The position numbers and the translations under genes were made by a program. A stretch of DNA of 64,000 nt from assembly GCA_039683095.1 (NCBI GenBank), contig JBDKSB010000001.1, positions 62,001 to 126,000 on the forward strand, in the 5' to 3' direction. This DNA is from Acidobacteriota bacterium. GTDB taxonomy: Bacteria; Acidobacteriota; Aminicenantia; Aminicenantales; Saccharicenantaceae. The notes under the pieces were generated by a model. That model had not been told where the DNA came from. It did no database searches and worked only from the letters and a program-made list of their open reading frames with translations. This document shows positions 1 to 64,000 of the stretch, in pieces. Each line of letters starts with the position of its first letter. Positions within the stretch are counted from its first letter, which is position 1.

Positions 1-439
1 CGGGTTCGGCCGCGAGATCGGCGATGATGCCGTCGATGGTGTCGCGGACCACGGGCCGGCCGCACCGGGGGCAGTGGACCGTGCCGATGCGGGCGAACAG
101 GACGCGCAGGAAGTCGTAGATCTCGGTGACCGTGGCCACCGTCGAGCGGGGATTCTTGGCCGCGCCCCTCTGCTGGATGGCCACGGCGGGCGGGATGCCG
201 TCGATGAGGTCGGCGTCGGGCTTGTCCATGCGCTCGAGGAACTGGCGGGCGTAGGACGACAGCGATTCGAGGTAGCGCCGCTGGCCTTCGGCGTAGAGGG
301 TGTCGAAGGCCAGGGAGGATTTGCCCGAGCCGCTGACGCCGGTGACCACGATGAGCTGGTTGAGGGGGATGTCCAGATCGATCCCCTTCAGGTTGTGGAC
401 CCGGACCCCTCTGAGGATGATGCTGTCTGTCGTCGCCAT
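1..439 (-). CDS. uvrA: Excinuclease ABC subunit A, N-terminal part (runs off window)
   Basis: DNA-damage recognition ATPase of the UvrABC nucleotide-excision repair complex. Reading the minus strand from the ATG at 439 gives about 146 residues that begin with the UvrA N-terminus: a Walker A motif GVSGSGKSS at residues 34-42, the family-typical [20 protein letters not shown] segment just after it, and the first two cysteines of a zinc module (CPRC) near residue 124. The rest of the gene lies beyond base 1. A TATAAT-like -10 box on the minus strand (464-459) sits upstream, so uvrA and mntP are transcribed divergently from a gap of about 110 bases. The identification is secure; only the truncation limits it. 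Confidence 0.95.
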
Positions 440-549
440 AGGACCGTCGGAATCATCTATTATAGCATGGACCGGCCGCAAAGGGACCGTCGGGGTCCGT
501 CCCTCTTTGCCCGGCTCCTCTGCTATAATGGGCCGTTCGGAGAGAACCT

Positions 550-1116
550 ATGGCTTTCGTCTTCATCCTGGGAATAGCCGTGGCCCTGGCCATGGATTGC
601 TTCGCCATCACCATGGGGATGGCCTGCGGCGGCCAAGGGCTGACGGCGAAGCAGGCCGTCCGGATGGGGGCCTTTTTCGGCGGCTTCCAGTTCCTCATGC
701 CCGTGATCGGCTGGTTCGCCGGGGAACGGGCCCTCGGGCTGATCAGGAGCTTCGACCACTGGGTGGCGTTCGGGCTGCTGGCCCTGATCGGCGGCCGGAT
801 GATCTACGAGTCGTTCGCGATGAGCGACGAGGAGAAGGCCTGCCGGCCCGACCAGACCCGGGGCACGCGGCTGCTCGTCCTGGCGCTGGCGACGAGCATA
901 GACGCGCTGGCCGTGGGCCTCAGCCTCGGGGTCGTCCGCACGGGCATCCTCTATCCCGCCATCGTCATCGGGATGACCAGCTTCGTCATGACCCTCGTCG
1001 GCGCCAGGCTGGGTCCGGTCCTGGGCCGTCTCGTGGGCAAGCGGGCCGAGCTCGCCGGCGGGCTCATCCTGATCGCCATCGGCGTCAAGATCCTGTTCGA
1101 GCACGCCGCCCGCTGA
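550..1116 (+). CDS. mntP: MntP-family manganese efflux pump
   Basis: Predicted inner-membrane Mn(II) exporter of 188 residues, the normal length for the family (former DUF204). The protein is almost entirely hydrophobic, with six probable membrane helices and the two internal repeats typical of MntP; the first carries AMDCFAITMGMACGG and the second ATSIDALAVGLSLG, each with the conserved acidic residue in the membrane. A GGAGAG ribosome site precedes the ATG, and a TATAAT box lies at 524-529. In E. coli mntP is controlled by MntR and a yybP-ykoY riboswitch; I see no such riboswitch in the short leader here. Confidence 0.9.
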   Translation: MAFVFILGIAVALAMDCFAITMGMACGGQGLTAKQAVRMGAFFGGFQFLMPVIGWFAGERALGLIRSFDHWVAFGLLALIGGRMIYESFAMSDEEKACRPDQTRGTRLLVLALATSIDALAVGLSLGVVRTGILYPAIVIGMTSFVMTLVGARLGPVLGRLVGKRAELAGGLILIAIGVKILFEHAAR

Positions 1117-1129
1117 GACCTCCCGCTCT

Positions 1130-1795
1130 TTATAGGAACCGGAAGAACGGGAAGAGCAGGAAGACCGCCAGGTCCCAGGCCGTGTGGCTGACGACGTTCA
1201 GGAGGGGCGAGCGGAAGCGCATGTAGAGCCAGCCCCAGAAGACGCCGCAGACCGCGGCGGCCAGCACCAGCATGAGGTTCCCGTAGGCCAGGTGGACGGC
1301 GGTGTAGAGCATCGCGGTCAGGGCGAAACCGTAGCTGGGGCAGGTCGTGGCGGCCGCCCGTTCCTGGAAAAAGCCCCGCCAGAAGAGCTCCTCGCCGGGC
1401 CCGATGATGAGCCCGAGGAGCAGCGCGACGCGCCAGCTCGAAGAGCCGGACTTCAGGGCGTAGATGTTCGCGATACTGGCCTCGGCGAAAGAGAACAGGC
1501 GCAGGGCCAGGTCCCGGCCGATGACGAAGAGGACGTAGAGGGCCGCGGAGGAAACCGCCCCGATGGCCAGCTTCCGGCCGAGGCCGGAGCGGACGTCCTG
1601 CCGGAGCCGTCCGGCAAAACCTTTGTCGAGGAGGAGGGCGAGGACGACCAGCAGAACGATGTTCAGGGTCATCCAGGACCAGAAATCGAGCGGGCCCAGG
1701 CGCCGGAGCCGGAACAGGGCGATGAACAGGGTCGCCGCCAGCGCTCCCATCGCGCCGACGAGGAGAGAGTCCTTGCGCCTGGTCCCGTCGCTCAT
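1130..1795 (-). CDS. CPBP-family intramembrane glutamic protease
   Basis: Polytopic membrane protein of 221 residues belonging to the CAAX-protease and bacteriocin-processing (CPBP/ABI) family. The diagnostic motifs are present in order: EExxxR as EELFWR at residues 135-140, a histidine in the following helix (H168), and HxxxD as HTAWD at 204-208. Its ATG overlaps the stop of the upstream prenyltransferase by four bases (ATGA), so the two are translationally coupled. The pairing suggests a prenyl-lipid or prenyl-protein context, but CPBP substrates in bacteria are mostly unknown and no substrate can be named from the sequence. Confidence 0.85.
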   Translation of the reverse strand: MSDGTRRKDSLLVGAMGALAATLFIALFRLRRLGPLDFWSWMTLNIVLLVVLALLLDKGFAGRLRQDVRSGLGRKLAIGAVSSAALYVLFVIGRDLALRLFSFAEASIANIYALKSGSSSWRVALLLGLIIGPGEELFWRGFFQERAAATTCPSYGFALTAMLYTAVHLAYGNLMLVLAAAVCGVFWGWLYMRFRSPLLNVVSHTAWDLAVFLLFPFFRFL

Positions 1796-2727
1796 CCAAG
1801 CCTCAGCATGCCTTCGAGGATGACGGCGGCCGTGCTGAGCAGGCCGAAGACCAGGTTATGATCGGCGGTCGCCCCGTCGAGGATGACGAAATCCAGGGGC
1901 CGGCGCGGAGCCGACCGGCGCACGGCCCGGCCCCAGAGACGAAGCGCGCTCGGCAGGGCGAGCAGCACGAGGAGGAACGTCCAGGGCATGGGGCGCAGCC
2001 GGCCGGGGGCCAGGCGGGGCACGGCGACGAGCGCCAGGTCGATCAGGAACGGGGCGAAGATCAGGACGCCGTAGTAGGCGAGCGAGCCCCGATCGCCGAG
2101 GAATCCCGCGACGGTCCGAACGCGGCGCTCGCCGTCCGAGACGGCGTCGCGCCAGTTGTTGGCGTGGAGGATGGCGATGACCAGCAGGGCCATGGGCACG
2201 GTCCAGAGCACGGGCAGCCAGGAGAACGATCCGGTCTGGACTATCCATGCGCCGGCGCCGCCGAGCAGGCCGAAGTCCAGGAAAACCGCCAGGTCGCCGA
2301 GGGCCCTGGCCTTGAGCAGGGTGTAAGCGACGCCGACGGCCACGCCTAAGCCGCCGACCGCGAACAGGGCCTTGCCGGTCTGCCAGGCGATTAGCAGGCC
2401 CGAGACGGAGCCGGCGGCGAAAAGGAAGGCCGCCCCGCGCCGGGCCTGCCGGTCGGTGATCCAGCCGCGGACGACGGCCCCGCTGACCGGCGTCACGTCG
2501 CGGTCGAGGCCGTGCCGGAAATCGTAGACGTCGCTGAGCACGTTGGCCGCCGCGTGGAGGACCACCATGGTGGCCAGGGCCCAGAGGAAGCGGAACGGGG
2601 AGAAGCGGGCGCCCCCGGCGACCGCGCCCAGGGCCGTTCCGAAAGCGACCGGCATGGTCGAGGCCGGGAACGACCACGGCCTGCCGGCAATAAGCCATGT
2701 CTTGAGAGGCGAGGGTCTCTCTGCCAT
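1792..2727 (-). CDS. UbiA-family prenyltransferase, MenA-like
   Basis: Integral-membrane prenyltransferase of 311 residues with about eight to nine hydrophobic helices. It has the two Asp-rich motifs that bind Mg-diphosphate in this family: NxxxDxxD as NVLSDVYD at residues 62-69 and a second cluster NNWRDAVSD at 190-198. Overall pattern and the NNWRD segment resemble 1,4-dihydroxy-2-naphthoate octaprenyltransferase (MenA), which attaches the isoprenoid tail in menaquinone synthesis. No other men gene is in the window, so the quinone role is inference; a different aromatic acceptor is possible. The ribosome site is weak. The gene is the first of a two-gene unit with the CPBP protease. Confidence 0.8.
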   Translation of the reverse strand: MAERPSPLKTWLIAGRPWSFPASTMPVAFGTALGAVAGGARFSPFRFLWALATMVVLHAAANVLSDVYDFRHGLDRDVTPVSGAVVRGWITDRQARRGAAFLFAAGSVSGLLIAWQTGKALFAVGGLGVAVGVAYTLLKARALGDLAVFLDFGLLGGAGAWIVQTGSFSWLPVLWTVPMALLVIAILHANNWRDAVSDGERRVRTVAGFLGDRGSLAYYGVLIFAPFLIDLALVAVPRLAPGRLRPMPWTFLLVLLALPSALRLWGRAVRRSAPRRPLDFVILDGATADHNLVFGLLSTAAVILEGMLRLG

Positions 2728-2756
2728 GCCTCATGTATAACACAAAATTGAAATGG

Positions 2757-2820
2757 GGGACATGATACCCGTTTCGCCATTTCTCCCCATATAGAAAAGG
2801 CGGGACATGATACGCGTTTC
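2757..2820. repeat. Two direct copies of a GGGACATGATACSCGTTTC repeat
   Basis: The 19-base word GGGACATGATACCCGTTTC occurs at 2757-2775 and, with one change, at 2802-2820, separated by 26 bases in an intergenic gap. A third copy lies at 33792-33810 and shorter GGGACATG-containing palindromes occur at 11272 and 24940. The distribution between genes is that of a dispersed REP-like family. No REP-associated transposase is present in the window. Confidence 0.6.
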
Positions 2821-2904
2821 CTGATTTCGGCCCGCGGGAGATCGGCGAACGGGCGCGCCGGCGAAAGACGTGAAATCGGCATTGCATCCCTGACCCCGGC
2901 GGGC

Positions 2905-2933
2905 TTGACTTGGGGACGCGGGGCTCCTATGCT
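2905..2933 (+). promoter_or_regulatory. Sigma70-type promoter for the SDR gene
   Basis: TTGACT at 2905-2910 and TATGCT at 2928-2933 are separated by exactly 17 bases. The start codon of the dehydrogenase lies 44 bases downstream. Confidence 0.6.
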
Positions 2934-2977
2934 TGATCTCCCGCCCCGAGGCAGGGATCGTCCGGAGGAGTCACCCT

Positions 2978-3748
2978 ATGCTTTCTCTCAAGGATAAGAT
3001 CGTATTCGTGACCGGCGCGAGCTCCGGGATCGGCGAATCCGCGGCCAGGGCCTTTGCGGCTCAGGGCGCGAAGGTCCTGATGTGCGCCCGCCGGCTCGAG
3101 CGGATCGAAAAGCTGGCCCGGGCGCTCGAGCGCGAGCACGGGGCCGCCGCCCGCGCCTTCCGCCTCGACGTGCGCGACCGGGCCGCCGTCGACAAGGCCG
3201 TCGCCGGCCTGCCCGAGGAATGGCGGGCCATCGAGGTCCTGGTCAACAACGCCGGGCTGAGCCGGGGCATGGACAAGCTCCCGGCCGGCCTGGTCGAGGA
3301 CTGGGAGGAGATGATCGACGCCAACGTCAAGGGCCTTCTCTACGTCAGCCGGGCCGTCGTCCCGGGCATGATCGAGCGCGGCCGCGGCCACGTCATCAAC
3401 ATCGGCTCGATCGCCGGCCGCGAGACCTATCCCGGCGGCAACGTTTATTGCGCCACCAAGTTCGCCGTCAAGGCCCTGTCGAACGCCATGCGGCTCGACC
3501 TCAACGGCACGCCCCTGCGGGTCAGCGAGATCGCCCCGGGCATGGTCGAGACGGAGTTCAGCCTGGTCCGCTTCCACGGCGACGCCGGGCGGGCGGCCAA
3601 GGTCTACCAGGGGTTCAAGCCGCTCGGCCCGGACGACATCGCCGACGCCGCGGTCTGGTGCGCCACGCGGCCGCCGCACGTCGACGTCAGCGAGATCGTG
3701 ATCATGCCCACGGCCCAGGCCTCGACGACGCTGGTGCACCGGGCCTGA
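2978..3748 (+). CDS. Classical short-chain dehydrogenase (YdfG-like)
   Basis: NAD(P)-dependent oxidoreductase of 256 residues. The cofactor motif TGASSGIG is at 12-19, NNAG at 90-93, and the catalytic set is Ser144, Tyr157 and Lys161 (YCATK). Basic residues after the second strand (CARRLER) suggest NADP(H). The sequence resembles YdfG, which oxidises L-allo-threonine, L-serine and 3-hydroxy acids. The next gene is glycine C-acetyltransferase, so an attractive reading is threonine-type oxidation to 2-amino-3-ketobutyrate followed by cleavage to glycine and acetyl-CoA; this is inference. I chose the ATG at 2978 because GGAGGAG precedes it; an in-frame ATG at 2933 overlaps the -10 box. Confidence 0.85.
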   Translation: MLSLKDKIVFVTGASSGIGESAARAFAAQGAKVLMCARRLERIEKLARALEREHGAAARAFRLDVRDRAAVDKAVAGLPEEWRAIEVLVNNAGLSRGMDKLPAGLVEDWEEMIDANVKGLLYVSRAVVPGMIERGRGHVINIGSIAGRETYPGGNVYCATKFAVKALSNAMRLDLNGTPLRVSEIAPGMVETEFSLVRFHGDAGRAAKVYQGFKPLGPDDIADAAVWCATRPPHVDVSEIVIMPTAQASTTLVHRA

Positions 3749-3845
3749 CGGGGCCGGCCAACTGTCGCCGTCCCGTTCGTCCGCCTGTTTCGCGCCGTTC
3801 CCCCGTCCTGTATAATATTCCCGCGTTTTGGAAGGAAATAGCATC

Positions 3846-5045
<1,200 letters not shown>

Positions 5046-5052
5046 CCCGGCC

Positions 5053-5081
5053 TTGATTTAGCCGGCCGGAACACGTACTCT
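5053..5081 (+). promoter_or_regulatory. Probable sigma70 promoter for the tricorn-type protease
   Basis: TTGATT at 5053-5058, a 17-base spacer, then TACTCT at 5076-5081, about 48 bases before the start codon. The -10 is a weak match, so this is tentative. Confidence 0.4.
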
Positions 5082-5129
5082 GGAGCTGTCACGTCGAGGC
5101 GGCTCCGCCCGGCGTTCAAGGAGGCATCG

Positions 5130-8100
5130 ATGAAAAAGACCCTGACAGCGGCGCTTGTCCTGTGCCTTCTCGCGACCGCGGTCCTCGCGGCCGACGAAGG
5201 CCGGTTCTTCACCTATCCGACCATCAACGGCGGCCAGATCGTCTTCACCTACGAGTCCGACCTCTGGACCGTGAGCGCCCAGGGCGGGCTGGCCTCGCGC
5301 CTGACGACCTTCCCGGGGACGGAGAGCTTCGCCAAGCTCTCGCCCGACGGCAAGTGGATCGCCTTCACGGCGTCATACGACGGCGCCGCGGCCGTCTACC
5401 TCATGCCGGCCGAGGGCGGCGCGCCCGTCCGCCTGACCTACAATCCGGGCGGGGCCGCCGTCGTCGCCTGGACGCCCGACGGCTCCGAGGTCGTCTTCCG
5501 GTCGATGTTCGAGAACGTCGTCGGCCGCGACCCGAACCTCTACTCCGTTTCGGTCAAGGGCGGCGCACCGGCGCGCCTGCCGCTCGACCGGGGCGTCCTC
5601 GTCAGCTTCATCCCGGAGAAGCACCAGTTCCTGTACTGCCGCCGCGGCAGCGAGGAATATTATTGGAAGCGCTACAAGGGCGGCCAGTACCAGGACATCT
5701 GGCTCTACGACGCCTCGGCCAGGACCTACGCGCCGGTCACGGATTACGTCGGCAAGAACAGCTACCCGATGTGGGCCGGCGGCGTGATGTACTTCGTCTC
5801 CGACCGGACCAGCGGCATCGCCAACATCTACACCCAGAAGCTGGGCGCCAAGGACGCGGTCCAGGTCACCAAGTACGACGACTTCGACGTCATGATGCCG
5901 CAGACGGACGGCCGGTCCATCGTCTATGTCCAGGACGGCCGCCTCCACGTCCTCGATATCGCCTCCGGCCAGGACACCCGGATCGCCGTCCGGGTGCCGT
6001 CGGACCGCTGGGCCCTCCGCGACCGGGTCATCAACCCGCGCGACTACCTCCATACGGCCAATCTGGCCAACGACGGCGCGACGGTCGTACTGGAGGCCCG
6101 CGGCGACGTTTTCCGCGTCCCGGCCGGCTCCGCCCCGGCCGAGAACCTGTCCGCGACGCCGGGCACGCGCGAGACCTACCCGGCCCTGTCGCCCGACGGC
6201 AAGACGGTCGCCTTCTTCAGCGACAAGACCGGCGACTACCAGCTCTACACCCAGCCCGCCGCCGGCGGCGACTGGACCCCGGTCACGACGACCCTCGACC
6301 GGACCGTCTACCGGCTGGCCTGGTCGCCCGACGGCCGCAAGATCCTCTTCGGCGACAAGGACTATGCCATCTTCTATGTCGACCTGGTCACGAAGAAGCT
6401 GGTCAAGGTCGATTCCTCCAACCAGATGAAGAACGACGAGTTCGTCTGGGAGATGGCCGATTACACCTGGTCGCCCGACTCCAGATGGATCGCCTACAGC
6501 TTCGTCCAGGCCAACCGCAACAGCCAGATCTTCCTCTACAACATCGAAACGGGCAAGAAGGTCGCGGCCACGACCGACTTCTACGACAACCTCTACCCGG
6601 CCTTCGACGCCGACGGCCGGTACCTCTACTACGTCTCCAGCCGGAGCTTCGACCTGCGGATGGATTTCTACGAGGACAACCACGTCATCGCCGCGCCCCA
6701 GCAGGTCATGGCCGTCCAGCTGCGCGACGGCGAGGCGCCGCCGTTCGCCGGCGAGCCGGGCGAGAAGGCCGAGGACAAGGCCGCACCCGCGCCCGTGCCC
6801 TTCCGCGTCGACGCGGACGGCCTGATCGGGCGGACGTACCCGCTGCCCGTCCCGGCCGGCAACTATTTCTGGCTCAAGGCCGGCAAGGGCAAGGTCCTCT
6901 GGGCCTCGATCGACGAGTTCACCGAGGGCGAGTACGAGGACATCTTCAAGAACAAGTACGGCGCGACCCAGTGGACGCTCCACATCTTCGACATGGCCAG
7001 CCGCAAGGACGCGACCCTGGCCGACAAGGTCCGCGAATTCTCGCTCTCGGCGAGCGGCGAGCGGCTGCTGGTCCGCCGCGAGAGCGACCTCTACACGACG
7101 GCCGTGGACAAGGCCTTCGCCTCCAAGTCGGCCGGCGACAAGCTCAACCTGGGCGGCCTCGTTTACACGGTCGATGTCCGGAAGGAATGGCGCCAGATCT
7201 TCGACGACGCCTGGCGCTGGTACCGCGACTTCTTCTACGACGCCGGCTTCCACGGCCGCGACTGGAAGGCCATGGGCGAGAAGTACCGGGCCTACATCCC
7301 CGACCTCTCGTCGCGCGGCGAGCTCAACTGGGTCCTGTCCCAGATGGTCGGCGAGCTGTGCGTGTCACACACCTACGTCGGCGGCGGCGATTACGGCCCG
7401 GGCGCCGCGCCGTCCTCGCCCCTCTTCACCGGCCTGCTCGGGGCCGACCTGGTCCCCGATAGGGCGACCGGCCTCTACAAGCTGGCCAGGATCTATGGGC
7501 CGACCGACATCAATCGCAGCCTGCCCGGACCGCTCGTCCGGCCGGACGTCGCCGTCAAGGAAGGCGATTACCTGCTGGCCATCGCCGGCACCCCGCTCAA
7601 GGCCGGCGACGATTATTTCAAGCTGCTCCAGACGACGCCCGGCCGGAAGATCAAGATCACGGTCAACGCCCGGCCGGTCCCGGACGGCGCCAAGACCTAC
7701 GAGGTCGAGCCTGTCCGCAGCGACCAGCAAATGCGCTACTTCCGCTGGATCGACGACAACATCAAGGCCGTCGACAAGGCCACGAACGGCTGCGTCGGCT
7801 ACATGCACATCAACGCCATGGGCGGAGGCGGCATCGGCGAGTTCGACAAGTACTGGCGGGCCTTCCGCTACAAGGAGGGCGTCATCATCGACGTCCGCCG
7901 CAACTCCGGCGGCTGGACCGAGTACTTCCTCATCGACAAGCTCGAGCGCCAGCTGGTCGCCTACAACAACCTCCGCAACATGGTCCCGTTCCGCTACCCC
8001 GGCTCGGCGGGCAACGGCAACTACGTCGTCATCTCCAACGAGAACAACGGCTCGGACGGCGAGGCCTTCATCGAGCATTTCAAGGCGCGCAAGCTGGGGA

Positions 8101-8387
8101 CAGTCGTCGGCGTCCCGTCCTGGGGAGGCCTGGTCGGCATCCTCAACCAGCAGGTGACCATCGATAACGGCACCGTCGAGCAGTCGAACAACGCCTTCTA
8201 CGGCAAGGAGGGGAAGTGGTGGGTCGAGAACCACGGCGCCGACCCGGACATCCTGGTCGACAACGACCCCGGCTCGGTCATGGCCGGCCGCGATCCCCAG
8301 ATGGAGAAGGCCATCGCCGTCATGCTCGAGAAGATTCAGGCGAACCCGCTCAAGTTCGCTCCCAAACCGGCCTATCCGAAGAAGTAA
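5130..8387 (+). CDS. Exported tricorn protease homologue (peptidase S41)
   Basis: Large peptidase of 1085 residues with an N-terminal signal peptide (about residues 1-20), so it acts outside the cytoplasm. The first two thirds hold WD40-like/TolB-like beta-propeller repeats with many SPDGK and SPDSR turns, followed by a PDZ-like region and the S41 core. Catalytic residues can be placed by comparison with Thermoplasma tricorn: His747 in CVSHTYVGGG, nucleophile Ser975 in NNGSDGE, and Glu1033 in VENHGADPD. Family members trim oligopeptides. Length matches tricorn (about 1070). AAGGAGG precedes the ATG. It lies alone between kbl and rubrerythrin. Confidence 0.92.
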   Translation: MKKTLTAALVLCLLATAVLAADEGRFFTYPTINGGQIVFTYESDLWTVSAQGGLASRLTTFPGTESFAKLSPDGKWIAFTASYDGAAAVYLMPAEGGAPVRLTYNPGGAAVVAWTPDGSEVVFRSMFENVVGRDPNLYSVSVKGGAPARLPLDRGVLVSFIPEKHQFLYCRRGSEEYYWKRYKGGQYQDIWLYDASARTYAPVTDYVGKNSYPMWAGGVMYFVSDRTSGIANIYTQKLGAKDAVQVTKYDDFDVMMPQTDGRSIVYVQDGRLHVLDIASGQDTRIAVRVPSDRWALRDRVINPRDYLHTANLANDGATVVLEARGDVFRVPAGSAPAENLSATPGTRETYPALSPDGKTVAFFSDKTGDYQLYTQPAAGGDWTPVTTTLDRTVYRLAWSPDGRKILFGDKDYAIFYVDLVTKKLVKVDSSNQMKNDEFVWEMADYTWSPDSRWIAYSFVQANRNSQIFLYNIETGKKVAATTDFYDNLYPAFDADGRYLYYVSSRSFDLRMDFYEDNHVIAAPQQVMAVQLRDGEAPPFAGEPGEKAEDKAAPAPVPFRVDADGLIGRTYPLPVPAGNYFWLKAGKGKVLWASIDEFTEGEYEDIFKNKYGATQWTLHIFDMASRKDATLADKVREFSLSASGERLLVRRESDLYTTAVDKAFASKSAGDKLNLGGLVYTVDVRKEWRQIFDDAWRWYRDFFYDAGFHGRDWKAMGEKYRAYIPDLSSRGELNWVLSQMVGELCVSHTYVGGGDYGPGAAPSSPLFTGLLGADLVPDRATGLYKLARIYGPTDINRSLPGPLVRPDVAVKEGDYLLAIAGTPLKAGDDYFKLLQTTPGRKIKITVNARPVPDGAKTYEVEPVRSDQQMRYFRWIDDNIKAVDKATNGCVGYMHINAMGGGGIGEFDKYWRAFRYKEGVIIDVRRNSGGWTEYFLIDKLERQLVAYNNLRNMVPFRYPGSAGNGNYVVISNENNGSDGEAFIEHFKARKLGTVVGVPSWGGLVGILNQQVTIDNGTVEQSNNAFYGKEGKWWVENHGADPDILVDNDPGSVMAGRDPQMEKAIAVMLEKIQANPLKFAPKPAYPKK

Positions 8388-8398
8388 GAACCCGGAAA

Positions 8399-8448
8399 GG
8401 GTCAAACCTGCTTCTTGCTCAATAAGGAGCAATAAGCAGGTTTGACCC
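8399..8448. repeat. Palindromic repeat, GGGTCAAACC family, copy 1
   Basis: A perfect 15-base inverted repeat: GGGTCAAACCTGCTT at 8399-8413 and its complement at 8434-8448, with a further TTGCTC/GAGCAA pairing inside the loop. Identical arms occur at 29141-29190. It follows the tricorn gene and could form a strong hairpin, so it may also affect transcription ending or mRNA stability. Confidence 0.75.
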
Positions 8449-8483
8449 CCTCTTGAAAAATCGGGAAAAAGGAGGGACGAAGA

Positions 8484-9062
8484 ATGGCCAGATCGATCCA
8501 TGGCACCGAGACCGAGAAGAACCTGTTGAAGTCGTTCGCCGGGGAATCGCAGGCCCGCAACCGCTATACCTATTTCGCCAGCGCCGCCCGCAAGGCGGGA
8601 TTCGAGCAGATCGCCAACATCTTCCTGGAGACCGCCGAGAACGAGCGGGAGCACGCCAAGGTCTTCTTCAAGCACCTGCAGGGGGGCGCCGTCGAGATCA
8701 CCGCCGCCTACCCGGCCGGCGTGATCGGGGACACCAGGGCCAACCTCGAGGCGGCCGCGGCCGGCGAGAGGGAGGAATGGAGCGATCTCTACGCCCGTTT
8801 CGAGGCCACGGCCCGGGCCGAGGGCTTCCCGGAGATCGCGGCCTCCTTCAAGGAGATCGCCGAAGTGGAGGAGTTCCACGAGAAGCGCTACCGCAAGCTG
8901 GCCGCCAACGTCGGGGCCGGACAGGTCTTCAAGCGGCCCGCGCCCGTGAAGTGGCACTGCACCAACTGCGGCTACGTCCACGAGGGCCCGGAAGCCCCGG
9001 CCGAGTGCCCGGCCTGCCACCATCCCCAGGCGTACTACGAGCTCCTGGCCGAGAATTACTGA
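8484..9062 (+). CDS. rbr: Rubrerythrin
   Basis: Non-haem di-iron peroxide reductase of 192 residues used by anaerobes to remove hydrogen peroxide with electrons from rubredoxin or NADH-linked carriers. The ferritin-like four-helix domain carries the iron-ligand motifs ESQARNRY (E21), ENEREH (E54, H57), an acidic EREEW segment (95-99) and EVEEFHEKR (127-135). A C-terminal rubredoxin-like domain follows, with paired cysteines CTNC (159, 162) and CPAC (175, 178) for a single iron. Both domains are complete. GGAGGG precedes the ATG. With the exported superoxide reductase at 13.0 kb it implies a superoxide-to-peroxide-to-water route. Confidence 0.95.
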   Translation: MARSIHGTETEKNLLKSFAGESQARNRYTYFASAARKAGFEQIANIFLETAENEREHAKVFFKHLQGGAVEITAAYPAGVIGDTRANLEAAAAGEREEWSDLYARFEATARAEGFPEIAASFKEIAEVEEFHEKRYRKLAANVGAGQVFKRPAPVKWHCTNCGYVHEGPEAPAECPACHHPQAYYELLAENY

Positions 9063-9087
9063 TCTCCCGGGCCGATCCCGGCCGGCT

Positions 9088-9115
9088 TTGACATTTCCCC
9101 GGCCTCATTTATAAT
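9088..9115 (+). promoter_or_regulatory. Strong sigma70 promoter for the acpS operon
   Basis: Consensus TTGACA at 9088-9093, a 16-base spacer, and consensus TATAAT at 9110-9115. Transcription would start near 9122, about 37 bases before the TTG start of acpS. Confidence 0.8.
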
Positions 9116-9158
9116 ACAGGCCGTCGTTTCGAAAGAACGTGGAAAGGCACATCGCGCG

Positions 9159-9542
9159 TTGATCTTCGGGGCGGGAACGGACATCATCGAAGTCCGACGG
9201 ATCGAGGACAAGCTCCTCCGGACCGAGAACCTCAAGGCCAAGCTTTTCACCCCGGCCGAGATCGCCTACTGCGAGTCCAAGCACTATCCCGCCCAGCACT
9301 TCGCCGCCCGCTTCGCCGCCAAGGAGTCCTTCCTCAAGGCCATGGGCACGGGCTGGTCCGGCGGCCACAAGTTCATCGAGATCGAGGTCATCGACAATCC
9401 CCAGGGCAAGCCCGAGCTCTTCGTCCACGGCAAGGTCAGGGAGTTCTGCGAAGCCCACGGCATCGGCGTCATGGAGGTCTCGCTCACCCACATCAAGGAT
9501 GTCGCCTCGGCCGTCGTCATCCTCGAGAAGAAAGCCCCATAA
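9159..9542 (+). CDS. acpS: Holo-[acyl-carrier-protein] synthase
   Basis: Transfers 4'-phosphopantetheine from CoA to the serine of acyl carrier proteins. The protein has 127 residues, the normal AcpS length, with the magnesium and CoA motifs GTDIIEVRRIE (D8) and RFAAKES (E56), then a SLTH segment near the C-terminus. The start is a TTG at 9159, preceded by GGAAAGG; an ATG in frame is absent and the family N-terminus begins right here. It is the first gene of a unit that also encodes an ACP (11338) and ends in a terminator, so it may serve that ACP, although it could also be the housekeeping enzyme. Confidence 0.9.
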   Translation: MIFGAGTDIIEVRRIEDKLLRTENLKAKLFTPAEIAYCESKHYPAQHFAARFAAKESFLKAMGTGWSGGHKFIEIEVIDNPQGKPELFVHGKVREFCEAHGIGVMEVSLTHIKDVASAVVILEKKAP

Positions 9543-9565
9543 CCCGGAAGGGAGACAAAGCGCGC

Positions 9566-11266
9566 ATGTCGAACATCGGCTCCTACGACGAACGGATCAA
9601 GGACTTCAGCTGGTCGATCGCCGAGAAGGAGCTGGGCTACAAGCCCGGCGACGTCATCAACATCGGCTGGTACTGCACCGACCGCATCTGCCGGCTGGGC
9701 CAGGCCGGCAAGGTCGCCCTCCACTGGGAGGGCTTCACCGGCGTCGAGAAGACCTACACCTACAACGACATCCGGCTGGCCAGCAACACCATCGCCGTCT
9801 TCCTCCGCGGCCTGGGGATCAAGCCCGAGGAGCGGGTCTGCCTGTTCATGGACCGCGTCCCCGAGCTCTACCTGGGCTTCCTGGGCATCCTCAAGACCGG
9901 GGCCATCGCCCAGCCGCTTTTCTCGGCCTTCGGCGACGAGTCGCTCCTCGTCCGCCTGTCCAACGCCGAGACATCGGCCGTCATCACCCAGAAGAAGCAC
10001 GCCCCCAAGGTCCGCAAGATCCTCGACAAGCTGCCGCACCTGCGCCACATCATCATCGTCGACCACGACGGCGCCCCGCTCAAGGACCGCGAGGTCGCCT
10101 TCTCCCTCGAGAAGGCCGCCCCGGTCGAGCATTTCGACGTCCACCCGACGACGGCCGAATCGCCTTCGGTCCTGCACTACACCTCGGGCACGACGGGCAT
10201 GCCCAAGGGCGTCAAGCACGTCCACTATTCGCTCATCTCCCAGTACCTGACGGCCAAGTGGGTCCTCGACCTGCGGGACGACGACATCTACTGGTGCACG
10301 GCCGACCCCGGCTGGGTCACCGGCACCTCCTACGGCATCATCGCCCCCTTCGCCCTGGGCGTCACCCAGTGCGTCCTCGACGCCGGGTTCTCGGCCGAAG
10401 CCTGGTACAAGTGGATCGAGAAGCGCAAGGTGACGATGTGGTACTCGGCGCCGACGGCCATCCGCTCGCTGATGAAGGCCGGCGACGAGATCGTCAAGAA
10501 GCACGATCTCTCCTCCCTCCGCCACCTGGCCAGCGTCGGCGAGCCGCTCAACTCCGAGGCCGTCGTCTGGTCCCAGCGGGTCTTCGGCAAGCCGTTCTAC
10601 GACACCTACTGGCAGACCGAGACGGGCTCGATCGTCATCAGCAACTACCCGGGCATGGAGGTCCGGCCGGGCTCGATGGGCAAGCCCTTCCCCGGCATAA
10701 CCGGGACCGTGCTCGACCCGGTCAGGAACGAGCCCTGCCAGACCCACGGCAAGATCGGCCTGGTGGCCCTCAAGTTCGACTGGCCCTCGCGGATGCGGAC
10801 CTACTGGAACAACCCCGAGGCCTTCCAGAAGAAGTTCCGCAACGGCTGGTACATCACCGGCGACCGGTCCAAGCTCGACGCCGACGGCTACTTCTGGTTC
10901 GCCGGCCGCGACGACGACATCATCAACACGGCCGGCCACCTGGTCAGCCCGTTCGAGGTCGAGTCGGCCCTGCTCGAGCACCCGGCCGTGGCCGAGTCGG
11001 CCGTCGTCAGCAAGCCCGACCCCATCAACCTCGAGGTGGTCAAGGCCTTCGTCACCCTCAAGCCCGGCTTCACGGCCAGCCAGGACCTCGACCTCGAGAT
11101 CATGAACTTCATCCGCAAGAAGCTCTCGCCCCTGGCCATGCCCCAGGAGATCGAGTTCATCCCCTCGCTCCCGAAGACGCGGAGCGGCAAGATCATGCGC
11201 CGGCTCCTCCACGCCAAGGAATGGGGCGAGGAGATCGGCGACACCTCGACGCTCGAGAACGACTGA
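9566..11266 (+). CDS. Acetyl-CoA-synthetase-like AMP-forming ligase
   Basis: ANL-superfamily adenylate-forming enzyme of 566 residues. The P-loop-like motif YTSGTTGMPKG is at 205-215, an Acs-type PGWVTG segment follows, WQTETG keeps the tryptophan that narrows the acyl pocket to short chains in acetyl-CoA synthetase, the hinge region contains GRDDDIINTAGH, and the catalytic lysine is K542 in PKTRSGK. This points to a short-chain acyl substrate, probably acetate or propionate. The next gene is a stand-alone acyl carrier protein, so the acceptor may be the ACP arm rather than free CoA. That transfer is inference; simple acetyl-CoA synthesis is the alternative. The ribosome site is an early GGAAGGGAG. 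Confidence 0.85.
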   Translation: MSNIGSYDERIKDFSWSIAEKELGYKPGDVINIGWYCTDRICRLGQAGKVALHWEGFTGVEKTYTYNDIRLASNTIAVFLRGLGIKPEERVCLFMDRVPELYLGFLGILKTGAIAQPLFSAFGDESLLVRLSNAETSAVITQKKHAPKVRKILDKLPHLRHIIIVDHDGAPLKDREVAFSLEKAAPVEHFDVHPTTAESPSVLHYTSGTTGMPKGVKHVHYSLISQYLTAKWVLDLRDDDIYWCTADPGWVTGTSYGIIAPFALGVTQCVLDAGFSAEAWYKWIEKRKVTMWYSAPTAIRSLMKAGDEIVKKHDLSSLRHLASVGEPLNSEAVVWSQRVFGKPFYDTYWQTETGSIVISNYPGMEVRPGSMGKPFPGITGTVLDPVRNEPCQTHGKIGLVALKFDWPSRMRTYWNNPEAFQKKFRNGWYITGDRSKLDADGYFWFAGRDDDIINTAGHLVSPFEVESALLEHPAVAESAVVSKPDPINLEVVKAFVTLKPGFTASQDLDLEIMNFIRKKLSPLAMPQEIEFIPSLPKTRSGKIMRRLLHAKEWGEEIGDTSTLEND

Positions 11267-11271
11267 CCCAT

Positions 11272-11314
11272 GGGGACATGTTCCGAATTCTCCGGAATCC
11301 GGTACGCGTCCCCC
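11272..11314. repeat. REP-like palindrome between ligase and ACP genes
   Basis: GGGGACATG at 11272-11280 and GTCCCC at 11309-11314 enclose a smaller inverted repeat TTCCG/CGGAA. The outer word matches the GGGACATG repeats at 2757, 2802, 24940 and 33792. It lies inside the operon and would form a hairpin in the transcript. Confidence 0.5.
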
Positions 11315-11337
11315 ACTATAAGATAAGGAGCATTCCT

Positions 11338-11595
11338 ATGGCAGACGAACTCAAGGACATCGTGCTCAATTATGTCACCAAGGAGTACCTCGAGGACGAC
11401 AGCGAGCCGCTGACCTACGACACGCCGCTCATCTCGGGCGGCATCGTCGACTCGTTCTCGATGGTCTCGCTGAAGCGTTTCCTCGAGAACAAGTACCAGA
11501 TCGCCATCCCGGACGACGAGGCCACGCCCGAGGCCTTCGACTCGGTCAACAGGATCGCCGCCCTGGTCGAGCGCTTCATGGCCAAGAAGGGCTAA
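11338..11595 (+). CDS. Acyl carrier protein
   Basis: Small acidic carrier protein of 85 residues. The phosphopantetheine site is Ser39 in GGIVDSFSMVSL, a DSF rather than the usual DSL, with the following hydrophobic helix as in ACP and PCP folds. The ATG is preceded by AAGGAG. It sits between an adenylating ligase and a PLP-dependent C-acyltransferase and 13 bases upstream of the latter, with an AcpS at the head of the unit. This is the layout of a dedicated carrier protein, not of the fatty-acid ACP, which normally lies beside fabD, fabG and fabF. The gene was picked out from within a longer shadow reading frame. Confidence 0.9.
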   Translation: MADELKDIVLNYVTKEYLEDDSEPLTYDTPLISGGIVDSFSMVSLKRFLENKYQIAIPDDEATPEAFDSVNRIAALVERFMAKKG

Positions 11596-11607
11596 GAGGA
11601 GGGGACC

Positions 11608-12855
11608 ATGGCCTACAGCGACAAGGTCCGCGGCGCCTATAAGGCCACGCTCAAGGGCATCGAGGACGCCGGGCTGTTCAAGCGGGAACGCCTCATCCAT
11701 TCGCCCCAGGCGGCCGACATCGAGGTCGAGTTCCCGGCCGGCTCCCCCCTCAGGAAGGTCATCAACATGTGCGCCAACAACTACCTGGGGCTGTCGAGCC
11801 ACCCCGAGGTCATCAAGGCGGCGCACGAAGGGCTCGAGTCGCGCGGCTACGGCATGTCCTCGGTCCGCTTCATCTGCGGCACCCAGGACATCCACCGCGA
11901 GCTCGAGAACAAGCTGACCGCGTTCCTCGGGACCGAGGACACGCTCCTCTTCCCGTCCTGCATGGACGCCAACGCCGGCGTCTTCGAGGCCATCCTGACC
12001 AAGGACGACGTCATCATCTCCGACCGCCTCGTCCACGCCTCGCTCGTCGACGGCATCCGCCTCTGCAGCGCCATGCACGACACGATCAAGCACTCCGACA
12101 TGGAGCACCTCGAGGAGAAGCTCCAGCTCCACGCCGACAAGCGCTTCAAGCTGGTCGTCACCGACGGCGTCTTCTCCATGGACGGCGACGCGGCCAAGCT
12201 CGACGAGATGGCCCGCCTCTGCGAGAAGCACGACGCCATGCTCCTCGTCGACGACTCGCACGCCACCGGCTTCATCGGCAAGACGGGCCGGGGGACGCAC
12301 GAGCGCTGCGGCGTCGTCGGCAAGATCGACGTCATCACCACGACCTTCGGCAAGGCCCTCGGCGGGGCGTCCGGGGGCTGCGTCAGCGGCCGGCGCGAGC
12401 TGGTCGAGATGTGCCGGCAGCGGGCCCGGCCGTACCTCTTCTCGAACACCATCGCCCCGGTCGTCGTCGAGGGCGTCCTCAGGGTCATGGACCTGATCAC
12501 CGGCTCGACCGAGCGGCGCGACAAGCTCGAGCGCAACGCCGCCTACTGGCGCAAGGGCCTGACCGAGGCCGGGTTCGTCCTCAAGGAAGGGGATACGCCG
12601 ATCATCCCGGTCATGCTCTTCAACGCCAAGCTGGCCCAGGACGTCTCCCAGGCGCTCTACGACGAGGGAATCTACGCCATCGGCTTCTTCTTCCCGGTCG
12701 TCGCCCAGGGCCAGGCCCGGATCAGGACCCAGATCTCGGCCGGCCACGAGATCCACCACCTCGACAAGGCCCTGGCCGCGTTCGCCAAGGTGGGCAAGAA
12801 GTTCGACATCCTGGGCAAGACCAAGCAGGAGATCATCGCCAAGTACGGCCTGTAA
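11608..12855 (+). CDS. Kbl-like alpha-oxoamine synthase, ACP-associated
   Basis: PLP enzyme of 415 residues related to glycine C-acetyltransferase. It shares SVRFICGTQ, the [10 protein letters not shown] segment and the PLP-lysine context [13 protein letters not shown] with the Kbl at 3846. It differs by a longer N-terminal segment (DIEVEFPAGSPLRK), by LVHASLVDG in place of LNHASIIDG at the active-site histidine, and by a 20-residue C-terminal tail ending in KQEIIAKYGL. The family condenses an acyl thioester with an amino acid and releases CO2, except that Kbl itself runs on glycine. Following an ACP and its probable loading ligase, it likely uses an acyl-ACP. GAGGAGGGG precedes the ATG. Confidence 0.85.
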   Translation: MAYSDKVRGAYKATLKGIEDAGLFKRERLIHSPQAADIEVEFPAGSPLRKVINMCANNYLGLSSHPEVIKAAHEGLESRGYGMSSVRFICGTQDIHRELENKLTAFLGTEDTLLFPSCMDANAGVFEAILTKDDVIISDRLVHASLVDGIRLCSAMHDTIKHSDMEHLEEKLQLHADKRFKLVVTDGVFSMDGDAAKLDEMARLCEKHDAMLLVDDSHATGFIGKTGRGTHERCGVVGKIDVITTTFGKALGGASGGCVSGRRELVEMCRQRARPYLFSNTIAPVVVEGVLRVMDLITGSTERRDKLERNAAYWRKGLTEAGFVLKEGDTPIIPVMLFNAKLAQDVSQALYDEGIYAIGFFFPVVAQGQARIRTQISAGHEIHHLDKALAAFAKVGKKFDILGKTKQEIIAKYGL

Positions 12856-12867
12856 AGGATTTTCCGG

Positions 12868-12903
12868 AAAGGGGCTGCCCCTGCACGGGGCAGCCCCTTT
12901 TTT
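12868..12903 (+). terminator. Intrinsic terminator of the acpS-ACP operon
   Basis: A perfect 14-base stem, AAAGGGGCTGCCCC at 12868-12881 and its complement at 12887-12900, with a five-base loop and a run of six T residues (12898-12903). It lies 13 bases after the stop of the Kbl-like gene and closes the unit. Confidence 0.9.
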
Positions 12904-13036
12904 GATGGTTCTTCTCCCGCTTCCGGGGAGCCCCTTGCGCAGGCCTGGCTCAGGGCATCTTTCTCCATTGTCATTTTCCCGGCATTCTGCCATATTGGAG
13001 TCTGGCTGGACGGAAAGTCCGTACGGGGAGGGTGAC

Positions 13037-13492
13037 ATGAAGAAGTTCTGTCTTGTGGGGATCTTCGTCGTCGTCGCGGCCATCGGCCTGGGGCCGGCCC
13101 TGCAGGCGGCCGAGGCCCAGCACGTCGCGCCGCCGGCGAAGAAAGCGCTCCAGGCCAAGCCGTTCACGATGACCGACTTCGGCCCGTGGAACGAAGAGGT
13201 GGCCAAAAAGCACGTTCCCACTGTCACGTTCGAGAAAACGGGCGCCGGCCTCAAGGTCACCGTGCGGGTCGACAACCATCCAATGGACCCCCAGAAGCCG
13301 CACTGGATCGAGTGGATCCTGCTCGAGGACGCGGACGGCCGGAAGCTCGGCGAGAAGAGGTTCAAGGCCGCCGACCCGGGCCCGGCGACCGCCGTGTTCG
13401 AGCTGCCGGCCGTGCCCGACAAGGTCAAGGCGCTCGAGCGCTGTAACATCCACGGCATCTGGCTGAAAGAGGCGGCCGTCGAGCTCAAGTGA
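13037..13492 (+). CDS. Exported superoxide reductase (desulfoferrodoxin iron-site domain)
   Basis: Reduces superoxide to hydrogen peroxide. The 151-residue protein starts with a signal peptide (about residues 1-25), so the enzyme should be periplasmic. All five ligands of the mononuclear Fe(His)4Cys centre are present: His59 in KKHVP, His81 in NHPM, His89 in PHWIEW, Cys136 and His139 in CNIHGIW. The N-terminal desulforedoxin domain of two-iron forms is missing. The position of the catalytic-loop glutamate (EKHVP in Pyrococcus) is a lysine. ATG chosen because GGGAGGGTGAC precedes it and a signal peptide begins there; longer frames reach back into the terminator. Confidence 0.88.
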   Translation: MKKFCLVGIFVVVAAIGLGPALQAAEAQHVAPPAKKALQAKPFTMTDFGPWNEEVAKKHVPTVTFEKTGAGLKVTVRVDNHPMDPQKPHWIEWILLEDADGRKLGEKRFKAADPGPATAVFELPAVPDKVKALERCNIHGIWLKEAAVELK

Positions 13493-13527
13493 CGCGCTGG
13501 CGCCGGGCCATTCCCGCCGGCTTCGTC

Positions 13528-13556
13528 TTGACACTCCCCCGAAGGGTGTATTATAC
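13528..13556 (+). promoter_or_regulatory. Sigma70 promoter for the acetate transporter gene
   Basis: TTGACA at 13528-13533, then TTATAC at 13551-13556 after 17 bases (or TATTAT at 13549 after 15). The spacer contains an imperfect ACAC/GTGT inverted repeat. The start codon is about 35 bases downstream. Confidence 0.65.
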
Positions 13557-13591
13557 CTGGCCCAACGACATCCGCCCGGAGGAGCATCAAG

Positions 13592-14179
13592 ATGGCCACG
13601 AACAGCAGCCTCGCCAATCCCGCGCCGCTCGGCCTGATGGGCTTCGGCATGACCACGGTCCTTCTCAACATCCACAACGCCGGGTTCTTCCCCCTGAGCG
13701 CCATGGTCCTGGCCATGGGCATTTTCTACGGCGGCATCGCCCAGATCATCGCCGGGATCATGGATTTCAAGAAGGGCAACACCTTCGGGACGACGGCCTT
13801 CACCTCCTACGGCCTGTTCTGGCTGTCGCTCGTCGCCATCTGGATCATCCCCGGGACGGGGGCCCCGAGCGGCGCGGTCACGCCCGCTCCCTACCTGGCC
13901 TGGTACCTGTTCCTGTGGGGCCTGTTCACTTTCTTCATGTGGTTCGGCACGTTCGGCAAGAACCGGGCCCTGCAGTTCGTCTTCCTCAGCCTGACCATCC
14001 TGTTCTGGCTGCTGGCCGCCCGCGACTGGACCGGCTCGGCGCTCGTCGGCCGGATCGCCGGCTTCGAAGGCATCGTCTGCGGCCTGTCGGCCATCTACCT
14101 GGCCATGGCCGAGGTCCTGAACGAGGCCAAGGGCCGGACCGTGCTGCCGATCGGCGTCATCAACAAGATCGTGGACTGA
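13592..14179 (+). CDS. satP: Acetate/succinate uptake transporter, SatP (YaaH) family
   Basis: Six-helix membrane protein of 195 residues in the GPR1/FUN34/YaaH family. The family signature [14 protein letters not shown] is at residues 9-22, and aromatic-rich helices ([16 protein letters not shown]) follow as in SatP. Members take up acetate and succinate with protons. GGAGGAG precedes the ATG. Acetate import would suit the acetyl-CoA-synthetase-like ligase at 9566 and the acyl-CoA synthetase at 31081, but nothing in the sequence links them directly. Confidence 0.9.
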
Positions 14180-14214
14180 GGGCGTGCCGGACGGCCGGGT
14201 TCGCCTTTCCGGTA

Positions 14215-14242
14215 TTGACCCGCCCGGGCTCCCGGGTATATA
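14215..14242 (+). promoter_or_regulatory. Promoter for the M28 peptidase gene
   Basis: TTGACC at 14215-14220, a 16-base spacer and TATATA at 14237-14242. The spacer is largely the palindrome CCCGGGCTCCCGGG. The start codon lies 40 bases downstream. Confidence 0.55.
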
Positions 14243-14282
14243 ACGTCCCGGAACGTCGAACGCCGTCCCCAAGGAGTCCGCG

Positions 14283-16502
14283 ATGTCCAAACGCCTGCCG
14301 CTCGTCCTCGCCGGCGTCGTCGCCTGCGTTCTCGCGCTGACGACCGCCGCCGCCGCCCAATACACGCCCTGGCTCTACTGGACCTTCCTGCCCCAGGCCC
14401 AGACCGACGAGATCGTCGGCGAGGCCTCCGGCGAATCAGCCTGGAACACCATCGCCGAGATCAACGCCTTCAACCGGCAGCGCTTCCCCGAGGAATTCGC
14501 CGGCAACTTCCTGGAGACCCAGGTCGTCGTCCGCAAGCTCAAGAGCTACGGCTTCGAGGGCGTCGACATCGTGACCTGCCCGGGCGGGCCGGCCTGGGTG
14601 GCCCTCAAGGGCGAGCTCTGGGAGACCAGGCCCGGGCGCCAGAAGCTGGCCTCGATCAACGACATGCTGCCCATGCTGGCCTCCGGCAGCTCGGACGCCG
14701 ACGTCACGACCGAGCTCGTCTGGATCGGCCGCGGCACCGCCAAGGAGATCGCCGACGCCAACGTGGCCGGCAAGATCGCGGTCACCGAGGGAGCCCTGAT
14801 GATGGCCTACGGCCCGGCCGTCGGGAAAGGCGCCCTCGGCCTCATCTCGATCAGCCTGTCCCGGCCGTATTTCGACCCGCTCCAGATGCCCTGGAACGGG
14901 ATCATGACGCGGCGGCGTCCCGCCGGCCCGGGTCCCGCCGGCCAGCCCGGCCAGCCCGGACAAACGCCTCCCCCCGGCGGCGGCCGGCCCCCGGCTCCGG
15001 CCGAACAGGCCGCGCCGGCGCCCCAGGCCCAGGGCTTCGCCTTCCAGCTGAACGTCCGCGAGGGCGACATCCTCAAGCGCCGCCTGCTGGCCAACGAGAA
15101 GATCACCGTCCGGGCCCAGGTCCGGACGAAGACGGAGACGGCCGACCTCGAGAACGTCGTCTGCGCCATCCCCGGCGCCGACCCCGCCGCCGGCGAGATC
15201 ATCCTCTCCGCCCATCTCTTCGAGGGCTTCCAGAAGCAGGGCGCCAACGACAACATCTCCGGCAGCGCCACCATCCTCGAGGTCGCCCGGACGCTCCAGA
15301 CCCTCATCGCGGACGGCCGCCTGCCGCGGCCGAAGAGGACCATCCGCTTCATCTGGGGCCCCGAGTTCTCCGGCATCGGCGAGTGGGTCCGCACTCACCG
15401 CGAGATCATGGAGCGGACGCTCTGCAACATCAACATGGACATGGTCGGCGAGTGGCTGTCCAGGAACCAGTCGTTCTTCTGCCTGATGCGGACGACCTAC
15501 GGCCATCCCCATTACATCAACGACGTCATGGAGAACTATTACCGCTACGTCGGCGAGGGCAACCGCGAGCGCATCCAGAACCGGGCCGGCGCCTCGGGCG
15601 TGCCCGTCCGGATCGTCGCCCCCTCCGGCGCGGACGAGCCCTTCGTCTATTCGATCGAAACGCATTACGGGGCCTCCGACCATGAGGTCTTCAACGATTG
15701 GGCCGTGGGCGTGCCGGGCGTCATGATGATCGCCTGGCCCGACAAGTGGTACCACACCTCGGGCGACACGGCCGACAAGTCCGATCCGACCCAGCTCAAG
15801 CGGGCCGCCGTCATCGGGGCGGCGGGCGCGTACACGGTCGCCGCCGCGGACGCGGAGGCCGCCTCGGCTATCGCCGCCGAGACGGCCTCGAACGCCGTCC
15901 GCCGGCTCGGCCATGAGCTCGCGGCGGCCCTCGAAGCGCTCAACGCGGCCACGGCCGGGACGTTCGCCGACGATTCACGCTACGCCAGGGGCATTTTCGA
16001 AGCCGCCGTCCTGAACGAGAAGGAAACGCTGGCCTCCGTCCTCGAGCTGGCGCCCGGCGACGCCGGGCTCGCGGCCGACGTGGCCCGGCTGTCCAAGTCC
16101 GTGGACGGCACCGGGGCGGCCGGCCTGGCGGCCCTCGAGGCCCGGCGGGCGGCCGTGGCCCGCAAGCTCGGGGTCAAGGCTGCGCCCATGGTCCTGACCG
16201 AGCTCGAAAAGAAAGCCGCCAGGATCGTGCCCCGGCCTACGGCCAAGGTCCGGGAGGGCGGCTACCGCGAATACCAGAAGTTCCTGACGGCCGTCACGCC
16301 CGCCGACCGGCTGAAGTTCCCCCTGGCCGGCAAGGGCCTGGCCCTGGCCAATCAAGGCGAGCTGCAGCTCCTGGTCAACGGCAGGCACAGCGCCCTGGAC
16401 ATCCTGAAGATGCTCGACGCCCAGAACGAGCGGCGCTCGACGCTCCAGGCCGTTCTCAACTGCCTGGAGATCCTGAAGCTGGCCGGGCTGGTCGAATGGT
16501 GA
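14283..16502 (+). CDS. Exported M28-family metallopeptidase
   Basis: Zinc aminopeptidase-like protein of 739 residues with a signal peptide (about 1-25). A PA-like region is followed by an unusual Pro/Gly/Gln-rich stretch around residues 215-255, a likely flexible insert or linker. The M28 core follows: AHLFEG (His311, where most relatives have HYD), GANDNISG (Asp323), a PEFSGIGE glutamate segment, NMDMVG, DHEVFND and WYHTSGDTADKSDP. These cover the expected zinc ligands and general base. A C-terminal extension of about 200 residues is helical and unassigned. Substrate unknown; peptide or amino-acid release outside the cytoplasm is the likely role. Upstream spacer has AAGGAG. Confidence 0.85.
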   Translation: MSKRLPLVLAGVVACVLALTTAAAAQYTPWLYWTFLPQAQTDEIVGEASGESAWNTIAEINAFNRQRFPEEFAGNFLETQVVVRKLKSYGFEGVDIVTCPGGPAWVALKGELWETRPGRQKLASINDMLPMLASGSSDADVTTELVWIGRGTAKEIADANVAGKIAVTEGALMMAYGPAVGKGALGLISISLSRPYFDPLQMPWNGIMTRRRPAGPGPAGQPGQPGQTPPPGGGRPPAPAEQAAPAPQAQGFAFQLNVREGDILKRRLLANEKITVRAQVRTKTETADLENVVCAIPGADPAAGEIILSAHLFEGFQKQGANDNISGSATILEVARTLQTLIADGRLPRPKRTIRFIWGPEFSGIGEWVRTHREIMERTLCNINMDMVGEWLSRNQSFFCLMRTTYGHPHYINDVMENYYRYVGEGNRERIQNRAGASGVPVRIVAPSGADEPFVYSIETHYGASDHEVFNDWAVGVPGVMMIAWPDKWYHTSGDTADKSDPTQLKRAAVIGAAGAYTVAAADAEAASAIAAETASNAVRRLGHELAAALEALNAATAGTFADDSRYARGIFEAAVLNEKETLASVLELAPGDAGLAADVARLSKSVDGTGAAGLAALEARRAAVARKLGVKAAPMVLTELEKKAARIVPRPTAKVREGGYREYQKFLTAVTPADRLKFPLAGKGLALANQGELQLLVNGRHSALDILKMLDAQNERRSTLQAVLNCLEILKLAGLVEW

Positions 16503-16537
16503 GCGGGGTCTTGGCCTTCGCGATATAATAATAAGTC

Positions 16538-18145
16538 ATGACCTGGAGCCAGGGAAGGAGCGCGCGCGCCGCTTTCGGGGCGCTTTCCGCCACCGCTCTC
16601 GCGGCCATCCTGCTTTCGGCCGCCGCGTGCGGCGGCCGCCGCGCCCCCGCGGTCACGCACGTCATCTTCTTCATCGGCGACGGGATGTCGGCCGAGTCGG
16701 AGGTCGCGGCCAGCCGCTACCTCTACGGCAAGGACGACGGCCTGGCCTGGCAGCATCTTCCGGCCAGGGCCTACGTCGCGACCTGGGATGTCAACGCCTA
16801 CAACAGCCATGCCCGGGCGGCCGGCCGGCCGCCCTATTCCCGGTCGTCGTTCGACCCCGCCCTCGGCTACGACGTCAAGACCAGCGGAGCGAAGCCGCTG
16901 GCCGGCCCCGGGATCACGCAACGTTTCCCGCCGGGTCCGGCCACCGACTCGGCCTCGGCGGCCACGGCCCTGGCCACGGGCTTCAAGACGGACTCGGGCA
17001 ACATCGCCTGGCTCCCGGGCGACCCGCCCGGCGGCCGCCTGACGACCATCCTCGAGGACGCGCGGGCGCGGCTCGGGGCGGAGATCGGGGTCATCAGCAC
17101 CGTTCCGTTCGATCACGCGACGCCGGCCGCCTTCGTCAGCCACAACACCGGCCGCGGCGCCTATTACACCGGCCTCAAGGGCTACCAGGGGCTGGGCCTC
17201 GCCGACGAGATCATCCTCAGGACCAAGCCCGATGTCGTCATCGGCGGCGGCTCGCCGCTCCTCGACAATCCGGGTTTCGATACCCGGAAGGGCTACATCT
17301 CGGAATCGCTCTACCGGGCGCTCCAGTCCTCCCCGGACTACGTCTTCGTCGAGCGCAAGCCGGGCCAGGACGGCGGCCGGGCCCTGGCCGAGGGGGCGGC
17401 CGAGGCCGTCCGCGAGGGCCGCAAGCTCTTCGCGCTCTTCGGCGGCAGGGGCGGGAACTTCGAAGTGCCGCAGGTCGATGATTCGCCCGGCCAGCCGCGG
17501 GTCACGCCCGGAAGCGCGGAGAACCCGTCGCTGGCGGAGGCGGCGGAGGCCGCCCTCGGTTATCTCAGTCACGGCCCCAAGGGCTTCGTCCTCGTTATCG
17601 AAGAGGGCGACATCGATTGGGCCAACCACGACAACGACTACCGGGCCATGATCGGCTGCGTCGCCGACCTCGACGCCGCCGTCCGGGCGGCCCTGGCCTT
17701 CGTCGACAAGCCGGGGGACGACGTCGATTGGACCAACACGGTGCTCCTGGTCACGGCCGACCACGCCACGGGAGGGCTGCTGCTGGGGCCGGGCGCGACG
17801 CTCGGCGCCGGCGGCTTGCCCCGCGAGGTGGCCCGCGTCGACGAGGAAGGGCAGCCTCCGGCCAAGATCGGCAGCGACCGGGGGCCGATGAACGGCCCGG
17901 TCATCAAGAAGCCCGACTATCCCTCGCCCTACGACTACCCGGACGGCGATGTTTCCTACGGCACGGCCGGGCACACCAACGAACTCGTCGATCTGGCCGT
18001 CATCGGCGCCGCGGCGCCGGACTTCATGCGCTTCCGCGGCGCCTGGTACCCCGGGCCGATCCTCGACAACACCCAGATCAACGCCGCCCTCAGGCAAGCC
18101 CTGGGCCTGCCGCCGCTCGGCCGTCATGCCGGCCGGGCGAACTGA
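16538..18145 (+). CDS. Alkaline phosphatase, exported
   Basis: Phosphomonoesterase of 535 residues in the PhoA superfamily. The metal-binding HVIFFIGDGMS lies near residue 45, the nucleophile motif TDSASAATALATG places the serine at 138, and later metal segments EEGDIDWANHDND and TADHATGG are present. The N-terminus is a signal peptide ending SAAAC, so a lipid-anchored form is possible, though the lipobox is not canonical. A TATAAT box at 16524-16529 is only 9 bases before the ATG, which suggests a near-leaderless message from this site or readthrough from the M28 gene 35 bases upstream. The gene ends three bases from the convergent DUF1080 gene. Confidence 0.9.
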   Translation: MTWSQGRSARAAFGALSATALAAILLSAAACGGRRAPAVTHVIFFIGDGMSAESEVAASRYLYGKDDGLAWQHLPARAYVATWDVNAYNSHARAAGRPPYSRSSFDPALGYDVKTSGAKPLAGPGITQRFPPGPATDSASAATALATGFKTDSGNIAWLPGDPPGGRLTTILEDARARLGAEIGVISTVPFDHATPAAFVSHNTGRGAYYTGLKGYQGLGLADEIILRTKPDVVIGGGSPLLDNPGFDTRKGYISESLYRALQSSPDYVFVERKPGQDGGRALAEGAAEAVREGRKLFALFGGRGGNFEVPQVDDSPGQPRVTPGSAENPSLAEAAEAALGYLSHGPKGFVLVIEEGDIDWANHDNDYRAMIGCVADLDAAVRAALAFVDKPGDDVDWTNTVLLVTADHATGGLLLGPGATLGAGGLPREVARVDEEGQPPAKIGSDRGPMNGPVIKKPDYPSPYDYPDGDVSYGTAGHTNELVDLAVIGAAAPDFMRFRGAWYPGPILDNTQINAALRQALGLPPLGRHAGRAN

Positions 18146-18148
18146 TCC

Positions 18149-21100
18149 CTACCGGAGCTCCTTCAGCCGGATGTCGCGGAACTCGACGATCGAGCCGTGC
18201 CCGAGGAAGCCGATGTGGCCGGAGCCGCGCCCGAGGCCGGGATGCTCGTTGTGGTCGATCGTGCCGCCGGCCGAGGCCTGGTCGAGGTCGGCGTCGACGA
18301 TGGTCGAGCCGTTGACGGCGACGGTGACGCGCCGGTCCCTGACCGTGACCTCCTCCGAGTTCCATTCCCCGGCCGGCCGCAGGAAGCCGCGGCGGGCCGG
18401 GACGACGCCGTAGATCGAGCCGTGGTACTGGTACGGCCGGAGGCCCCAGTAGACAGGCGACCCGTCCTCGAGGATCTGGATCTCCATGCCGGCGTAGGCG
18501 GCGTCGCCTTCGATCGGGGCCCGGACGCCCAGGCCGTTGTTGGCGGCCGGCGTCAGCTTGAACTCGAACCGCAGGGTGAAGTCGGAATATTCTTTGGCCG
18601 TGTAGAGGTTGCCGCTGCCGCGGTCGGGGTGGATGACGATCTTGCCGTCCTCGGCGACATAGCCCTTGGTGTCGCCCGTCCAGCCCTCGAGGTCGCGTCC
18701 GTTGAAGAGCGCGACGAAGCCCTCGTCCGCCTCGGCCGGGGTCAGCCCGGGCGACGGCGCGTCGCGGGGGATCTCGCGGAGGAAGATGTTCCGGAAATAG
18801 AGCGGATTGCCGTGGGCCTGGAGCTCGATCTGCCCCGCCGGGTAGATGGGCATGGCCCTCTCCCAGTAGTTCTCGAGGGCGACGTTGTCGACGACGAGCT
18901 TGTCGTTGAGATAGACGCTGACGCGCTCTCCGATCATGATGACGCGGAACGAGTTCCACTCGCCGGCCGGGCGGTCGGCCCTCTCCGAGGGGACGCTCTT
19001 GCCCTTCTGGTTGTTATAGAGGCCGCCGGAGCCGACGGGATTGGCGGCCGGGTCCCAGATCTGGACCTGGGGCGCCCCGCGCAGGTAGATGCCGCTGTCG
19101 CCGCCCTTCTCGATCTTCCAGTCGACGAGGAGCTCGAAATCGCCGTAGTCGGAGGCGGTGCAGAGGCTTTCGCCCTTGCCGTCGAAGACGAGGACCCCGT
19201 TGACGACCCGCCAGTGGGCCCGCATCCGCTCGTCGGCCGCGACCTGGGCGGCCGCCAGCTCCTGGGCGGTCATCCCGGCCCGGGCCGGGGGATCGGCGAC
19301 CAGGCCCTTCCAGCCGTCGAACGTGCGGCCGTCGAAGAGCGGGGTGAAGCCGCCCTGGCGCAGGCGGGCGACGATGATCTCGTTGACGCGGGCCTTCTCG
19401 GCCGGGTCGTCCGTCCGGGCCTCGACGCGCCGGAGGGCGGAATAGGCCTCGTGGCCGGAGAGCCAGCGCTCCTGCGGCGCCTGCTCGGACGTCAGCTCGA
19501 GGAGGCCGGCCGCGGCGGAGTCGCCGAGGGCCGGATCGTCCAGGCAGCCGGCCAGCAGGCGCAGCGACTCGGGCTCGCGGATGGCGGCCGCGCCCGGGAG
19601 GACGGCTTTCTTGTCTGCGTTTTCGAACTTCTGGGCGAGCAGGTCCTGTAAGAGGGCGAGCCTCCGCTGCCCGGTCATGTTCGCCTTCCCGACCAGCCGG
19701 ACGTAGCCGTCGACGGCCAGCAGGCGATAGCGCTTGCTCGCGGTCGTCGCGGCGATGCGCAGCAGCTCGCCGGCGGCGGCATAGTCGGGCCATTGGGACA
19801 GGGCATAGACGGCGGCGGTCTGGACTTGTGTGTCAGGATCGCCCGTCGCGGCCAGGACGGCGCTCATCGCCTTTTCCCCGCCGACATTCGGCAGGACGCG
19901 GAGGATGACGGCCTTGCGGCCGGAGGAGGCGCCGCTCATGAGCTCGACGAGCGCGGCCCCCAGCCGGGACGGCTCGGCACCGCGGACCGCGGCCGCGGCC
20001 ACCGCGTTCTGGAGGTTGACGATGTCGTCGGCGTCGGCCGCCCGCTCGAGCATCTCCACCAGGCGGGGGAGGTCGCGTTCGCCGGCCAGCCTGGCCAGGG
20101 CGCCCAGGGCCGAGGCCCGGGTCGCCGGGTCGGGGTCGGCGGCCAGGGCGAAGACGCGCCCGATCTCGCCGCGGGCGCCCTTTTCGCCGAGAAGGTCGAT
20201 CAGGACGGCCCTGCCGGGATGCGGGGTCGGATCGATGAGCTCCGCGGCTCTGGGCGCGACCTCGTCGGCCCGGTACTGGAGGAGCGCCGTCTTCAGCGCG
20301 GCGGCCTCGGCCGGACCGGCGGCGCCGATGAGCCCGAAGAGGTCGGCCAGGACCGACGGCCCGCCCAGCCGGACCGCCGCGGGAATGGCCGCCAGCCGGA
20401 CGATCTCGTCGCGGCCGCGCAGGGCTTCCCGGACGACGGGCAGGGCCGCCGGATCGCCCCGCCTTCCCAGCATGGCGATGATGGCCGCCTCGAGGTCCGG
20501 GCTCGCGGACCTGGCCAGCTCGATCCATTGCCCCGTCGCCGCCGCGTCGCCGGATTTCTCCGCCGTCCCGAGAGCGGCGCCGCGGAGGGCCGGATCGGAG
20601 CTCGCGGCGGCCCGGACGAGATCGGGCAGGGCCTTGTCGCCGAGGATCGAGACGACGAGGCTCAGGGCGCCCGCGGCGACCTGGCTTTCGGAGGGCCGAT
20701 CATAGGATCTGAGGAGAGCCCGGGCCGAGGCCAGGGCGTCGGCGGTCCTTCCCGACTCGGCCAACCGGCGGGCGTAAAGGAGATAGAGGCCCGGGGCTTC
20801 GGCCCTCTCGCTCCAGGACGCGGCGACGAGGACTTTGCCCAGGACCGGCCCGGCGACGGGATCTCCGATGTTGGCCAGCGCGGACCGGGCGGCCCGGCGC
20901 AGGCCTTCGTTGCCGGCGTCGGCCAGGCGGAGAAGCTTCCAGACGGCCTCGCGGCTCCGCATCGCGCCGAGGCCGTCGATGATCGCCAGCTTGGCGGCGG
21001 CCGGCGCGGGATCGAGCCCCTTGAGCATGGTCTTGGCCGCCTCGGGGCCGCCGATCGCCTGGAGAGCGGCCACGGCCGGTCCGGCCAGCGCCTCGTCCCG

Positions 21101-21556
21101 GAGACAAGGGGCGAGCGGCTTGACCGCCTCCGCCTTTCCCGCGGCCTGGACCTGGCTCAGGAAAAAGGATGCGACGTCCTTGTCGGCGCTCGACGCGAGC
21201 GATGCCAGGACGGCCTTGACGAACATCAGGCGCTCGGCCTCGGCTCCGCTCCTGGTCACATAGACGGCCAGGCCGTTCGCGGCGAAGCGGGCCTTGGCGT
21301 CGTTCCCCGCGCCGGGAGGGAGAACGCGGGCGAGCGTCTCGGCCAGGCCGGCCGGGCCGAGCTTGATCAGGTCGGCGCAGAGGGCGTCGCGCGCCGCTCC
21401 GTTTTCGGCCGGGAATCGCTCCACGACGGCCGAGACCCGGGCCTTGAGATCGGCGGCCGTGGCGGAGGCGCCCCGGCCGTAGGCCGCGAGGGGACCGGAG
21501 GCGAGGAGGGCGATCGCGGCGGCCGCGAGGACGACGGGGGCGAAGGGCTTCTTCAT
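18149..21556 (-). CDS. Exported HEAT-repeat protein with two DUF1080 domains
   Basis: A 1135-residue protein with a signal peptide (about 1-24). Residues 30-700 are Ala/Leu-rich helical repeats of HEAT type. Two DUF1080 (3-keto-disaccharide hydrolase, concanavalin-like) domains follow: the first from about 734 (GFTPLFDGRTFDGW) with GDSGIYLRG, the second from about 945 (GFVALFNGRDLEGW) with NNGLGVRAP and WNSEEV. DUF1080 proteins act on or bind oxidised sugars in several phyla. It is followed downstream of a Tat-exported Gfo/Idh/MocA oxidoreductase, the usual partner of DUF1080 proteins in 3-keto-glycoside metabolism. The tandem duplication suggests two binding sites; catalysis is not demonstrated. 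Confidence 0.85.
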   Translation of the reverse strand: MKKPFAPVVLAAAAIALLASGPLAAYGRGASATAADLKARVSAVVERFPAENGAARDALCADLIKLGPAGLAETLARVLPPGAGNDAKARFAANGLAVYVTRSGAEAERLMFVKAVLASLASSADKDVASFFLSQVQAAGKAEAVKPLAPCLRDEALAGPAVAALQAIGGPEAAKTMLKGLDPAPAAAKLAIIDGLGAMRSREAVWKLLRLADAGNEGLRRAARSALANIGDPVAGPVLGKVLVAASWSERAEAPGLYLLYARRLAESGRTADALASARALLRSYDRPSESQVAAGALSLVVSILGDKALPDLVRAAASSDPALRGAALGTAEKSGDAAATGQWIELARSASPDLEAAIIAMLGRRGDPAALPVVREALRGRDEIVRLAAIPAAVRLGGPSVLADLFGLIGAAGPAEAAALKTALLQYRADEVAPRAAELIDPTPHPGRAVLIDLLGEKGARGEIGRVFALAADPDPATRASALGALARLAGERDLPRLVEMLERAADADDIVNLQNAVAAAAVRGAEPSRLGAALVELMSGASSGRKAVILRVLPNVGGEKAMSAVLAATGDPDTQVQTAAVYALSQWPDYAAAGELLRIAATTASKRYRLLAVDGYVRLVGKANMTGQRRLALLQDLLAQKFENADKKAVLPGAAAIREPESLRLLAGCLDDPALGDSAAAGLLELTSEQAPQERWLSGHEAYSALRRVEARTDDPAEKARVNEIIVARLRQGGFTPLFDGRTFDGWKGLVADPPARAGMTAQELAAAQVAADERMRAHWRVVNGVLVFDGKGESLCTASDYGDFELLVDWKIEKGGDSGIYLRGAPQVQIWDPAANPVGSGGLYNNQKGKSVPSERADRPAGEWNSFRVIMIGERVSVYLNDKLVVDNVALENYWERAMPIYPAGQIELQAHGNPLYFRNIFLREIPRDAPSPGLTPAEADEGFVALFNGRDLEGWTGDTKGYVAEDGKIVIHPDRGSGNLYTAKEYSDFTLRFEFKLTPAANNGLGVRAPIEGDAAYAGMEIQILEDGSPVYWGLRPYQYHGSIYGVVPARRGFLRPAGEWNSEEVTVRDRRVTVAVNGSTIVDADLDQASAGGTIDHNEHPGLGRGSGHIGFLGHGSIVEFRDIRLKELR

Positions 21557-21577
21557 GGCGATCTCCTCAAGCTCTCG

Positions 21578-22849
21578 TTACAGGCGCCACGGCGCCCTCA
21601 TGGGCTGCCCGGCCAGCCGGTTGGCCGCCTCGTCGCCCGGAAAAGTCTCGGTCGCCGGATCGTACCGGAGCGGCCGTCCCAGTTGGACGGCGATCTTGGC
21701 CAGGTTGACGATGGTGCAGGAGCGGTGGCCGTTCGTCTCGTTGAGGGCGAAGCGGGTCCGCGTCCGCACGGCCTCGGAGAAGTCCGTGAGCTGCGGCTCG
21801 GGATCGGGCAGGGCCGCCAGCTTCTCCCGCAGGTCGGGGATGTCGGATCCGAAGCCGCGGTAGAGCTTGCCCTTCGGGCCCTCGAGGAAGGGCGCCGACT
21901 TGTCCCGGTTCTCGCCGTCGAGGACGATGAGGCAGCCGTCGGCGTACTTCATCTCGATCCGGCGCCAGCTGCCGCAGGCGTCCGGATGCTGCTGCGGGCA
22001 GTCGGCCGCGATCTCGACCGGGCTTTCGCCGTCCTTGTCCAGGATGTATTGGACGGGGTCGAGGTAGTGCATGCCCATGTCGCCGAGCCCGCCGCCGTCG
22101 TAGTCCCAATAGCCGCGGAACGTGCCGTGGACGCGGTGCGGGTGGTAAGGCTTGAACGGGGCCGGGCCGAGCCAGAAGTCGTAGTCGAGCTCGGGCGGCA
22201 CCGGCTCGGGCCGGGCGTGGGTCAGTCCGCTCCAGTAGAACTTCCAGTCGAAACCGGTCGTGGCGCTGACCGTGGCCCTGATCGGCCAGCCCAGGAGGCC
22301 GTTCTGGACGGCCTTCTTGATCGGCTTGACATCGGTGCCGAAGCCGTAGAAGCCGCCGGTGAAGCGGAACCAGGTGTTGACGCGGAAGATCCGGCCGGCT
22401 CGGCGGACGGCGTCGACGACGGCCCGGCCCTCGGCGATCGTCCGGGTCATGGGCTTCTCGCACCAGACGTCCTTGCCCGCCTCGGCCGCGGCGATGGAGA
22501 TCAGGGCGTGCCAGTGGGGCGGGGTGGCGATGTGGACGATGTCGATGTCGGGGCGGGCCAGGACCTCGCGGAAATCCGAGTAGCCGTCGACGCCGGGGCC
22601 GGCCAGCTCCAGGGCCGATCGGAGGTGCTCGCGGTCGACGTCGCAGACAGCCCGCAGGACCGAGCCCGGATAGCCGAGGTGGCCCCGGCCCATGCCGCCG
22701 ACGCCGATGACGGCCTTGGTCAGCGTGTCGCTCGGGGCGAGATAGCCCTGGCCGCCCAGGACGCGGCGCGGCACGATGGTGAAGGCCGCGGCGGCCGCGG
22801 CGCCGGCGCGGAGGAAATCGCGGCGGGTGAAACGGCGGGAATGACGCAT
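21578..22849 (-). CDS. Tat-exported Gfo/Idh/MocA-family oxidoreductase
   Basis: NAD(P)-dependent sugar oxidoreductase family, about 423 residues. The N-terminus is a twin-arginine signal (RRDFLR followed by an Ala-rich core). The Rossmann motif reads VIGVGGMGRGHLGY and the family motif EKPMTR contains the conserved lysine-proline. Export by Tat implies folding with cofactor before secretion, and tatA-tatC genes are at 55.6-56.7 kb. I prefer the ATG at 22849 (AGAGG at good spacing) over the one at 22873, which lies directly beside a TATAAT box at 22887-22882. It precedes the HEAT/DUF1080 gene by 21 bases in the same direction, so they probably act on the same carbohydrate. Confidence 0.85.
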   Translation of the reverse strand: MRHSRRFTRRDFLRAGAAAAAAFTIVPRRVLGGQGYLAPSDTLTKAVIGVGGMGRGHLGYPGSVLRAVCDVDREHLRSALELAGPGVDGYSDFREVLARPDIDIVHIATPPHWHALISIAAAEAGKDVWCEKPMTRTIAEGRAVVDAVRRAGRIFRVNTWFRFTGGFYGFGTDVKPIKKAVQNGLLGWPIRATVSATTGFDWKFYWSGLTHARPEPVPPELDYDFWLGPAPFKPYHPHRVHGTFRGYWDYDGGGLGDMGMHYLDPVQYILDKDGESPVEIAADCPQQHPDACGSWRRIEMKYADGCLIVLDGENRDKSAPFLEGPKGKLYRGFGSDIPDLREKLAALPDPEPQLTDFSEAVRTRTRFALNETNGHRSCTIVNLAKIAVQLGRPLRYDPATETFPGDEAANRLAGQPMRAPWRL

Positions 22850-22944
22850 GGCACGAACCTCTCGAAGGGACATACCCGGCCATTATAACAAAGAACGGGG
22901 TGCGCGCCGAAGGCCAGCGTCCCCGGGCCGGCGGCGCGGCGGCC

Positions 22945-24834
22945 TCAGAACAGGCCCTTGACCTTGCCCGTCTCCAGGTCGAGATCGACGTCGAAATAGA
23001 CGGGCCGCGTCGGCAGGCCGGGCATCGTCCTCATGTCGCCGCAGAGGGGATAAAGGAAGCCCGCCCCCACGCTGGCCCGGATGTCGCGGACGGGCAGCAG
23101 GAAGTTGCGCGGCACGCCCTTCCACTCGGGATTGTGGCTCAGGCTCAGGTGGGTCTTGGCCATGCAGATGGGCAGCCGGTCGAAGCCCAGCTTCGTATAG
23201 AGGGCGACCTTGGCCTCGGCCTCGGGCGCGTACTCGACGCCGGCGGCGCCGTAGATCTCGGTCGCGATGGTCTCGATCTTCTTCTTGATGTTCCAGTCGA
23301 GCGGGTAGAGGAACCTGAAGCCCGACGGCTTCGCGCAGGCGGCCATGACCGCCCTGGCCAGGGCGACGGCCCCGGCCCCGCCGTCCGCCCATTGGGTGGA
23401 GGCCACCGCGTCGTCGGCCCCGACGGCCAGGGCGGCCTTGCGGATGAGCTCGATCTCGGCGTCGGTGTCCGTGGTGAAGCGGTTGACGGCCACGACGACC
23501 GGCACGCCGAAGCGCAGGGCGTTGCGGATGTGGGCCGTGAGGTTGGCCAGCCCCTTGGCCAGGAGGTCGAGGTTCTCGTCCGTGTACTCGGGGGCGAGCG
23601 GCTTGCCGGCCACGACCTTGGGCCCGCCGCCGTGCATCTTCAGGGCCCGGACCGTGGCCACCAGGACGACGCAGTTCGGAACGAGGCCGCTCGTCCGGCA
23701 CTTGATGTCCATGAACTTTTCCATGCCGCAGTCGGCCCCGAAGCCCGACTCGGTGACGACGTAGCCGTCCTTCCCGACCAGCCGCAGCGCGATCTGGTCG
23801 GCGATGACGGAGGAGTTGCCGTGGGCGATGTTGGCGAAGGGGCCAGCGTGGACGATGGCCGGCGTGTTCTCGACCGTCTGCATGAGGTTGGGCATGATGG
23901 CGTCCTTCATCAGGACGGTCAGGGCCCCGCCGACGCCGAGGTCGTCGGCCGTGACGGGCTGGCCCGCCTTGCTCGTGCCGATGACGATCCGGCCCAGGCG
24001 CTCCCGCATGTCGGCCAGGCCCGTGGTCAGGGCCAGGATGGCCATGATCTCCGAGGCGACGGAGATGTCGAAGCCCGTCTCGCGCACCATCCCTTTCTCT
24101 TCCGGGCCCAGGCCGATCTTGACGACCCGGAGGAAGCGGTCGCTGATGTCGACGACCCGGTTCCAGGTGATGCTGGCCGGGTCGATGTCGAGGCGGAACA
24201 TCCGGCGCTTCTCGTCCGGCGTCAGGTCGGCCGGGTTGGTCTTGTCGATGCCGAGCTTCTTGAGGCGGCGGAGCATGATCGGGGAGAAGCGCCGCTCGCC
24301 CTTCTTGCTGGCCGGGCAGAAGGCGTTGAACAGCTTCTCGTCGTCCTGGGCCGATTCGTGGAGGATGCGGACGTCGATGGCCGCCGCCAGGAGGTCGTTG
24401 GCGGCCGTGACGGCGTGGATGTCGCCGGTCAGATGGAGGTTGAAGTCCTCCATGGGCACGATTTGGGAATAGCCGCCCCCGGCGGCGCCGCCCTTGATGC
24501 CGAAGGTCGGGCCCATGCTCGGCTGGCGGACGACGGTGACGACCTTCTTGCCCAGGTGGGCGCCGAGGGCCTGACCTAGGCCGACCGTCGTCGTCGTCTT
24601 GCCCTCGCCCAGCGGCGTAGGCGTGATGGCCGTCACGTCGATGTAGCGGCCGAGCGGCTGGCCCTTGAGCCGGTCGAGCACGTCCAGGTGGATCTTGGCC
24701 TTGTATTTGCCGTAGAGATCGAGGTCGTCCTCGCCGAGACCGAGGCCGGCGGCCACCTGGACGGCCGGAAGCAGATCGGCGGACTGGGCGATCTCGATGT
24801 CGCTGGGGACAGGTCGGGCGATCTTCACTGACAT
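22945..24834 (-). CDS. fhs: Formate-tetrahydrofolate ligase
   Basis: Makes 10-formyl-tetrahydrofolate from formate, THF and ATP for one-carbon metabolism and, in acetogens, the Wood-Ljungdahl methyl branch. The sequence has [21 protein letters not shown] (P-loop), [23 protein letters not shown] and [10 protein letters not shown]. At 629 residues it is longer than the roughly 557-residue enzyme of Moorella; an insert around residues 190-270 ([21 protein letters not shown]) resembles the eukaryotic C1-THF synthase form. ATG at 24834 chosen at the conserved N-terminus; the frame is open for 80 more codons upstream but that part has no family resemblance and crosses a repeat. It stands alone. Confidence 0.95.
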
Positions 24835-24939
24835 AGGCGGTCTCCCTTCTCCCGTTTTCCCGGCAAGGTGCCTATCGTAAGCAAAAGGCCCGGGGAAAAG
24901 CAAGCCCACGATGCCGGGAAACGGGAATGGCGGAATTGC

Positions 24940-24976
24940 GGGACATGCCCCTTTTCTCTTAAAAGGATCGCGTCCC
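24940..24976. repeat. REP-like palindrome, GGGACATG family
   Basis: GGGACATG at 24940 and GTCCC ending at 24976 bracket an inner CCTTTT/AAAAGG inverted repeat. It lies in the gap upstream of fhs and after the barrel gene and matches the dispersed GGGACATG family. Confidence 0.5.
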
Positions 24977-25018
24977 GGGAAATCCCGGCGGGGGCCCGAA
25001 TTGGCGAGGACCTGTGGG

Positions 25019-26332
25019 CTAGAAGCTGATCGAGATGCTGCGGCCGCCGTTGCCGAAACGCGGGTTGACGACATTGCTCTTCATCGAGCCGAAGGAGAAA
25101 TTCAGCCCGACCGAGAACGAATAGTCATAGCCCGTGGCCAGCTGCCTCTGGCGGAGCAGGATGTCCTCGTAGGACGCTCCTCCGGACGAGAGGGCCAGCT
25201 GGTCGCGGATCCGGCTGTAGCTGCCGTCGACCTCGAGGTTCAGGCCGCGCCAGATGCGGAATTCCAGCTCGCCCTCGAGCTCGACCCGGTTGTACTTGAA
25301 GTTTTGGAAGAAGTTGGACCCCTGAAGCTGGAGCGAGGCCTTGCCCCAGGGCTGGACGACCTCGTAGGCGACGCTCAGGGCCTCCTGCAGCAGAGTCTGG
25401 GCCGTCTTGAAATAGACCGTCTCCTCGTAGTAGCTCGCCCGGGTCAGCCCGATCCGGTAGAGGATCCGGAGCTGGCGCTTGGTCGATTCCGAATAGGGGA
25501 AGACGTCGTACTCGAGGGCCGGGGTGGCGCTCATGGACATCTTGAGATTCGAATAGGTCGAGGACTCGGCCTCGAGGTAGCCTCCGGCCGACCAGTGCTC
25601 GCCCAGGCTCTTGACGACAAGGCCGGAGGCGCCGCGGCCGTGGGTCGAGCCTTTGTAGACCGTGCCGTCGCCGAGGTCGAACCTGTAATCGCTCCAGTTG
25701 CCGTAGACCTGGGTCCTGATCTTGAGCGCCGGCGTCGTCCGGCTGGCCGAGGCCGAGGCGTAGTAGGAGCCGCTCTTGTACTGGGTCTCGCCCGAGACAA
25801 AGGCGTTGCCGCTCAGGCTGAAGACCCAGAAGTCCCACTTGTCGTTGACCGCGGTCGGCTTGGCCTGGTCGAGGAACTTGACCGACAGGTCCTTGGCCGC
25901 GGGCGTCTTGGCCGCGTAGCGGAGGAGACCCAGGCGGACCAGGGCGGTCACCCCCTTGCGGACGTCCTCGGGCTTCTCGTCGCGGCCGGGGGCGTAGGTC
26001 AGGACGTTGTCCTGGCCCTGGAACTCCCCGAGGCCGGAGATCTCGATGCGCAGCCGGCCCTCCGGCGGCGGGCCCGCGGGCGCGACGGCGACCCGGACCT
26101 GGGCGGCGTCCAGGGAGGGGACGAAGGCGGCGAACTGGATGTCGGCCCGGACGGCCTCGATGTCGCCGCCGGGCCAGTCGAGGAAGACCCTCAGCTGCGG
26201 CGGCTGGGGCGGTCCGGCCGGCCCAGCCGGCACGGGCGGCCGGACCTGGGCGCTTGCGGCCGGGGCCAGGACGAGGACGAGCCCGGCGAGGATCGCCGCG
26301 GCCTTGAGGCGGCGGGTGGGGATAGTCTTCAT
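25019..26332 (-). CDS. Predicted outer-membrane beta-barrel protein, paralogue A
   Basis: Function unknown. The 437-residue protein has a signal peptide (about 1-29), a Pro-rich linker, an N-terminal soluble domain of about 120 residues ([20 protein letters not shown] onward), then alternating polar/hydrophobic strands with many aromatic residues, ending in GRSISISF. That pattern and the terminal phenylalanine suggest an outer-membrane barrel. It shares with the upstream neighbour the segments [25 protein letters not shown] and NPRFG, so the pair arose by tandem duplication. The 17-base gap indicates one transcript. No named family is recognised. Confidence 0.75.
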
Positions 26333-26349
26333 CGCGTCTCTCCCGGACC

Positions 26350-27663
26350 CTAATTGATGTTGATGCTCAAGCCGCCGCCCCCGGTCGAGCCGAAGCGGGG
26401 ATTGATGACGTTGGTGAAGATCGAGCCGAACTGGAACTGGAAGCCGACGGCGGCGAAATAGTTGTCGTTCATCGGCAGCTCGCGGAGGCGCAGGAGCTGC
26501 TCCTCGTAGGTCGGTTCGCGGCCGAGGAGGGAGAGCTGGTCGTGGATCCAGGAATAGCTGCCGATGACGTAGACGCTGAGGCCCTTGTAGAGACGCAGGT
26601 TGACGACGCTGAACGTGTCCACGCGGTACTTGGCGAGGTCGTGAAGGTAGTTCGACGCTTCGGCGCTGACGCTGATCGTGCCCAGCTTTTCGCGGAGGTC
26701 GAGCGACAGCGACAGGGACTCCTGAAACAGCGTCTCCCGGAGCTTGCCGTAGATCGTCGCCTCGCGGTAACGGACCGGGATGACGCCCAGCTTGTAGAGG
26801 GCCCGAAGCTGGCGCCGGGTCGACTGGGAATAGGGGAAGAAGTTGTATTCGACGGCCGGCGCCAGGTTGAGACCGAGGTCGACGTTGCTGTAGAGCGAGG
26901 ACTCGACCTCGACGTATGCGCCGGCCGACCAGTGCTCGCCCAGGCTCTTGACGAACAGGCCGCTCAGGCTCTGGCTGGACGAGGTGCCGGTGACCGTCCC
27001 TTCCTCGGTCTCGTAGCGTTCTCTCGAGGCGTTGACGGACAGCCCCAGCTTCAGCTTCGAGCGGAGGGTGACGCGGTTGGCCGAGAAGGAGCCGTAGATC
27101 GAGCGGCTGAGGTAGCTCTCCTCGCCGGAAAAATAGCCTTGGCCGGACAGGCTGAAGACCCAGGAGCGCCAGCGGTCGGGTCCGGCCGGGCCGGCCGTGG
27201 GCCGGGCGTAGCTGACGGCGATGCGGCCGGCGATCGGGGTCCGGGCGACGAAGCTCATCAGCCCCAGCTTCAGGGCCTTGACCATCCCCTTGCGGACCTC
27301 GTCGTCGGTGTCGGTCTTGGACGAGAAATATTTCTGGACGTCGTGGAGGTCACGGCAGTCGTTCTGGCCGATGAAGGTCATCGTGTACTCGATCCCTCCG
27401 CCGCCCGTGCTCTGGGTGCTGACCAGGACATGGACCTGGGCCTCGAGCCGGTCCCGGACGTAGTTGACGAAGGTGATCTCGGTCTTGACGTAATCCAGGT
27501 CGCAGCTGTCGCAGTCGAGGAAAACCCTGACGGCGGACTTCTTCATCTCGTCGATGGCGGCCTGGGCCTCCTGAGCGCCCGGGAGGGGCGCGGCCGAACC
27601 GCGGCCGAGGACCAGGATCAACAGGCAGGCCAGGATGATCGCGGCTCCGGTCACCTTCCTCAT
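26350..27663 (-). CDS. Predicted outer-membrane beta-barrel protein, paralogue B
   Basis: Function unknown. About 437 residues from the ATG at 27663, chosen because GAGGAGAACGCCC precedes it and a signal peptide starts there; the frame is open 23 codons further. The N-terminal soluble domain begins RVFLDCDSCDLDYVKTEI, with two cysteines (CDSC) that the downstream paralogue lacks. The second half is barrel-like and carries [15 protein letters not shown] and ends INPRFG followed by a short Gly-rich tail SININ. It is first in the pair with the gene at 25019. The soluble domain may be a periplasmic sensor or assembly module; this is speculation. Confidence 0.75.
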   Translation of the reverse strand: MRKVTGAAIILACLLILVLGRGSAAPLPGAQEAQAAIDEMKKSAVRVFLDCDSCDLDYVKTEITFVNYVRDRLEAQVHVLVSTQSTGGGGIEYTMTFIGQNDCRDLHDVQKYFSSKTDTDDEVRKGMVKALKLGLMSFVARTPIAGRIAVSYARPTAGPAGPDRWRSWVFSLSGQGYFSGEESYLSRSIYGSFSANRVTLRSKLKLGLSVNASRERYETEEGTVTGTSSSQSLSGLFVKSLGEHWSAGAYVEVESSLYSNVDLGLNLAPAVEYNFFPYSQSTRRQLRALYKLGVIPVRYREATIYGKLRETLFQESLSLSLDLREKLGTISVSAEASNYLHDLAKYRVDTFSVVNLRLYKGLSVYVIGSYSWIHDQLSLLGREPTYEEQLLRLRELPMNDNYFAAVGFQFQFGSIFTNVINPRFGSTGGGGLSININ

Positions 27664-27823
27664 GGGCGTTCTCCTCAGCCGCACGGGCCCGGGGCCGCGG
27701 CCGTCAGCGTTGTTGATCGGGAACAGCAGCAATTACCATGCCACGCGGAGACCGCCCGCCTGAGGGAAGACAGACTCCAGGCATCTTTAATTTATACGCC
27801 CCGGCGTAAGAAATGTTTACATG

Positions 27824-29104
27824 TCAGAAGAAATAGTAGGCCGCCAGAAGGAGGCGGAGGTTGCGGACGAAGCGGGCGTCCCGGACCTTGCCGAAGAGGT
27901 CGGGCATGCCGTATGAGGCCGCCGTCAGCTCGACCTCGCCGGCGAAGCGCATCTTGCCGGCATTGTAGACCAGCCGCGGCGAGAGACGGCAGATCTCGTC
28001 GATGTTGAAGCCCCGGGCGTAACCGACCCCGCCGATCTCGTGCGGCGAGCCGAGATTCTTGGCGTAGCCCGCGAAGAGGCCCGCCTGCCAGGGCGTTCCC
28101 GCGGTCTGAACCTCGGTCCAGAGAGAAAGGGTCGCGATGGGCGTGTAGGACCAGTCTCCCCGGGCCTCGTCGACCACGTCCCGGACGGCGTAGCCGCCGA
28201 GCATCGTCAGGTGGTGCAGGTTCTGTCCCCAGACGGCTTCGGCCTTCCAGGACCACTTGGGCCACCTCTGCTTGAAGAAGGCCATGGCGGCCAGGCCGGT
28301 CAGGGACTCGTCCGTCGGGTAGCCGAGGGCGGTGACGATGCGCGGGGCCAGCCGCATGATGTCGGCCCCGATGCCGGCCACGGTCTCGGTCTTCCGGGCC
28401 GCGTCCTTTTTCCCGTACTGAAGCTTGAGGTTGAATTCGGGGAGGGCGGCATTCCGCAGGTAGACCGAGCTCGCCCCCTCGGGGCCGTTGCTGACGAAGT
28501 CACGCTGGGCCAGGGCCGTCGCGGACAGGCTGAAGCCGCCGATGATCCGGGTGAAGCGGACCTGGGGGCTGCGGTTGAACGGCTGGAATGGCGCGCCGGT
28601 GTTGAACGAGACGACGTCGGGGAAGCTCTCGGTGACGAACATCGGGTGCCAGAACTGGCCGATCATGAGCTCGGAGCGCGCCCAACTGAGCTTGAGGAAG
28701 CCGTGGCGGAGCCGGAAGCCGTTGAGGTCGCTGTCGGAGGTGCCGAAGAACTCGGCTTCGATATAGGCCGAGGTCCTGGCCCCGAGCGCATCCGGCCCGG
28801 TGATCGTCCCGGCCAGCCGGGTTTGGATGGACAGGATGTTGAACGTGTCGCGGGCGTTGACGTCCCCGCCGTCGGGCCCGAGCGACGGGCCCTTGGGGAA
28901 GAGCAGGTAATGGCCCTCGCGGATGGCCGTCGTCTGGCGTGTATCGTAGAAGATGTCGGTCTTGACGAAGCCGGACAGGGTGATCCCGAAGGCCGGCTTC
29001 TTGGCTTCCTCGGAGGCGGCCCCCGGCGCCGGCGCGGCCGAGAGGGCCGGGACGAGAAGGGCGATGCGAATAACAAGAACGAGGGCGAAGCGCGTCTTGG
29101 TCAT
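27824..29104 (-). CDS. Porin-like outer-membrane protein
   Basis: A 426-residue protein with a signal peptide (about 1-23) followed by strands typical of a large barrel (GFVKTDIFYDTRQT, SAYIEAEFFGTSD, LRHGFLKLSWARSELMIGQFWHP) and a C-terminal AAYYFF. The opening GFVKTDIFYDTR and the FGTSDSDLNGFRLRHGFL segment resemble DcaP-type trimeric porins. A substrate-specific channel is the likely role, but no substrate can be assigned. It lies upstream of the barrel pair on the same strand, separated by 160 bases, so it is probably a separate transcript. Confidence 0.7.
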   Translation of the reverse strand: MTKTRFALVLVIRIALLVPALSAAPAPGAASEEAKKPAFGITLSGFVKTDIFYDTRQTTAIREGHYLLFPKGPSLGPDGGDVNARDTFNILSIQTRLAGTITGPDALGARTSAYIEAEFFGTSDSDLNGFRLRHGFLKLSWARSELMIGQFWHPMFVTESFPDVVSFNTGAPFQPFNRSPQVRFTRIIGGFSLSATALAQRDFVSNGPEGASSVYLRNAALPEFNLKLQYGKKDAARKTETVAGIGADIMRLAPRIVTALGYPTDESLTGLAAMAFFKQRWPKWSWKAEAVWGQNLHHLTMLGGYAVRDVVDEARGDWSYTPIATLSLWTEVQTAGTPWQAGLFAGYAKNLGSPHEIGGVGYARGFNIDEICRLSPRLVYNAGKMRFAGEVELTAASYGMPDLFGKVRDARFVRNLRLLLAAYYFF

Positions 29105-29140
29105 ATCGGGCTCCCCGGCCGCCGGGCCGCCAATAAGAGG

Positions 29141-29190
29141 GGGTCAAACCTGCTTGTTACCCATTATTGAGCAAAAAGCAGGTTTGACCC
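29141..29190. repeat. Palindromic repeat, GGGTCAAACC family, copy 2
   Basis: Arms GGGTCAAACCTGCTT (29141-29155) and the exact complement (29176-29190) are identical to those at 8399-8448 while the 20-base loop differs. Located in the divergent gap between the porin-like gene and the GH35 gene. Confidence 0.75.
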
Positions 29191-29283
29191 CATCCGGAAG
29201 GGGATTATAACGGCCGGGGGCCGAAAGTCAATTGTGTGATAGAATCGACGGGTCGCGACGAGATACCCGTTCGGGAGGGCAGC

Positions 29284-31089
29284 ATGAGGTTTCGCAGGAT
29301 CGCGCTCGCCGCTGCGCTGGCCGGATCGCTCCTGGCGCCGGCCGCTCCGCAGCGGAGCTTCCGCCTCGGCGAGAAGGATTTTCTCCTCGACGGCAAGCCC
29401 TTCCGGATCATGGCCGGAGAGATGCACTACCAGCGCATCCCCCGGGAATACTGGGCCGACCGGCTGACCAAGCTCAAGGCCGCCGGCCTCAACACGGTCG
29501 GGACCTATGTCTTCTGGAACCTCCTGGAGCCCGAGCCCGGGCGTTGGGACTTCGCCGGCGCGAACGACCTGGCCGCCTTCGTCCGGACCGCCCAGAGGAT
29601 CGGCCTGTGGGTCATCATCCGGCCGGGTCCCTACGCCTGCGCCGAATGGGACTTCGGCGGCCTGCCGGCTTGGCTCCTGCAAACCCCGGACATCAAGGTC
29701 CGCTGCTCCGATCCCCGTTACCTCGCGGCCTGCGAATCCTACATCCTCAGGCTCGGCGAGGTCCTCGGCGACCTTCAGATCCAGCGGGGCGGGCCCGTGA
29801 TCATGGTCCAGGTCGAGAACGAGTACGGCAGCTACGGGAACGACCGCGATTACCTGCTCGCCCTCAAGGGTTTCTGGGAGCGGGCCGGGCTGGAGGTCCC
29901 GCTCTACACGGCCGACGGCGCGACGCCCTACATGCTCGAGGCCGGGTCCATCCCGGGCGCGGCCATCGGGCTCGACCCGGGGACGAGCGAGAAGGATTTC
30001 GCGGAGGCCGCCCGTCTCGAGCGGGGCGTGCCCGTCTTCTGCAGCGAGCTCTATCCCGGCTGGCTGACGCACTGGGGCGAGCCCTGGGCCCGGGTCAAGA
30101 CCGAGGACTTCCTGCCCGAGCTGCGCTGGCTTCTCGACCACGGCAAGTCGTTCAGCCTCTATATGTTCCACGGCGGGACGAATTTCGGCTTCACGGCCGG
30201 GGCCAATTTCAGCGACCGGTACCAGCCGGACGTGACCAGCTACGACTACGACGCGCCGCTCGACGAGGCCGGCCGGCCGACGCCGAAGTATTTCGCCGTC
30301 CGCGATCTGCTGGCCCGCTATCTGCCCAAGGGGACCGCGCTGCCCGACCTGCCCGAGCCCCTGCCGACGATCAGGGTCCCGGCCATCGCGTTCGACGAGA
30401 GCGCCTCGGTCTTCGACAACCTGCCGCCGGCCGTCCGCGGCGCCCAGCCCGGGCCGATGGAGTCGTACGGCCAGACGGGCGGCTTCATCCTCTACCGGAC
30501 CAGGCTCCTCGGCCACCGCGGCGGCAACCTGGCCGTCGCCGATCTCCACGACTACGCTACCGTCTTCGTCGACGGCCGCTTCGCGGGGACGATCGACCGG
30601 ACCAAGGGCGAGACGACGGGTTTGGAGATCCCCAGGGCCGAGCCGGCCAACGAGACGCTCGACATCCTCGTCGAGGCCATGGGCCGGATCAACTACGGGC
30701 CGCGCCTGCTCGACCGCAAGGGCATCACCGACCGCGTCACCCTGAACAACATGACCCTCATGGGCTGGGACGTCCACCCGCTGCCCCTGGACGCGGAGTA
30801 CCTGGAGCGGCTGCGCTTCGCCCGCCGCCCGGCCGAGCGGCCGGGCAACTTCTTCCGCGGGCGGTTCGAGCTCGCGGCCGTCGGGGACACCTACCTCGAC
30901 ATGAGCGGCTGGAAGAAGGGGGTCGTCTGGGTCAACGGCCACAACCTCGGCCGCTACTGGGAGATCGGGCCGCAGAAACGGCTGTTCTGCCCGGCTTCCT
31001 TCCTGACGACGGGGACGAACGAGATCGTCGTCTTCGACCTCCACGCGCTCAAGCCCGCGACCGTCGCCGGCTTCCAGGACCTAGAGTAG
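29284..31089 (+). CDS. Glycoside hydrolase family 35 beta-galactosidase, exported
   Basis: Removes terminal beta-galactose from glycans. The protein has 601 residues with a short signal peptide (about 1-20). GH35 motifs are clear: GEMHYQRIPREYW near the N-terminus, RPGPYACAEWDFGGLPAWL, acid/base Glu180 in VENEYGSYG and nucleophile Glu255 in CSELYPGWLTHWGE. C-terminal jelly-roll domains include GWKKGVVWVNGHNLGRYW. ATG at 29284 chosen for GGGAGG at proper spacing and the signal peptide; an upstream in-frame ATG at 29236 gives a charged N-terminus. Its last nine bases overlap the convergent acyl-CoA synthetase gene. Confidence 0.93.
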   Translation: MRFRRIALAAALAGSLLAPAAPQRSFRLGEKDFLLDGKPFRIMAGEMHYQRIPREYWADRLTKLKAAGLNTVGTYVFWNLLEPEPGRWDFAGANDLAAFVRTAQRIGLWVIIRPGPYACAEWDFGGLPAWLLQTPDIKVRCSDPRYLAACESYILRLGEVLGDLQIQRGGPVIMVQVENEYGSYGNDRDYLLALKGFWERAGLEVPLYTADGATPYMLEAGSIPGAAIGLDPGTSEKDFAEAARLERGVPVFCSELYPGWLTHWGEPWARVKTEDFLPELRWLLDHGKSFSLYMFHGGTNFGFTAGANFSDRYQPDVTSYDYDAPLDEAGRPTPKYFAVRDLLARYLPKGTALPDLPEPLPTIRVPAIAFDESASVFDNLPPAVRGAQPGPMESYGQTGGFILYRTRLLGHRGGNLAVADLHDYATVFVDGRFAGTIDRTKGETTGLEIPRAEPANETLDILVEAMGRINYGPRLLDRKGITDRVTLNNMTLMGWDVHPLPLDAEYLERLRFARRPAERPGNFFRGRFELAAVGDTYLDMSGWKKGVVWVNGHNLGRYWEIGPQKRLFCPASFLTTGTNEIVVFDLHALKPATVAGFQDLE

Positions 31090-33768
31090 GTCCTTCGAGA
31101 CCTCGACGAGGGAGCTCTCGAGGTCGTTGACGATGCGGAAGCCGCGCTTCTCGAAGACGGCGATCATGCGCGGGTTGTCCGTGGCCGTGATGGCCGTGAC
31201 CTTCCGGACGCCCCATTCCCTGGCGATGCCCAGGCAGCAGTCCGTGACCAGGCCGCCCAGGCCCTTGTCCTGCCAGGCGTCCTGGACGAGGACGGCGTAC
31301 TCGGCCGCGTCCCGGCCGGGCTCGGCGACCAGCCGCCCGACGCCGATGAGCTTGCGGTCCGGGCCCTCGCCGGCCTCGGCCACGATGGCCAGCTCCCGGT
31401 CGTAGTCGATGTAGCAGTACCGGCTGGCCACTTCATGGGATTGCCAGAAGAAGAAATAGCGGAAGCGCGAGTAGATGGATTCCCGCGAACAGCTGGAGAG
31501 CAGGTCCAGCCACAGCGATTCGTCCTCCGGCTTGATCGGCCGGAGCGTGATCGGGGTGCCGTCGCGCATCCGGGCCCGGCGGACGAACTCCTCGGGGTAG
31601 GGCCGCAGGGCCAGGTGGGCATAGGGGCGCTTGGGGTCCTCGACGGCGTTCCGGTCGCCGAGGACGCGGGCGTCGAGCGCGACGACGCCTTCGGCCGTGA
31701 CCAGGAGGGGGTTGATGTCGAGCTCGGCCACCTCGGGGAAGTCGGCGGCCAGGCAGGACAGCCTGACGAGGGCCTCGACCAGCTTGTCGACGGCCGCGGC
31801 CGGTCGCCCGCGGTAACCGTAGAGGAGCGGCCGCATCCGCAGCTCGTCGAGCATGCGCCGGGCCAGGCGCTCGTTGAGGGGCGGGAAGCCGATGGCCCGG
31901 TCGCCGTAGATCTCGGCGGCCGTGCCGCCCATGCCGGCCATGACCACGGTGCCGAAGGTCGGATCTTTCTTGACGCCCAGGATCATCTCCAGGCCTTCGC
32001 CGGCCCGGATCATCTTCTGGACGGTGACGCCCTCGAGGCGGGCCGCCGGGGCCCGGCGGGCGACCGTCTCCATCATGCCGGCGAAGGCGGTCCGGACCGC
32101 CGCCGCGTCGCCGAGATCGAGGGCGACGCCGCCGACGTCGGTCTTGTGGGTGATATCGGGCGAGAGGATCTTCAGCACGACCGGGTAGCCGGCCGCGTCC
32201 GCGGCCCGGACGGCTTCCCCGGACGTGGCCGCCGGGACCGGGCTGGTGACCGGGATGCCGTAAGACGCCAGCAGCTCCTTGGACAGGGTTTCGGACAGGG
32301 CGCCCCCCGTCCGCGTCAGGAGGCCGGCGAACCTGGCCCGGAGGACCTTGCGGTCGACGGGGAAGTCCACGGAGATGTTCCTGGGCGTCTCGTAGAGCGT
32401 CTCGAGGTTGCGGGCGTAGGAAACCAGGGTCATGAAGGCCTTGACGGCCTGTTCCGGCGTCTGGTAGGTGGGAATGCCCGCTTCGTTGAGGAGGTTCGTG
32501 CCTTCGCGCATGGCCGCCCCGCCGAGCCAGGCGGCCAGGACCGGTTTGGCCGTCACGGCGGCCAGGGCACAGACTTCCTTGGCCACGGCCGTCGGGTTGG
32601 TCATGGCCTGGGGCGTGATGATGACGAGCAGGGCGTCGACGGCGGGGTCCCGGAGCACGATCTGGGCCGCTTTGGCCACCAGCTTGGACTTGGCGTCGCC
32701 CAGGACGTCGACGGGATCGCGGCGCGACCATTGCGGCGGCAGCGAGGCGTCGAGTTCGGCCAGGGTGGCGTCGGACAGGCGGGCCAGCGCGCCGCCCGAG
32801 GCGACGAGGGCGTCGGTGGCCATGACGCCCGGGCCCCCGGCGTTCGTCAGCACGGCCAGGCGCGGGCCCTTGGGGATCTTGGGCCGGCCGACGAGATCGG
32901 CGCAGTCGAAGATCTCGCCGATGTTGAAGACCCGGGCCAGGCCCATGCGCTGGAAGGCGGCGTCGTAGACGGCGTCCTCTCCGGCCAGGGCGCCGGTGTG
33001 GGAGGCGGCCGCGGCGGCCGATTCGGGGAAGCGGCCGGCCTTGTAAACGACGATGGGCTTCATGCGGGCGAAGGCGCGGGCCGCGGTCATGAACTTGCGG
33101 GCGTCGGAGATGGACTCGATGTAGAGGAGGATGGACCGGGTCGCCTCGTCCTCGCCGAGGTAGTCGATGAGATCGCCGAAATCGACGTCGATCATGTTGC
33201 CGGTCGAGATGAAATGCGAGAAACCGAGCTTTTCTTCGGCGGCCCAATCCAGGACGGAGGTGCAGAGGGCGCCGGACTGGGAGACGAAGGCGACGTGGCC
33301 GGGGCGGGGCATGGAGCCGGCAAAGCTGGCGTTGAGCGGCAGGCCGGGCGAGATGATGCCCAGGCAGTTCGGGCCGAGGACGCGCAGGCCGTCGAAGCGC
33401 CGGGCCTCGGCCAGGACGGCCTGCTCGAGGGCCAGGCCCTCCGGGCCGGTCTCGCGGAAGCCGGCCGAGACGACGATCAGGCCGCGGATGCCGGCCTCGC
33501 CGCACTCGCGCACGAGGGCCGGGACCTGGGCCGCGGCGGAGCAGATGACGCCGAGGTCGGCGGTCTTGGGCAGCGAGGCGACGTTCTGGAAACAGGGGAT
33601 GCCCATCACCGCCTCGGTGGACGGGCTGACGGGATAGACGACGCCGCGGAAGCCGCCGCCGATCAGGTTGGCCAGGATCCGGCCGCTGACGCTCCTGGGA
33701 TTGGGGCTGACGCCGACTAGGGCGATCCGCTGGGGTTTGAAGATCTTATCGAGGGTCTGAATGTTCAT
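31081..33768 (-). CDS. ADP-forming acyl-CoA synthetase fused to a GNAT domain
   Basis: An 895-residue fusion: CoA-binding and ligase domains (about 1-460), an ATP-grasp domain (about 480-700), and a C-terminal GNAT acetyltransferase (about 730-895, with VQDAWQDKGLGGLVTD as the CoA-binding turn). The architecture is that of protein acetyltransferase Pat (YfiQ) and related acetate-CoA ligases. In Pat the acetyl-CoA synthetase part is inactive; here the phosphorylated histidine is kept as His257 in SHTGALAG, the same number as in archaeal Acd, so both ligase and transferase may work. It could make acetyl-CoA with ATP formation and acetylate proteins. It stands alone and converges with GH35. Confidence 0.85.
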   Translation of the reverse strand: MNIQTLDKIFKPQRIALVGVSPNPRSVSGRILANLIGGGFRGVVYPVSPSTEAVMGIPCFQNVASLPKTADLGVICSAAAQVPALVRECGEAGIRGLIVVSAGFRETGPEGLALEQAVLAEARRFDGLRVLGPNCLGIISPGLPLNASFAGSMPRPGHVAFVSQSGALCTSVLDWAAEEKLGFSHFISTGNMIDVDFGDLIDYLGEDEATRSILLYIESISDARKFMTAARAFARMKPIVVYKAGRFPESAAAAASHTGALAGEDAVYDAAFQRMGLARVFNIGEIFDCADLVGRPKIPKGPRLAVLTNAGGPGVMATDALVASGGALARLSDATLAELDASLPPQWSRRDPVDVLGDAKSKLVAKAAQIVLRDPAVDALLVIITPQAMTNPTAVAKEVCALAAVTAKPVLAAWLGGAAMREGTNLLNEAGIPTYQTPEQAVKAFMTLVSYARNLETLYETPRNISVDFPVDRKVLRARFAGLLTRTGGALSETLSKELLASYGIPVTSPVPAATSGEAVRAADAAGYPVVLKILSPDITHKTDVGGVALDLGDAAAVRTAFAGMMETVARRAPAARLEGVTVQKMIRAGEGLEMILGVKKDPTFGTVVMAGMGGTAAEIYGDRAIGFPPLNERLARRMLDELRMRPLLYGYRGRPAAAVDKLVEALVRLSCLAADFPEVAELDINPLLVTAEGVVALDARVLGDRNAVEDPKRPYAHLALRPYPEEFVRRARMRDGTPITLRPIKPEDESLWLDLLSSCSRESIYSRFRYFFFWQSHEVASRYCYIDYDRELAIVAEAGEGPDRKLIGVGRLVAEPGRDAAEYAVLVQDAWQDKGLGGLVTDCCLGIAREWGVRKVTAITATDNPRMIAVFEKRGFRIVNDLESSLVEVSKDLL

Positions 33769-33791
33769 CGACCCTCATTTTACCAAAATGG

Positions 33792-33810
33792 GGGACATGA
33801 TACCTGTTTC
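33792..33810. repeat. GGGACATGATACCTGTTTC repeat copy
   Basis: Matches the 19-base words at 2757-2775 and 2802-2820 with one or two changes. It lies just upstream of the acyl-CoA synthetase gene and downstream of the TonB receptor gene. Confidence 0.55.
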
Positions 33811-33869
33811 CCAATCTCAAGCAGCGATCGGCCGGATGAACGCCCGACCCGCGGCAGGGGCGGGGAAGG

Positions 33870-35813
33870 TCAGATCGTCATCCGGAAGCCGGTGCGGGCG
33901 GCGAGGCCGGGTGAGCCGTAGCCCCAGACGGTCTGGTAGCGGGCGTCGAGGATGTTGTCGACGCGGAGGAAGATCTGGAGCCGCGGGCCGACGGGGGCCG
34001 TCACGACGGCGTTCAGGAGGACGTAGCCCGGCAGGGCGACAGTCGGGTACGGGTAGGCGCTGTAGTCCCGGTCGAGGCGCCGGCCGACCCAGAGGGCTTC
34101 GGCGGACAGATCGAACCGGCCGAAGAGGCGGCAGCCGGCTTCGGCCGAGAACTTGTCCCGGGGCCGGCGCAGCAGCTCCGTGCCCGCTTCCGTGTCCCGG
34201 GCCGAGAGGCGGGTGTAGGAGGCCCGCAGCCGGGCGCCCTCCGCCGGCGCGGCCTCGGCCGAGACCTCGAGGCCCCTGGTCCTGGCCCGGCCGATGTTGA
34301 CGTAGCCGGCCGCATAATCGAAATCGACCAGGTCGCGGAACGCGTTCTCGAACCAGGTCAGCCCGAGGAGAACGCGGCTCCCGGCCAGGCGCTGCTCGAT
34401 CCCCGCGTCCCAGCCCAAGGCCCGCTCGGCGCGGAGCGCGGGATTGCCCACCGGCCCGAACGAGGTCGACGGCGCGAAGAGCTGATAGAGGGAGGGCGAC
34501 TTGAAGCCCGTCCCGATGGTCGCCTTCAGGCGCGTTCCCGTGGCGGGGATGACGTAGGCAGGAGCGACGCGGAACGTGACCGAGGCGCCGGCCCGGCTGT
34601 GGCGGTCGGCCCGGACGCCGGCCGTGAGGAAGAAGCGATCCCGCGTCTCCCAGTGGTCGAGCAGATAGACTCCGGCCGAGCCGGCCCGGGCCGAGGGGAA
34701 GCTCGACTCGTAAGGGCCGTAGGCGCTCACCGAGACGTACCGGGACCGCCCCGTTTCCTCTCCGATCTCCAGGCCGGCCGTGAGGGTGTGCGACGGCCGG
34801 AGGAACAGGTTGTTCTGCCAGTCGAGCTTGAACAGGCCGCTGCGGTAGAGGCCCTGGTCGCTTTCGTCAGGATGCGCCGCGTCGATCGGGTTGTCGTTGT
34901 CGCGGCGGGCGCCGACCCAGGAGAGAGACAGCGTGCGCTCCCAGCGCCCGTCCCGGGCGAGGTCCCGGTACTGTCCGCGGACGAGGAGGCTGCCGTACCT
35001 CTCGACGCTGTTGGGGTCGTCCCCTCCGGGGCCGCCGAAATTGTCGAGCTCGGTCCGGTCCCGGACGGCCCGGACGGTGAGGGCGAGCCGGGACTCCGGC
35101 CGCGGCGCGTAGCCGAAATGGGCGGCCAGGCTCAGATCCCGATAGCCGTCCTTCTCCGTGTTCCCCGCATAGGACGAGGAGGCCGCCGACACGCCGGCGG
35201 TCCGCTCGTGGAAGAAGGCCAGGGAGTACTCGGTCCTGGAGCCCGACCCGGACAGGGCCGCTTCCGCGGCCGCCGTGCCGAGGGTGTCGGTTGACGAGGC
35301 CAGGGTCAGGCGGGGCCGGCCCCGGCCGGCCCGGGTGATGATGTTGATGACGCCGCCGAGCGCGTCCGACCCGTAAAGCAGGCCCTGCGGGCCGCGGAGG
35401 ATCTCGATCCGCTCGACCTGGCTGAGCGGCAGGTGCGAGATGTCGTAGGAGCGCGAGGGATTGATCGGGTCGTTGAGCTCGACGCCGTCGAGGAGAAAGA
35501 GGGTGTGCTCGCTGTTGGCGCCGCGGATCGAGACCGAGGCCGCCGCCCCCGGGCCGCCGTTCCGGGCGGTCGAGAGGCCCAGGACGTCCTCGAGAGCGTC
35601 AAGGGCGAAGGTCCGGCCGGTGCGCGCGAGCTCCTCGCCGCTGACGACGGCGAGCGAGCTGCCGACCTTCTTTTCCGGGGTCTCGAGGCGCGTGGCCGTG
35701 ACGACGACATCGTGCTTGAGGGTCGCGCCGGCCTGGACCTGGGCATCCTGGGCGAGAAGAGAAAAGGGGAAGAGCGCGGCGAGGGCCGCGGGGACGAGGA
35801 TCCTTCGGATCAT
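33870..35813 (-). CDS. TonB-dependent receptor, BtuB-like
   Basis: Outer-membrane active transporter of 647 residues. A signal peptide (1-21) is followed by a plug domain with DVVVTATRLETPEKKVGSS, VSIRGANSEHTLFLLDGVELNDP and the RIEILRGPQGLLYGSDALGGVINIIT segment (plug motif), then a barrel ending in GLAARTGFRMTI. The plug and barrel resemble BtuB, the vitamin B12 receptor, and the cobalamin riboswitch directly upstream supports B12 or cobinamide as the ligand. ATG at 35813 chosen for GGAG spacing and the signal peptide; the frame is open 77 codons upstream but that crosses the riboswitch. No btuCDF is adjacent. Confidence 0.92.
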   Translation of the reverse strand: MIRRILVPAALAALFPFSLLAQDAQVQAGATLKHDVVVTATRLETPEKKVGSSLAVVSGEELARTGRTFALDALEDVLGLSTARNGGPGAAASVSIRGANSEHTLFLLDGVELNDPINPSRSYDISHLPLSQVERIEILRGPQGLLYGSDALGGVINIITRAGRGRPRLTLASSTDTLGTAAAEAALSGSGSRTEYSLAFFHERTAGVSAASSSYAGNTEKDGYRDLSLAAHFGYAPRPESRLALTVRAVRDRTELDNFGGPGGDDPNSVERYGSLLVRGQYRDLARDGRWERTLSLSWVGARRDNDNPIDAAHPDESDQGLYRSGLFKLDWQNNLFLRPSHTLTAGLEIGEETGRSRYVSVSAYGPYESSFPSARAGSAGVYLLDHWETRDRFFLTAGVRADRHSRAGASVTFRVAPAYVIPATGTRLKATIGTGFKSPSLYQLFAPSTSFGPVGNPALRAERALGWDAGIEQRLAGSRVLLGLTWFENAFRDLVDFDYAAGYVNIGRARTRGLEVSAEAAPAEGARLRASYTRLSARDTEAGTELLRRPRDKFSAEAGCRLFGRFDLSAEALWVGRRLDRDYSAYPYPTVALPGYVLLNAVVTAPVGPRLQIFLRVDNILDARYQTVWGYGSPGLAARTGFRMTI

Positions 35814-35879
35814 GGCAGGAGCTCCATTGCCGCCCCCGCCGCTTTTCGCTCTCCGTCTTCCACCCGAAGACCGGACGAC

Positions 35880-36020
35880 CGAGGCCTTGACAAGGTATCC
35901 TGACTCCCGGATCGTCCTCCTCCCGAGCCTTCCAGCCTCGCGGCCGTGGCGTTCCTCGGGATTCGTCCCCGGATACAGTAGCGGGGGCTGTGTCCGCTTA
36001 TAACGGACTTCCCTTCGAAA
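35880..36020 (-). promoter_or_regulatory. Cobalamin riboswitch
   Basis: Read on the minus strand this 5' leader contains the conserved cobalamin-aptamer pieces in order: GGGAAG near its start, then AGCCCCCGCTACTGT, GAATCCCGAGGAACGCCAC, GAAGGC, and the B12 box GGGAGTCAGGATACC. The leader lies between a promoter (36061-36033) and the BtuB-like receptor gene. Adenosylcobalamin binding normally lowers expression of the downstream gene. Boundaries are approximate. Confidence 0.9.
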
Positions 36021-36032
36021 AAGGCCGTCGCC

Positions 36033-36061
36033 ATGATAGGACAATTTTCCCGTCCGGTCAA
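36033..36061 (-). promoter_or_regulatory. Promoter for the riboswitch-receptor transcript
   Basis: On the minus strand TTGACC (36061-36056), 17 bases, TATCAT (36038-36033). The predicted start lies only a few bases before the conserved riboswitch core, so the aptamer would be at the 5' end. Confidence 0.75.
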
Positions 36062-36659
36062 ACGATTAGTCCGGGACAGGATGAAACCGGTCGGCTCTTC
36101 CCCCATATTTCGGCTCCCTCCCGCGGCGGCGGGAGGCAATACCCGGTTTTTGAACTCGGCCCCCCGGCTCAGGAGGGAGGCCGCCCTGATCCGCGCCTTC
36201 AGATCAGGGCAGCCTCGACGAGGGATTGGGGTTTATCGACGATATCTGAAAGGAGGTCTTGGCTGGCCATTCTCGTCACTCATTAGCCAATACCGCGGCG
36301 GGAGGGATTTCGTTGCATGCCGGGAAGGCCGGCGGGGCTGGAGAGAGGGCGGACGATCAGGCGGACCTTCAGGCAGACAGACAGAAATGCAATTTTGTGA
36401 TTTTTTTTCTGAACCCCGCTCGCTAACTATTTCCAATTATACCACAAGCCGCCGGGGGATTCAACCGTTTTAACCGAGTTTCCATAAATTGTGCTCCTGG
36501 CCGGCCGCCGGGCGGCTTTCAGGGCTAAAAGAGGCCCTTTTTGCCGCTTTCCGCGGATTCTGCTTCGGCGGCCTTCCGGCCTGGAGGTTTCCCCTGAAAA
36601 AAGGTATAGTGAACAACGCTTTCGGGGCGGGGGAAACGGCCCTGATCGGGGAGTTCTTC
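36062..36659. other. Long gap with no supported gene
   Basis: About 600 bases with lower GC than the flanks. It holds a 9-base inverted repeat GCCCTGATC (36183-36191) / GATCAGGGC (36202-36210) without a T run, an AAAGGAGGTC ribosome-site-like string near 36250 that is too close to a TTG to be convincing, a run of eight T residues near 36403, and a TATAGT at 36605-36610 that may be the -10 box of the decarboxylase gene. No reading frame here resembles a known protein. Confidence 0.5.
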
Positions 36660-38081
36660 ATGAAAAACGAGGATTTTCGTCGTGCCGGGCACCAATTCGT
36701 GGACTGGATCGCCGATTATTTCGCGAATATCGAGAAATACCCCGTTGTCTCGCGCCTCGAGCCCGGGGACGTCAAGAAGATGATCCCGGCGGTGCCGCCC
36801 GTGCGGGGCGAGGCGATGGAAGCCATCTTCAAGGATTTCGAGGATATCATCCTGCCCGGCGTCACCCATTGGCAGCACCCGGGCTGGTTCGCCTACTTCC
36901 CGGCCAACAACAGTCCCGCCTCCGTCCTCGGCGAGCTCCTGACGGCCGGGATCGGGGCCCAGTGCATGTCCTGGCAGACCTCGCCCGCGGCGACCGAGCT
37001 CGAAGAGGTCGTCATGGACTGGCTCCGGCAGATGATCGGGCTTCCGGTGGGGTTCTCGGGGGTCATACAGGACACCGCTTCGACGTCCACCCTCTGCGCC
37101 ATGCTTTCGGCCCGGGAGAAGGCGACCGGCTTCGGATCGAACGAATCCGGCCTGCCGGGCCTGACGCCCCCGCTGACGGCTTACGCCTCCGAGGAGGTCC
37201 ACTCGAGCGCCGACAAGGGGGTCCGGATCGCCGGGATCGGCAAGATGAACTTCCGCAAGCTGCCTACCGACGGCCGCTTCGCCCTGATCCCGGAGAAGCT
37301 CGAGGAGGCCCTGATCCGGGACCGGGAGGCCGGGCTCGTCCCGGCCTTCGCCATGGCCACGGCGGGCACCACCTCATCCGGGGCCATCGACCCCCTGCGG
37401 GCCGTCGGCGAGATCTGCCGGAAGCACGGGGTCTGGTTCCATATCGACGCTGCCTGGGCCGGGACGGCCGCGCTCCTGCCCGAGAAGCGCTGGATCCTCG
37501 ACGGGGCCGAGCTGGCCGACTCCCTCGTCTTCAACCCCCACAAATGGATGGCCACCAATTTCGACTGTTCGGCCTACTTCGTGCGCGACCCGGCCGCCCT
37601 CGTCCGCACCTTCGAGATCCACCCCGAATACCTCAAGACGGGCGTCGATGCCAAGGTCAGGAACTATCGCGATTGGGGCATTCCGCTGGGCCGCCGCTTC
37701 CGGGCCCTCAAGCTCTGGTTCGTCCTCCGCAGCTACGGCGTCGAGGGCCTTCAGGCCATGGTCCGCGAGCACATCCGGCTGGCCGGGCTGGTCAAGGACT
37801 GGGTCGAGGCCGACCGCCGCTTCGAGCTCCTGGCGCCGGTCGACCTCGGGCTCGTCTGTTTCCGGCTCAACGACGGCCGCGGCGAGGCCGGCCTCGACGA
37901 ACTCAACCGCCGCTTCCTGGCCCGGATCAACGCCGGGGGCACGGTTTTCCTGACCCACACGACGCTCCGGGACCGGTTCACGCTCCGGTTCGTCGTCGGC
38001 GCCCGGACGACCGAGGAGCGCCATGTCCGGGCCGCCTGGGACGTCGTCTCGGCGGCCGCGGCCGCGGTCCTGCGGCCCTGA
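36660..38081 (+). CDS. Aromatic-L-amino-acid decarboxylase (group II PLP decarboxylase)
   Basis: Cytosolic PLP enzyme of 473 residues that removes the carboxyl group from aromatic amino acids to give tyramine, phenethylamine or tryptamine. Family segments: HPGWFAYFPANNSPASVLGE, ELEEVVMDWL, HIDAAWAG (PLP aspartate) and NPHKWM with the Schiff-base Lys295. Length equals the animal and bacterial DDC/TDC family. ATG at 36660 starts at the conserved NEDFRRAGHQFVDWI and has GGGGAG upstream; an open frame to 36489 has no similarity. The gene stands alone, with no antiporter beside it, so an acid-resistance role is not supported. Exact amino-acid preference cannot be read here. Confidence 0.9.
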   Translation: MKNEDFRRAGHQFVDWIADYFANIEKYPVVSRLEPGDVKKMIPAVPPVRGEAMEAIFKDFEDIILPGVTHWQHPGWFAYFPANNSPASVLGELLTAGIGAQCMSWQTSPAATELEEVVMDWLRQMIGLPVGFSGVIQDTASTSTLCAMLSAREKATGFGSNESGLPGLTPPLTAYASEEVHSSADKGVRIAGIGKMNFRKLPTDGRFALIPEKLEEALIRDREAGLVPAFAMATAGTTSSGAIDPLRAVGEICRKHGVWFHIDAAWAGTAALLPEKRWILDGAELADSLVFNPHKWMATNFDCSAYFVRDPAALVRTFEIHPEYLKTGVDAKVRNYRDWGIPLGRRFRALKLWFVLRSYGVEGLQAMVREHIRLAGLVKDWVEADRRFELLAPVDLGLVCFRLNDGRGEAGLDELNRRFLARINAGGTVFLTHTTLRDRFTLRFVVGARTTEERHVRAAWDVVSAAAAAVLRP

Positions 38082-38564
38082 TCAGCGCCCGGGGCGCCGG
38101 TCCCGCCGTGCCCGCTGTGTCCGGCCCGTCCGGATATGCGACTTCCGGTCGCGGCCGGTGTACGGCTTGATGTCGAGGACGGGCGTCCCGTCGATGAGGT
38201 CGAGGCCTGAGACCTCGAGGACCCGGCCGTTCCGGCGAAGGAGCTTGAGGACGCTCAGGCCGAGAGGATTGGGGCGGTGCGGCGACCGGCTGGCGAAGAC
38301 GCCGCGCGGCTCGGTCTCGCCGGGCGGGGTGACCTTCAGCTTGGCCCCGCCGGCCCGGTGGAACTGGAACAGGACGATGATATGGGAGAAAGCCTCCAGG
38401 CCCTCGAGGCCGGCGGCGAACTCCGGGCAGACCTCGATCTCTCCCTTGGACCGTTCGAAGAACCGGGCCGGGGCGAAAGCCGGCGGAGGCAGGTCGGCCG
38501 GCTCCCTGTAGGGCGAGCGGACCACGCCGATCGGCCGCAGCCGCAGCGGCCGGCCGGGCCTCAC
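38082..38564 (-). CDS. trmO: tRNA m6t6A37 methyltransferase TrmO (TsaA family)
   Basis: S-adenosylmethionine-dependent N6-methylation of threonylcarbamoyl-adenosine-37 in tRNA. The predicted protein has 160 residues with the family motifs IGVVRSPY at the start, RSPHRPNPLGLS in the middle and DGTPVLDIKPY near the end. The start is a GTG at 38564 that overlaps the ilvE stop (GTGA), giving MRPGRPLRLRPIGVV; a much longer open frame upstream is the ilvE shadow. Translational coupling to ilvE is likely, though no functional link is known. The C-terminus ends in a basic Arg-rich tail. Confidence 0.85.
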   Translation of the reverse strand: MRPGRPLRLRPIGVVRSPYREPADLPPPAFAPARFFERSKGEIEVCPEFAAGLEGLEAFSHIIVLFQFHRAGGAKLKVTPPGETEPRGVFASRSPHRPNPLGLSVLKLLRRNGRVLEVSGLDLIDGTPVLDIKPYTGRDRKSHIRTGRTQRARRDRRPGR

Positions 38565-39526
38565 TTCCCGACGTACGTCAGCCACTTCTCGTAGCGCGGA
38601 TCGCGGCCGGAAGCGGCCTCGGCGAAGGCCTTGATCATGCCCAGGGCGACCGGGCCGGGCTTGCCCGCGCCGATCGTGTGCTTGACCGACGGGGCGGTCG
38701 TGTCCGACGCGTCCGTGACCTCGACGATGGGGATGACCTCGACGGCGGTGCCGCAGTAGAAGGCCTCGTCCGCGCCGAACAGGTCCTCCTTGGTGATCGG
38801 GCCGACCACGGTCTTGTAGCCGAGATCGCGGCCGAGCTCGAGGAGGCTCGTCCGGGTGATGCCTTCCAGGGCCGATTCGAGCCGGCCGTTGGTGACGAGC
38901 GTGTTGTCCTTGACGATGAAGACGTTCTGGCCGGGCCCCTCGGCGATGCGGCCCTCCATGTTCAGGAAAATGGCCTCGTCGTAGCCCTTCTCGCGGGCCT
39001 CGAGGCCGGCGATCGTCGACTGGACATAGACGCCGCCGAGCTTGGCCCTCATGTTGAACTGGGTATGATGGACGCGGCGCAGGGGGATGATGCAGGCATG
39101 GACGCCCCGGTCCGCGTTCTCGCCGAGGTAGGCGGCCCATTCCCAGGCGCTGATGGCCAGCTCGACGGGGCAGGCCTTGGGCACGAGCCCGAGGTTGCCG
39201 TAGGAGTAGAAGAACAGGGGGCGGATATAGCAACTGTCGAGCCCGTTGACGCGGACCGTGTCCAGGATGGCCTTGGTGACCTGCTCATCGGTGTACGGCA
39301 CGTTCATCTTGAGCACGCCGGCCGAGAGGAAGAAGCGGTCGTTGTGCTCCCGGAGCCGGAAAACGGCCGGGCCCTTGGCGGTGCTGTAGGCCCGGATGCC
39401 CTCGAAAACGCAGCTGCCGTAATGCAGGGCGTGCATCATCGGGTGGAAGCCGCCCTCCGACCAATCGTAGAATTTGCCCTGATACCAGTATTTCTTGGCC
39501 TTGGGGAAGTTGGTGTTGGGAAACAT
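38561..39526 (-). CDS. ilvE: Branched-chain amino acid aminotransferase
   Basis: Class IV PLP aminotransferase of 321 residues that interconverts branched-chain amino acids and their 2-oxo acids. Motifs: HYGSCVFEGIRAY near residue 35-47, RPLFFYSYG, the Schiff-base lysine at K162 in RAKLGGVY, then EAIFLNMEGRIAEGPGQNVFIV and the PLP-phosphate region GITRTSLLELG. The long 5' leader (about 145 bases) starts with an inverted repeat next to the promoter. AAAGGAG precedes the ATG. It is first in a two-gene unit with trmO. Confidence 0.93.
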   Translation of the reverse strand: MFPNTNFPKAKKYWYQGKFYDWSEGGFHPMMHALHYGSCVFEGIRAYSTAKGPAVFRLREHNDRFFLSAGVLKMNVPYTDEQVTKAILDTVRVNGLDSCYIRPLFFYSYGNLGLVPKACPVELAISAWEWAAYLGENADRGVHACIIPLRRVHHTQFNMRAKLGGVYVQSTIAGLEAREKGYDEAIFLNMEGRIAEGPGQNVFIVKDNTLVTNGRLESALEGITRTSLLELGRDLGYKTVVGPITKEDLFGADEAFYCGTAVEVIPIVEVTDASDTTAPSVKHTIGAGKPGPVALGMIKAFAEAASGRDPRYEKWLTYVGK

Positions 39527-39634
39527 GGGGACTCCTTTGCGGACTTGAACCCGGGCGTCGGGTGGGATCCTTGTTAGGGAAGGGCCGCTCGCTCCGGAGA
39601 TGATAGAAGCTTGTTTGAAGAAGGCACGACCTCG

Positions 39635-39707
39635 TCTAACGATGGGGGGAAGATGGCCCGGGCCTTCGTTAGAAGAAATATTATCACAACGGGCGGGATC
39701 CTGTAAA
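39635..39707 (-). promoter_or_regulatory. ilvE promoter with overlapping inverted repeat
   Basis: Minus-strand TTTACA (39707-39702) is followed by TAATAT (39683-39678, 18-base spacer) or GATAAT (16-base spacer). Starting five bases further is the inverted repeat TCTAACGA (39673-39666) / TCGTTAGA (39642-39635), with GGCCCGGGCC between. It covers the expected transcription start, so it may be an operator or a leader hairpin. Confidence 0.5.
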
Positions 39708-39749
39708 GCCGAACGGGGGCCCGAAAGACGCGCCCGTCAAAAGAGCCCG

Positions 39750-40694
39750 TCAGGCCCGCCCGGCGGGGCCGCCGTAGTAGTAGGTTTTTCCCCCGTGGAC
39801 GCGTTTCGCCACCCGGACTCGCCCGAGGAGCGCGGCGAGGGCCTTGAGCACCTCGTCGCGGTGACGGCCAAGGGCGGAAGCGATGTCGGCGGCCGTCTGG
39901 GGACGCCGCCGGACGGTGGCCAGGATGGCCTTTTCGAGGCCGCCCGCGGCCGGGGCCTGCTTTCTTTCAGGAAAGGAGGCGACAACCTCCGCCCGGGGGC
40001 CGAGCCTGGCCCCTATGCGGGCCAGGGCGGCCGGGCTGAGCGGCGCGGCCCGAAGGTCGGCGGGGGGCCGGACGACGGTGTTGAGCTCGATCCGGTCCGG
40101 ACGGATGCGGGCCACAGCCGCTTCGAGGGCGCGGACGGCCGCCGGGGAGTCGTTGACGCCCTTGACCAGCATGACCTCGAGGCGGATCTGGCCGGCGAAC
40201 TCCTCGCGGAAGCGGGCCAGGCCTTCTATGATCCGCCGGTTGTTCAGGGACCGGTGGGGCCTGTTAACGCGGCGGAAAAGCGGCGCGGAAACGGCGTCGA
40301 GCGAGGGCACGACGACGTCGGCCGCGGCCAGCTCGCGGCGGACGTCCTTGCGGTTGAGGAGCGTGCCGTTCGTCAGGACGACGACGGGGACCTTGGTCAT
40401 CTTCTTGATGGACCGGATGAGGAGGCCGAGGTCCCGGCAGAGGGTCGGCTCTCCCGAACCCGAGAAGGTCACGGCGTCGATCCGCTGGCCGGAGCCGAGC
40501 GCCTCCCGGACCTGGGCCAGGATCTCGCGCGGCGGGAACCAGCGACCGCGGCGCACCGTGGTCCGGCCGGTCGAGCCGAGCTGGCAATAGACGCAGTCAA
40601 GGGTGCAGGTCTTGAAGGGGATGACGTCGACGCCCAGGGAAAAGCCCAGGCGCCGCGAGGCCACCGGGCCATAGACGAAGCGGCGGCCGGCCAT
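39750..40694 (-). CDS. Radical SAM protein with C-terminal winged-helix-like region
   Basis: A 314-residue radical SAM protein. The cluster motif CTLDCVYC supplies C30, C34 and C37. SAM-domain features GSGEPTL and LTNGTLL follow. The first 20 residues (FVYGPVASRRLGFSLGVDVIP) are typical of a family of uncharacterised radical SAM proteins beginning with YGPVxSRRLGxSLG. The last 80 residues (KAILATVRRRPQTAADIASALGRHRDEVLKAL) look like a helix-turn-helix. Its ATG overlaps the stop of the DUF6485 gene by one base, so the two are co-translated. Reaction unknown. Confidence 0.85.
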   Translation of the reverse strand: MAGRRFVYGPVASRRLGFSLGVDVIPFKTCTLDCVYCQLGSTGRTTVRRGRWFPPREILAQVREALGSGQRIDAVTFSGSGEPTLCRDLGLLIRSIKKMTKVPVVVLTNGTLLNRKDVRRELAAADVVVPSLDAVSAPLFRRVNRPHRSLNNRRIIEGLARFREEFAGQIRLEVMLVKGVNDSPAAVRALEAAVARIRPDRIELNTVVRPPADLRAAPLSPAALARIGARLGPRAEVVASFPERKQAPAAGGLEKAILATVRRRPQTAADIASALGRHRDEVLKALAALLGRVRVAKRVHGGKTYYYGGPAGRA

Positions 40695-40897
40695 CAGGCC
40701 CGGTCCTTGTAGATCTCGATGAACCGGCGTAGGGACCGGTCGTATGTCCGCTCGTCCTTGTCGGGGAACAGGCAAGCCGGCAGCTCCCGGTTCCGCCAGT
40801 GGTAGGCCAGGCAGTCGCAGCAGACGCCCTTCCGGCTGCATGGCTCATACGTGCAGTTGCAGCGGGTCCTGTTCTTCGCGCTCTTGCATTCGCTCAT
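40694..40897 (-). CDS. DUF6485 family cysteine-rich small protein
   Basis: A 67-residue protein that starts MSECK and carries seven cysteines in [17 protein letters not shown], followed by [14 protein letters not shown] and ERTYDRS, which together are the signature of DUF6485. The cysteines suggest metal binding. Function unknown. ATG at 40897 chosen at the family N-terminus; the frame extends 39 codons further without similarity. A TATAAT at 40936-40931 lies upstream within the palindrome TCCCTATTATAGGGA. It is translationally coupled to the radical SAM gene. Confidence 0.85.
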
Positions 40898-41109
40898 GCG
40901 GGGCCTCTTTATAAAGGAAGTTGCTTCCCTATTATAGGGATTCCCGCCCGTTCGGGAAATGTCCCGGTTTGCGTTGCCCTGATTTATTGAATTGACACGT
41001 GTCCTGGTAGGCAAGGGAACGCACCATGGAATCCGCCCCGATCGCCTGTTGAAAAGGCGCCCGATCCTTCCGTGAATCCCTGCCCTCGTCCAGATGCATA
41101 CGTGACACC

Positions 41110-41138
41110 TTGTCCGGTCCGGCCGATTCGTGTATCAT
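41110..41138 (+). promoter_or_regulatory. Promoter for queF
   Basis: TTGTCC at 41110-41115, 17 bases, TATCAT at 41133-41138; the queF ATG is 30 bases further. No preQ1 riboswitch pattern is seen in this short leader. Confidence 0.6.
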
Positions 41139-41168
41139 AGGCCCCTTCAAGGAGTTAGTGAGGAACCC

Positions 41169-41567
41169 ATGCCAGGATACACGGACCGCGAGGCCAAGGC
41201 CGGTCTCGATGCCAAGCTGCCGCCGATCGAGACCTTCGCCAACCAGTTCCCGGATTACGAGATCACGATCGAGTTCCCCGAATTCACCTCGGTCTGCCCG
41301 AAGACCGGCCTGCCCGACTTCGGAACGATCCAGATCCAGTACGTTCCCGTCGGGCGCGTCCTCGAGCTCAAGTCGCTCAAGGAGTATTTCCTGGCCTATC
41401 GCAACCTGGGCATCTTTTACGAGAACGTCGTCAACCGCATCCTAGAGGACATCGTCCGCGCCTGCAAGCCCGCCGGCGCCCTCGTCCGGGGCGAGTTCAA
41501 TCCCCGCGGCGGCCTGACCTCGGTCGTCGAGGCCCGTTATCCGAGGTCCCGGCGGCGGCGGCCCTGA
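41169..41567 (+). CDS. queF: NADPH-dependent 7-cyano-7-deazaguanine reductase
   Basis: Reduces the nitrile preQ0 to the amine preQ1 in queuosine synthesis. This is the short unimodular form (132 residues). The nucleophile Cys43 in TSVCPKTGLPDFG and Asp50 are in place, followed by the QueF motif ELKSLKEYF (66-74). ATG at 41169 starts at the family N-terminus; GGAG lies before it. The preQ0-forming genes queC, queD and queE lie 1-2.6 kb away on the other strand, with only a transporter gene between. Confidence 0.95.
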   Translation: MPGYTDREAKAGLDAKLPPIETFANQFPDYEITIEFPEFTSVCPKTGLPDFGTIQIQYVPVGRVLELKSLKEYFLAYRNLGIFYENVVNRILEDIVRACKPAGALVRGEFNPRGGLTSVVEARYPRSRRRRP

Positions 41568-41629
41568 GGGGCGGTGCCGGCCCGCGCCAGGACGTCACTC
41601 CCGCCGGGAAGCGACCCCCTAAGAATATC

Positions 41630-42604
41630 ATGGACCGACCGACTAACGGCTCCCGCATGGGCCGGACCGACCTGCTGATGCTGCTGGTCGTCCTGCTCTG
41701 GGCCGTCAACGTCTCGGTCATCAAGATCGGCCTGCGCTCGCTTTCGCCCCACGCCTTCAACGCCGCCCGCCTGGTCCTGGCCGCGCTCGCCTACGCCGTC
41801 GTGCTCGCGGTCCGGCCGGCCCGGCCCGGCCGGTCCCGCCGGGGCGACGGCTGGAAGGCCGCCGCCCTGGGCCTGCTGGGCATCACGTTCTACCAGGTCT
41901 TCTTCATCAGGGGCGTCAGCCTGATGCCCGCCTCGACCGCCTCGATCGTCATGGGCACGAGCCCCGTCTTCATCGCCGTGCTGGCCACGGTCTTCGGCGA
42001 GGAGCGCATCCCGCCGGCCGGCTGGGCCGGCATCGCCATCTCCTTCGCCGGATTCATGCTTGTCGTCGCCGGGGAGAACGGCGGGCTGGCCTTCACCTGG
42101 GAGGCCTGGCGCGGGGCCGTGCTGATCCTGGTGGCCAATGTTTTCTGGGCCGGCTACACGGTCTTTTCCCGGCCGCTCCTCGAACGGAACTCGGCCTTCC
42201 GCGTGGCCGGCCAGGGCGCCATCTTCGGCACGGCCGTCTATCTGCCGTTCGCGGCCAGGGACCTGGCCCGGGTCTCCTGGGACCGCGTCCCGTGGCAGGG
42301 CTGGGCGGCCATCGCCTATGCCGGGCTCATCGCCATCTTCCTCTGCTTCGCGATCTGGTACGAATCGGTCCAGGCCGTGGGCAGCGCCAAGACCGGGATC
42401 TACAGCAACCTGTCGCCCATTCTGACCATCTTCTTCGCCGGTCTTCTCCTCGGCGAGCGCCTGGCCGCGCTCCAGGCCGTCGGCGCGGCGGTCACCCTGG
42501 CCGGGGTCTACCTCACCCGGTCGGGCTACCGGTTCTTCGAGCGGAAGGGCGCACCGGCGATCGAGGCGGGCGGCGGCCGGCGGGCCGGTCAGCGGAACCC
42601 GTAG
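41630..42604 (+). CDS. EamA/DMT-family transporter
   Basis: Ten-helix membrane protein of 324 residues made of two EamA repeats (about 10-145 and 160-300), the second containing YAGLIAIFLCFAIWYESVQAVGSAKTGIYSNLSPI. DMT transporters move amino acids, nucleobases or other metabolites. It sits between queF and queCDE, and its last 16 bases overlap the end of queE in the convergent direction. A role in moving a 7-deazapurine is possible from position alone, but generic EamA proteins are common and the sequence gives no substrate. The C-terminal tail is short and basic. Confidence 0.85.
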   Translation: MDRPTNGSRMGRTDLLMLLVVLLWAVNVSVIKIGLRSLSPHAFNAARLVLAALAYAVVLAVRPARPGRSRRGDGWKAAALGLLGITFYQVFFIRGVSLMPASTASIVMGTSPVFIAVLATVFGEERIPPAGWAGIAISFAGFMLVVAGENGGLAFTWEAWRGAVLILVANVFWAGYTVFSRPLLERNSAFRVAGQGAIFGTAVYLPFAARDLARVSWDRVPWQGWAAIAYAGLIAIFLCFAIWYESVQAVGSAKTGIYSNLSPILTIFFAGLLLGERLAALQAVGAAVTLAGVYLTRSGYRFFERKGAPAIEAGGGRRAGQRNP

Positions 42605-43218
42605 ATCTTGTGGAGCTGGACGGAGAGGCGGAGCCCATCGATCCCGGCCCGGCCGGCGTCCTCGAGAAGGCGGACGGCCTTCTTCATGCTCCACCCGGCG
42701 TTCGATTCGGGCTGGAGGATGACCGGCGTCGTCAGCGGGAAGGCGGCCCTCACGGCCCGGACGTCATCCAGGCAGAGAGGGCGGCAGACGACGAGCTTGA
42801 CCTCGCGGGCCTTTTTCCGGGATGCCGGGTGGACCGCGTAGCCGGGCGGCTTGGGCGAAACCGAGAGCCAGTCCGCGTCGGGATCGGGAGGGAAGGTCCC
42901 GTTCGATTCGATCTGGACCAGGAAGCCCCCGGCGTGGAGGCGCTTGACGAGCGGCCGGACGTTCTGGGCCAGAGGCTCGCCGCCCGTCAGGCAGACCCAG
43001 GTCGTGGGATATCCGCCGCGGAGGCGCTCGACCTCGGCGGCGATGGCCTCGACGGACCACTGGCGGCCGCCGCGCCAGGCCGTTTTCGTGTCGCAGAAGC
43101 CGCAGCGGAGGTTGCAGCCGGCCAGCCGGACGAAGATGGTCGGCTCGCCCTGGCGCAGGCCTTCGCCCTGAGGCGAGGCGAAGATCTCAATCGTCTTCAG
43201 CGTAGGCGGCCGACGCAT
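42589..43218 (-). CDS. queE: 7-carboxy-7-deazaguanine synthase
   Basis: Radical SAM enzyme that converts 6-carboxy-5,6,7,8-tetrahydropterin to 7-carboxy-7-deazaguanine. The protein has 209 residues. The N-terminus IFASPQGEG is the QueE substrate motif, and the cluster cysteines are C35, C39 and C42 in AGCNLRCGFCDT. LTGGEPL follows. It begins within the last 32 bases of queD and is the last gene of queC-queD-queE. The ATG at 43218 is the only suitable start before the motif. Confidence 0.95.
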   Translation of the reverse strand: MRRPPTLKTIEIFASPQGEGLRQGEPTIFVRLAGCNLRCGFCDTKTAWRGGRQWSVEAIAAEVERLRGGYPTTWVCLTGGEPLAQNVRPLVKRLHAGGFLVQIESNGTFPPDPDADWLSVSPKPPGYAVHPASRKKAREVKLVVCRPLCLDDVRAVRAAFPLTTPVILQPESNAGWSMKKAVRLLEDAGRAGIDGLRLSVQLHKIYGFR

Positions 43219-43534
43219 CCTCGGACTCCCAGACGGTCACGGCTTCGACCGGGTATTTCTTTCTGAGCTCGCCGTAGAAGTGGCGGGCCAGGTTCTCTGC
43301 CGACGGATTGAAGGCGAAGACCTCGTTGAGCAGGGCGTGGTCGGGCAGCACGGCGGCCAGGTCCTTCTTGATCTCGGTGAAATCGAAGCCCAGGCCGGTC
43401 CGGTCCAGCTCGCGGACGGCGATGGCGACCTCGACCTGGAAGGTGTGGCCGTGGACCTTCTCGCACTTGCCTTTGTATTCCTGGAGATAATGGGCGGCCG
43501 AGAACTTGTCCCGGACCTTCAGCGTCCAGCTCAT
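43187..43534 (-). CDS. queD: 6-carboxy-5,6,7,8-tetrahydropterin synthase
   Basis: Makes the QueE substrate from 7,8-dihydroneopterin triphosphate. The 115-residue protein has the zinc histidines H15 (FSAAHYL) and H28/H30 (VHGHTFQV) and the catalytic C24, as in QueD rather than eukaryotic PTPS. ATG at 43534 chosen at MSWTLKVRDKFSAAH; the ATG overlaps the queC stop (ATGA). The long open frame upstream is a queC shadow. Confidence 0.95.
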   Translation of the reverse strand: MSWTLKVRDKFSAAHYLQEYKGKCEKVHGHTFQVEVAIAVRELDRTGLGFDFTEIKKDLAAVLPDHALLNEVFAFNPSAENLARHFYGELRKKYPVEAVTVWESEDASAAYAEDD

Positions 43535-44226
43535 CGGGAACCTCCCTTTCGCAGGCGGGCCAGGAGCGGGTCCTCGCGGCCGACGGCCTTCCAGGCCCGG
43601 GCCCGGAAGCGGCAGGACGAGCACGTCCCGCAGGGGCGCTCCGCGCCGGCGTAGCACGAGACCGAATAGGAATAGTCGGCGCCGAGGCCGAGCCCCAGCC
43701 GGATGATGTCCGTTTTGCCCAGGCCCAGGAGCGGCGCGAGGATCCGGGGCCGGGGCCCGCCGAACGCGGCCCGGGTGCCGGCCCGGACGGCCCGCTCCAT
43801 GGCCGTGACGAAAGCGCGGGTCGTATCGGGGTAGTCGGGCGAATCCTCGACGTGGAAGCCGCAGACGAGATCGCGGATGCCGCGGGCCTCGGCCCAGGCG
43901 GCGGCCAGCGCCAGGAAGATGCCGTTGCGGAAGGGGACGTACGTCGCCGGCGGGCCGGCCGGCGACGTGGGCCGGCGGGGCGAGCGGGGGAGGGGGATCC
44001 GGGGATCGGTCAGGGCCGAGCCGCCGACCGGCCGGAGGTCGACCTTGAGGATAGTATGCGGGACGCCCAGGCGGCCGGCCGTCTTCCGGGCCATCGCGAT
44101 CTCGACGCGATGGCGCTGGCCGTAGTCGAAGGTCAGGGCCCGGACGTCGTCGCACCGGGAGCGGGCCCAGGCGAGCGCGGTCGTGGAATCGAGCCCGCCC
44201 GAGAACAGCACAACGCAGGATCTCAC
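43531..44226 (-). CDS. queC: 7-cyano-7-deazaguanine synthase
   Basis: ATP-dependent conversion of 7-carboxy-7-deazaguanine to preQ0. The protein has 231 residues; SGGLDSTT at 9-16 is the PP-loop and the C-terminal zinc site is formed by C191, C199, C202 and C205 (CGTCSSC). The start is GTG at 44226 with GGAG at eight bases; a longer frame upstream is a shadow of the opposite-strand gene. First gene of the queC-queD-queE unit. No folE (GTP cyclohydrolase) is in the window. Confidence 0.95.
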   Translation of the reverse strand: MRSCVVLFSGGLDSTTALAWARSRCDDVRALTFDYGQRHRVEIAMARKTAGRLGVPHTILKVDLRPVGGSALTDPRIPLPRSPRRPTSPAGPPATYVPFRNGIFLALAAAWAEARGIRDLVCGFHVEDSPDYPDTTRAFVTAMERAVRAGTRAAFGGPRPRILAPLLGLGKTDIIRLGLGLGADYSYSVSCYAGAERPCGTCSSCRFRARAWKAVGREDPLLARLRKGGSR

Positions 44227-44327
44227 GTATTCGACTCCGCCCCGATGATAATGGACGGCGGGGGGAATATCAACCCGGCCATGGCGGCGGAAGGAGCGGG
44301 GCGGCCCCCGGCGCCCGTTCCCGTTGT

Positions 44328-44356
44328 TTGACAGTCCCGGGAGGGGGTGGTATATC
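44328..44356 (+). promoter_or_regulatory. Sigma70 promoter for the unknown gene at 44371
   Basis: TTGACA at 44328-44333, 17 bases, TATATC at 44351-44356. The start codon is only 15 bases after the -10 box, so the leader would be very short. Confidence 0.65.
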
Positions 44357-44370
44357 TTGAGGTTCCGAAG

Positions 44371-45207
44371 ATGAGCGAAGAAAAGATCAAGGAAGGCGTC
44401 GCCGGGGTCGTCCGGATCTACGAGCTCCTCGACCGCGTCCGCACGCGGCGGGACCTGGACATCCGGGACGATCAGTTCGATTTCACTGTCATGCTCGAAG
44501 CCGCCCGGTACGCGGGCCGGCGCCGCATCCCCCTGAGCCTGATCGATACCGGCCGGCTCGGCCTCGAAGAGATGGAGTCCCTGGCCAAGGCCGGCGCCCG
44601 CATCCTGACGTCCGACGAGGCCAGGCCGCGGGCCGCGGAATGGGAGATCCTGCAGCGGGCCAGCCGCGACGGCGGCACCCGCCTTTCCGTGCTCTGGAAC
44701 GGCCCGCTCTCCGAGCCCGAAGGGGCGGGGGCGATCTCGCTCCAGGCGCTGACCGACCTCCTCGAGAAGGGGGTGGACTTCCATGTTTCGAACAGGACCC
44801 GGCCCCGGGACCCGGCGCGCCTGGCCGAGCTGGCCGCGGCGGCCCGCAAGGGCCGGGCGTTCTTCGTCATCTATCATGCCGGTCCCCTGGCCGAGGGCCT
44901 GGCCGCGCCGGCCGCGCACCGGGCCTGGATCCACTTCTCCGACGGATCGATCGCCGACGGGGCGGCCGGGGCCCAGGCCGTCGTTCTCGCCGCGGCCGCG
45001 GCGAAGGCGGGCTCCCGGGCCGTCGTCCACATCGAGCGCGGGCTCGGCCGGGAGCTCCTCGAGGAACTTTGGGAGGCCGGGGCGGCGCTTCTTTTCCGGA
45101 CGCCGCCGAGCGACGACCGGTCCCTGCTCCGGCCGATCGAGCGGAAAGCGGCCAGGCGGAAGCTTCCGGCCCGCGCCTACCGCATCTCGACCGCCTTCCT
45201 GCCCTGA
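44371..45207 (+). CDS. Uncharacterised protein
   Basis: I do not recognise this 278-residue protein. It has no signal peptide, membrane helix or cysteine cluster. The sequence alternates hydrophobic strands and helices (FTVMLEAARYAG, RIPLSLIDTGRLG, GTRLSVLWNGPL, RAFFVIYHAGPL, RAVVHIERGLGRELLEELWEAGAALLF), which suggests a Rossmann-like or barrel alpha/beta fold. ATG at 44371 chosen for GAGG eight bases before; a GTG at 44347 would overlap the promoter. It has its own promoter and is followed by an antiporter gene with another promoter. Confidence 0.6.
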   Translation: MSEEKIKEGVAGVVRIYELLDRVRTRRDLDIRDDQFDFTVMLEAARYAGRRRIPLSLIDTGRLGLEEMESLAKAGARILTSDEARPRAAEWEILQRASRDGGTRLSVLWNGPLSEPEGAGAISLQALTDLLEKGVDFHVSNRTRPRDPARLAELAAAARKGRAFFVIYHAGPLAEGLAAPAAHRAWIHFSDGSIADGAAGAQAVVLAAAAAKAGSRAVVHIERGLGRELLEELWEAGAALLFRTPPSDDRSLLRPIERKAARRKLPARAYRISTAFLP

Positions 45208-45220
45208 GCGCTCCGATCCC

Positions 45221-45248
45221 TTGAAAAACGGGGGCGTTCCGCTACAAT
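45221..45248 (+). promoter_or_regulatory. Promoter for the Na+/H+ antiporter gene
   Basis: TTGAAA at 45221-45226, 16 bases, TACAAT at 45243-45248. The ATG at 45258 is just 10 bases beyond, which implies a leaderless or nearly leaderless mRNA. Confidence 0.6.
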
Positions 45249-45257
45249 ACGCCTCTT

Positions 45258-46508
45258 ATGGACGCGCACCAGCTGGGACAGACACTGCCGCTGTGGGGGA
45301 TCGTTCCCTTCGTGGGGCTCCTCCTGTCCATCGCCTTCGTGCCGCTCAAGGCCCCCCATTTCTGGGAGAGCCACAAGAACAAGGGACTGGTCGCGTTCCT
45401 CTGGGCCCTGCCCGTCGCCGGCTACTTCCTCCTCAACGCGCCGCATGAGCTGGCCCTGTCGATCAAGGACTACGCCTCGTTCCTGCTCCTGCTCACGGCC
45501 CTGTTCATCGTCTCCGGCGGCATCGTCCTCAAGGGCGACCTCAAGGCCACGCCCGAGGTCAACACGCTGTTCCTCCTGGTCGGCGCCATCCTGGCCAATT
45601 TCATCGGCACGACCGGCGCGAGCATGCTCCTCATCCGGCCGCTGCTCAAGACCAATTCCGAGCGCAAGTTCACCAGGCACATCCCGATCTTCTTCATCTT
45701 CCTCGTCTCGAACATCGGCGGCCTGCTGACCCCGCTCGGCGATCCGCCGCTGTTCATGGGCTTCATCAAGGGCGTGCCCTTCTTCTGGACCCTGCGCCTG
45801 TGGCCGATCTGGGCGACCATGGTCGGCGGCACGCTGCTGATGTTCTACATCTACGACGGCCTCCAGTACCGCAAGGAGGCGTGCCGGGACCTGATCCGGG
45901 ACCGCCGGCGGGCCGAGCCGCTGCGCCTGACTGGGACGATCAACTTCGTCTGGGCGGCCGGGATCGTCGCGGGCATCTTCCTGCCCTTTCCCCAGCGCGA
46001 GGGCCTGCTCATCCTCATGGCCGTACTGTCGCTCCTGACGACCCGGCGCCAGTGCCGGATCGACAACGGCTTCAACTACAACCCGATCCTCGAAGTGGCC
46101 ATCCTGTTCGCCGGCATCTTCGTGACCATGACCCCGGCGCTCCTCATTCTGAACGCCCGCGCCGGCCAGCTCGGCCTGTCCCATCCCTGGCAGTTCTTCT
46201 GGACGACGGGCGCCCTGTCGTCCTTCCTCGACAACACGCCGACCTACCTGGCCTTCCTCTCCATGGCCCAGGGGCTCGGCCTCCACGGCCCGGTCGCGGG
46301 CATCTCGACGGTCTTCCTCCAGGCGATCAGCGCCGGCGCCGTCTGCATGGGCGCGAACTCCTACATCGGCAACGGCCCGAATTTCATGGTCAAGGTCATC
46401 GCCGAGGAATACAAGCTGAAGATGCCGTCGTTCTTCGGCTACATGGCCTACTCGATGCTCTTCCTCGTGCCCCTCTATGTCGTCGTGACGCTGGTCTTCT
46501 TCAGGTAA
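45258..46508 (+). CDS. Sodium:proton antiporter (CitMHS_2/UIT6 type)
   Basis: Integral-membrane carrier of 416 residues with about eleven hydrophobic helices in the ion-transporter superfamily. Family segments include ILANFIGTTGASMLLIRPLL, NIGGLLTPLGDPPLFMGFIKGVPFFW and SSFLDNTPTYLAF, which correspond to the two re-entrant ion-binding hairpins of this group. Annotated relatives are Na+/H+ antiporters or citrate-type carriers; I prefer the antiporter from the TGASMLLIRPLL pattern. No ribosome site is seen before the ATG, consistent with the very short leader. Confidence 0.85.
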   Translation: MDAHQLGQTLPLWGIVPFVGLLLSIAFVPLKAPHFWESHKNKGLVAFLWALPVAGYFLLNAPHELALSIKDYASFLLLLTALFIVSGGIVLKGDLKATPEVNTLFLLVGAILANFIGTTGASMLLIRPLLKTNSERKFTRHIPIFFIFLVSNIGGLLTPLGDPPLFMGFIKGVPFFWTLRLWPIWATMVGGTLLMFYIYDGLQYRKEACRDLIRDRRRAEPLRLTGTINFVWAAGIVAGIFLPFPQREGLLILMAVLSLLTTRRQCRIDNGFNYNPILEVAILFAGIFVTMTPALLILNARAGQLGLSHPWQFFWTTGALSSFLDNTPTYLAFLSMAQGLGLHGPVAGISTVFLQAISAGAVCMGANSYIGNGPNFMVKVIAEEYKLKMPSFFGYMAYSMLFLVPLYVVVTLVFFR

Positions 46509-46572
46509 ACCGTCCGGCAACCCCGCCATGAACTCCTTGTTCGATCTCCTCCTGGACGGGACCGCGGCAGCG

Positions 46573-46614
46573 GGCCGTCCGCGCCGGCCCGGTTTCGCTT
46601 CCGGCGGGACGGCC
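46573..46614 (+). terminator. GC-rich hairpin after the antiporter gene
   Basis: Arms GGCCGTCC (46573-46580) and GGACGGCC (46607-46614) with inner CCGG/CCGG pairing form a strong hairpin 64 bases after the stop. There is no T run directly after, so termination is uncertain. The rest of 46509-46690 shows no gene. Confidence 0.4.
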
Positions 46615-46691
46615 GGCCGCGCGGCGACGCTACTAATAGCGCGGGCGGAGGCGCCTTCTACAAAAAAAAGTGGTCGCCGGCCAGAAAAGAC

Positions 46692-46719
46692 TTGACAATT
46701 GGTTCAAATGCTCTATAAA
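46692..46719 (+). promoter_or_regulatory. Sigma70 promoter for the ATP-grasp/GNAT/aminomutase operon
   Basis: TTGACA at 46692-46697, 16 bases, TATAAA at 46714-46719, in the most A/T-rich stretch of this region. The leader is about 60 bases and ends with AGAGGA before the ATG at 46786. Confidence 0.8.
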
Positions 46720-46785
46720 TGAAAATGAATTTGAAGAACGGTCGCGAGGAACGACGAAAGATCCAGCGGAAAGAGGAATTCAACG

Positions 46786-47895
46786 ATGAAAGTCGCTTTG
46801 CTGTATAGCTCGAAGGCCGGCATGGAGGCCACTCTCTCCTGCCGCCGCGACGAGCACAAGGACGAGGAGGACGAGCCTCCACTGCCGAACGACATGCTCG
46901 CCGAGTGCGACTCGGACGAGACGATCGCCGCGGTCGGGCATGCTCTCCAGGAACGACACCAGGTCCTCTTCATCGAGTCCGATGAGAAGGCCTACGGCCG
47001 GCTGAAACGCCAGCGCCCGCACCTGGTCTTCAATATCGCCGAGCGCGTCATCGGCCCCAACCGCGAATCGCACATCCCGACCGTCTGCGAGATGCTGGAC
47101 ATCCCCTACACCGGATCAGACCCGCTGACGCTCGGCATCTGCCTCGACAAGTCGCGGGCCAAGGAGATCCTGTCCTACCACCGGATCCCCAACCCGGCCT
47201 TCTGGATCGTCGAGTCGGCCGCGGCCATCCCGGCGAGCGTGCGCCTGCCGGCCATCGTCAAGCCGCTGACCGAGGGCTCGAGCAAGGGCATCAAGAACAA
47301 TTCCCTCGTCCGGACGCTGGGCGAGCTCTACGAGCGCGTCGACGAGGTCGTGACGGCCTACAAGCAGCCGGTCATCGTCGAGCGGTTCCTGGCCGGCCGC
47401 GAGTTCACGGTCGGCGTCCTGGGCAACGCGCCGAACTACGAGGTCCTGCCCATCGTCGAGATCGATCACGGCCAGCTCCCCGCCGGGGCGGCCCCCATAT
47501 ATTCCTATGAGGCCAAGTGGCTCTGGGACACGAGGGAAAAGCCCCTCGAGATCTTCAAGTGCCCGGCGCCCATCCCCGGCGTCCTCCAGGCCAAGATCGA
47601 GGACATCGTCGCCCGGACCTGCGCGGTCCTGCGCATCCGGGACTGGTGCCGGGTCGACGTCCGGCTCGACGAGAAGGGCGAGCCCAACATCCTCGAGGTC
47701 AATCCGCTGCCGGGCATCCTGCCCCGCCCCGAGGACAATTCCTGCCTGCCCAAGGCGGCCCGGACCGCCGGGTATTCCTATTCGGACCTGATCCACAGGG
47801 TCGTGGAGGAGGCCGCCAAGCGCTGCGGCCTCCGTCAAACGCGCGTCCGGCCCGCGGCGAGCGAACGGCCGGCGGTCCTCGCGGATCGTGCATGA
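46786..47895 (+). CDS. ATP-grasp ligase 1 (D-Ala-D-Ala ligase-like)
   Basis: ATP-grasp enzyme of 369 residues that should form an amide or peptide bond through an acyl phosphate. N-terminal VALLYSSKAG, then LPAIVKPLTEGSSKGIKNNS (ATP-binding lysine and loop), VIVERFLAGREFTVGVLG, and the magnesium site DVRLDEKGEPNILEVNPLPGILP are typical of the Ddl group. An acidic insert (RRDEHKDEEDEPP near residue 20-33) is not in housekeeping Ddl. No mur or fts gene is nearby. It is the first gene of a four-gene unit with a second ATP-grasp enzyme, so a cell-wall role is unlikely. Stop overlaps the next ATG (ATGA). Confidence 0.85.
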   Translation: MKVALLYSSKAGMEATLSCRRDEHKDEEDEPPLPNDMLAECDSDETIAAVGHALQERHQVLFIESDEKAYGRLKRQRPHLVFNIAERVIGPNRESHIPTVCEMLDIPYTGSDPLTLGICLDKSRAKEILSYHRIPNPAFWIVESAAAIPASVRLPAIVKPLTEGSSKGIKNNSLVRTLGELYERVDEVVTAYKQPVIVERFLAGREFTVGVLGNAPNYEVLPIVEIDHGQLPAGAAPIYSYEAKWLWDTREKPLEIFKCPAPIPGVLQAKIEDIVARTCAVLRIRDWCRVDVRLDEKGEPNILEVNPLPGILPRPEDNSCLPKAARTAGYSYSDLIHRVVEEAAKRCGLRQTRVRPAASERPAVLADRA

Positions 47896-48926
47896 TCCCA
47901 GCCCCAACGATCGCCATCGTCTTCAACGCCTACGAACCGAGACCGACAGCGGCGGCGGAGCGTTTGTCGGAGGAGTCCGTGGCGGAGATGGCCCAGCAGG
48001 CGCACGACGCCGTTCGCTCGCTGGGGCTCGGCGCGACGCTCATCCCGCTGCAGAGGAGCCTGCTCAACTTCGCCGGCCGGATCCGGGAGGTCAACCCGGA
48101 CGTGCTGATCAACCTCTGCGAGGGCTACTACGGCCGGCCCCAGTGGGAATCGAACGTGGCCGGGATCTTCGAGCTCATGAGCCTGAGCTTCACCGGGAGC
48201 GCGGCCAAGACCCTGGCCTTCTGCCAGGACAAGTTCAAAGCCAAGGCCGTGCTCCGCGCGGCCGGGCTGCCGACGGCGCCGGCCCAGCTCATGATCACCG
48301 GGGACGAGCCCCTGGAGCTGCGCTTCCCGCTCATCGTCAAGCCCAACGCCGAGGACGCGAGCCTGGGCATCTATCCTCACTCCGTCGTCCGGGACGAGCC
48401 GGCGCTGCGGCAGCAGGTCCGGCGCTGCCTGGACAATTATCGGCAGCCGGTCCTGGTCGAGGCCTTCATCGACGGCCGGGAGTTCAACGTCTCGGTCATG
48501 GAGGACGGCGCGGTGACGCCGCTGCCGGTCTCCGAGATCGATTTCTCGGCCTTGCCCAAGGACATGCCGCGCATCCTCGGCTACGAGGCCAAGTGGTTCG
48601 AGGACAATCCGCTCTACCAGAAAACCCCGCCCATCTGCCCGGCGCCGATCGACGACGAGCTCCGGGCCAGGCTCCAGGGACTGGCCGCCGCGGCCTTCCG
48701 GACCATGGGCTGCCGGGACTACGCGCGGGTGGATTTCCGCATGGACGCCAAGGGCCGGCCGTTCATCCTCGAGGTCAATCCCAATCCCGATATCAGCACC
48801 AACGCGGGGTACGCCCGGGCGCTCAAGGCGGCCGGGATCGAGTACGCCGGGTTCTGGAGCGTCATGGTGCAGAACGCCCTGGCCAGGAAGGTCGTCAATG
48901 ATCCGGCGGATGCAGGCGGGCGATAA
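47892..48926 (+). CDS. ATP-grasp ligase 2 (D-Ala-D-Ala ligase-like)
   Basis: Second ATP-grasp enzyme, 344 residues. It shares with its neighbour the CQDKFKAKAVLRAAGLPTAP segment type, FPLIVKPNAEDASLGI, VLVEAFIDGREFNVSVM, and the metal site VDFRMDAKGRPFILEVNPNPDIS. Both retain the catalytic-looking residues, so both are probably active, one for each bond or each substrate. The N-terminal domain reads IAIVFNAYEPRP. Start is the ATG at 47892, coupled to gene 1 by ATGA; its own end overlaps the GNAT gene by 29 bases. The preserved RE motif (GREF) in both suggests they are duplicates that diverged in substrate. Confidence 0.85.
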   Translation: MIPAPTIAIVFNAYEPRPTAAAERLSEESVAEMAQQAHDAVRSLGLGATLIPLQRSLLNFAGRIREVNPDVLINLCEGYYGRPQWESNVAGIFELMSLSFTGSAAKTLAFCQDKFKAKAVLRAAGLPTAPAQLMITGDEPLELRFPLIVKPNAEDASLGIYPHSVVRDEPALRQQVRRCLDNYRQPVLVEAFIDGREFNVSVMEDGAVTPLPVSEIDFSALPKDMPRILGYEAKWFEDNPLYQKTPPICPAPIDDELRARLQGLAAAAFRTMGCRDYARVDFRMDAKGRPFILEVNPNPDISTNAGYARALKAAGIEYAGFWSVMVQNALARKVVNDPADAGGR

Positions 48927-49371
48927 GGCGGCCGTGCTCGGGCTCGTCCGGGCCACGGGCTTCTTCACGGAGCCCGAGGTCGTCGTGGCCGAGGAGCTCA
49001 TCGACGTTTTCCTCGACCGGCCCGAGCAGAAGGATTATGACGTCGTGGTGGTCGAGGACCAGGCCGGGGCGCCGGCCGGCTATCTGACCTGGGGCCCGAC
49101 GCCGCTGGCCGAGGACGTTTACGACCTCTACTGGATGGCCGTGGCGCCTGCCCAGCAGGGCCTTGGCCGCGGCAAGGAGATGGTCCGCTGGCTCGAGGCC
49201 GAGGTCGGCCGCCGGAACGGGCGGCTGATCCTCATCGAAACCTCGTCGCAGCCGAAGTACCACGGCACGCGGCAGTTCTATATCGGTTTGGGGTATCGGG
49301 AGGTCGCCCGGGTGCCCGATTATTACCGGCCCGGCGACGATCGCGTCATATACGCGAAGTATCTTCGTTAG
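48898..49371 (+). CDS. GNAT-family N-acetyltransferase
   Basis: Acetyl-CoA-dependent N-acetyltransferase of 157 residues, a single GNAT domain. The CoA pyrophosphate loop is VAPAQQGLGRGKEM (motif A) after the strand YDLYWMAV, and motif B lies near TRQFYIGLGYREVARVPDYY. It overlaps the upstream ligase by 29 bases and precedes the aminomutase by 5, so it belongs to the same unit. It may acetylate an amino group of the product of the ligases or of the aminomutase. A related pairing, lysine 2,3-aminomutase with an acetyltransferase, makes N-epsilon-acetyl-beta-lysine in methanogens, but that acetyltransferase (AblB) is longer. Confidence 0.85.
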   Translation: MIRRMQAGDKAAVLGLVRATGFFTEPEVVVAEELIDVFLDRPEQKDYDVVVVEDQAGAPAGYLTWGPTPLAEDVYDLYWMAVAPAQQGLGRGKEMVRWLEAEVGRRNGRLILIETSSQPKYHGTRQFYIGLGYREVARVPDYYRPGDDRVIYAKYLR

Positions 49372-49376
49372 GAGTC

Positions 49377-50495
49377 ATGGAGATGGACGACTGGCAACGA
49401 CTGCTCAAAGGCGCTCTCAGGAAGCCCGAGGAGATCGCCCAAAAGTTCGGTCTTGACGTCGAGGAGGTCCGCCGGATCGCCAAGGTGTTCAAGATCCAGA
49501 TCACGCCCTACTATGCCGGGCTGATCAAGGAGCGGGGCGACGCCATGTGGCGCCAGATGGTCCCCGATCCGGCCGAGCTGAAGGAGGACACGGGGGTGGC
49601 CGACCCGCTCGAGGAGGACGCCGATTCCCCGGTGCCGAGCATCGTTCACCGCTATCCGGACCGCTGCCTGTTCCTTGTCTCGCACAGCTGCGCCTCGTAT
49701 TGCCGCTTCTGCACGCGGAAGAGGAAGGTCGGCGATCCGTCGAAGATCCACCCGCGCTACATCGAGGACGGGCTCGCCTACATCCGGGCCCACGAGGAGA
49801 TCCGCGACGTCATCGTCTCGGGCGGCGACCCGCTCATGCTCAGCGATCGCCGCCTCGAGGCGATCATCAAGGGCCTCCGGGCCATCCCGCACATCGAGAT
49901 CATCCGCATCGGCACGCGCGTGCCCTGCGTCCTGCCTCAGCGGGTCACCGAGAAGCTCGCGGCCATGCTCAAGAAGTACCACCCGCTCTACGTCAACGTG
50001 CATTTCAACCACCCCGACGAGATCACGCCGGAATCGTCCCGGGCCCTGGGCCTGCTGGCCGATGCCGGCATCCCGCTGGGGAACCAGACCGTGCTGCTCA
50101 AGGGCGTCAACGACGACCCTCTGGTGATGCGCCGGCTCATGCAGAAGCTGCTGTCCGTGCGGGTCCGGCCCTACTACATTTACCAGGCTGACTACGTCTC
50201 GGGGACCGAGCACCTGCGGACGAGCGTCGAGAAGGGACTCGAGGTCATGGAGAACCTGCGCGGCTGGACCTCCGGATTGGCCGTGCCCTACTACTGCATC
50301 GACGCGCCTGGAGGCGGCGGCAAGATCCCGCTCCTGCCGAAATACCTGCAGTCCATCACCGACGAGCAGGTCGTCCTGCGCAATTACGCCGGCGAGTTGT
50401 TCGTCTATCCGCAGGTGAAGACCAAGCCGAAGCGCCGGCCCCGGCCGGCCGTCGCCCCCTGCTACAGCTTCGAAGGCGGCCCCCCGATGCCATGA
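49377..50495 (+). CDS. kamA: Lysine 2,3-aminomutase-like radical SAM enzyme (KamA family)
   Basis: A 372-residue PLP- and SAM-dependent aminomutase. The cluster cysteines are C105, C109 and C112 (CASYCRFC), and the PLP lysine is K316 in DAPGGGGK. Two aspartates that bind the substrate side-chain amine in Clostridium lysine 2,3-aminomutase (D293 and D330 there) have counterparts here in YQADYVSG (D272) and CIDAPGG (D309); glutamate 2,3-aminomutase has Lys and Asn at these positions. The likely reaction is L-lysine to beta-lysine. The enzyme is shorter than Clostridium KamA (416) and longer than EpmB (342); beta-lysylation of EF-P is an alternative role, but no epmA is nearby. Confidence 0.88.
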   Translation: MEMDDWQRLLKGALRKPEEIAQKFGLDVEEVRRIAKVFKIQITPYYAGLIKERGDAMWRQMVPDPAELKEDTGVADPLEEDADSPVPSIVHRYPDRCLFLVSHSCASYCRFCTRKRKVGDPSKIHPRYIEDGLAYIRAHEEIRDVIVSGGDPLMLSDRRLEAIIKGLRAIPHIEIIRIGTRVPCVLPQRVTEKLAAMLKKYHPLYVNVHFNHPDEITPESSRALGLLADAGIPLGNQTVLLKGVNDDPLVMRRLMQKLLSVRVRPYYIYQADYVSGTEHLRTSVEKGLEVMENLRGWTSGLAVPYYCIDAPGGGGKIPLLPKYLQSITDEQVVLRNYAGELFVYPQVKTKPKRRPRPAVAPCYSFEGGPPMP

Positions 50496-50655
50496 TGGGG
50501 GACCAATAAGAGCGGACCGAACCTTCGCAAAGAGGGGACCAGGTCTTCGTAAAAATCCGCTGCGGCCCGCTCCTGCCGCGATCCGTACTGGCCGCCGCGG
50601 GGTGAACCGCCCGCCGCAGTCAGCCCCGGCCGGGGCCGTCCAGGTTCGCCCCTTC
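50496..50655. repeat. Gap with two GGGGACCA words
   Basis: The gap between convergent genes holds GGGGACCAATAAGAGCGGAC from about 50499 and a second GGGGACCA near 50534. The words resemble the GGGGAC starts of the other dispersed repeats but the inverted part is weak. No terminator with a T run is seen. Confidence 0.35.
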
Positions 50656-52845
50656 TTATCTCAGCGATTCCAGGTACTTGCCCAGGCCGGCCGCTTTCAC
50701 GATGGCCAGCGTCTCCTCGCCGCCGAGGCCCCGCTTCTCCTTGAGCGACTCGAGGATGCGGATGATCGAGAAGGCCACCTCGGCCGTCTGTCCCCCCTCC
50801 GCCTGCCGGTCCTTGAGATAGGAGATGGCGTCATACAGGACGGCGTTGGCTTCGCCATAGCTGACGGGGTCCCGAGAGCCATGGGCCGCGACCCACTTCG
50901 GCGTGCCGAGGATGTCGTTGACGTGCGACTGGATGAGGTAGGTGGCCCGGCCGATGAGCTTGAGGTTGCTCGGGCTGACGTTGGTCATGGTGTTCCCGAC
51001 GACCTTGCCCAGCTTGGCCATGACCGCGGTCGAGTGGGCGTTGAGAAGCATCTTGGCCGCCATCTGCTGGCGCAGGCCGAAAGGATCGGCTTCGGCCCGG
51101 ACGGACACCGGCACCGCCACGAGCCGGCCGGCCGCGCCCGCCCAGCGTCGCCGGACCCGCTCGGCGAGCTCCGGGAACTCCTTCGCCGGCCGGGCGGAGA
51201 GGATGATGACGCCGGCGTCGGCGCCCCCCGCCGCGGCCAGCCGCAGGACCTTGACGAACGAGGACCCGGGATCGTCGAAGGCCCGGTCCTCCGGGGTCAT
51301 GGCGACGAGGACGCACAGATCGCCCTTCTTCGGCCCCCGGCCCTCCGTGTTCGCGTCGGACAGCGAGAAGTCGTAGAGCCCGGCCTGATCGTCGCCCGCC
51401 TTCTTCAGGCTCTCGAGGGCCGCCCGCCGCAGGTACGGGTCCGCGACCTCTGTCTCGAACGGCTGCCGGTAGATCTCCGCCTTCAGGCCCCGGAAGGGGC
51501 GGCCCAGGAAGGCGCGCCAGGCCTCCGCCGGGGTCGCGGCCTTCGTCCAGACCTGGATCCAGCACTTCCTCTTCGGCTCCCGGACCGTGTCCAGCGGCGC
51601 CAGCCGGAAGGTCGGGCTCCGCTCGGTGCTGTCGATGAACACGGTGATCAGGCCGCGCTCGGCGTAATAGGTCGAGAAACGCCCGCCGGCGTAGGCGGCC
51701 GCCTCGAGATCGGTCAGGGCGGCCAGCTCCGGCAGCGCCGCCCGGGCCCCGGCCAGTACGCCGCTGAAATCGGCCAGCCTGGCCGCGACGCTCGTCCCGC
51801 CCCGGGACCGGCCGCCGGCGAAGCCGAGCTTCTCCATGTCCCGCGGGCCGAGGACGGGCGCCAGGACGCGCTCCACCGCCGTTTCGACGATGGCCGCCAC
51901 GACGTACGTTTCGATCGTCGTGGCCTGCATCCGCGTCGAACCGGTGATGGCCTGCGGCCCGGTCGTCAGGTTGATCTTGGTGATGCCCGGCTCGGTCAGG
52001 ACGCTCCGGCTGCGGTCGAAGGGCATCAGCCGCTCGTCGGGGTTGTTGTAGACGAAGTAGAGCTTCTTGCGGCTCTCGGCGGGATCGTACCCGGGTTCCG
52101 CCTTCCACTCGTCGAGCGCGGCCAGCACGGTCCCGATGACCGATGAAGTCTCCCCGCCTTCGGTGACGCAGATGACAACGTCGCCCTTGGCCACGCCCCG
52201 GTCATGGAGCTGGAGCCGCCCGATGAGCTGCAGGTCCTCGAAGCCCTCGAGCGAGCTGATGAGGGCCCGGTCCGCGCCGGTCATCTCGCCGACGAGGCCG
52301 GCCTCGATCCCGTCTTTCGCCGGGAGGCGTCCGGCCGCCTTCTTCCAGATCCGGGCGTCGGCCTTGACCGCGCGCCAGAAGGGGCGCCAGAAGGCGCTCT
52401 CCATCTGCTTGGCCAGCCGCCCCGTCGCGCCGCAGCCGTAGATGTAGATCTTCCGGCCGCCGAGGATGGCCGTCTCGACCGCCCGGGCCGCCTGTTCAAG
52501 CGCCTCGGGCGCCGCGGCCAGCTCCTCCAGCCTGGCCAGGACGTCGTCGTCGACCGACGAGAGCATGCGCAGCCCGGCCTGGGTGTCCTCGCGGACCCGT
52601 TCCCCGAGGTACCAGGTTTTTGGATGCCGCTGCTCGGTCAGAAGGGTGTGCAGCTGGAACTGGGTCTTGTTCTGGACATAATCGACGGACTCGGCCGACG
52701 GCTCGATCCCCAGCAGCTTGAGCAGCCCGCCCGGGGGCGCGCCCGCCGCCTGCCGGTCCTGCCCTGCGCCTGCCGCCAGCCCGCCGCCCAGCAGGACCGC
52801 CGCGGCCGCCGCCAGCCAGAAGCTCCTCTTGGCCCGGGCGGACAT
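50656..52845 (-). CDS. Exported double-SIS-domain protein (MurQ/GckR-like)
   Basis: A 729-residue protein with an N-terminal signal peptide (MSARAKRSFWLAAAAAVLL, cleaved near residue 26). Two sugar isomerase (SIS) modules follow, roughly 110-340 and 430-660. The first contains IYGCGATGRLAKQMES, VICVTEGGETSSVIGT and GPQAITGSTRM, which match MurQ (MurNAc-6-phosphate etherase) and glucokinase regulatory protein; the C-terminal part ends TMTNVSPSNLKLIGRATYLI, similar to the MurQ helix. Length and double-SIS layout are closest to GckR. Export is unusual because the known ligands are cytoplasmic sugar phosphates. ATG at 52845 is five bases past the dCMP deaminase stop. Confidence 0.75.
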   Translation of the reverse strand: MSARAKRSFWLAAAAAVLLGGGLAAGAGQDRQAAGAPPGGLLKLLGIEPSAESVDYVQNKTQFQLHTLLTEQRHPKTWYLGERVREDTQAGLRMLSSVDDDVLARLEELAAAPEALEQAARAVETAILGGRKIYIYGCGATGRLAKQMESAFWRPFWRAVKADARIWKKAAGRLPAKDGIEAGLVGEMTGADRALISSLEGFEDLQLIGRLQLHDRGVAKGDVVICVTEGGETSSVIGTVLAALDEWKAEPGYDPAESRKKLYFVYNNPDERLMPFDRSRSVLTEPGITKINLTTGPQAITGSTRMQATTIETYVVAAIVETAVERVLAPVLGPRDMEKLGFAGGRSRGGTSVAARLADFSGVLAGARAALPELAALTDLEAAAYAGGRFSTYYAERGLITVFIDSTERSPTFRLAPLDTVREPKRKCWIQVWTKAATPAEAWRAFLGRPFRGLKAEIYRQPFETEVADPYLRRAALESLKKAGDDQAGLYDFSLSDANTEGRGPKKGDLCVLVAMTPEDRAFDDPGSSFVKVLRLAAAGGADAGVIILSARPAKEFPELAERVRRRWAGAAGRLVAVPVSVRAEADPFGLRQQMAAKMLLNAHSTAVMAKLGKVVGNTMTNVSPSNLKLIGRATYLIQSHVNDILGTPKWVAAHGSRDPVSYGEANAVLYDAISYLKDRQAEGGQTAEVAFSIIRILESLKEKRGLGGEETLAIVKAAGLGKYLESLR

Positions 52846-52850
52846 CGGCC

Positions 52851-53366
52851 TCAGTCCTTCCCGTACTGGCGCTCGTCGTCGAGGATGTCGCGGGCCTGCC
52901 AATCCCGGATCCAGTCCTCGACGCTGAAGACCTGGGCCCCGCCCCCGGCCGCCGAGCAGACGACCCGGCCGAGGCCGCAGTTGACGATCATCTTCTTGCA
53001 GATGAAGCAGGGGAGGGCGTTGATCGGCTTCTCGCCCTCCGGCTCGCTGCCGTAGATGTACATGTCCCCTCCGAGCAGGCTGACCCCGGCCCGGGCCGCG
53101 TTGATGATGGCGTTCTGCTCGGCGTGAACGCTGCGGCAGAGCTCGTAGCGCTGGCCGTGGGGGATGGCCAGCCGGTCCCGCAGGCAGAAGCCGTGCTCGA
53201 GGCTGTCCTTGGTCTTCCGGGGCGCGCCGACGTAGCCCGTCGAGATGATCTGGTCGTCCCGGACGATGATGGCCCCGATGGACCGCCGGAAACACGTGCT
53301 CCGGCGCGAGACCTCCTTGGCGATGCCCAGGTAATACTGGTCCTTGGACGTTCTCTGCGGCCTCAT
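52851..53366 (-). CDS. dCMP deaminase family protein
   Basis: Zinc-dependent cytidine/deoxycytidylate deaminase of 171 residues. The catalytic HAEQN and the zinc cysteines in PCFICKKM are intact, with GAIIVRDDQIISTGYVGAPRK before them as in ComEB/dCMP deaminase. Deamination of dCMP yields dUMP for thymidylate synthesis. The C-terminus extends with VFSVEDWIRDWQARDILDDE. ATG at 53366 overlaps the stop of the kinase gene (ATGA). The neighbour is a nucleotide-kinase-like protein, which supports a role in deoxynucleotide supply. Confidence 0.88.
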   Translation of the reverse strand: MRPQRTSKDQYYLGIAKEVSRRSTCFRRSIGAIIVRDDQIISTGYVGAPRKTKDSLEHGFCLRDRLAIPHGQRYELCRSVHAEQNAIINAARAGVSLLGGDMYIYGSEPEGEKPINALPCFICKKMIVNCGLGRVVCSAAGGGAQVFSVEDWIRDWQARDILDDERQYGKD

Positions 53367-53908
53367 GCGACCTCCTCGAGCTTGCGCTGGAATTCTGCCA
53401 GGGTCCCGTCGTTGACGATCAGGCGGTCGGCCGCCGCCAGGCAGGCCTCGAGCTGCTGGGCCCCGGCCCCGCCGGCCCGCTCCTGGCCCTCTTTCTTCCG
53501 GAAGGTCTCGAGATCGCCGGCCGATTCGTCCCGGCCCCGGCGCGCCGCCCGGGCGAACCGCAGCTCGATCGGCGCGTCGATGGCCAGCAGGAGGAAGCCC
53601 TCCTGGCGCCGGAGGAACTCGATCTCGCGCAGGTTGCGGATGCTGTCGATGACCGCCCGCTCGCCAGGACCGATCTTGGCCATCGTCCGCCGGGCCAGGA
53701 CGTCGGGGCCGAAGCTGCGCCGCAGATCGTTGCCGGTCCGGATGAGGTTGTCCCGGCTGGCCGGCTCGCCCCGCCGCGCCAGCTCCTCCCGGATGACGTC
53801 GGACAGGGAGTGATAGGCGTAGCCCCTGGTCCCGAAATAGGCAGCGGCCTCGCCCTTGCCGGCCCCGTTCGTGCCCGTCAATCCGATCAGCCGCGGCGGC
53901 ACGGTCAT
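53363..53908 (-). CDS. AAA-type nucleotide kinase (dephospho-CoA/dNMP kinase-like)
   Basis: P-loop NTPase of 181 residues with Walker A GLTGTNGAGKGEA (residues 9-21), then a YHSLSDVIREELARRG lid region and a C-terminal DRLIVNDGTLAEFQRKL. The fold pattern is that of NMP kinases; the nearest look is dephospho-CoA kinase-like AAA proteins of archaea and T4-type deoxynucleotide kinases. The gene lies between aldehyde dehydrogenase and dCMP deaminase, overlapping each by four bases (ATGA), so a deoxynucleotide monophosphate kinase is a reasonable guess. Substrate not shown by sequence. Confidence 0.7.
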   Translation of the reverse strand: MTVPPRLIGLTGTNGAGKGEAAAYFGTRGYAYHSLSDVIREELARRGEPASRDNLIRTGNDLRRSFGPDVLARRTMAKIGPGERAVIDSIRNLREIEFLRRQEGFLLLAIDAPIELRFARAARRGRDESAGDLETFRKKEGQERAGGAGAQQLEACLAAADRLIVNDGTLAEFQRKLEEVA

Positions 53909-55548
53909 TTTCTGAAAATCCTCGGCAGGGCCCGGACGTAATTCCCGAGCGGCGCGGTGGCCGCGATGCGCCGCCACTCCTTGCGCAGGCCCAGGACGGC
54001 CCGCAGCCGGCTCCCGAGGCCCTGGCCATGGAAGGCGGCGATGGCCTTCTCGATGACGCCTTCGAGGCTCCGGTCGTAGGGGAACCACCAGGTCTGCGAT
54101 CTCTTGCGGAAGAAGTCCATGTCGACGTACTTGATGTCGACGAGCCCGAGCAGGCCGAAGGGGCCATGCGACCGGCCCATGCCGGTCTGCTTGATGCCGC
54201 CCCAGATCGCCCGCGGCTCGACGAACGAGTACATGTGGTCGTTGACGGTGACCGACCCGGCCTCCAGGCGCTCGGCGAACCAGGCCGCCCGCTTCCGGTC
54301 GCGGGTCCAGACCGAGGCGGTCAGGCCGTAGTCGCTGTCGTTGGCCAGGGCGACGGCCTCGTCGTCGCCGTCGTAGGCCATGATCGGCAGCGTCGGGCCG
54401 AACGTTTCCTCGGTCATGCAGCGCATCGTATGATCGACGCCCGTGAGCACGGTCGGCTCGATGAAGTAGCCGGGCAGGCCGGCGACGCGGCCGCCCCCGA
54501 CCGGGACCGCCGCGCCCCTGGCCCGCGCGTCGGCGATGTGCTCCTCGACGACCGCGAGCTGCCCGGCGTTGGCCATCGGCCCCATGTCGACGCCGGGCTC
54601 GAGGGGATCCCCGACCCGGACCTGACGGGCCAGCTCGACGACCCGGGCCGTGAACGCCCCGGCGATCTCCCGGGCGGCGTAGACCCGCTCGATCGACCCG
54701 CAGCTCTGGCCGCAGTTCATGAAGGCCGTCCAGACGGCCCCCCGGGCGGCCCGTTCGAGGTCGGCGTCCGGGCAGACGATCATCGGGTCCTTGCCGCCGA
54801 GCTCGAGGGCCGCGTTGGTCAGGTTCCGGCCGCAGAGCTCGAGCACCCGCCGGCCGACGCCGACGCTGCCCGTGAACTGGACGCTCCGGATGTCCGGGTG
54901 GACGATCATGGCCTCGGCTTCCGGCACGCGGCAGACCACGACGTTGAAAACGCCGGGCGGCAGGCCGGCCTCGACCAGGATCTCGCCGACGGCCAGGGCC
55001 GCGAGCGGGGTCGTCGTCGAGGGCCGGAGGACGACGGTGTTGCCCGCGGTCAGGGCGCTGAGCGTGTCGCAGAAGGGGATGAGGAAGGGGAAATTCCAGG
55101 GCGAGATGACGAGGGTCGGCCCCAGGGGGTCGAAGCGGAAGGCCGCGGCCTTGTTGAAGAACAGGGGGGTATGGTGGCCGGTCCGCCGCGACCGGAGCAG
55201 GCGCCCCTGGCCGCGGCCGTAATAATCGAGGGATTGGAGGGCGCCGAAAACCTCGACCGACAGGGACTCGGGATAGGGCGAGCCCTTTTCCATGGCGATC
55301 AGGCGCCCGATCCCGGGGGCCCGCCGGGCCAGGATGTTCTCGGCCCGCTTGAAAACGGCCCGCTTCTCCCGCGGATCGAGACGGCGCCAGGCCGGGCCGG
55401 CCTCTTTGGCGGCCCGGACGGCCCGCCCGCAGTCGTCCGGCGAGGCGACCGAGACCTCGCCCACGGGCTCGAGGGTGGCCGGGTTCACGGAGACGAGCTT
55501 GTCCGCGGTCTCGACGCGCTCGTTGCCGATGATCAGACGTCCGTCCAT
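53905..55548 (-). CDS. NAD(P)-dependent aldehyde dehydrogenase
   Basis: A 547-residue aldehyde dehydrogenase. ISPWNFPF, ELGGKDPMIV (general-base glutamate) and MNCGQSCGSIERVY (nucleophile cysteine after GQ) are present, and TEETFGP follows. About 60 residues at the C-terminus (WWFPYDRSLEGVIEKAIAAF onward) exceed the usual ALDH and look like a hydrophobic or amphipathic tail, as in fatty-aldehyde dehydrogenases that attach to membranes. Fatty or other long-chain aldehydes are therefore possible. It heads a unit with the kinase, dCMP deaminase and double-SIS genes; no functional link is obvious. Confidence 0.88.
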   Translation of the reverse strand: MDGRLIIGNERVETADKLVSVNPATLEPVGEVSVASPDDCGRAVRAAKEAGPAWRRLDPREKRAVFKRAENILARRAPGIGRLIAMEKGSPYPESLSVEVFGALQSLDYYGRGQGRLLRSRRTGHHTPLFFNKAAAFRFDPLGPTLVISPWNFPFLIPFCDTLSALTAGNTVVLRPSTTTPLAALAVGEILVEAGLPPGVFNVVVCRVPEAEAMIVHPDIRSVQFTGSVGVGRRVLELCGRNLTNAALELGGKDPMIVCPDADLERAARGAVWTAFMNCGQSCGSIERVYAAREIAGAFTARVVELARQVRVGDPLEPGVDMGPMANAGQLAVVEEHIADARARGAAVPVGGGRVAGLPGYFIEPTVLTGVDHTMRCMTEETFGPTLPIMAYDGDDEAVALANDSDYGLTASVWTRDRKRAAWFAERLEAGSVTVNDHMYSFVEPRAIWGGIKQTGMGRSHGPFGLLGLVDIKYVDMDFFRKRSQTWWFPYDRSLEGVIEKAIAAFHGQGLGSRLRAVLGLRKEWRRIAATAPLGNYVRALPRIFRK

Positions 55549-55559
55549 GGGGGCGTCCC

Positions 55560-56336
55560 TCAGCCGGCCTGCTCCGTCTCCTTCCGGCGGGCCTTGTCAC
55601 GGCGGCGGCCCACCACCAGGGCGATCAGGATGCCGAGGCCGTACAGGAGGATCATCGGGACGGCCACGATGCTCTGGGTGATGGCGTCCGGCGTGGGCGT
55701 GATCACGGCGGCGAGGACGAAGGCGGCCAGGACGGCGTACTTGAAGTTGCGGACCATCCAGCGGGCCGTGACCAGGCCCATCTTGGCCAGGAAGTAGATG
55801 ATCGTCGGCAGCTCGAAGACGGCGGCGATGCCGAGGAGGACCTTGAGAGCGAAGCCCAGATAGTCGTCGGCCTTGATGACCGGCTGGAAGTCCGAGCCGA
55901 GCTGAATGAAGAAGCGGCAGGCCCAGGGGAAGACGATGAAGTAGCCGAAGGCCGCGCCGAGCAGGAAGAAGACGGTCGTCATGAACACGAAGGGGATGAC
56001 GTACTTCTTCTCTTTCTGGTAGAGCCCCGGCGCGACGAAGTACCAGATCTGGAGGAAAATGAACGGCGACATGATGAAGAGGGAGGCCAGGAAGCCGACC
56101 TTCATGTAGAGCATGAACGGCGCGGTCAGGCCCGTGTAGGCGAGCTTGGCGCCTTCGGGCAGATACCGGGTCACCGGCCGGGCCAGGATCTTGAAGATGT
56201 CCTTGGCGAAGATCCAGCCCGGGACGAACCCGAGGATCAGGGCCAGGATGGCGTAGAAGAGCCGCTTCCGGAGGTCCTCCAGATGCTCGAGGAAGGTCAT
56301 CTCGTCAGGAGATTTTTTGCCCTTCCCCAGTCCCAT
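55560..56336 (-). CDS. tatC: Sec-independent protein translocase TatC
   Basis: Central membrane component of the twin-arginine translocase that binds RR signal peptides. The 258-residue protein has six helices and the family motifs MTFLEHLEDLRKRL at the start (the conserved HLxELR region), FVAPGLYQKEKKY and the helix-4 glutamate segment. Its start overlaps the 3' end of tatA by 32 bases. A Tat substrate is encoded in this window (Gfo/Idh/MocA oxidoreductase at 21578-22849). No tatB is separately seen; the upstream TatA-like protein may serve both roles, as in minimal Tat systems. Confidence 0.95.
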   Translation of the reverse strand: MGLGKGKKSPDEMTFLEHLEDLRKRLFYAILALILGFVPGWIFAKDIFKILARPVTRYLPEGAKLAYTGLTAPFMLYMKVGFLASLFIMSPFIFLQIWYFVAPGLYQKEKKYVIPFVFMTTVFFLLGAAFGYFIVFPWACRFFIQLGSDFQPVIKADDYLGFALKVLLGIAAVFELPTIIYFLAKMGLVTARWMVRNFKYAVLAAFVLAAVITPTPDAITQSIVAVPMILLYGLGILIALVVGRRRDKARRKETEQAG

Positions 56337-56655
56337 GATCCTCGCTGCCCTTCTTGGTTTCTCCGCCCTTGTCCTTGGGGCTCTCGTCCGGGACGGCGGT
56401 CAGATCGTCCGCGAACGAGCGCACCCCGGACCGCAGGTCATCGACCCCGGACTGGATGTCCTTGCGGATGTCGTTGATCTCCGAGGCCTCGATCTCGTCG
56501 TTGATGCGGCCCTTGATCTCCTCCGAGGTCTTCTTGAACTCGCGCATGGCCTTGCCGACCGAGCGGCCGATCTCGGGGAGCTTCCTCGGGCCGAAAACGA
56601 GCAAGGCGATGACAAAGATGAGGAGGAGTTCCTCCGTTCCAAGGCTGCCGAACAT
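56305..56655 (-). CDS. tatA: TatA/TatB-family translocase subunit
   Basis: Pore-forming subunit of Tat. The 116-residue protein has the TatA N-terminus (FGSLGTEELLLIFVIALLVFGPRKLPEIGRSVGKAMREF): a single membrane helix followed by the FGPRKLPE hinge and an amphipathic helix. A long charged C-terminal tail (to KISSOR-free polar end) makes it longer than TatA (about 89) and closer to TatB. A strong minus-strand promoter lies immediately upstream, TTGGCG (56701-56696), 17 bases, TATAAT (56678-56673). Confidence 0.93.
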   Translation of the reverse strand: MFGSLGTEELLLIFVIALLVFGPRKLPEIGRSVGKAMREFKKTSEEIKGRINDEIEASEINDIRKDIQSGVDDLRSGVRSFADDLTAVPDESPKDKGGETKKGSEDHGTGEGQKIS

Positions 56656-56672
56656 GTTCGTCTCGCGGCGCT

Positions 56673-56701
56673 ATTATAGCACGGCGCGGGGAGGCCGCCA
56701 A
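56673..56701 (-). promoter_or_regulatory. Promoter for tatA-tatC
   Basis: Minus strand TTGGCG at 56701-56696, 17-base spacer, TATAAT at 56678-56673; the tatA ATG lies 18 bases further. Confidence 0.7.
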
Positions 56702-56718
56702 AGCCGGGCCCGCGCGGC

Positions 56719-56747
56719 TTTACACCGGCCGCGGCGGATGGTAAAAT
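56719..56747 (+). promoter_or_regulatory. Promoter for the S41 protease gene
   Basis: TTTACA at 56719-56724, 17 bases, TAAAAT at 56742-56747. It is divergent from the tatA promoter with only 17 bases between their -35 boxes. Confidence 0.6.
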
Positions 56748-56765
56748 TAGCGGGACGTGAAGTCT

Positions 56766-58334
56766 ATGAAAAAAGGCCTTGTCCCCCTGATCGTGGCGGG
56801 GCTCGTCCTGCTTTCGACGCCCTCGCACGACGAGGATCTCTGGGCCGCCGCCGGGAGCAAGGCCCGGGCCGTGGCCGGCCTCCTCGAGCAGAATTATTAC
56901 CAGCCGCTCAACGAGGAGGCCCTGGCCGTGGCCTCGATCAAGGGGACGCTGGACACGCTCGATCCCCACTCCTACTTCCTCGACCCCTCGAGCTTCTCCC
57001 GAATGCGCGAGGACTATTCTGGCAAGTATTTCGGCGTCGGCCTGCAGATCCAGAAGCAGGGCGACAGCATCGTCGTCATCGCCCCGATCGAGGGCGGGCC
57101 GGCCTGGCGCCTGGGCCTGCTGCCCGGCGACGTCATCTCGCGCATCAACGGCGAGTCCACGGTGCCGATCTCGAGCTATGACGCCATGCAGAAGCTCCGC
57201 GGCGAGAAGGGCACCAAGGTCGACATCACCGTCGTCCGCGACGGAGTCGACAAGCCGCTCGAGCTGACCATCGTCCGAGAGGAGATCCCGCTCCTGAGCG
57301 TCCCCTACGCCTTCCTCCTCGACGGGGGCATCGGCTACGTCTACATCAGGAACTTCGGCGAGGAGACGCCGCGGGAGCTCGAGGAGGCCCTGCAGAAGCT
57401 CACGGCCCAGGGGATGAAGAGCCTCGTCCTCGACCTGCGCCTGGACACCGGCGGGGGCCTGGCCGCCTCGGTCGAGATCTCGGACCTGTTCCTTCCCCGG
57501 GGCGAGCTGATCGTGTCCATGAAGGGCCGCAATCCCTACTTCGACAAGGAGTTCCGGGCCTACGCCGACGGCCAGTACGAGAAGCTGCCCCTGGTCATCC
57601 TCATCGACCAGGGCACGGCCAGCGCCTCCGAGATCGTCAGCGGTGCGGTCATGGACCACGATCGGGGCCTCATCGTAGGCGAGGACTCCTGGGGCAAGGG
57701 CCTGGTCCAGCAGCTCTTCCCGCTGGCCCCGAACATGGCCGTGGCCCTGACCGTGGCCAAGTACCTGACCCCGAGCGGGCGGTCCATCCAGCGCGATTAC
57801 AGCCATCTCGACGAATACCTGATGAGCAAGCGCGCCCCCGAGGCCAGCCGCGAGATCCGCTACACCGAGCACGGCCGCAAGGTCCTCGGGCAGGGCGGCA
57901 TCACCCCCGACTACGCCGTCGATTCCCTGCTCAAGCCGGTCACGGGCCGGCTGCGCCTGAGCGGGATGTTCTTCGCCTACGCCCGGAAGCTCGTTCAGCA
58001 CCAGACCGACCTCGGCCGGAAGCTGATGCTGCCGCAGGAAGCCCGGGCAGGCGAGCCCGTCTCGGCCGGCAAGATCCGGGTCGGCCAAGCCTTCGTCGTC
58101 ACCGACGAGGTCGTGGCCGATTTCCGCAAGTACCTCGCCTCCCGCAAGGCGCAATACGACGCGGCGGCGTTCCGCGAGGCCGAGCCGGAGATCCGGCGGG
58201 AGATCGAGCGCGAGGTCACCGGGGCCATCTGGGGCGTCGACGCCGGGGTCAAGATCTCGCGGGAGAGCGATCCTGTCGTCCTCAAGGCCATCGAGGTCAT
58301 GCCCGAAGCGACCCGGCTCCTCGACCGGGAATGA
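56766..58334 (+). CDS. C-terminal processing peptidase (S41A, CtpA/Prc-like)
   Basis: Exported serine protease of 522 residues with a signal peptide (about 1-20). A PDZ domain (YSGKYFGVGLQIQKQ to LTIVREEIPL) is followed by the S41 core with the nucleophile serine in DQGTASASEIVSGA and the catalytic lysine in EDSWGKGLVQQL. Such proteases trim C-termini of secreted proteins. ATG at 56766 (MKKGLVPLIVAG) chosen as the signal-peptide start with GGGA about 10 bases before; a GTG at 56757 is also possible. It heads the + strand run toward rpiB. Confidence 0.9.
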   Translation: MKKGLVPLIVAGLVLLSTPSHDEDLWAAAGSKARAVAGLLEQNYYQPLNEEALAVASIKGTLDTLDPHSYFLDPSSFSRMREDYSGKYFGVGLQIQKQGDSIVVIAPIEGGPAWRLGLLPGDVISRINGESTVPISSYDAMQKLRGEKGTKVDITVVRDGVDKPLELTIVREEIPLLSVPYAFLLDGGIGYVYIRNFGEETPRELEEALQKLTAQGMKSLVLDLRLDTGGGLAASVEISDLFLPRGELIVSMKGRNPYFDKEFRAYADGQYEKLPLVILIDQGTASASEIVSGAVMDHDRGLIVGEDSWGKGLVQQLFPLAPNMAVALTVAKYLTPSGRSIQRDYSHLDEYLMSKRAPEASREIRYTEHGRKVLGQGGITPDYAVDSLLKPVTGRLRLSGMFFAYARKLVQHQTDLGRKLMLPQEARAGEPVSAGKIRVGQAFVVTDEVVADFRKYLASRKAQYDAAAFREAEPEIRREIEREVTGAIWGVDAGVKISRESDPVVLKAIEVMPEATRLLDRE

Positions 58335-58389
58335 CCGGCGCCGGCGGCCGCGCCGCCGGGCGCCGAAGGGGACGAGAAAGGAGACCGGT

Positions 58390-58839
58390 ATGACCATCGC
58401 CCTCGCGTCCGACCACGCCGGCTACGAGCTCAAGGCCGGCATCGCCGAGTACCTGAAGGCCCGGGGCGTCGACTTCGTCGACTTCGGCTGCGGCCCGGGC
58501 GAAAAAGTGGATTACGTCGAGTACGGGTCGAAGGCCGCCCGGGCCGTCGTTTCCGGCCGATGCGACCGGGCCATCCTCGTCTGCGGCACCGGGCTCGGCA
58601 TGGCCATCGTGGCTAACAAGTTCAAGGGCCTGCGGGCCACCCCGTGCGGCATCGAATACGCCGCCGAGGTCAGCCGCTCCCATAACGACTCGAACTGCCT
58701 GGCCCTGGGCGGCCGCACCCAGACCCTTGAGCTGGCCACCCGCCTGGTGCGGATCTGGCTCGAAACGCCCTTCGAGGCCGGCCGGCACGCCCGGCGGGTC
58801 CAGATGATCAGCGACCTAGAGACCGCAAATTTCAAATAA
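58390..58839 (+). CDS. rpiB: Ribose-5-phosphate isomerase B
   Basis: Interconverts ribose-5-phosphate and ribulose-5-phosphate in the pentose phosphate pathway. The 149-residue protein has SDHAGYELK (8-16), the catalytic-cysteine/anion loop VCGTGLGMAIVANKFKGLRA and SRSHNDSNCLALGGR, all RpiB hallmarks. GAAAGGAG precedes the ATG. It is followed after 11 bases by an SHMT-like gene; the rpiB-glyA neighbourhood is common in bacteria. Confidence 0.95.
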   Translation: MTIALASDHAGYELKAGIAEYLKARGVDFVDFGCGPGEKVDYVEYGSKAARAVVSGRCDRAILVCGTGLGMAIVANKFKGLRATPCGIEYAAEVSRSHNDSNCLALGGRTQTLELATRLVRIWLETPFEAGRHARRVQMISDLETANFK

Positions 58840-58850
58840 GGACAGGTGAC

Positions 58851-60293
58851 ATGCCGACTTTCGCCGAAAAAGCCCAGGACCTGGCCGCCCGGACCGAGCG
58901 GAACAGCGCCTGGCGCCAGCAGGACTGCTTCAACCTCATCCCTTCCGAGGCCACGCCCTCGCTCCTGGTCAAGATGTTCGAGATCGCCGACCCGGCCGGC
59001 CGCTACGCCGAGCACCGGACGATGAAGGGCGAGGAGGTTTATTTCTACCAGGGCACGGACTTCATCCGCGACATCGAGATCGAGTGCCAGCGCGAGATGG
59101 CGGCCTTTTTCGGCTGCACCGACATCGAGCTCCGGCCGATCAGCGGCCAGATGGCCAACGAGTGCGTCTTCAAGGGCCTGGTCAAGTTCATCAACCGCGG
59201 CCGGGCCGCGGGCCAGCTCTCGCGGCGCATCCGGCTGGTCTTCAACAACGAGCTCATCTACGGCGGGCACCTCAGCGCCCAGCCGATGGGGGCGCTGTTC
59301 AATTACGTCGAGGAAGACCCGGCGACGGGCAAGGAGCGGATCGTCAACCTGCCCGTCCGCAAGGACAATCCCTACAAGCCCGACCCCGAGGCCCTCGGCC
59401 GCCTCCTCGAGGCGCACAGGCCCGAGCTCATCGTCTTCGGCAAGAGCATGTTCCTCTACCGCGAGCCGGTCAAGTTCGCGGCCGACATCGTCAGGGACTG
59501 GAAGGACCGCCCCGTCCTGATGTTCGACATGGCCCACGTCCTGGGCCTCTACGGCGCTTTCCAGGCTCCCTTCGAGGAAGGCGCCGACCTCGTCACCGGC
59601 AGCACGCACAAGACCTTCTTCGGGACGCAGCGCGGCGTCGTCGCCGGCAACATCGTCAAGGGCTCGACGTTCCGGCCGCTCTGGACCGAGATCAAGGGCC
59701 GGGCCTTCCCTGGATCGACCAGCAACCACCATCTGGGGACTCTGCTCGGCCTGCTGATGGCCGCCCACGAGATGAACGCCTTCAAGGCGCCCTTCCAGGC
59801 CCAGGTCCGGGCCAACGCCAAGGCCCTGGCCAGGGCCCTGCACGCCCACGGCATCCCGGTCGAGGGCGACCCGGCCGACGGCTACACCGAGACCCACCAG
59901 GTCATCATCCGGGTCAAGGCCTTCGGGCCGGGCATGGCCATCGCCCGGCGCCTGGAGACCAACAACGTCCTGACCAACTACCAGGCCTTGCCCGACGACG
60001 CCACCTTCCTCGAATCGAGCGGCATCCGCCTGGGCGTCCAGGAGATGACCCGGTTCGGCATGGTCGAGAAGGACTTCGACGCGCTCGCCGGCCTGATGGC
60101 CGATATCATCATCCGCGGAAAGACCGCCGGCCCGGAGGTGGCCAAGTACCGGAAGAACTTCCTGAAGATGGGCTTCACCCTCCCGCCGGCCGAGGCCCTG
60201 CCCCTGGCGGCCCGGATCCTGGCCGCCTCGATCCCCGATCCCGGCTACGCGGCCGCGTTCGTCGAGAACCTGCGCCGGGTCACGGGGGCCTGA
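58851..60293 (+). CDS. Divergent serine hydroxymethyltransferase-family enzyme
   Basis: PLP enzyme of 480 residues with an SHMT-like layout: NLIPSEATPS (NLIASENFVS in GlyA), GRYAEH, the PLP aspartate region DMAHVLGLYGAF, and the Schiff-base lysine K254 in TGSTHKTFFGTQRG (TTTTHKTLRGPRGG in GlyA). It is about 60 residues longer than GlyA and lacks the classical tetrapyrrole of identical motifs, so it may be a glycine/serine enzyme with a changed acceptor or a different retro-aldol substrate. Context with purD, purE (glycine and one-carbon users) fits glycine or folate chemistry. I cannot say it is the cell's true GlyA. Confidence 0.75.
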   Translation: MPTFAEKAQDLAARTERNSAWRQQDCFNLIPSEATPSLLVKMFEIADPAGRYAEHRTMKGEEVYFYQGTDFIRDIEIECQREMAAFFGCTDIELRPISGQMANECVFKGLVKFINRGRAAGQLSRRIRLVFNNELIYGGHLSAQPMGALFNYVEEDPATGKERIVNLPVRKDNPYKPDPEALGRLLEAHRPELIVFGKSMFLYREPVKFAADIVRDWKDRPVLMFDMAHVLGLYGAFQAPFEEGADLVTGSTHKTFFGTQRGVVAGNIVKGSTFRPLWTEIKGRAFPGSTSNHHLGTLLGLLMAAHEMNAFKAPFQAQVRANAKALARALHAHGIPVEGDPADGYTETHQVIIRVKAFGPGMAIARRLETNNVLTNYQALPDDATFLESSGIRLGVQEMTRFGMVEKDFDALAGLMADIIIRGKTAGPEVAKYRKNFLKMGFTLPPAEALPLAARILAASIPDPGYAAAFVENLRRVTGA

Positions 60294-60295
60294 AC

Positions 60296-61576
60296 GTGAA
60301 GATCCTGATCGTCGGGTCCGGCGGCCGCGAGCATGCCCTGGCCTGGCGGATCGCGAAGAGCCCGCGGGTCGAAAAGATCTACTGCGCCCCGGGCAACGGC
60401 GGGACGCGGCTCGTGGCCGAGAACGTGCCGCTGGCCGAGACCGACATCGCCGGGCTGGCCGATTTCGCCGGGCGGGAGAAGATCGGCCTGACCGTGGTCG
60501 GCCCCGAGATCCCGCTGGCCCTGGGCCTGGCCGACGAGTTCGAGAGGCGGGGCCTGCGCGTCTTCGGCCCGTCGAAGAAGGCGGCCGAGATCGAGGGCAG
60601 CAAGGTCTTCGCCAAGGAGTTCATGGGCCGCCACCGCATCCCGACCGGCCGGTTCCGGGTCACCGACGATTTCGAGCAGGCCCGCAAGATCCTGGCCTCG
60701 GGCGAGTTCGGCTTTCCCGTCGTCCTCAAGGCCGACGGCCTCGCGGCGGGCAAGGGGGTCGTCGTCTGCGCCACGCAGCAGAAGGCCGAGGAGACGGCCG
60801 GCGAGATGCTGGTCCGGAAGAAGTTCGGCACGGCCGGCCGCCGCATCGTCATCGAGGAATTCCTCCGCGGCCGCGAGGTCTCGTTCATCGTCATAACCGA
60901 CGGCCTGCGGGTCCAGCCCCTGGTGACGGCCATGGACCACAAGGCCGCCTACGACGGCGACAAGGGCCCGAACACCGGCGGCATGGGGGCCATCTCGCCC
61001 TCGCCGCTCATGACCGAGAAGCTCTTCGACGAGATCATGTCCACCGTGATCATGCCGGCCGTCACCCGCCTGCTCGAGGAGGGGCGGAAGTTCAAGGGCG
61101 TCCTGTACGCCGGGCTGATGATCACCGCCGAGGGGCCGAAGGTGCTCGAGTTCAACGGCCGCTTCGGCGACCCCGAGACCCAGCCCCAGATGGTCCGGCT
61201 CGAAAGCGACCTGGTCGACCTGCTGGAGGCGGCCGTCGACGAGGACCTCCTGCGGACCGAGGTCCGCTGGTCGCCCCGGCCCGCGGGCTGCGTCGTCGTG
61301 GCCTCGGGCGGCTATCCCCTCCACTACGAGAAAGGCAAGATCATCTCCGGCCTGGCCGAGGCCGAGGCGGTTCCCGGCGTGACGGTCTTTCAGGCCGGGA
61401 CGAAGTACGAGAACGGCCGCTGCGTGACGACAGGCGGCCGGGTCCTGAACGTCTGCGCTTCGGACGAGACCCTGGGCGGGGCCATGGGCCGGATCTACGA
61501 CGCCTGCCGCCGGATCTATTTCGAAGCCATGTACTACCGCCGGGACATCGGCGCCGTCAAGGAGGAGCGGACATGA
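60296..61576 (+). CDS. purD: Phosphoribosylamine-glycine ligase
   Basis: Second step of purine synthesis: joins glycine to phosphoribosylamine with ATP. The 426-residue protein has the GARS N-terminus (KILIVGSGGREHALAWRIA), ATP-grasp with VVLKADGLAAGKGVVVC, GPNTGGMGA and the metal site VLEFNGRFGDPETQ. Start is GTG at 60296, two bases after the upstream stop. Its end overlaps purE by four bases. Confidence 0.96.
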   Translation: MKILIVGSGGREHALAWRIAKSPRVEKIYCAPGNGGTRLVAENVPLAETDIAGLADFAGREKIGLTVVGPEIPLALGLADEFERRGLRVFGPSKKAAEIEGSKVFAKEFMGRHRIPTGRFRVTDDFEQARKILASGEFGFPVVLKADGLAAGKGVVVCATQQKAEETAGEMLVRKKFGTAGRRIVIEEFLRGREVSFIVITDGLRVQPLVTAMDHKAAYDGDKGPNTGGMGAISPSPLMTEKLFDEIMSTVIMPAVTRLLEEGRKFKGVLYAGLMITAEGPKVLEFNGRFGDPETQPQMVRLESDLVDLLEAAVDEDLLRTEVRWSPRPAGCVVVASGGYPLHYEKGKIISGLAEAEAVPGVTVFQAGTKYENGRCVTTGGRVLNVCASDETLGGAMGRIYDACRRIYFEAMYYRRDIGAVKEERT

Positions 61577-62064
61577 AGGTCATGATCTTTCTCGGCAGCG
61601 AGTCCGACGCGGGGACGATCGAGGAGGCCCTCGCCGTCCTCAAGGACTTCGGCGTGTCGTTCGGCCTCGAGGTGACCTCGGCCCACCGCTCGCCCGAGCG
61701 GACGGTCCGCCTGGTCCGGTCGGCCGAAGCCGCCGGCGTCGAGATCTTCGTCGCCGCGGCCGGCAAGGCGGCCCACCTGGCCGGCGTGGTCGCCGCCCAC
61801 ACGGTCAGGCCCGTGATCGGCGTCCCCGTCGAGAGCCCGGCCCTGGCCGGGTTCGACGCGCTTCTGTCGACCGTCCAGATGCCCAAGGGCGTGCCCGTGG
61901 CCACGATGGCCCTGGGCAAGCACGGCGGCACCAACGCCGCCCTCCTGGCGATCGAGATCCTGGCCCTCCACGACGACGGGCTGCGGACGAAGCTCGCGGC
62001 TTACAGGGCCAAGATGGCCGACAAGGTCGAAGCCGCTTCCCTCCAGCTCAAGGAGAAGCTCTAG
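61573..62064 (+). CDS. purE: N5-carboxyaminoimidazole ribonucleotide mutase / AIR carboxylase
   Basis: Purine-pathway enzyme, 163 residues. The substrate loop is GSESDAGTIEEA and the catalytic-histidine segment SAHRSPERT, as in PurE. The third motif reads AAGKAAHLAGVVAAHT where class I PurE has GGAAHLPGMVAA, so the class (N5-CAIR mutase or CO2-using AIR carboxylase) is not settled. No purK is adjacent. Coupled to purD by ATGA; 9 bases before mtaB. Confidence 0.92.
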   Translation: MKVMIFLGSESDAGTIEEALAVLKDFGVSFGLEVTSAHRSPERTVRLVRSAEAAGVEIFVAAAGKAAHLAGVVAAHTVRPVIGVPVESPALAGFDALLSTVQMPKGVPVATMALGKHGGTNAALLAIEILALHDDGLRTKLAAYRAKMADKVEAASLQLKEKL

Positions 62065-62073
62065 CCGGCGGCG

Positions 62074-63336
62074 ATGGTCTCGTTTGCGATCCGGAATTTC
62101 GGTTGCCGCGCCAACCAGGCCGACGCGTTCGCCTGGGCGGACGCTCTCGGCCGGAGCGGCCTGCGCCTCGAACGGGATTGGGCCCGTGGCGACGTCGTCG
62201 TCGTCAATTCCTGCACGCTGACGGCGCGGGCCGACCGGGACGTCAAGAAGTTCATCCGCGCGGTCGCCCGCGAGAATCCGGCGTCCCGGATCGTCGTCGC
62301 CGGGTGCTATGCCGAGCGAGCCCCGGCCGATCTGGCCGCGCTGCCGGGGGTGGCCGCCGTATTGCCGCGGCGGGCCGAACCAGATCTGGTCGAAAGGGTC
62401 CTGGAGCTCGGGGGGCCGGGGGCGCGGACGGAAGAGCGCGCGCCGGACGACGCCTTCAGGGCCAGGGCCTTTCTGAGGGTCCAAGACGGCTGCGACAACC
62501 GCTGCGCCTACTGCATCGTCCCCGGCGTCCGCGGCCCGAGCCGGAGCGTCCCGGGGGACACGGTTGCGGCCTCGGTCGCGGACCTGGCCCGGCGCGGCTT
62601 CCGGGAGATCGTCCTGGCCGGCATCCATCTTTCCTCCTACGGCGAGGAGCTCGAGCCGCGAACGTCGCTCGCCGGGCTCCTGGCGGGCCTGCGGGGCCGG
62701 ACCGGCCCGGCCCGGCTGCGGCTGACCTCGCTCGATCCGCGGCGGATGGACGACGCCCTGATCGGCTGCATCGTCTCTGACGCCGCGATCTGTCCCCACG
62801 TCCATCTGTCCCTCCAGCATGCCTCGGCCGGCACGCTCCGGCTGATGGGCCGGCCCGTCGAGCCCGGACGCGCCGAGGCCATCCTGGAGCGGCTGGGCCG
62901 GCTCGCCCCCGACGCGGCGATCGGGGCCGACCTCATGGCCGGCTTTCCCGGGGAGACGGAGTCCGATTTCGAGGCGACGAGGGCGCTCCTCGAGCGCTCG
63001 GCGCTGACCTACGCCCATGTCTTCCCGTACTCGCCCCGGCCGGGGACGCCGGCGGCCGCCCGGCCCCAAGTTCCGGCGGGCCTGGCCGCCGGGCGGGCCA
63101 GGGCCCTGCGGCGGGTCGCGGCCATGAAGGACTATCGCTTCCGGCGGCGCTTCGTCGGCCGGGAGCTCGAGGCCGTGGTCATCGACCGCCCGGCCGGCGG
63201 CGCCGGGGCGGAGGTCCTGACCGGCAACTTCATCAAGGTGTTCGTCCCGGCCTGCGCCGCCCCGCGGCGGGAGCTGGTCCGGGTGGCGGTCCGCCGCGTC
63301 CTGCCGCTCCGGACCGAAGGCGAGGTCGTGGCATGA
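62074..63336 (+). CDS. mtaB: tRNA methylthiotransferase, MtaB/MiaB family
   Basis: Radical SAM enzyme that adds methylthio groups to A37 of tRNA; MtaB acts on t6A. The 420-residue protein has the N-terminal UPF0004 cysteines C11, C47 and C78 (second cluster), the SAM-cluster cysteines C140, C144 and C147 in GCDNRCAYC, and a C-terminal TRAM-like region. NFGCRANQ at the start is the MtaB form (MiaB has TFGCQMNE). The window also encodes TrmO, another t6A37 modifier. Confidence 0.88.
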   Translation: MVSFAIRNFGCRANQADAFAWADALGRSGLRLERDWARGDVVVVNSCTLTARADRDVKKFIRAVARENPASRIVVAGCYAERAPADLAALPGVAAVLPRRAEPDLVERVLELGGPGARTEERAPDDAFRARAFLRVQDGCDNRCAYCIVPGVRGPSRSVPGDTVAASVADLARRGFREIVLAGIHLSSYGEELEPRTSLAGLLAGLRGRTGPARLRLTSLDPRRMDDALIGCIVSDAAICPHVHLSLQHASAGTLRLMGRPVEPGRAEAILERLGRLAPDAAIGADLMAGFPGETESDFEATRALLERSALTYAHVFPYSPRPGTPAAARPQVPAGLAAGRARALRRVAAMKDYRFRRRFVGRELEAVVIDRPAGGAGAEVLTGNFIKVFVPACAAPRRELVRVAVRRVLPLRTEGEVVA

Positions 63337-64000
63337 AGAAGATCCATCTCCTGCCGGACGACGTGGCCCGGAAGATCGCCGCGGGCGAGGTCATCGAGCG
63401 GCCGGTCTCCGTGGTCAAGGAGCTGGTCGAGAACGCCCTGGACGCCGGCGCGACGGACGTCCGCATCGACCTCGTCGACGGGGGCAAGACCCTGATCAGG
63501 GTCCGGGACGACGGCGCGGGCATGGACCGCGAGGACGCGGCCCTGTGCTTCCGCCGGCACTCGACCAGCAAGATCGCCAGGGAAGAGGACCTCGAGCGGA
63601 TCGCGACGCTCGGCTTCCGGGGCGAGGCCCTGGCCAGCATCGCGGCCGTCTCCCGGCTGACGCTCCGGACCTTCGACGGGACCGGCGACCGGGGCACGAT
63701 GATCGAGCGGGAGGGCGAACGCCTGGTCGCCGTCACGGACATCGCCTTTCCCCGGGGCTCGACGGTCGAGGTCCGCGACCTGTTCTTCAACCTCCCGGCC
63801 CGGCGCAAATTCCTGCGCAGCGGGACGTCCGAGCTCGGCCCCGTGGCTAAATATGTGACCCAGGCCGCGCTGGGCGCGCCGGGGACCCGCTTCACCCTTG
63901 TCCACGGGACGCGGGAGACGATCTCCTGCCCGCCCGTGGCCACGCTCCGGGAGCGGGTCTTCCAGCTTTTCGGCAAGAAGCTGGTCGACGGGCTCATGGA
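63333..64000 (+). CDS. mutL: DNA mismatch repair protein MutL, N-terminal part (runs off window)
   Basis: ATPase that links MutS to downstream repair. The first 222 residues are present. GHKL motifs are ELVENALDAGA, DDGAGM and GFRGEALASI, with the RHSTSKI lid segment, and FFNLPARRKFL follows. Starts at ATG 63333 overlapping the mtaB stop. The C-terminal dimerisation part lies beyond base 64000. Confidence 0.96.
   Translation, partial: MKKIHLLPDDVARKIAAGEVIERPVSVVKELVENALDAGATDVRIDLVDGGKTLIRVRDDGAGMDREDAALCFRRHSTSKIAREEDLERIATLGFRGEALASIAAVSRLTLRTFDGTGDRGTMIEREGERLVAVTDIAFPRGSTVEVRDLFFNLPARRKFLRSGTSELGPVAKYVTQAALGAPGTRFTLVHGTRETISCPPVATLRERVFQLFGKKLVDGLM

Follow-up and report, generated by a model that had tools for sequence, protein, structure and literature searches.

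A predicted exported double-SIS protein of the MurQ/GKRP kind in Candidatus Aminicenantes and its possible role in MurNAc salvage

Described SIS proteins closest to the locus

MurQ (TIGR00274; PDB 4lzj, 4s12, 1nri), the MurNAc-6-phosphate etherase of cell-wall recycling, is a protein of about 300 amino acids with one SIS domain, and its mechanism needs an open-chain sugar. Because MurNAc can open its chain without a phosphate, a MurQ-type reaction on MurNAc itself is conceivable. GKRP (PDB 4bb9, 3w0l, 4lc9) binds phosphosugars and combines two SIS domains with a lid. NamZ, relevant here as a possible source of MurNAc, is an exo-N-acetylmuramidase. NagS, the Streptomyces GlcNAc-6-phosphate dehydratase (PDB 9eol), is a MurQ-related, homodimeric single-SIS protein with a phosphorylated substrate and serines at the phosphate site. 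According to its published description, the site of NagS is built from both subunits, the essential arginine being supplied by the other subunit, and loss of the phosphate-site serines is tolerated (PMC12680351). For mycobacteria, two reports describe an unidentified lactyl etherase that would act on MurNAc without MurQ (PMC6572805, PMC13041923); according to the second, a 2026 preprint, neither the enzyme nor the place where GlcNAc is released is yet known. In the open-licence literature, neither an exported double-SIS protein or other exported SIS enzyme nor an etherase for unphosphorylated MurNAc was found.

The window, the whole stretch of 64,000 nucleotides analysed here, belongs to a Candidatus Aminicenantes genome of 3.29 Mb in 13 contigs and encodes a double-SIS protein (Table 1), both halves of which match MurQ. 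It shares the GxGxxGR, EGxED, GSTRM, KxxLNxxST and N-K helix motifs with MurQ, but has 729 amino acids, two SIS domains, a predicted signal peptide and, instead of the serine-containing phosphate loop AASGRT, the sequence TEGGET. The arrangement of two SIS domains plus lid is common to GKRP and the window protein along the whole chain, whereas the latter is bacterial and predicted to be exported; we know of no glucokinase partner for it. Its C-terminal half also matches NagS (Z 13.2), from which it differs in the NagS features given above.

Table 1. Features of the double-SIS locus, in window coordinates.
Feature	Coordinates	Strand	Basis
Exported double-SIS protein CDS (predicted export)	50656..52845	minus	ORF read, 729 aa plus stop
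AAGGA, Shine-Dalgarno-like, within 3' end of upstream gene	52855..52859	minus	sequence read
Signal-peptide-like segment, residues 1-27	52765..52845	minus	hydropathy and conserved hydrophobic segment; cleavage site putative
SIS-1 loop 1 GCGATGR, residues 137-143	52417..52437	minus	aligned with MurQ GAGTSGR
SIS-1 LEGFED, residues 199-204	52234..52251	minus	aligned with MurQ VEGAED; E200 in 48/49 A1 rows
SIS-1 loop 2 TEGGET, residues 228-233	52147..52164	minus	aligned with MurQ phosphate loop AASGRT
GSTRMQ, residues 302-307	51925..51942	minus	aligned with MurQ GSTRMK
SIS-2 DSTERSPTF, residues 405-413	51607..51633	minus	in register with MurQ DASECPPTF; proposed catalytic Glu408
KMLLNAHST helix, residues 598-606	51028..51054	minus	strongest similarity stretch to MurQ and GKRP
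Upstream neighbour, dCMP-deaminase-like	52851..53357	minus	ComEB profile 65.1 bits, below cut-off
Next upstream neighbour, small nucleotide-kinase-like	53363..53902	minus	PRK08356 profile 70.5 bits, below cut-off

Fold, start codon and export signal

An AlphaFold model of residues 28-729 (49-row alignment; mean pLDDT 89.0, pTM 0.90) revealed two SIS domains and a helical lid. The best solved structure along the whole chain was GKRP 4bb9 (Z 33.3, 519 residues, rmsd 3.1, 17% identity, model residues 29-702), which Foldseek also ranked first. The N-terminal half matched MurQ 4m0d with Z 22.5 over 219 residues, and the C-terminal half, modelled alone (pLDDT 88.3), matched MurQ 4lzj best (Z 20.7, 270 residues, 22% identity), above other SIS structures. 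Both the two SIS modules and the resemblance to MurQ and GKRP, as claimed in an earlier note made on this DNA, are supported by these model-based comparisons, GKRP being the match over the whole length and MurQ that of the C-terminal half.

In a PDB sequence search, MurQ 4s12 was at the top (9e-10), followed by a weak GKRP match. MurQ profiles were the top-scoring named families, although TIGR00274 scored 75.2 bits, in several pieces, and did not reach its cut-off of 302. Within the SIS domain family (PF01380, PF13580), Pfam SIS_2 and SIS stayed below their cut-offs as well (25.6 versus 27 and 12.2 versus 25), the SIS fold itself being present in the model; GKRP_SIS_N gave 21.2 bits (cut-off 27), a threshold passed by five of seven relatives tested. 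An ordinary MurQ is ruled out by profile score, length and loop. Family and fold are well supported: the protein is an apparently relocated member of the MurQ/GKRP kind, outside MurQ proper and not a new fold, and from the model we take it to consist of two MurQ-like units fused in one chain.

The ATG at 52845 lies 5 nt past the stop of the upstream dCMP-deaminase-like gene, and the AAGGA sequence ends 9 nt before it. The earlier note had named a start codon downstream of the signal as the observation that would speak against export. A sequence scan revealed no in-frame ATG, GTG or TTG between this ATG and codon 94, and since codon 94, the next in-frame start, falls inside the conserved core, such a downstream start has no candidate and a wrong start codon is ruled out.

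The N-terminus, MSARAKRSFWLAAAAAVLLGGGLAAGAGQD, resembles a Sec signal, and residues 9-27 form the most hydrophobic 19-residue window of the whole protein. Among relatives, whose start codons were assigned by a rule set in this analysis, two forms occur. The conserved core starts about 40 residues after the start codon in the exported form, preceded by a hydrophobic segment, versus 3-12 residues in the cytosolic form (15 longer relatives). Median pairwise identity in 46 exported-clade sequences was 0.15 in the N-terminal extension versus 0.61 in the core; 45 of the 46 extensions contain a 15-residue stretch with a mean hydropathy of at least 1.6, and 45 beat shuffles of themselves at p ≤ 0.05. 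The sole exported sequence without the stretch, L012, has an earlier in-frame ATG and TTG that would include one. Two cytosolic labels are ambiguous: an upstream in-frame extension of L101 contains a hydrophobic stretch, and L110 has two candidate starts, each with a Shine-Dalgarno-like sequence, one of which gives a hydrophobic N-terminus.

The signal at the true start, as judged by hydropathy and conservation, is well supported and puts the protein among the predicted Sec-exported ones. The clear signal peptide noticed earlier holds in the form of a predicted export, and we infer from the sequence a location outside the cytoplasm, probably the periplasm. Tat export was set aside, as MSARAKRSFWL is without a twin arginine by eye. 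A TatC-like ORF, named by eye, lies upstream of the gene at 55560-56336. A homologue with 66% identity (L082, contig MGST01000356.1, on a scaffold labelled Deltaproteobacteria) has a lipobox-like N-terminus (LTATSC, by eye), which would be a different way of getting out of the cytoplasm.

It is very unlikely that the protein is instead a cytoplasmic stand-in for MurQ on MurNAc-6-phosphate, its N-terminal segment being uncleaved or no export signal. Long relatives without the segment do exist, and L004, dropped before the 46 sequences were counted, encodes the hydrophobic stretch with no ATG, GTG or TTG ahead of it. The segment is, however, kept as a hydrophobic stretch and not as a sequence, the lipobox-like N-terminus of L082 takes its place there, and AnmK is missing from the related genomes described below.

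Relatives, neighbouring genes and cell-wall sugar genes

Homologues are present in 88 of 99 related genomes, some as fragments only, and at E ≤ 1e-10 there are matches in 39 of 396 genomes drawn from the phylum, that in G271 being to a MurQ-like protein. Both forms occur together in five genomes (G061, G085, G091, G092, G093), the second copy of G085 having lost its N-terminus at a contig end. From 77 start-mapped sequences, nine were dropped, namely L004, L005 and L098 (no start in the search range), L080, L081 and L082 (cut by contig ends) and L075, L099 and L103 (unknown residues), and the remaining 68 were thinned to 58. Alignment A1 holds 49 of these, the nine omitted having mostly GTG or TTG starts (L006, L030, L046, L060, L074, L101, L105, L108, L109); A2 holds 46 of the A1 rows. 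The 58 sequences and nine further loci make up the 67 rows of a tree by a quick method, with the N-terminal extension left out and the root set on six shorter relatives that were judged cytosolic by eye. All 46 exported rows fell into a single clade among cytosolic relatives (SH-aLRT 100), and one change of state is enough to explain export on this tree.

The gene neighbourhood was compared in 87 loci, with counts that include loci fetched twice. In 15 exported loci the gene directly 3', in the same orientation, is NamZ (PF07075, PF20732); in L110 it precedes the double-SIS gene. A sodium:solute symporter (PF00474) lies 3' of 12 cytosolic-type loci (10 distinct), on the same strand and within 100 nt, and beside no exported-clade locus of the 87. 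Each of the two neighbours was confirmed by Pfam in three loci and assigned by BLAST clustering in the rest. By coordinates, NamZ is beside the double-SIS gene in at least 19 of the 99 genomes, with at least 18 in one family of the order plus G098 in another order, and with G071 counted on a gene fragment alone. Most exported loci, the window included, have no NamZ alongside. With the export signal mapping to one clade and the neighbour differing between NamZ (exported) and an importer (cytosolic), the family provides a natural experiment.

The dCMP-deaminase-like gene is upstream in 47 of the 87 loci. In the window, it and the kinase-like gene (52851-53902) match the back and front of an NCBIfam antiphage dCTP deaminase profile at 52.9 and 33.2 bits, far below cut-off, and could belong to ordinary nucleotide metabolism. 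On the plus strand, at 46786-50495, two tandem ATP-grasp ORFs like D-Ala-D-Ala ligases stand in a row with one GNAT-like and one lysine-2,3-aminomutase-like ORF (by eye), possibly a cluster related to beta-lysine.

Searches of the 99 related genomes revealed neither MurQ (E ≤ 1e-20) nor AnmK (E ≤ 1e-5) in any of them, the positive controls being matched. NamZ was found in 92 of the 99; because 8 of the 11 genomes lacking the double-SIS family have it too, and it was not found in four that contain the family (G001, G010, G041, G054), its presence alone is uninformative. Co-occurrence was dropped as evidence, both NamZ and the family being near-universal.

The NamZ of the window genome is unlinked, on another contig (L156 7842-9185). 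A GH3 protein (L161 841-2610) is closest to beta-N-acetylhexosaminidase, below cut-off. Since both have lipoprotein-like N-termini by eye, the release of peptidoglycan sugars may take place outside the cytoplasm. An enolase-superfamily ORF on another contig (L159 174-1403), closest to L-Ala-D/L-Glu epimerase below cut-off, has a Tat-like N-terminus by eye. A MurK-type kinase was set aside for this genome on the grounds that its clear BadF-family (PF01869) match is a CoA-dehydratase activase; PF01869 also gave one weak match, on C8.

Active-site motifs and proposed reaction

The two motifs that the earlier note had assigned to the SIS modules, GSTRM (residues 302-306) and TEGGETSS (residues 228-235), are present, but both lie in the N-terminal SIS domain and not one per module. 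SIS-1 carries 28 extra residues near the MurQ DASE position, and profile alignment revealed no counterpart of MurQ DASECPPTF in this domain. For SIS-2, hhalign aligned DSTERSPTF with the MurQ motif at E 0.058 over 14 columns, which for a local match by itself is insignificant; aligning the C-terminal half globally gave the same register, and in the model the motif closes a predicted helix preceded by a strand. E408 and R409 are invariant in all 49 A1 rows; L109, outside A1, is without even the D..ER pattern. The glutamate of MurQ DASExPPTF is catalytic; the comparison also draws on the roles of MurQ Glu83 and Glu114 and on the ligand residues of GKRP.

Counting from Ser54, the essential NagS arginine would be at the position of MurQ Glu83. 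Given that the NagS site draws on both subunits, a fused pseudo-dimer would need the SIS-1 loops together with the SIS-2 glutamate for one site. The motif distribution looks as if one composite MurQ site had been kept, made of the SIS-1 sugar loops and the SIS-2 motif DxxExxPTF, in a geometry that we infer.

TEGGET in place of AASGRT argues weakly for a ligand without phosphate. The loop is no proof of such a ligand, because GKRP also has a glycine in the phosphate-loop position and NagS tolerates loss of its phosphate-site serines.

Strict patterns for loop 1, EGFED, TEGGET and DxxERxPTF were surveyed in 72 sequences, near-duplicates included (the 67 tree rows plus L095, L097, L098, L099 and L106). 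All four motifs are kept in 42 of 47 exported sequences and lost jointly in the other five (L091, L093, L096, L097, L109), the EGFED change in L093, L096 and L097 being F to W only. Loop 1, TEGGET and DxxERxPTF are present in all 19 long cytosolic and all six short sequences, and EGFED in 17 and six of these, respectively. Four of the five motif-less copies sit in genomes that also have a cytosolic-type copy, as if they were redundant; the genome of the fifth, G088, shows no such copy, and in G093, which has both forms, the exported copy is intact.

The four motif-less copies in two-form genomes (L091, L093, L096, L097) still adjoin NamZ, and their retention counts against redundancy as well as against an etherase. 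It would suit a non-catalytic, GKRP-like sugar sensor that regulates or helps a partner, for instance NamZ, as would the rank of GKRP as the closest whole-chain structure. We consider such a sensor unlikely, seeing that the residues proposed for catalysis and those of the loops hardly vary in most rows, that the motifs of both SIS domains vanish jointly and not singly, and that no glucokinase-like partner was found beside the gene.

The reading we prefer, which has in our view an even chance of being right, is that the protein works in the periplasm as a lactyl etherase, its substrate being unphosphorylated MurNAc that NamZ has set free; location, substrate and reaction are all conjectural. 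The exported, fused MurQ pseudo-dimer would retain one composite site, with sugar-binding loops from SIS-1 and E408 from SIS-2, and NamZ acting outside the cytoplasm would supply MurNAc. From the open-chain form of this free sugar, D-lactate would most likely be removed by beta-elimination, and addition of water would then give GlcNAc. The cytosolic relatives beside the symporter would perform the same reaction after import. MurNAc without phosphate is favoured because NamZ is linked, because neither MurQ nor AnmK was found in the 99 genomes and because the phosphate loop is altered. Among the ligands considered in the earlier note (an exported phosphosugar, a cell-wall fragment or a non-phosphosugar), it is thus a combination, a cell-wall sugar without phosphate, that is preferred; nothing was found for an exported phosphosugar.

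That the protein acts on some other envelope sugar, for instance an amino sugar, a sugar of muropeptides or an exported phosphosugar, or catalyses a different SIS-type reaction such as isomerisation or a NagS-like dehydration, appears rather unlikely. SIS proteins are diverse in substrate, the 28 extra SIS-1 residues alter the pocket, and most exported loci are not beside NamZ; NagS itself is related to MurQ and catalyses another reaction (PMC12680351). Against this stand the MurQ profiles as best-scoring named families, the fit of the C-terminal half to MurQ above other SIS structures and the linkage to NamZ, which points to MurNAc.

For Aminicenantes as a whole, the preferred etherase reading leads to a kinase-free, extracytoplasmic MurNAc salvage, which we propose tentatively: exported NagZ-like and NamZ enzymes would free MurNAc, and the exported fused MurQ with its one composite site would convert it to GlcNAc and lactate. 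If true, this would provide both an SIS enzyme that is exported and a lactyl etherase whose substrate is MurNAc without phosphate, neither of which surfaced in the open-licence literature searched. The family offers a concrete, expressible candidate for a MurNAc etherase activity, and it is of interest for the possible descent of GKRP-like pseudo-dimers from MurQ.

Shorter relatives of about 500-720 amino acids as open frames (L141 to L147) were found in other Acidobacteriota families. They form a separate deep branch, in which TEGGET and DxxERxPTF are also present.
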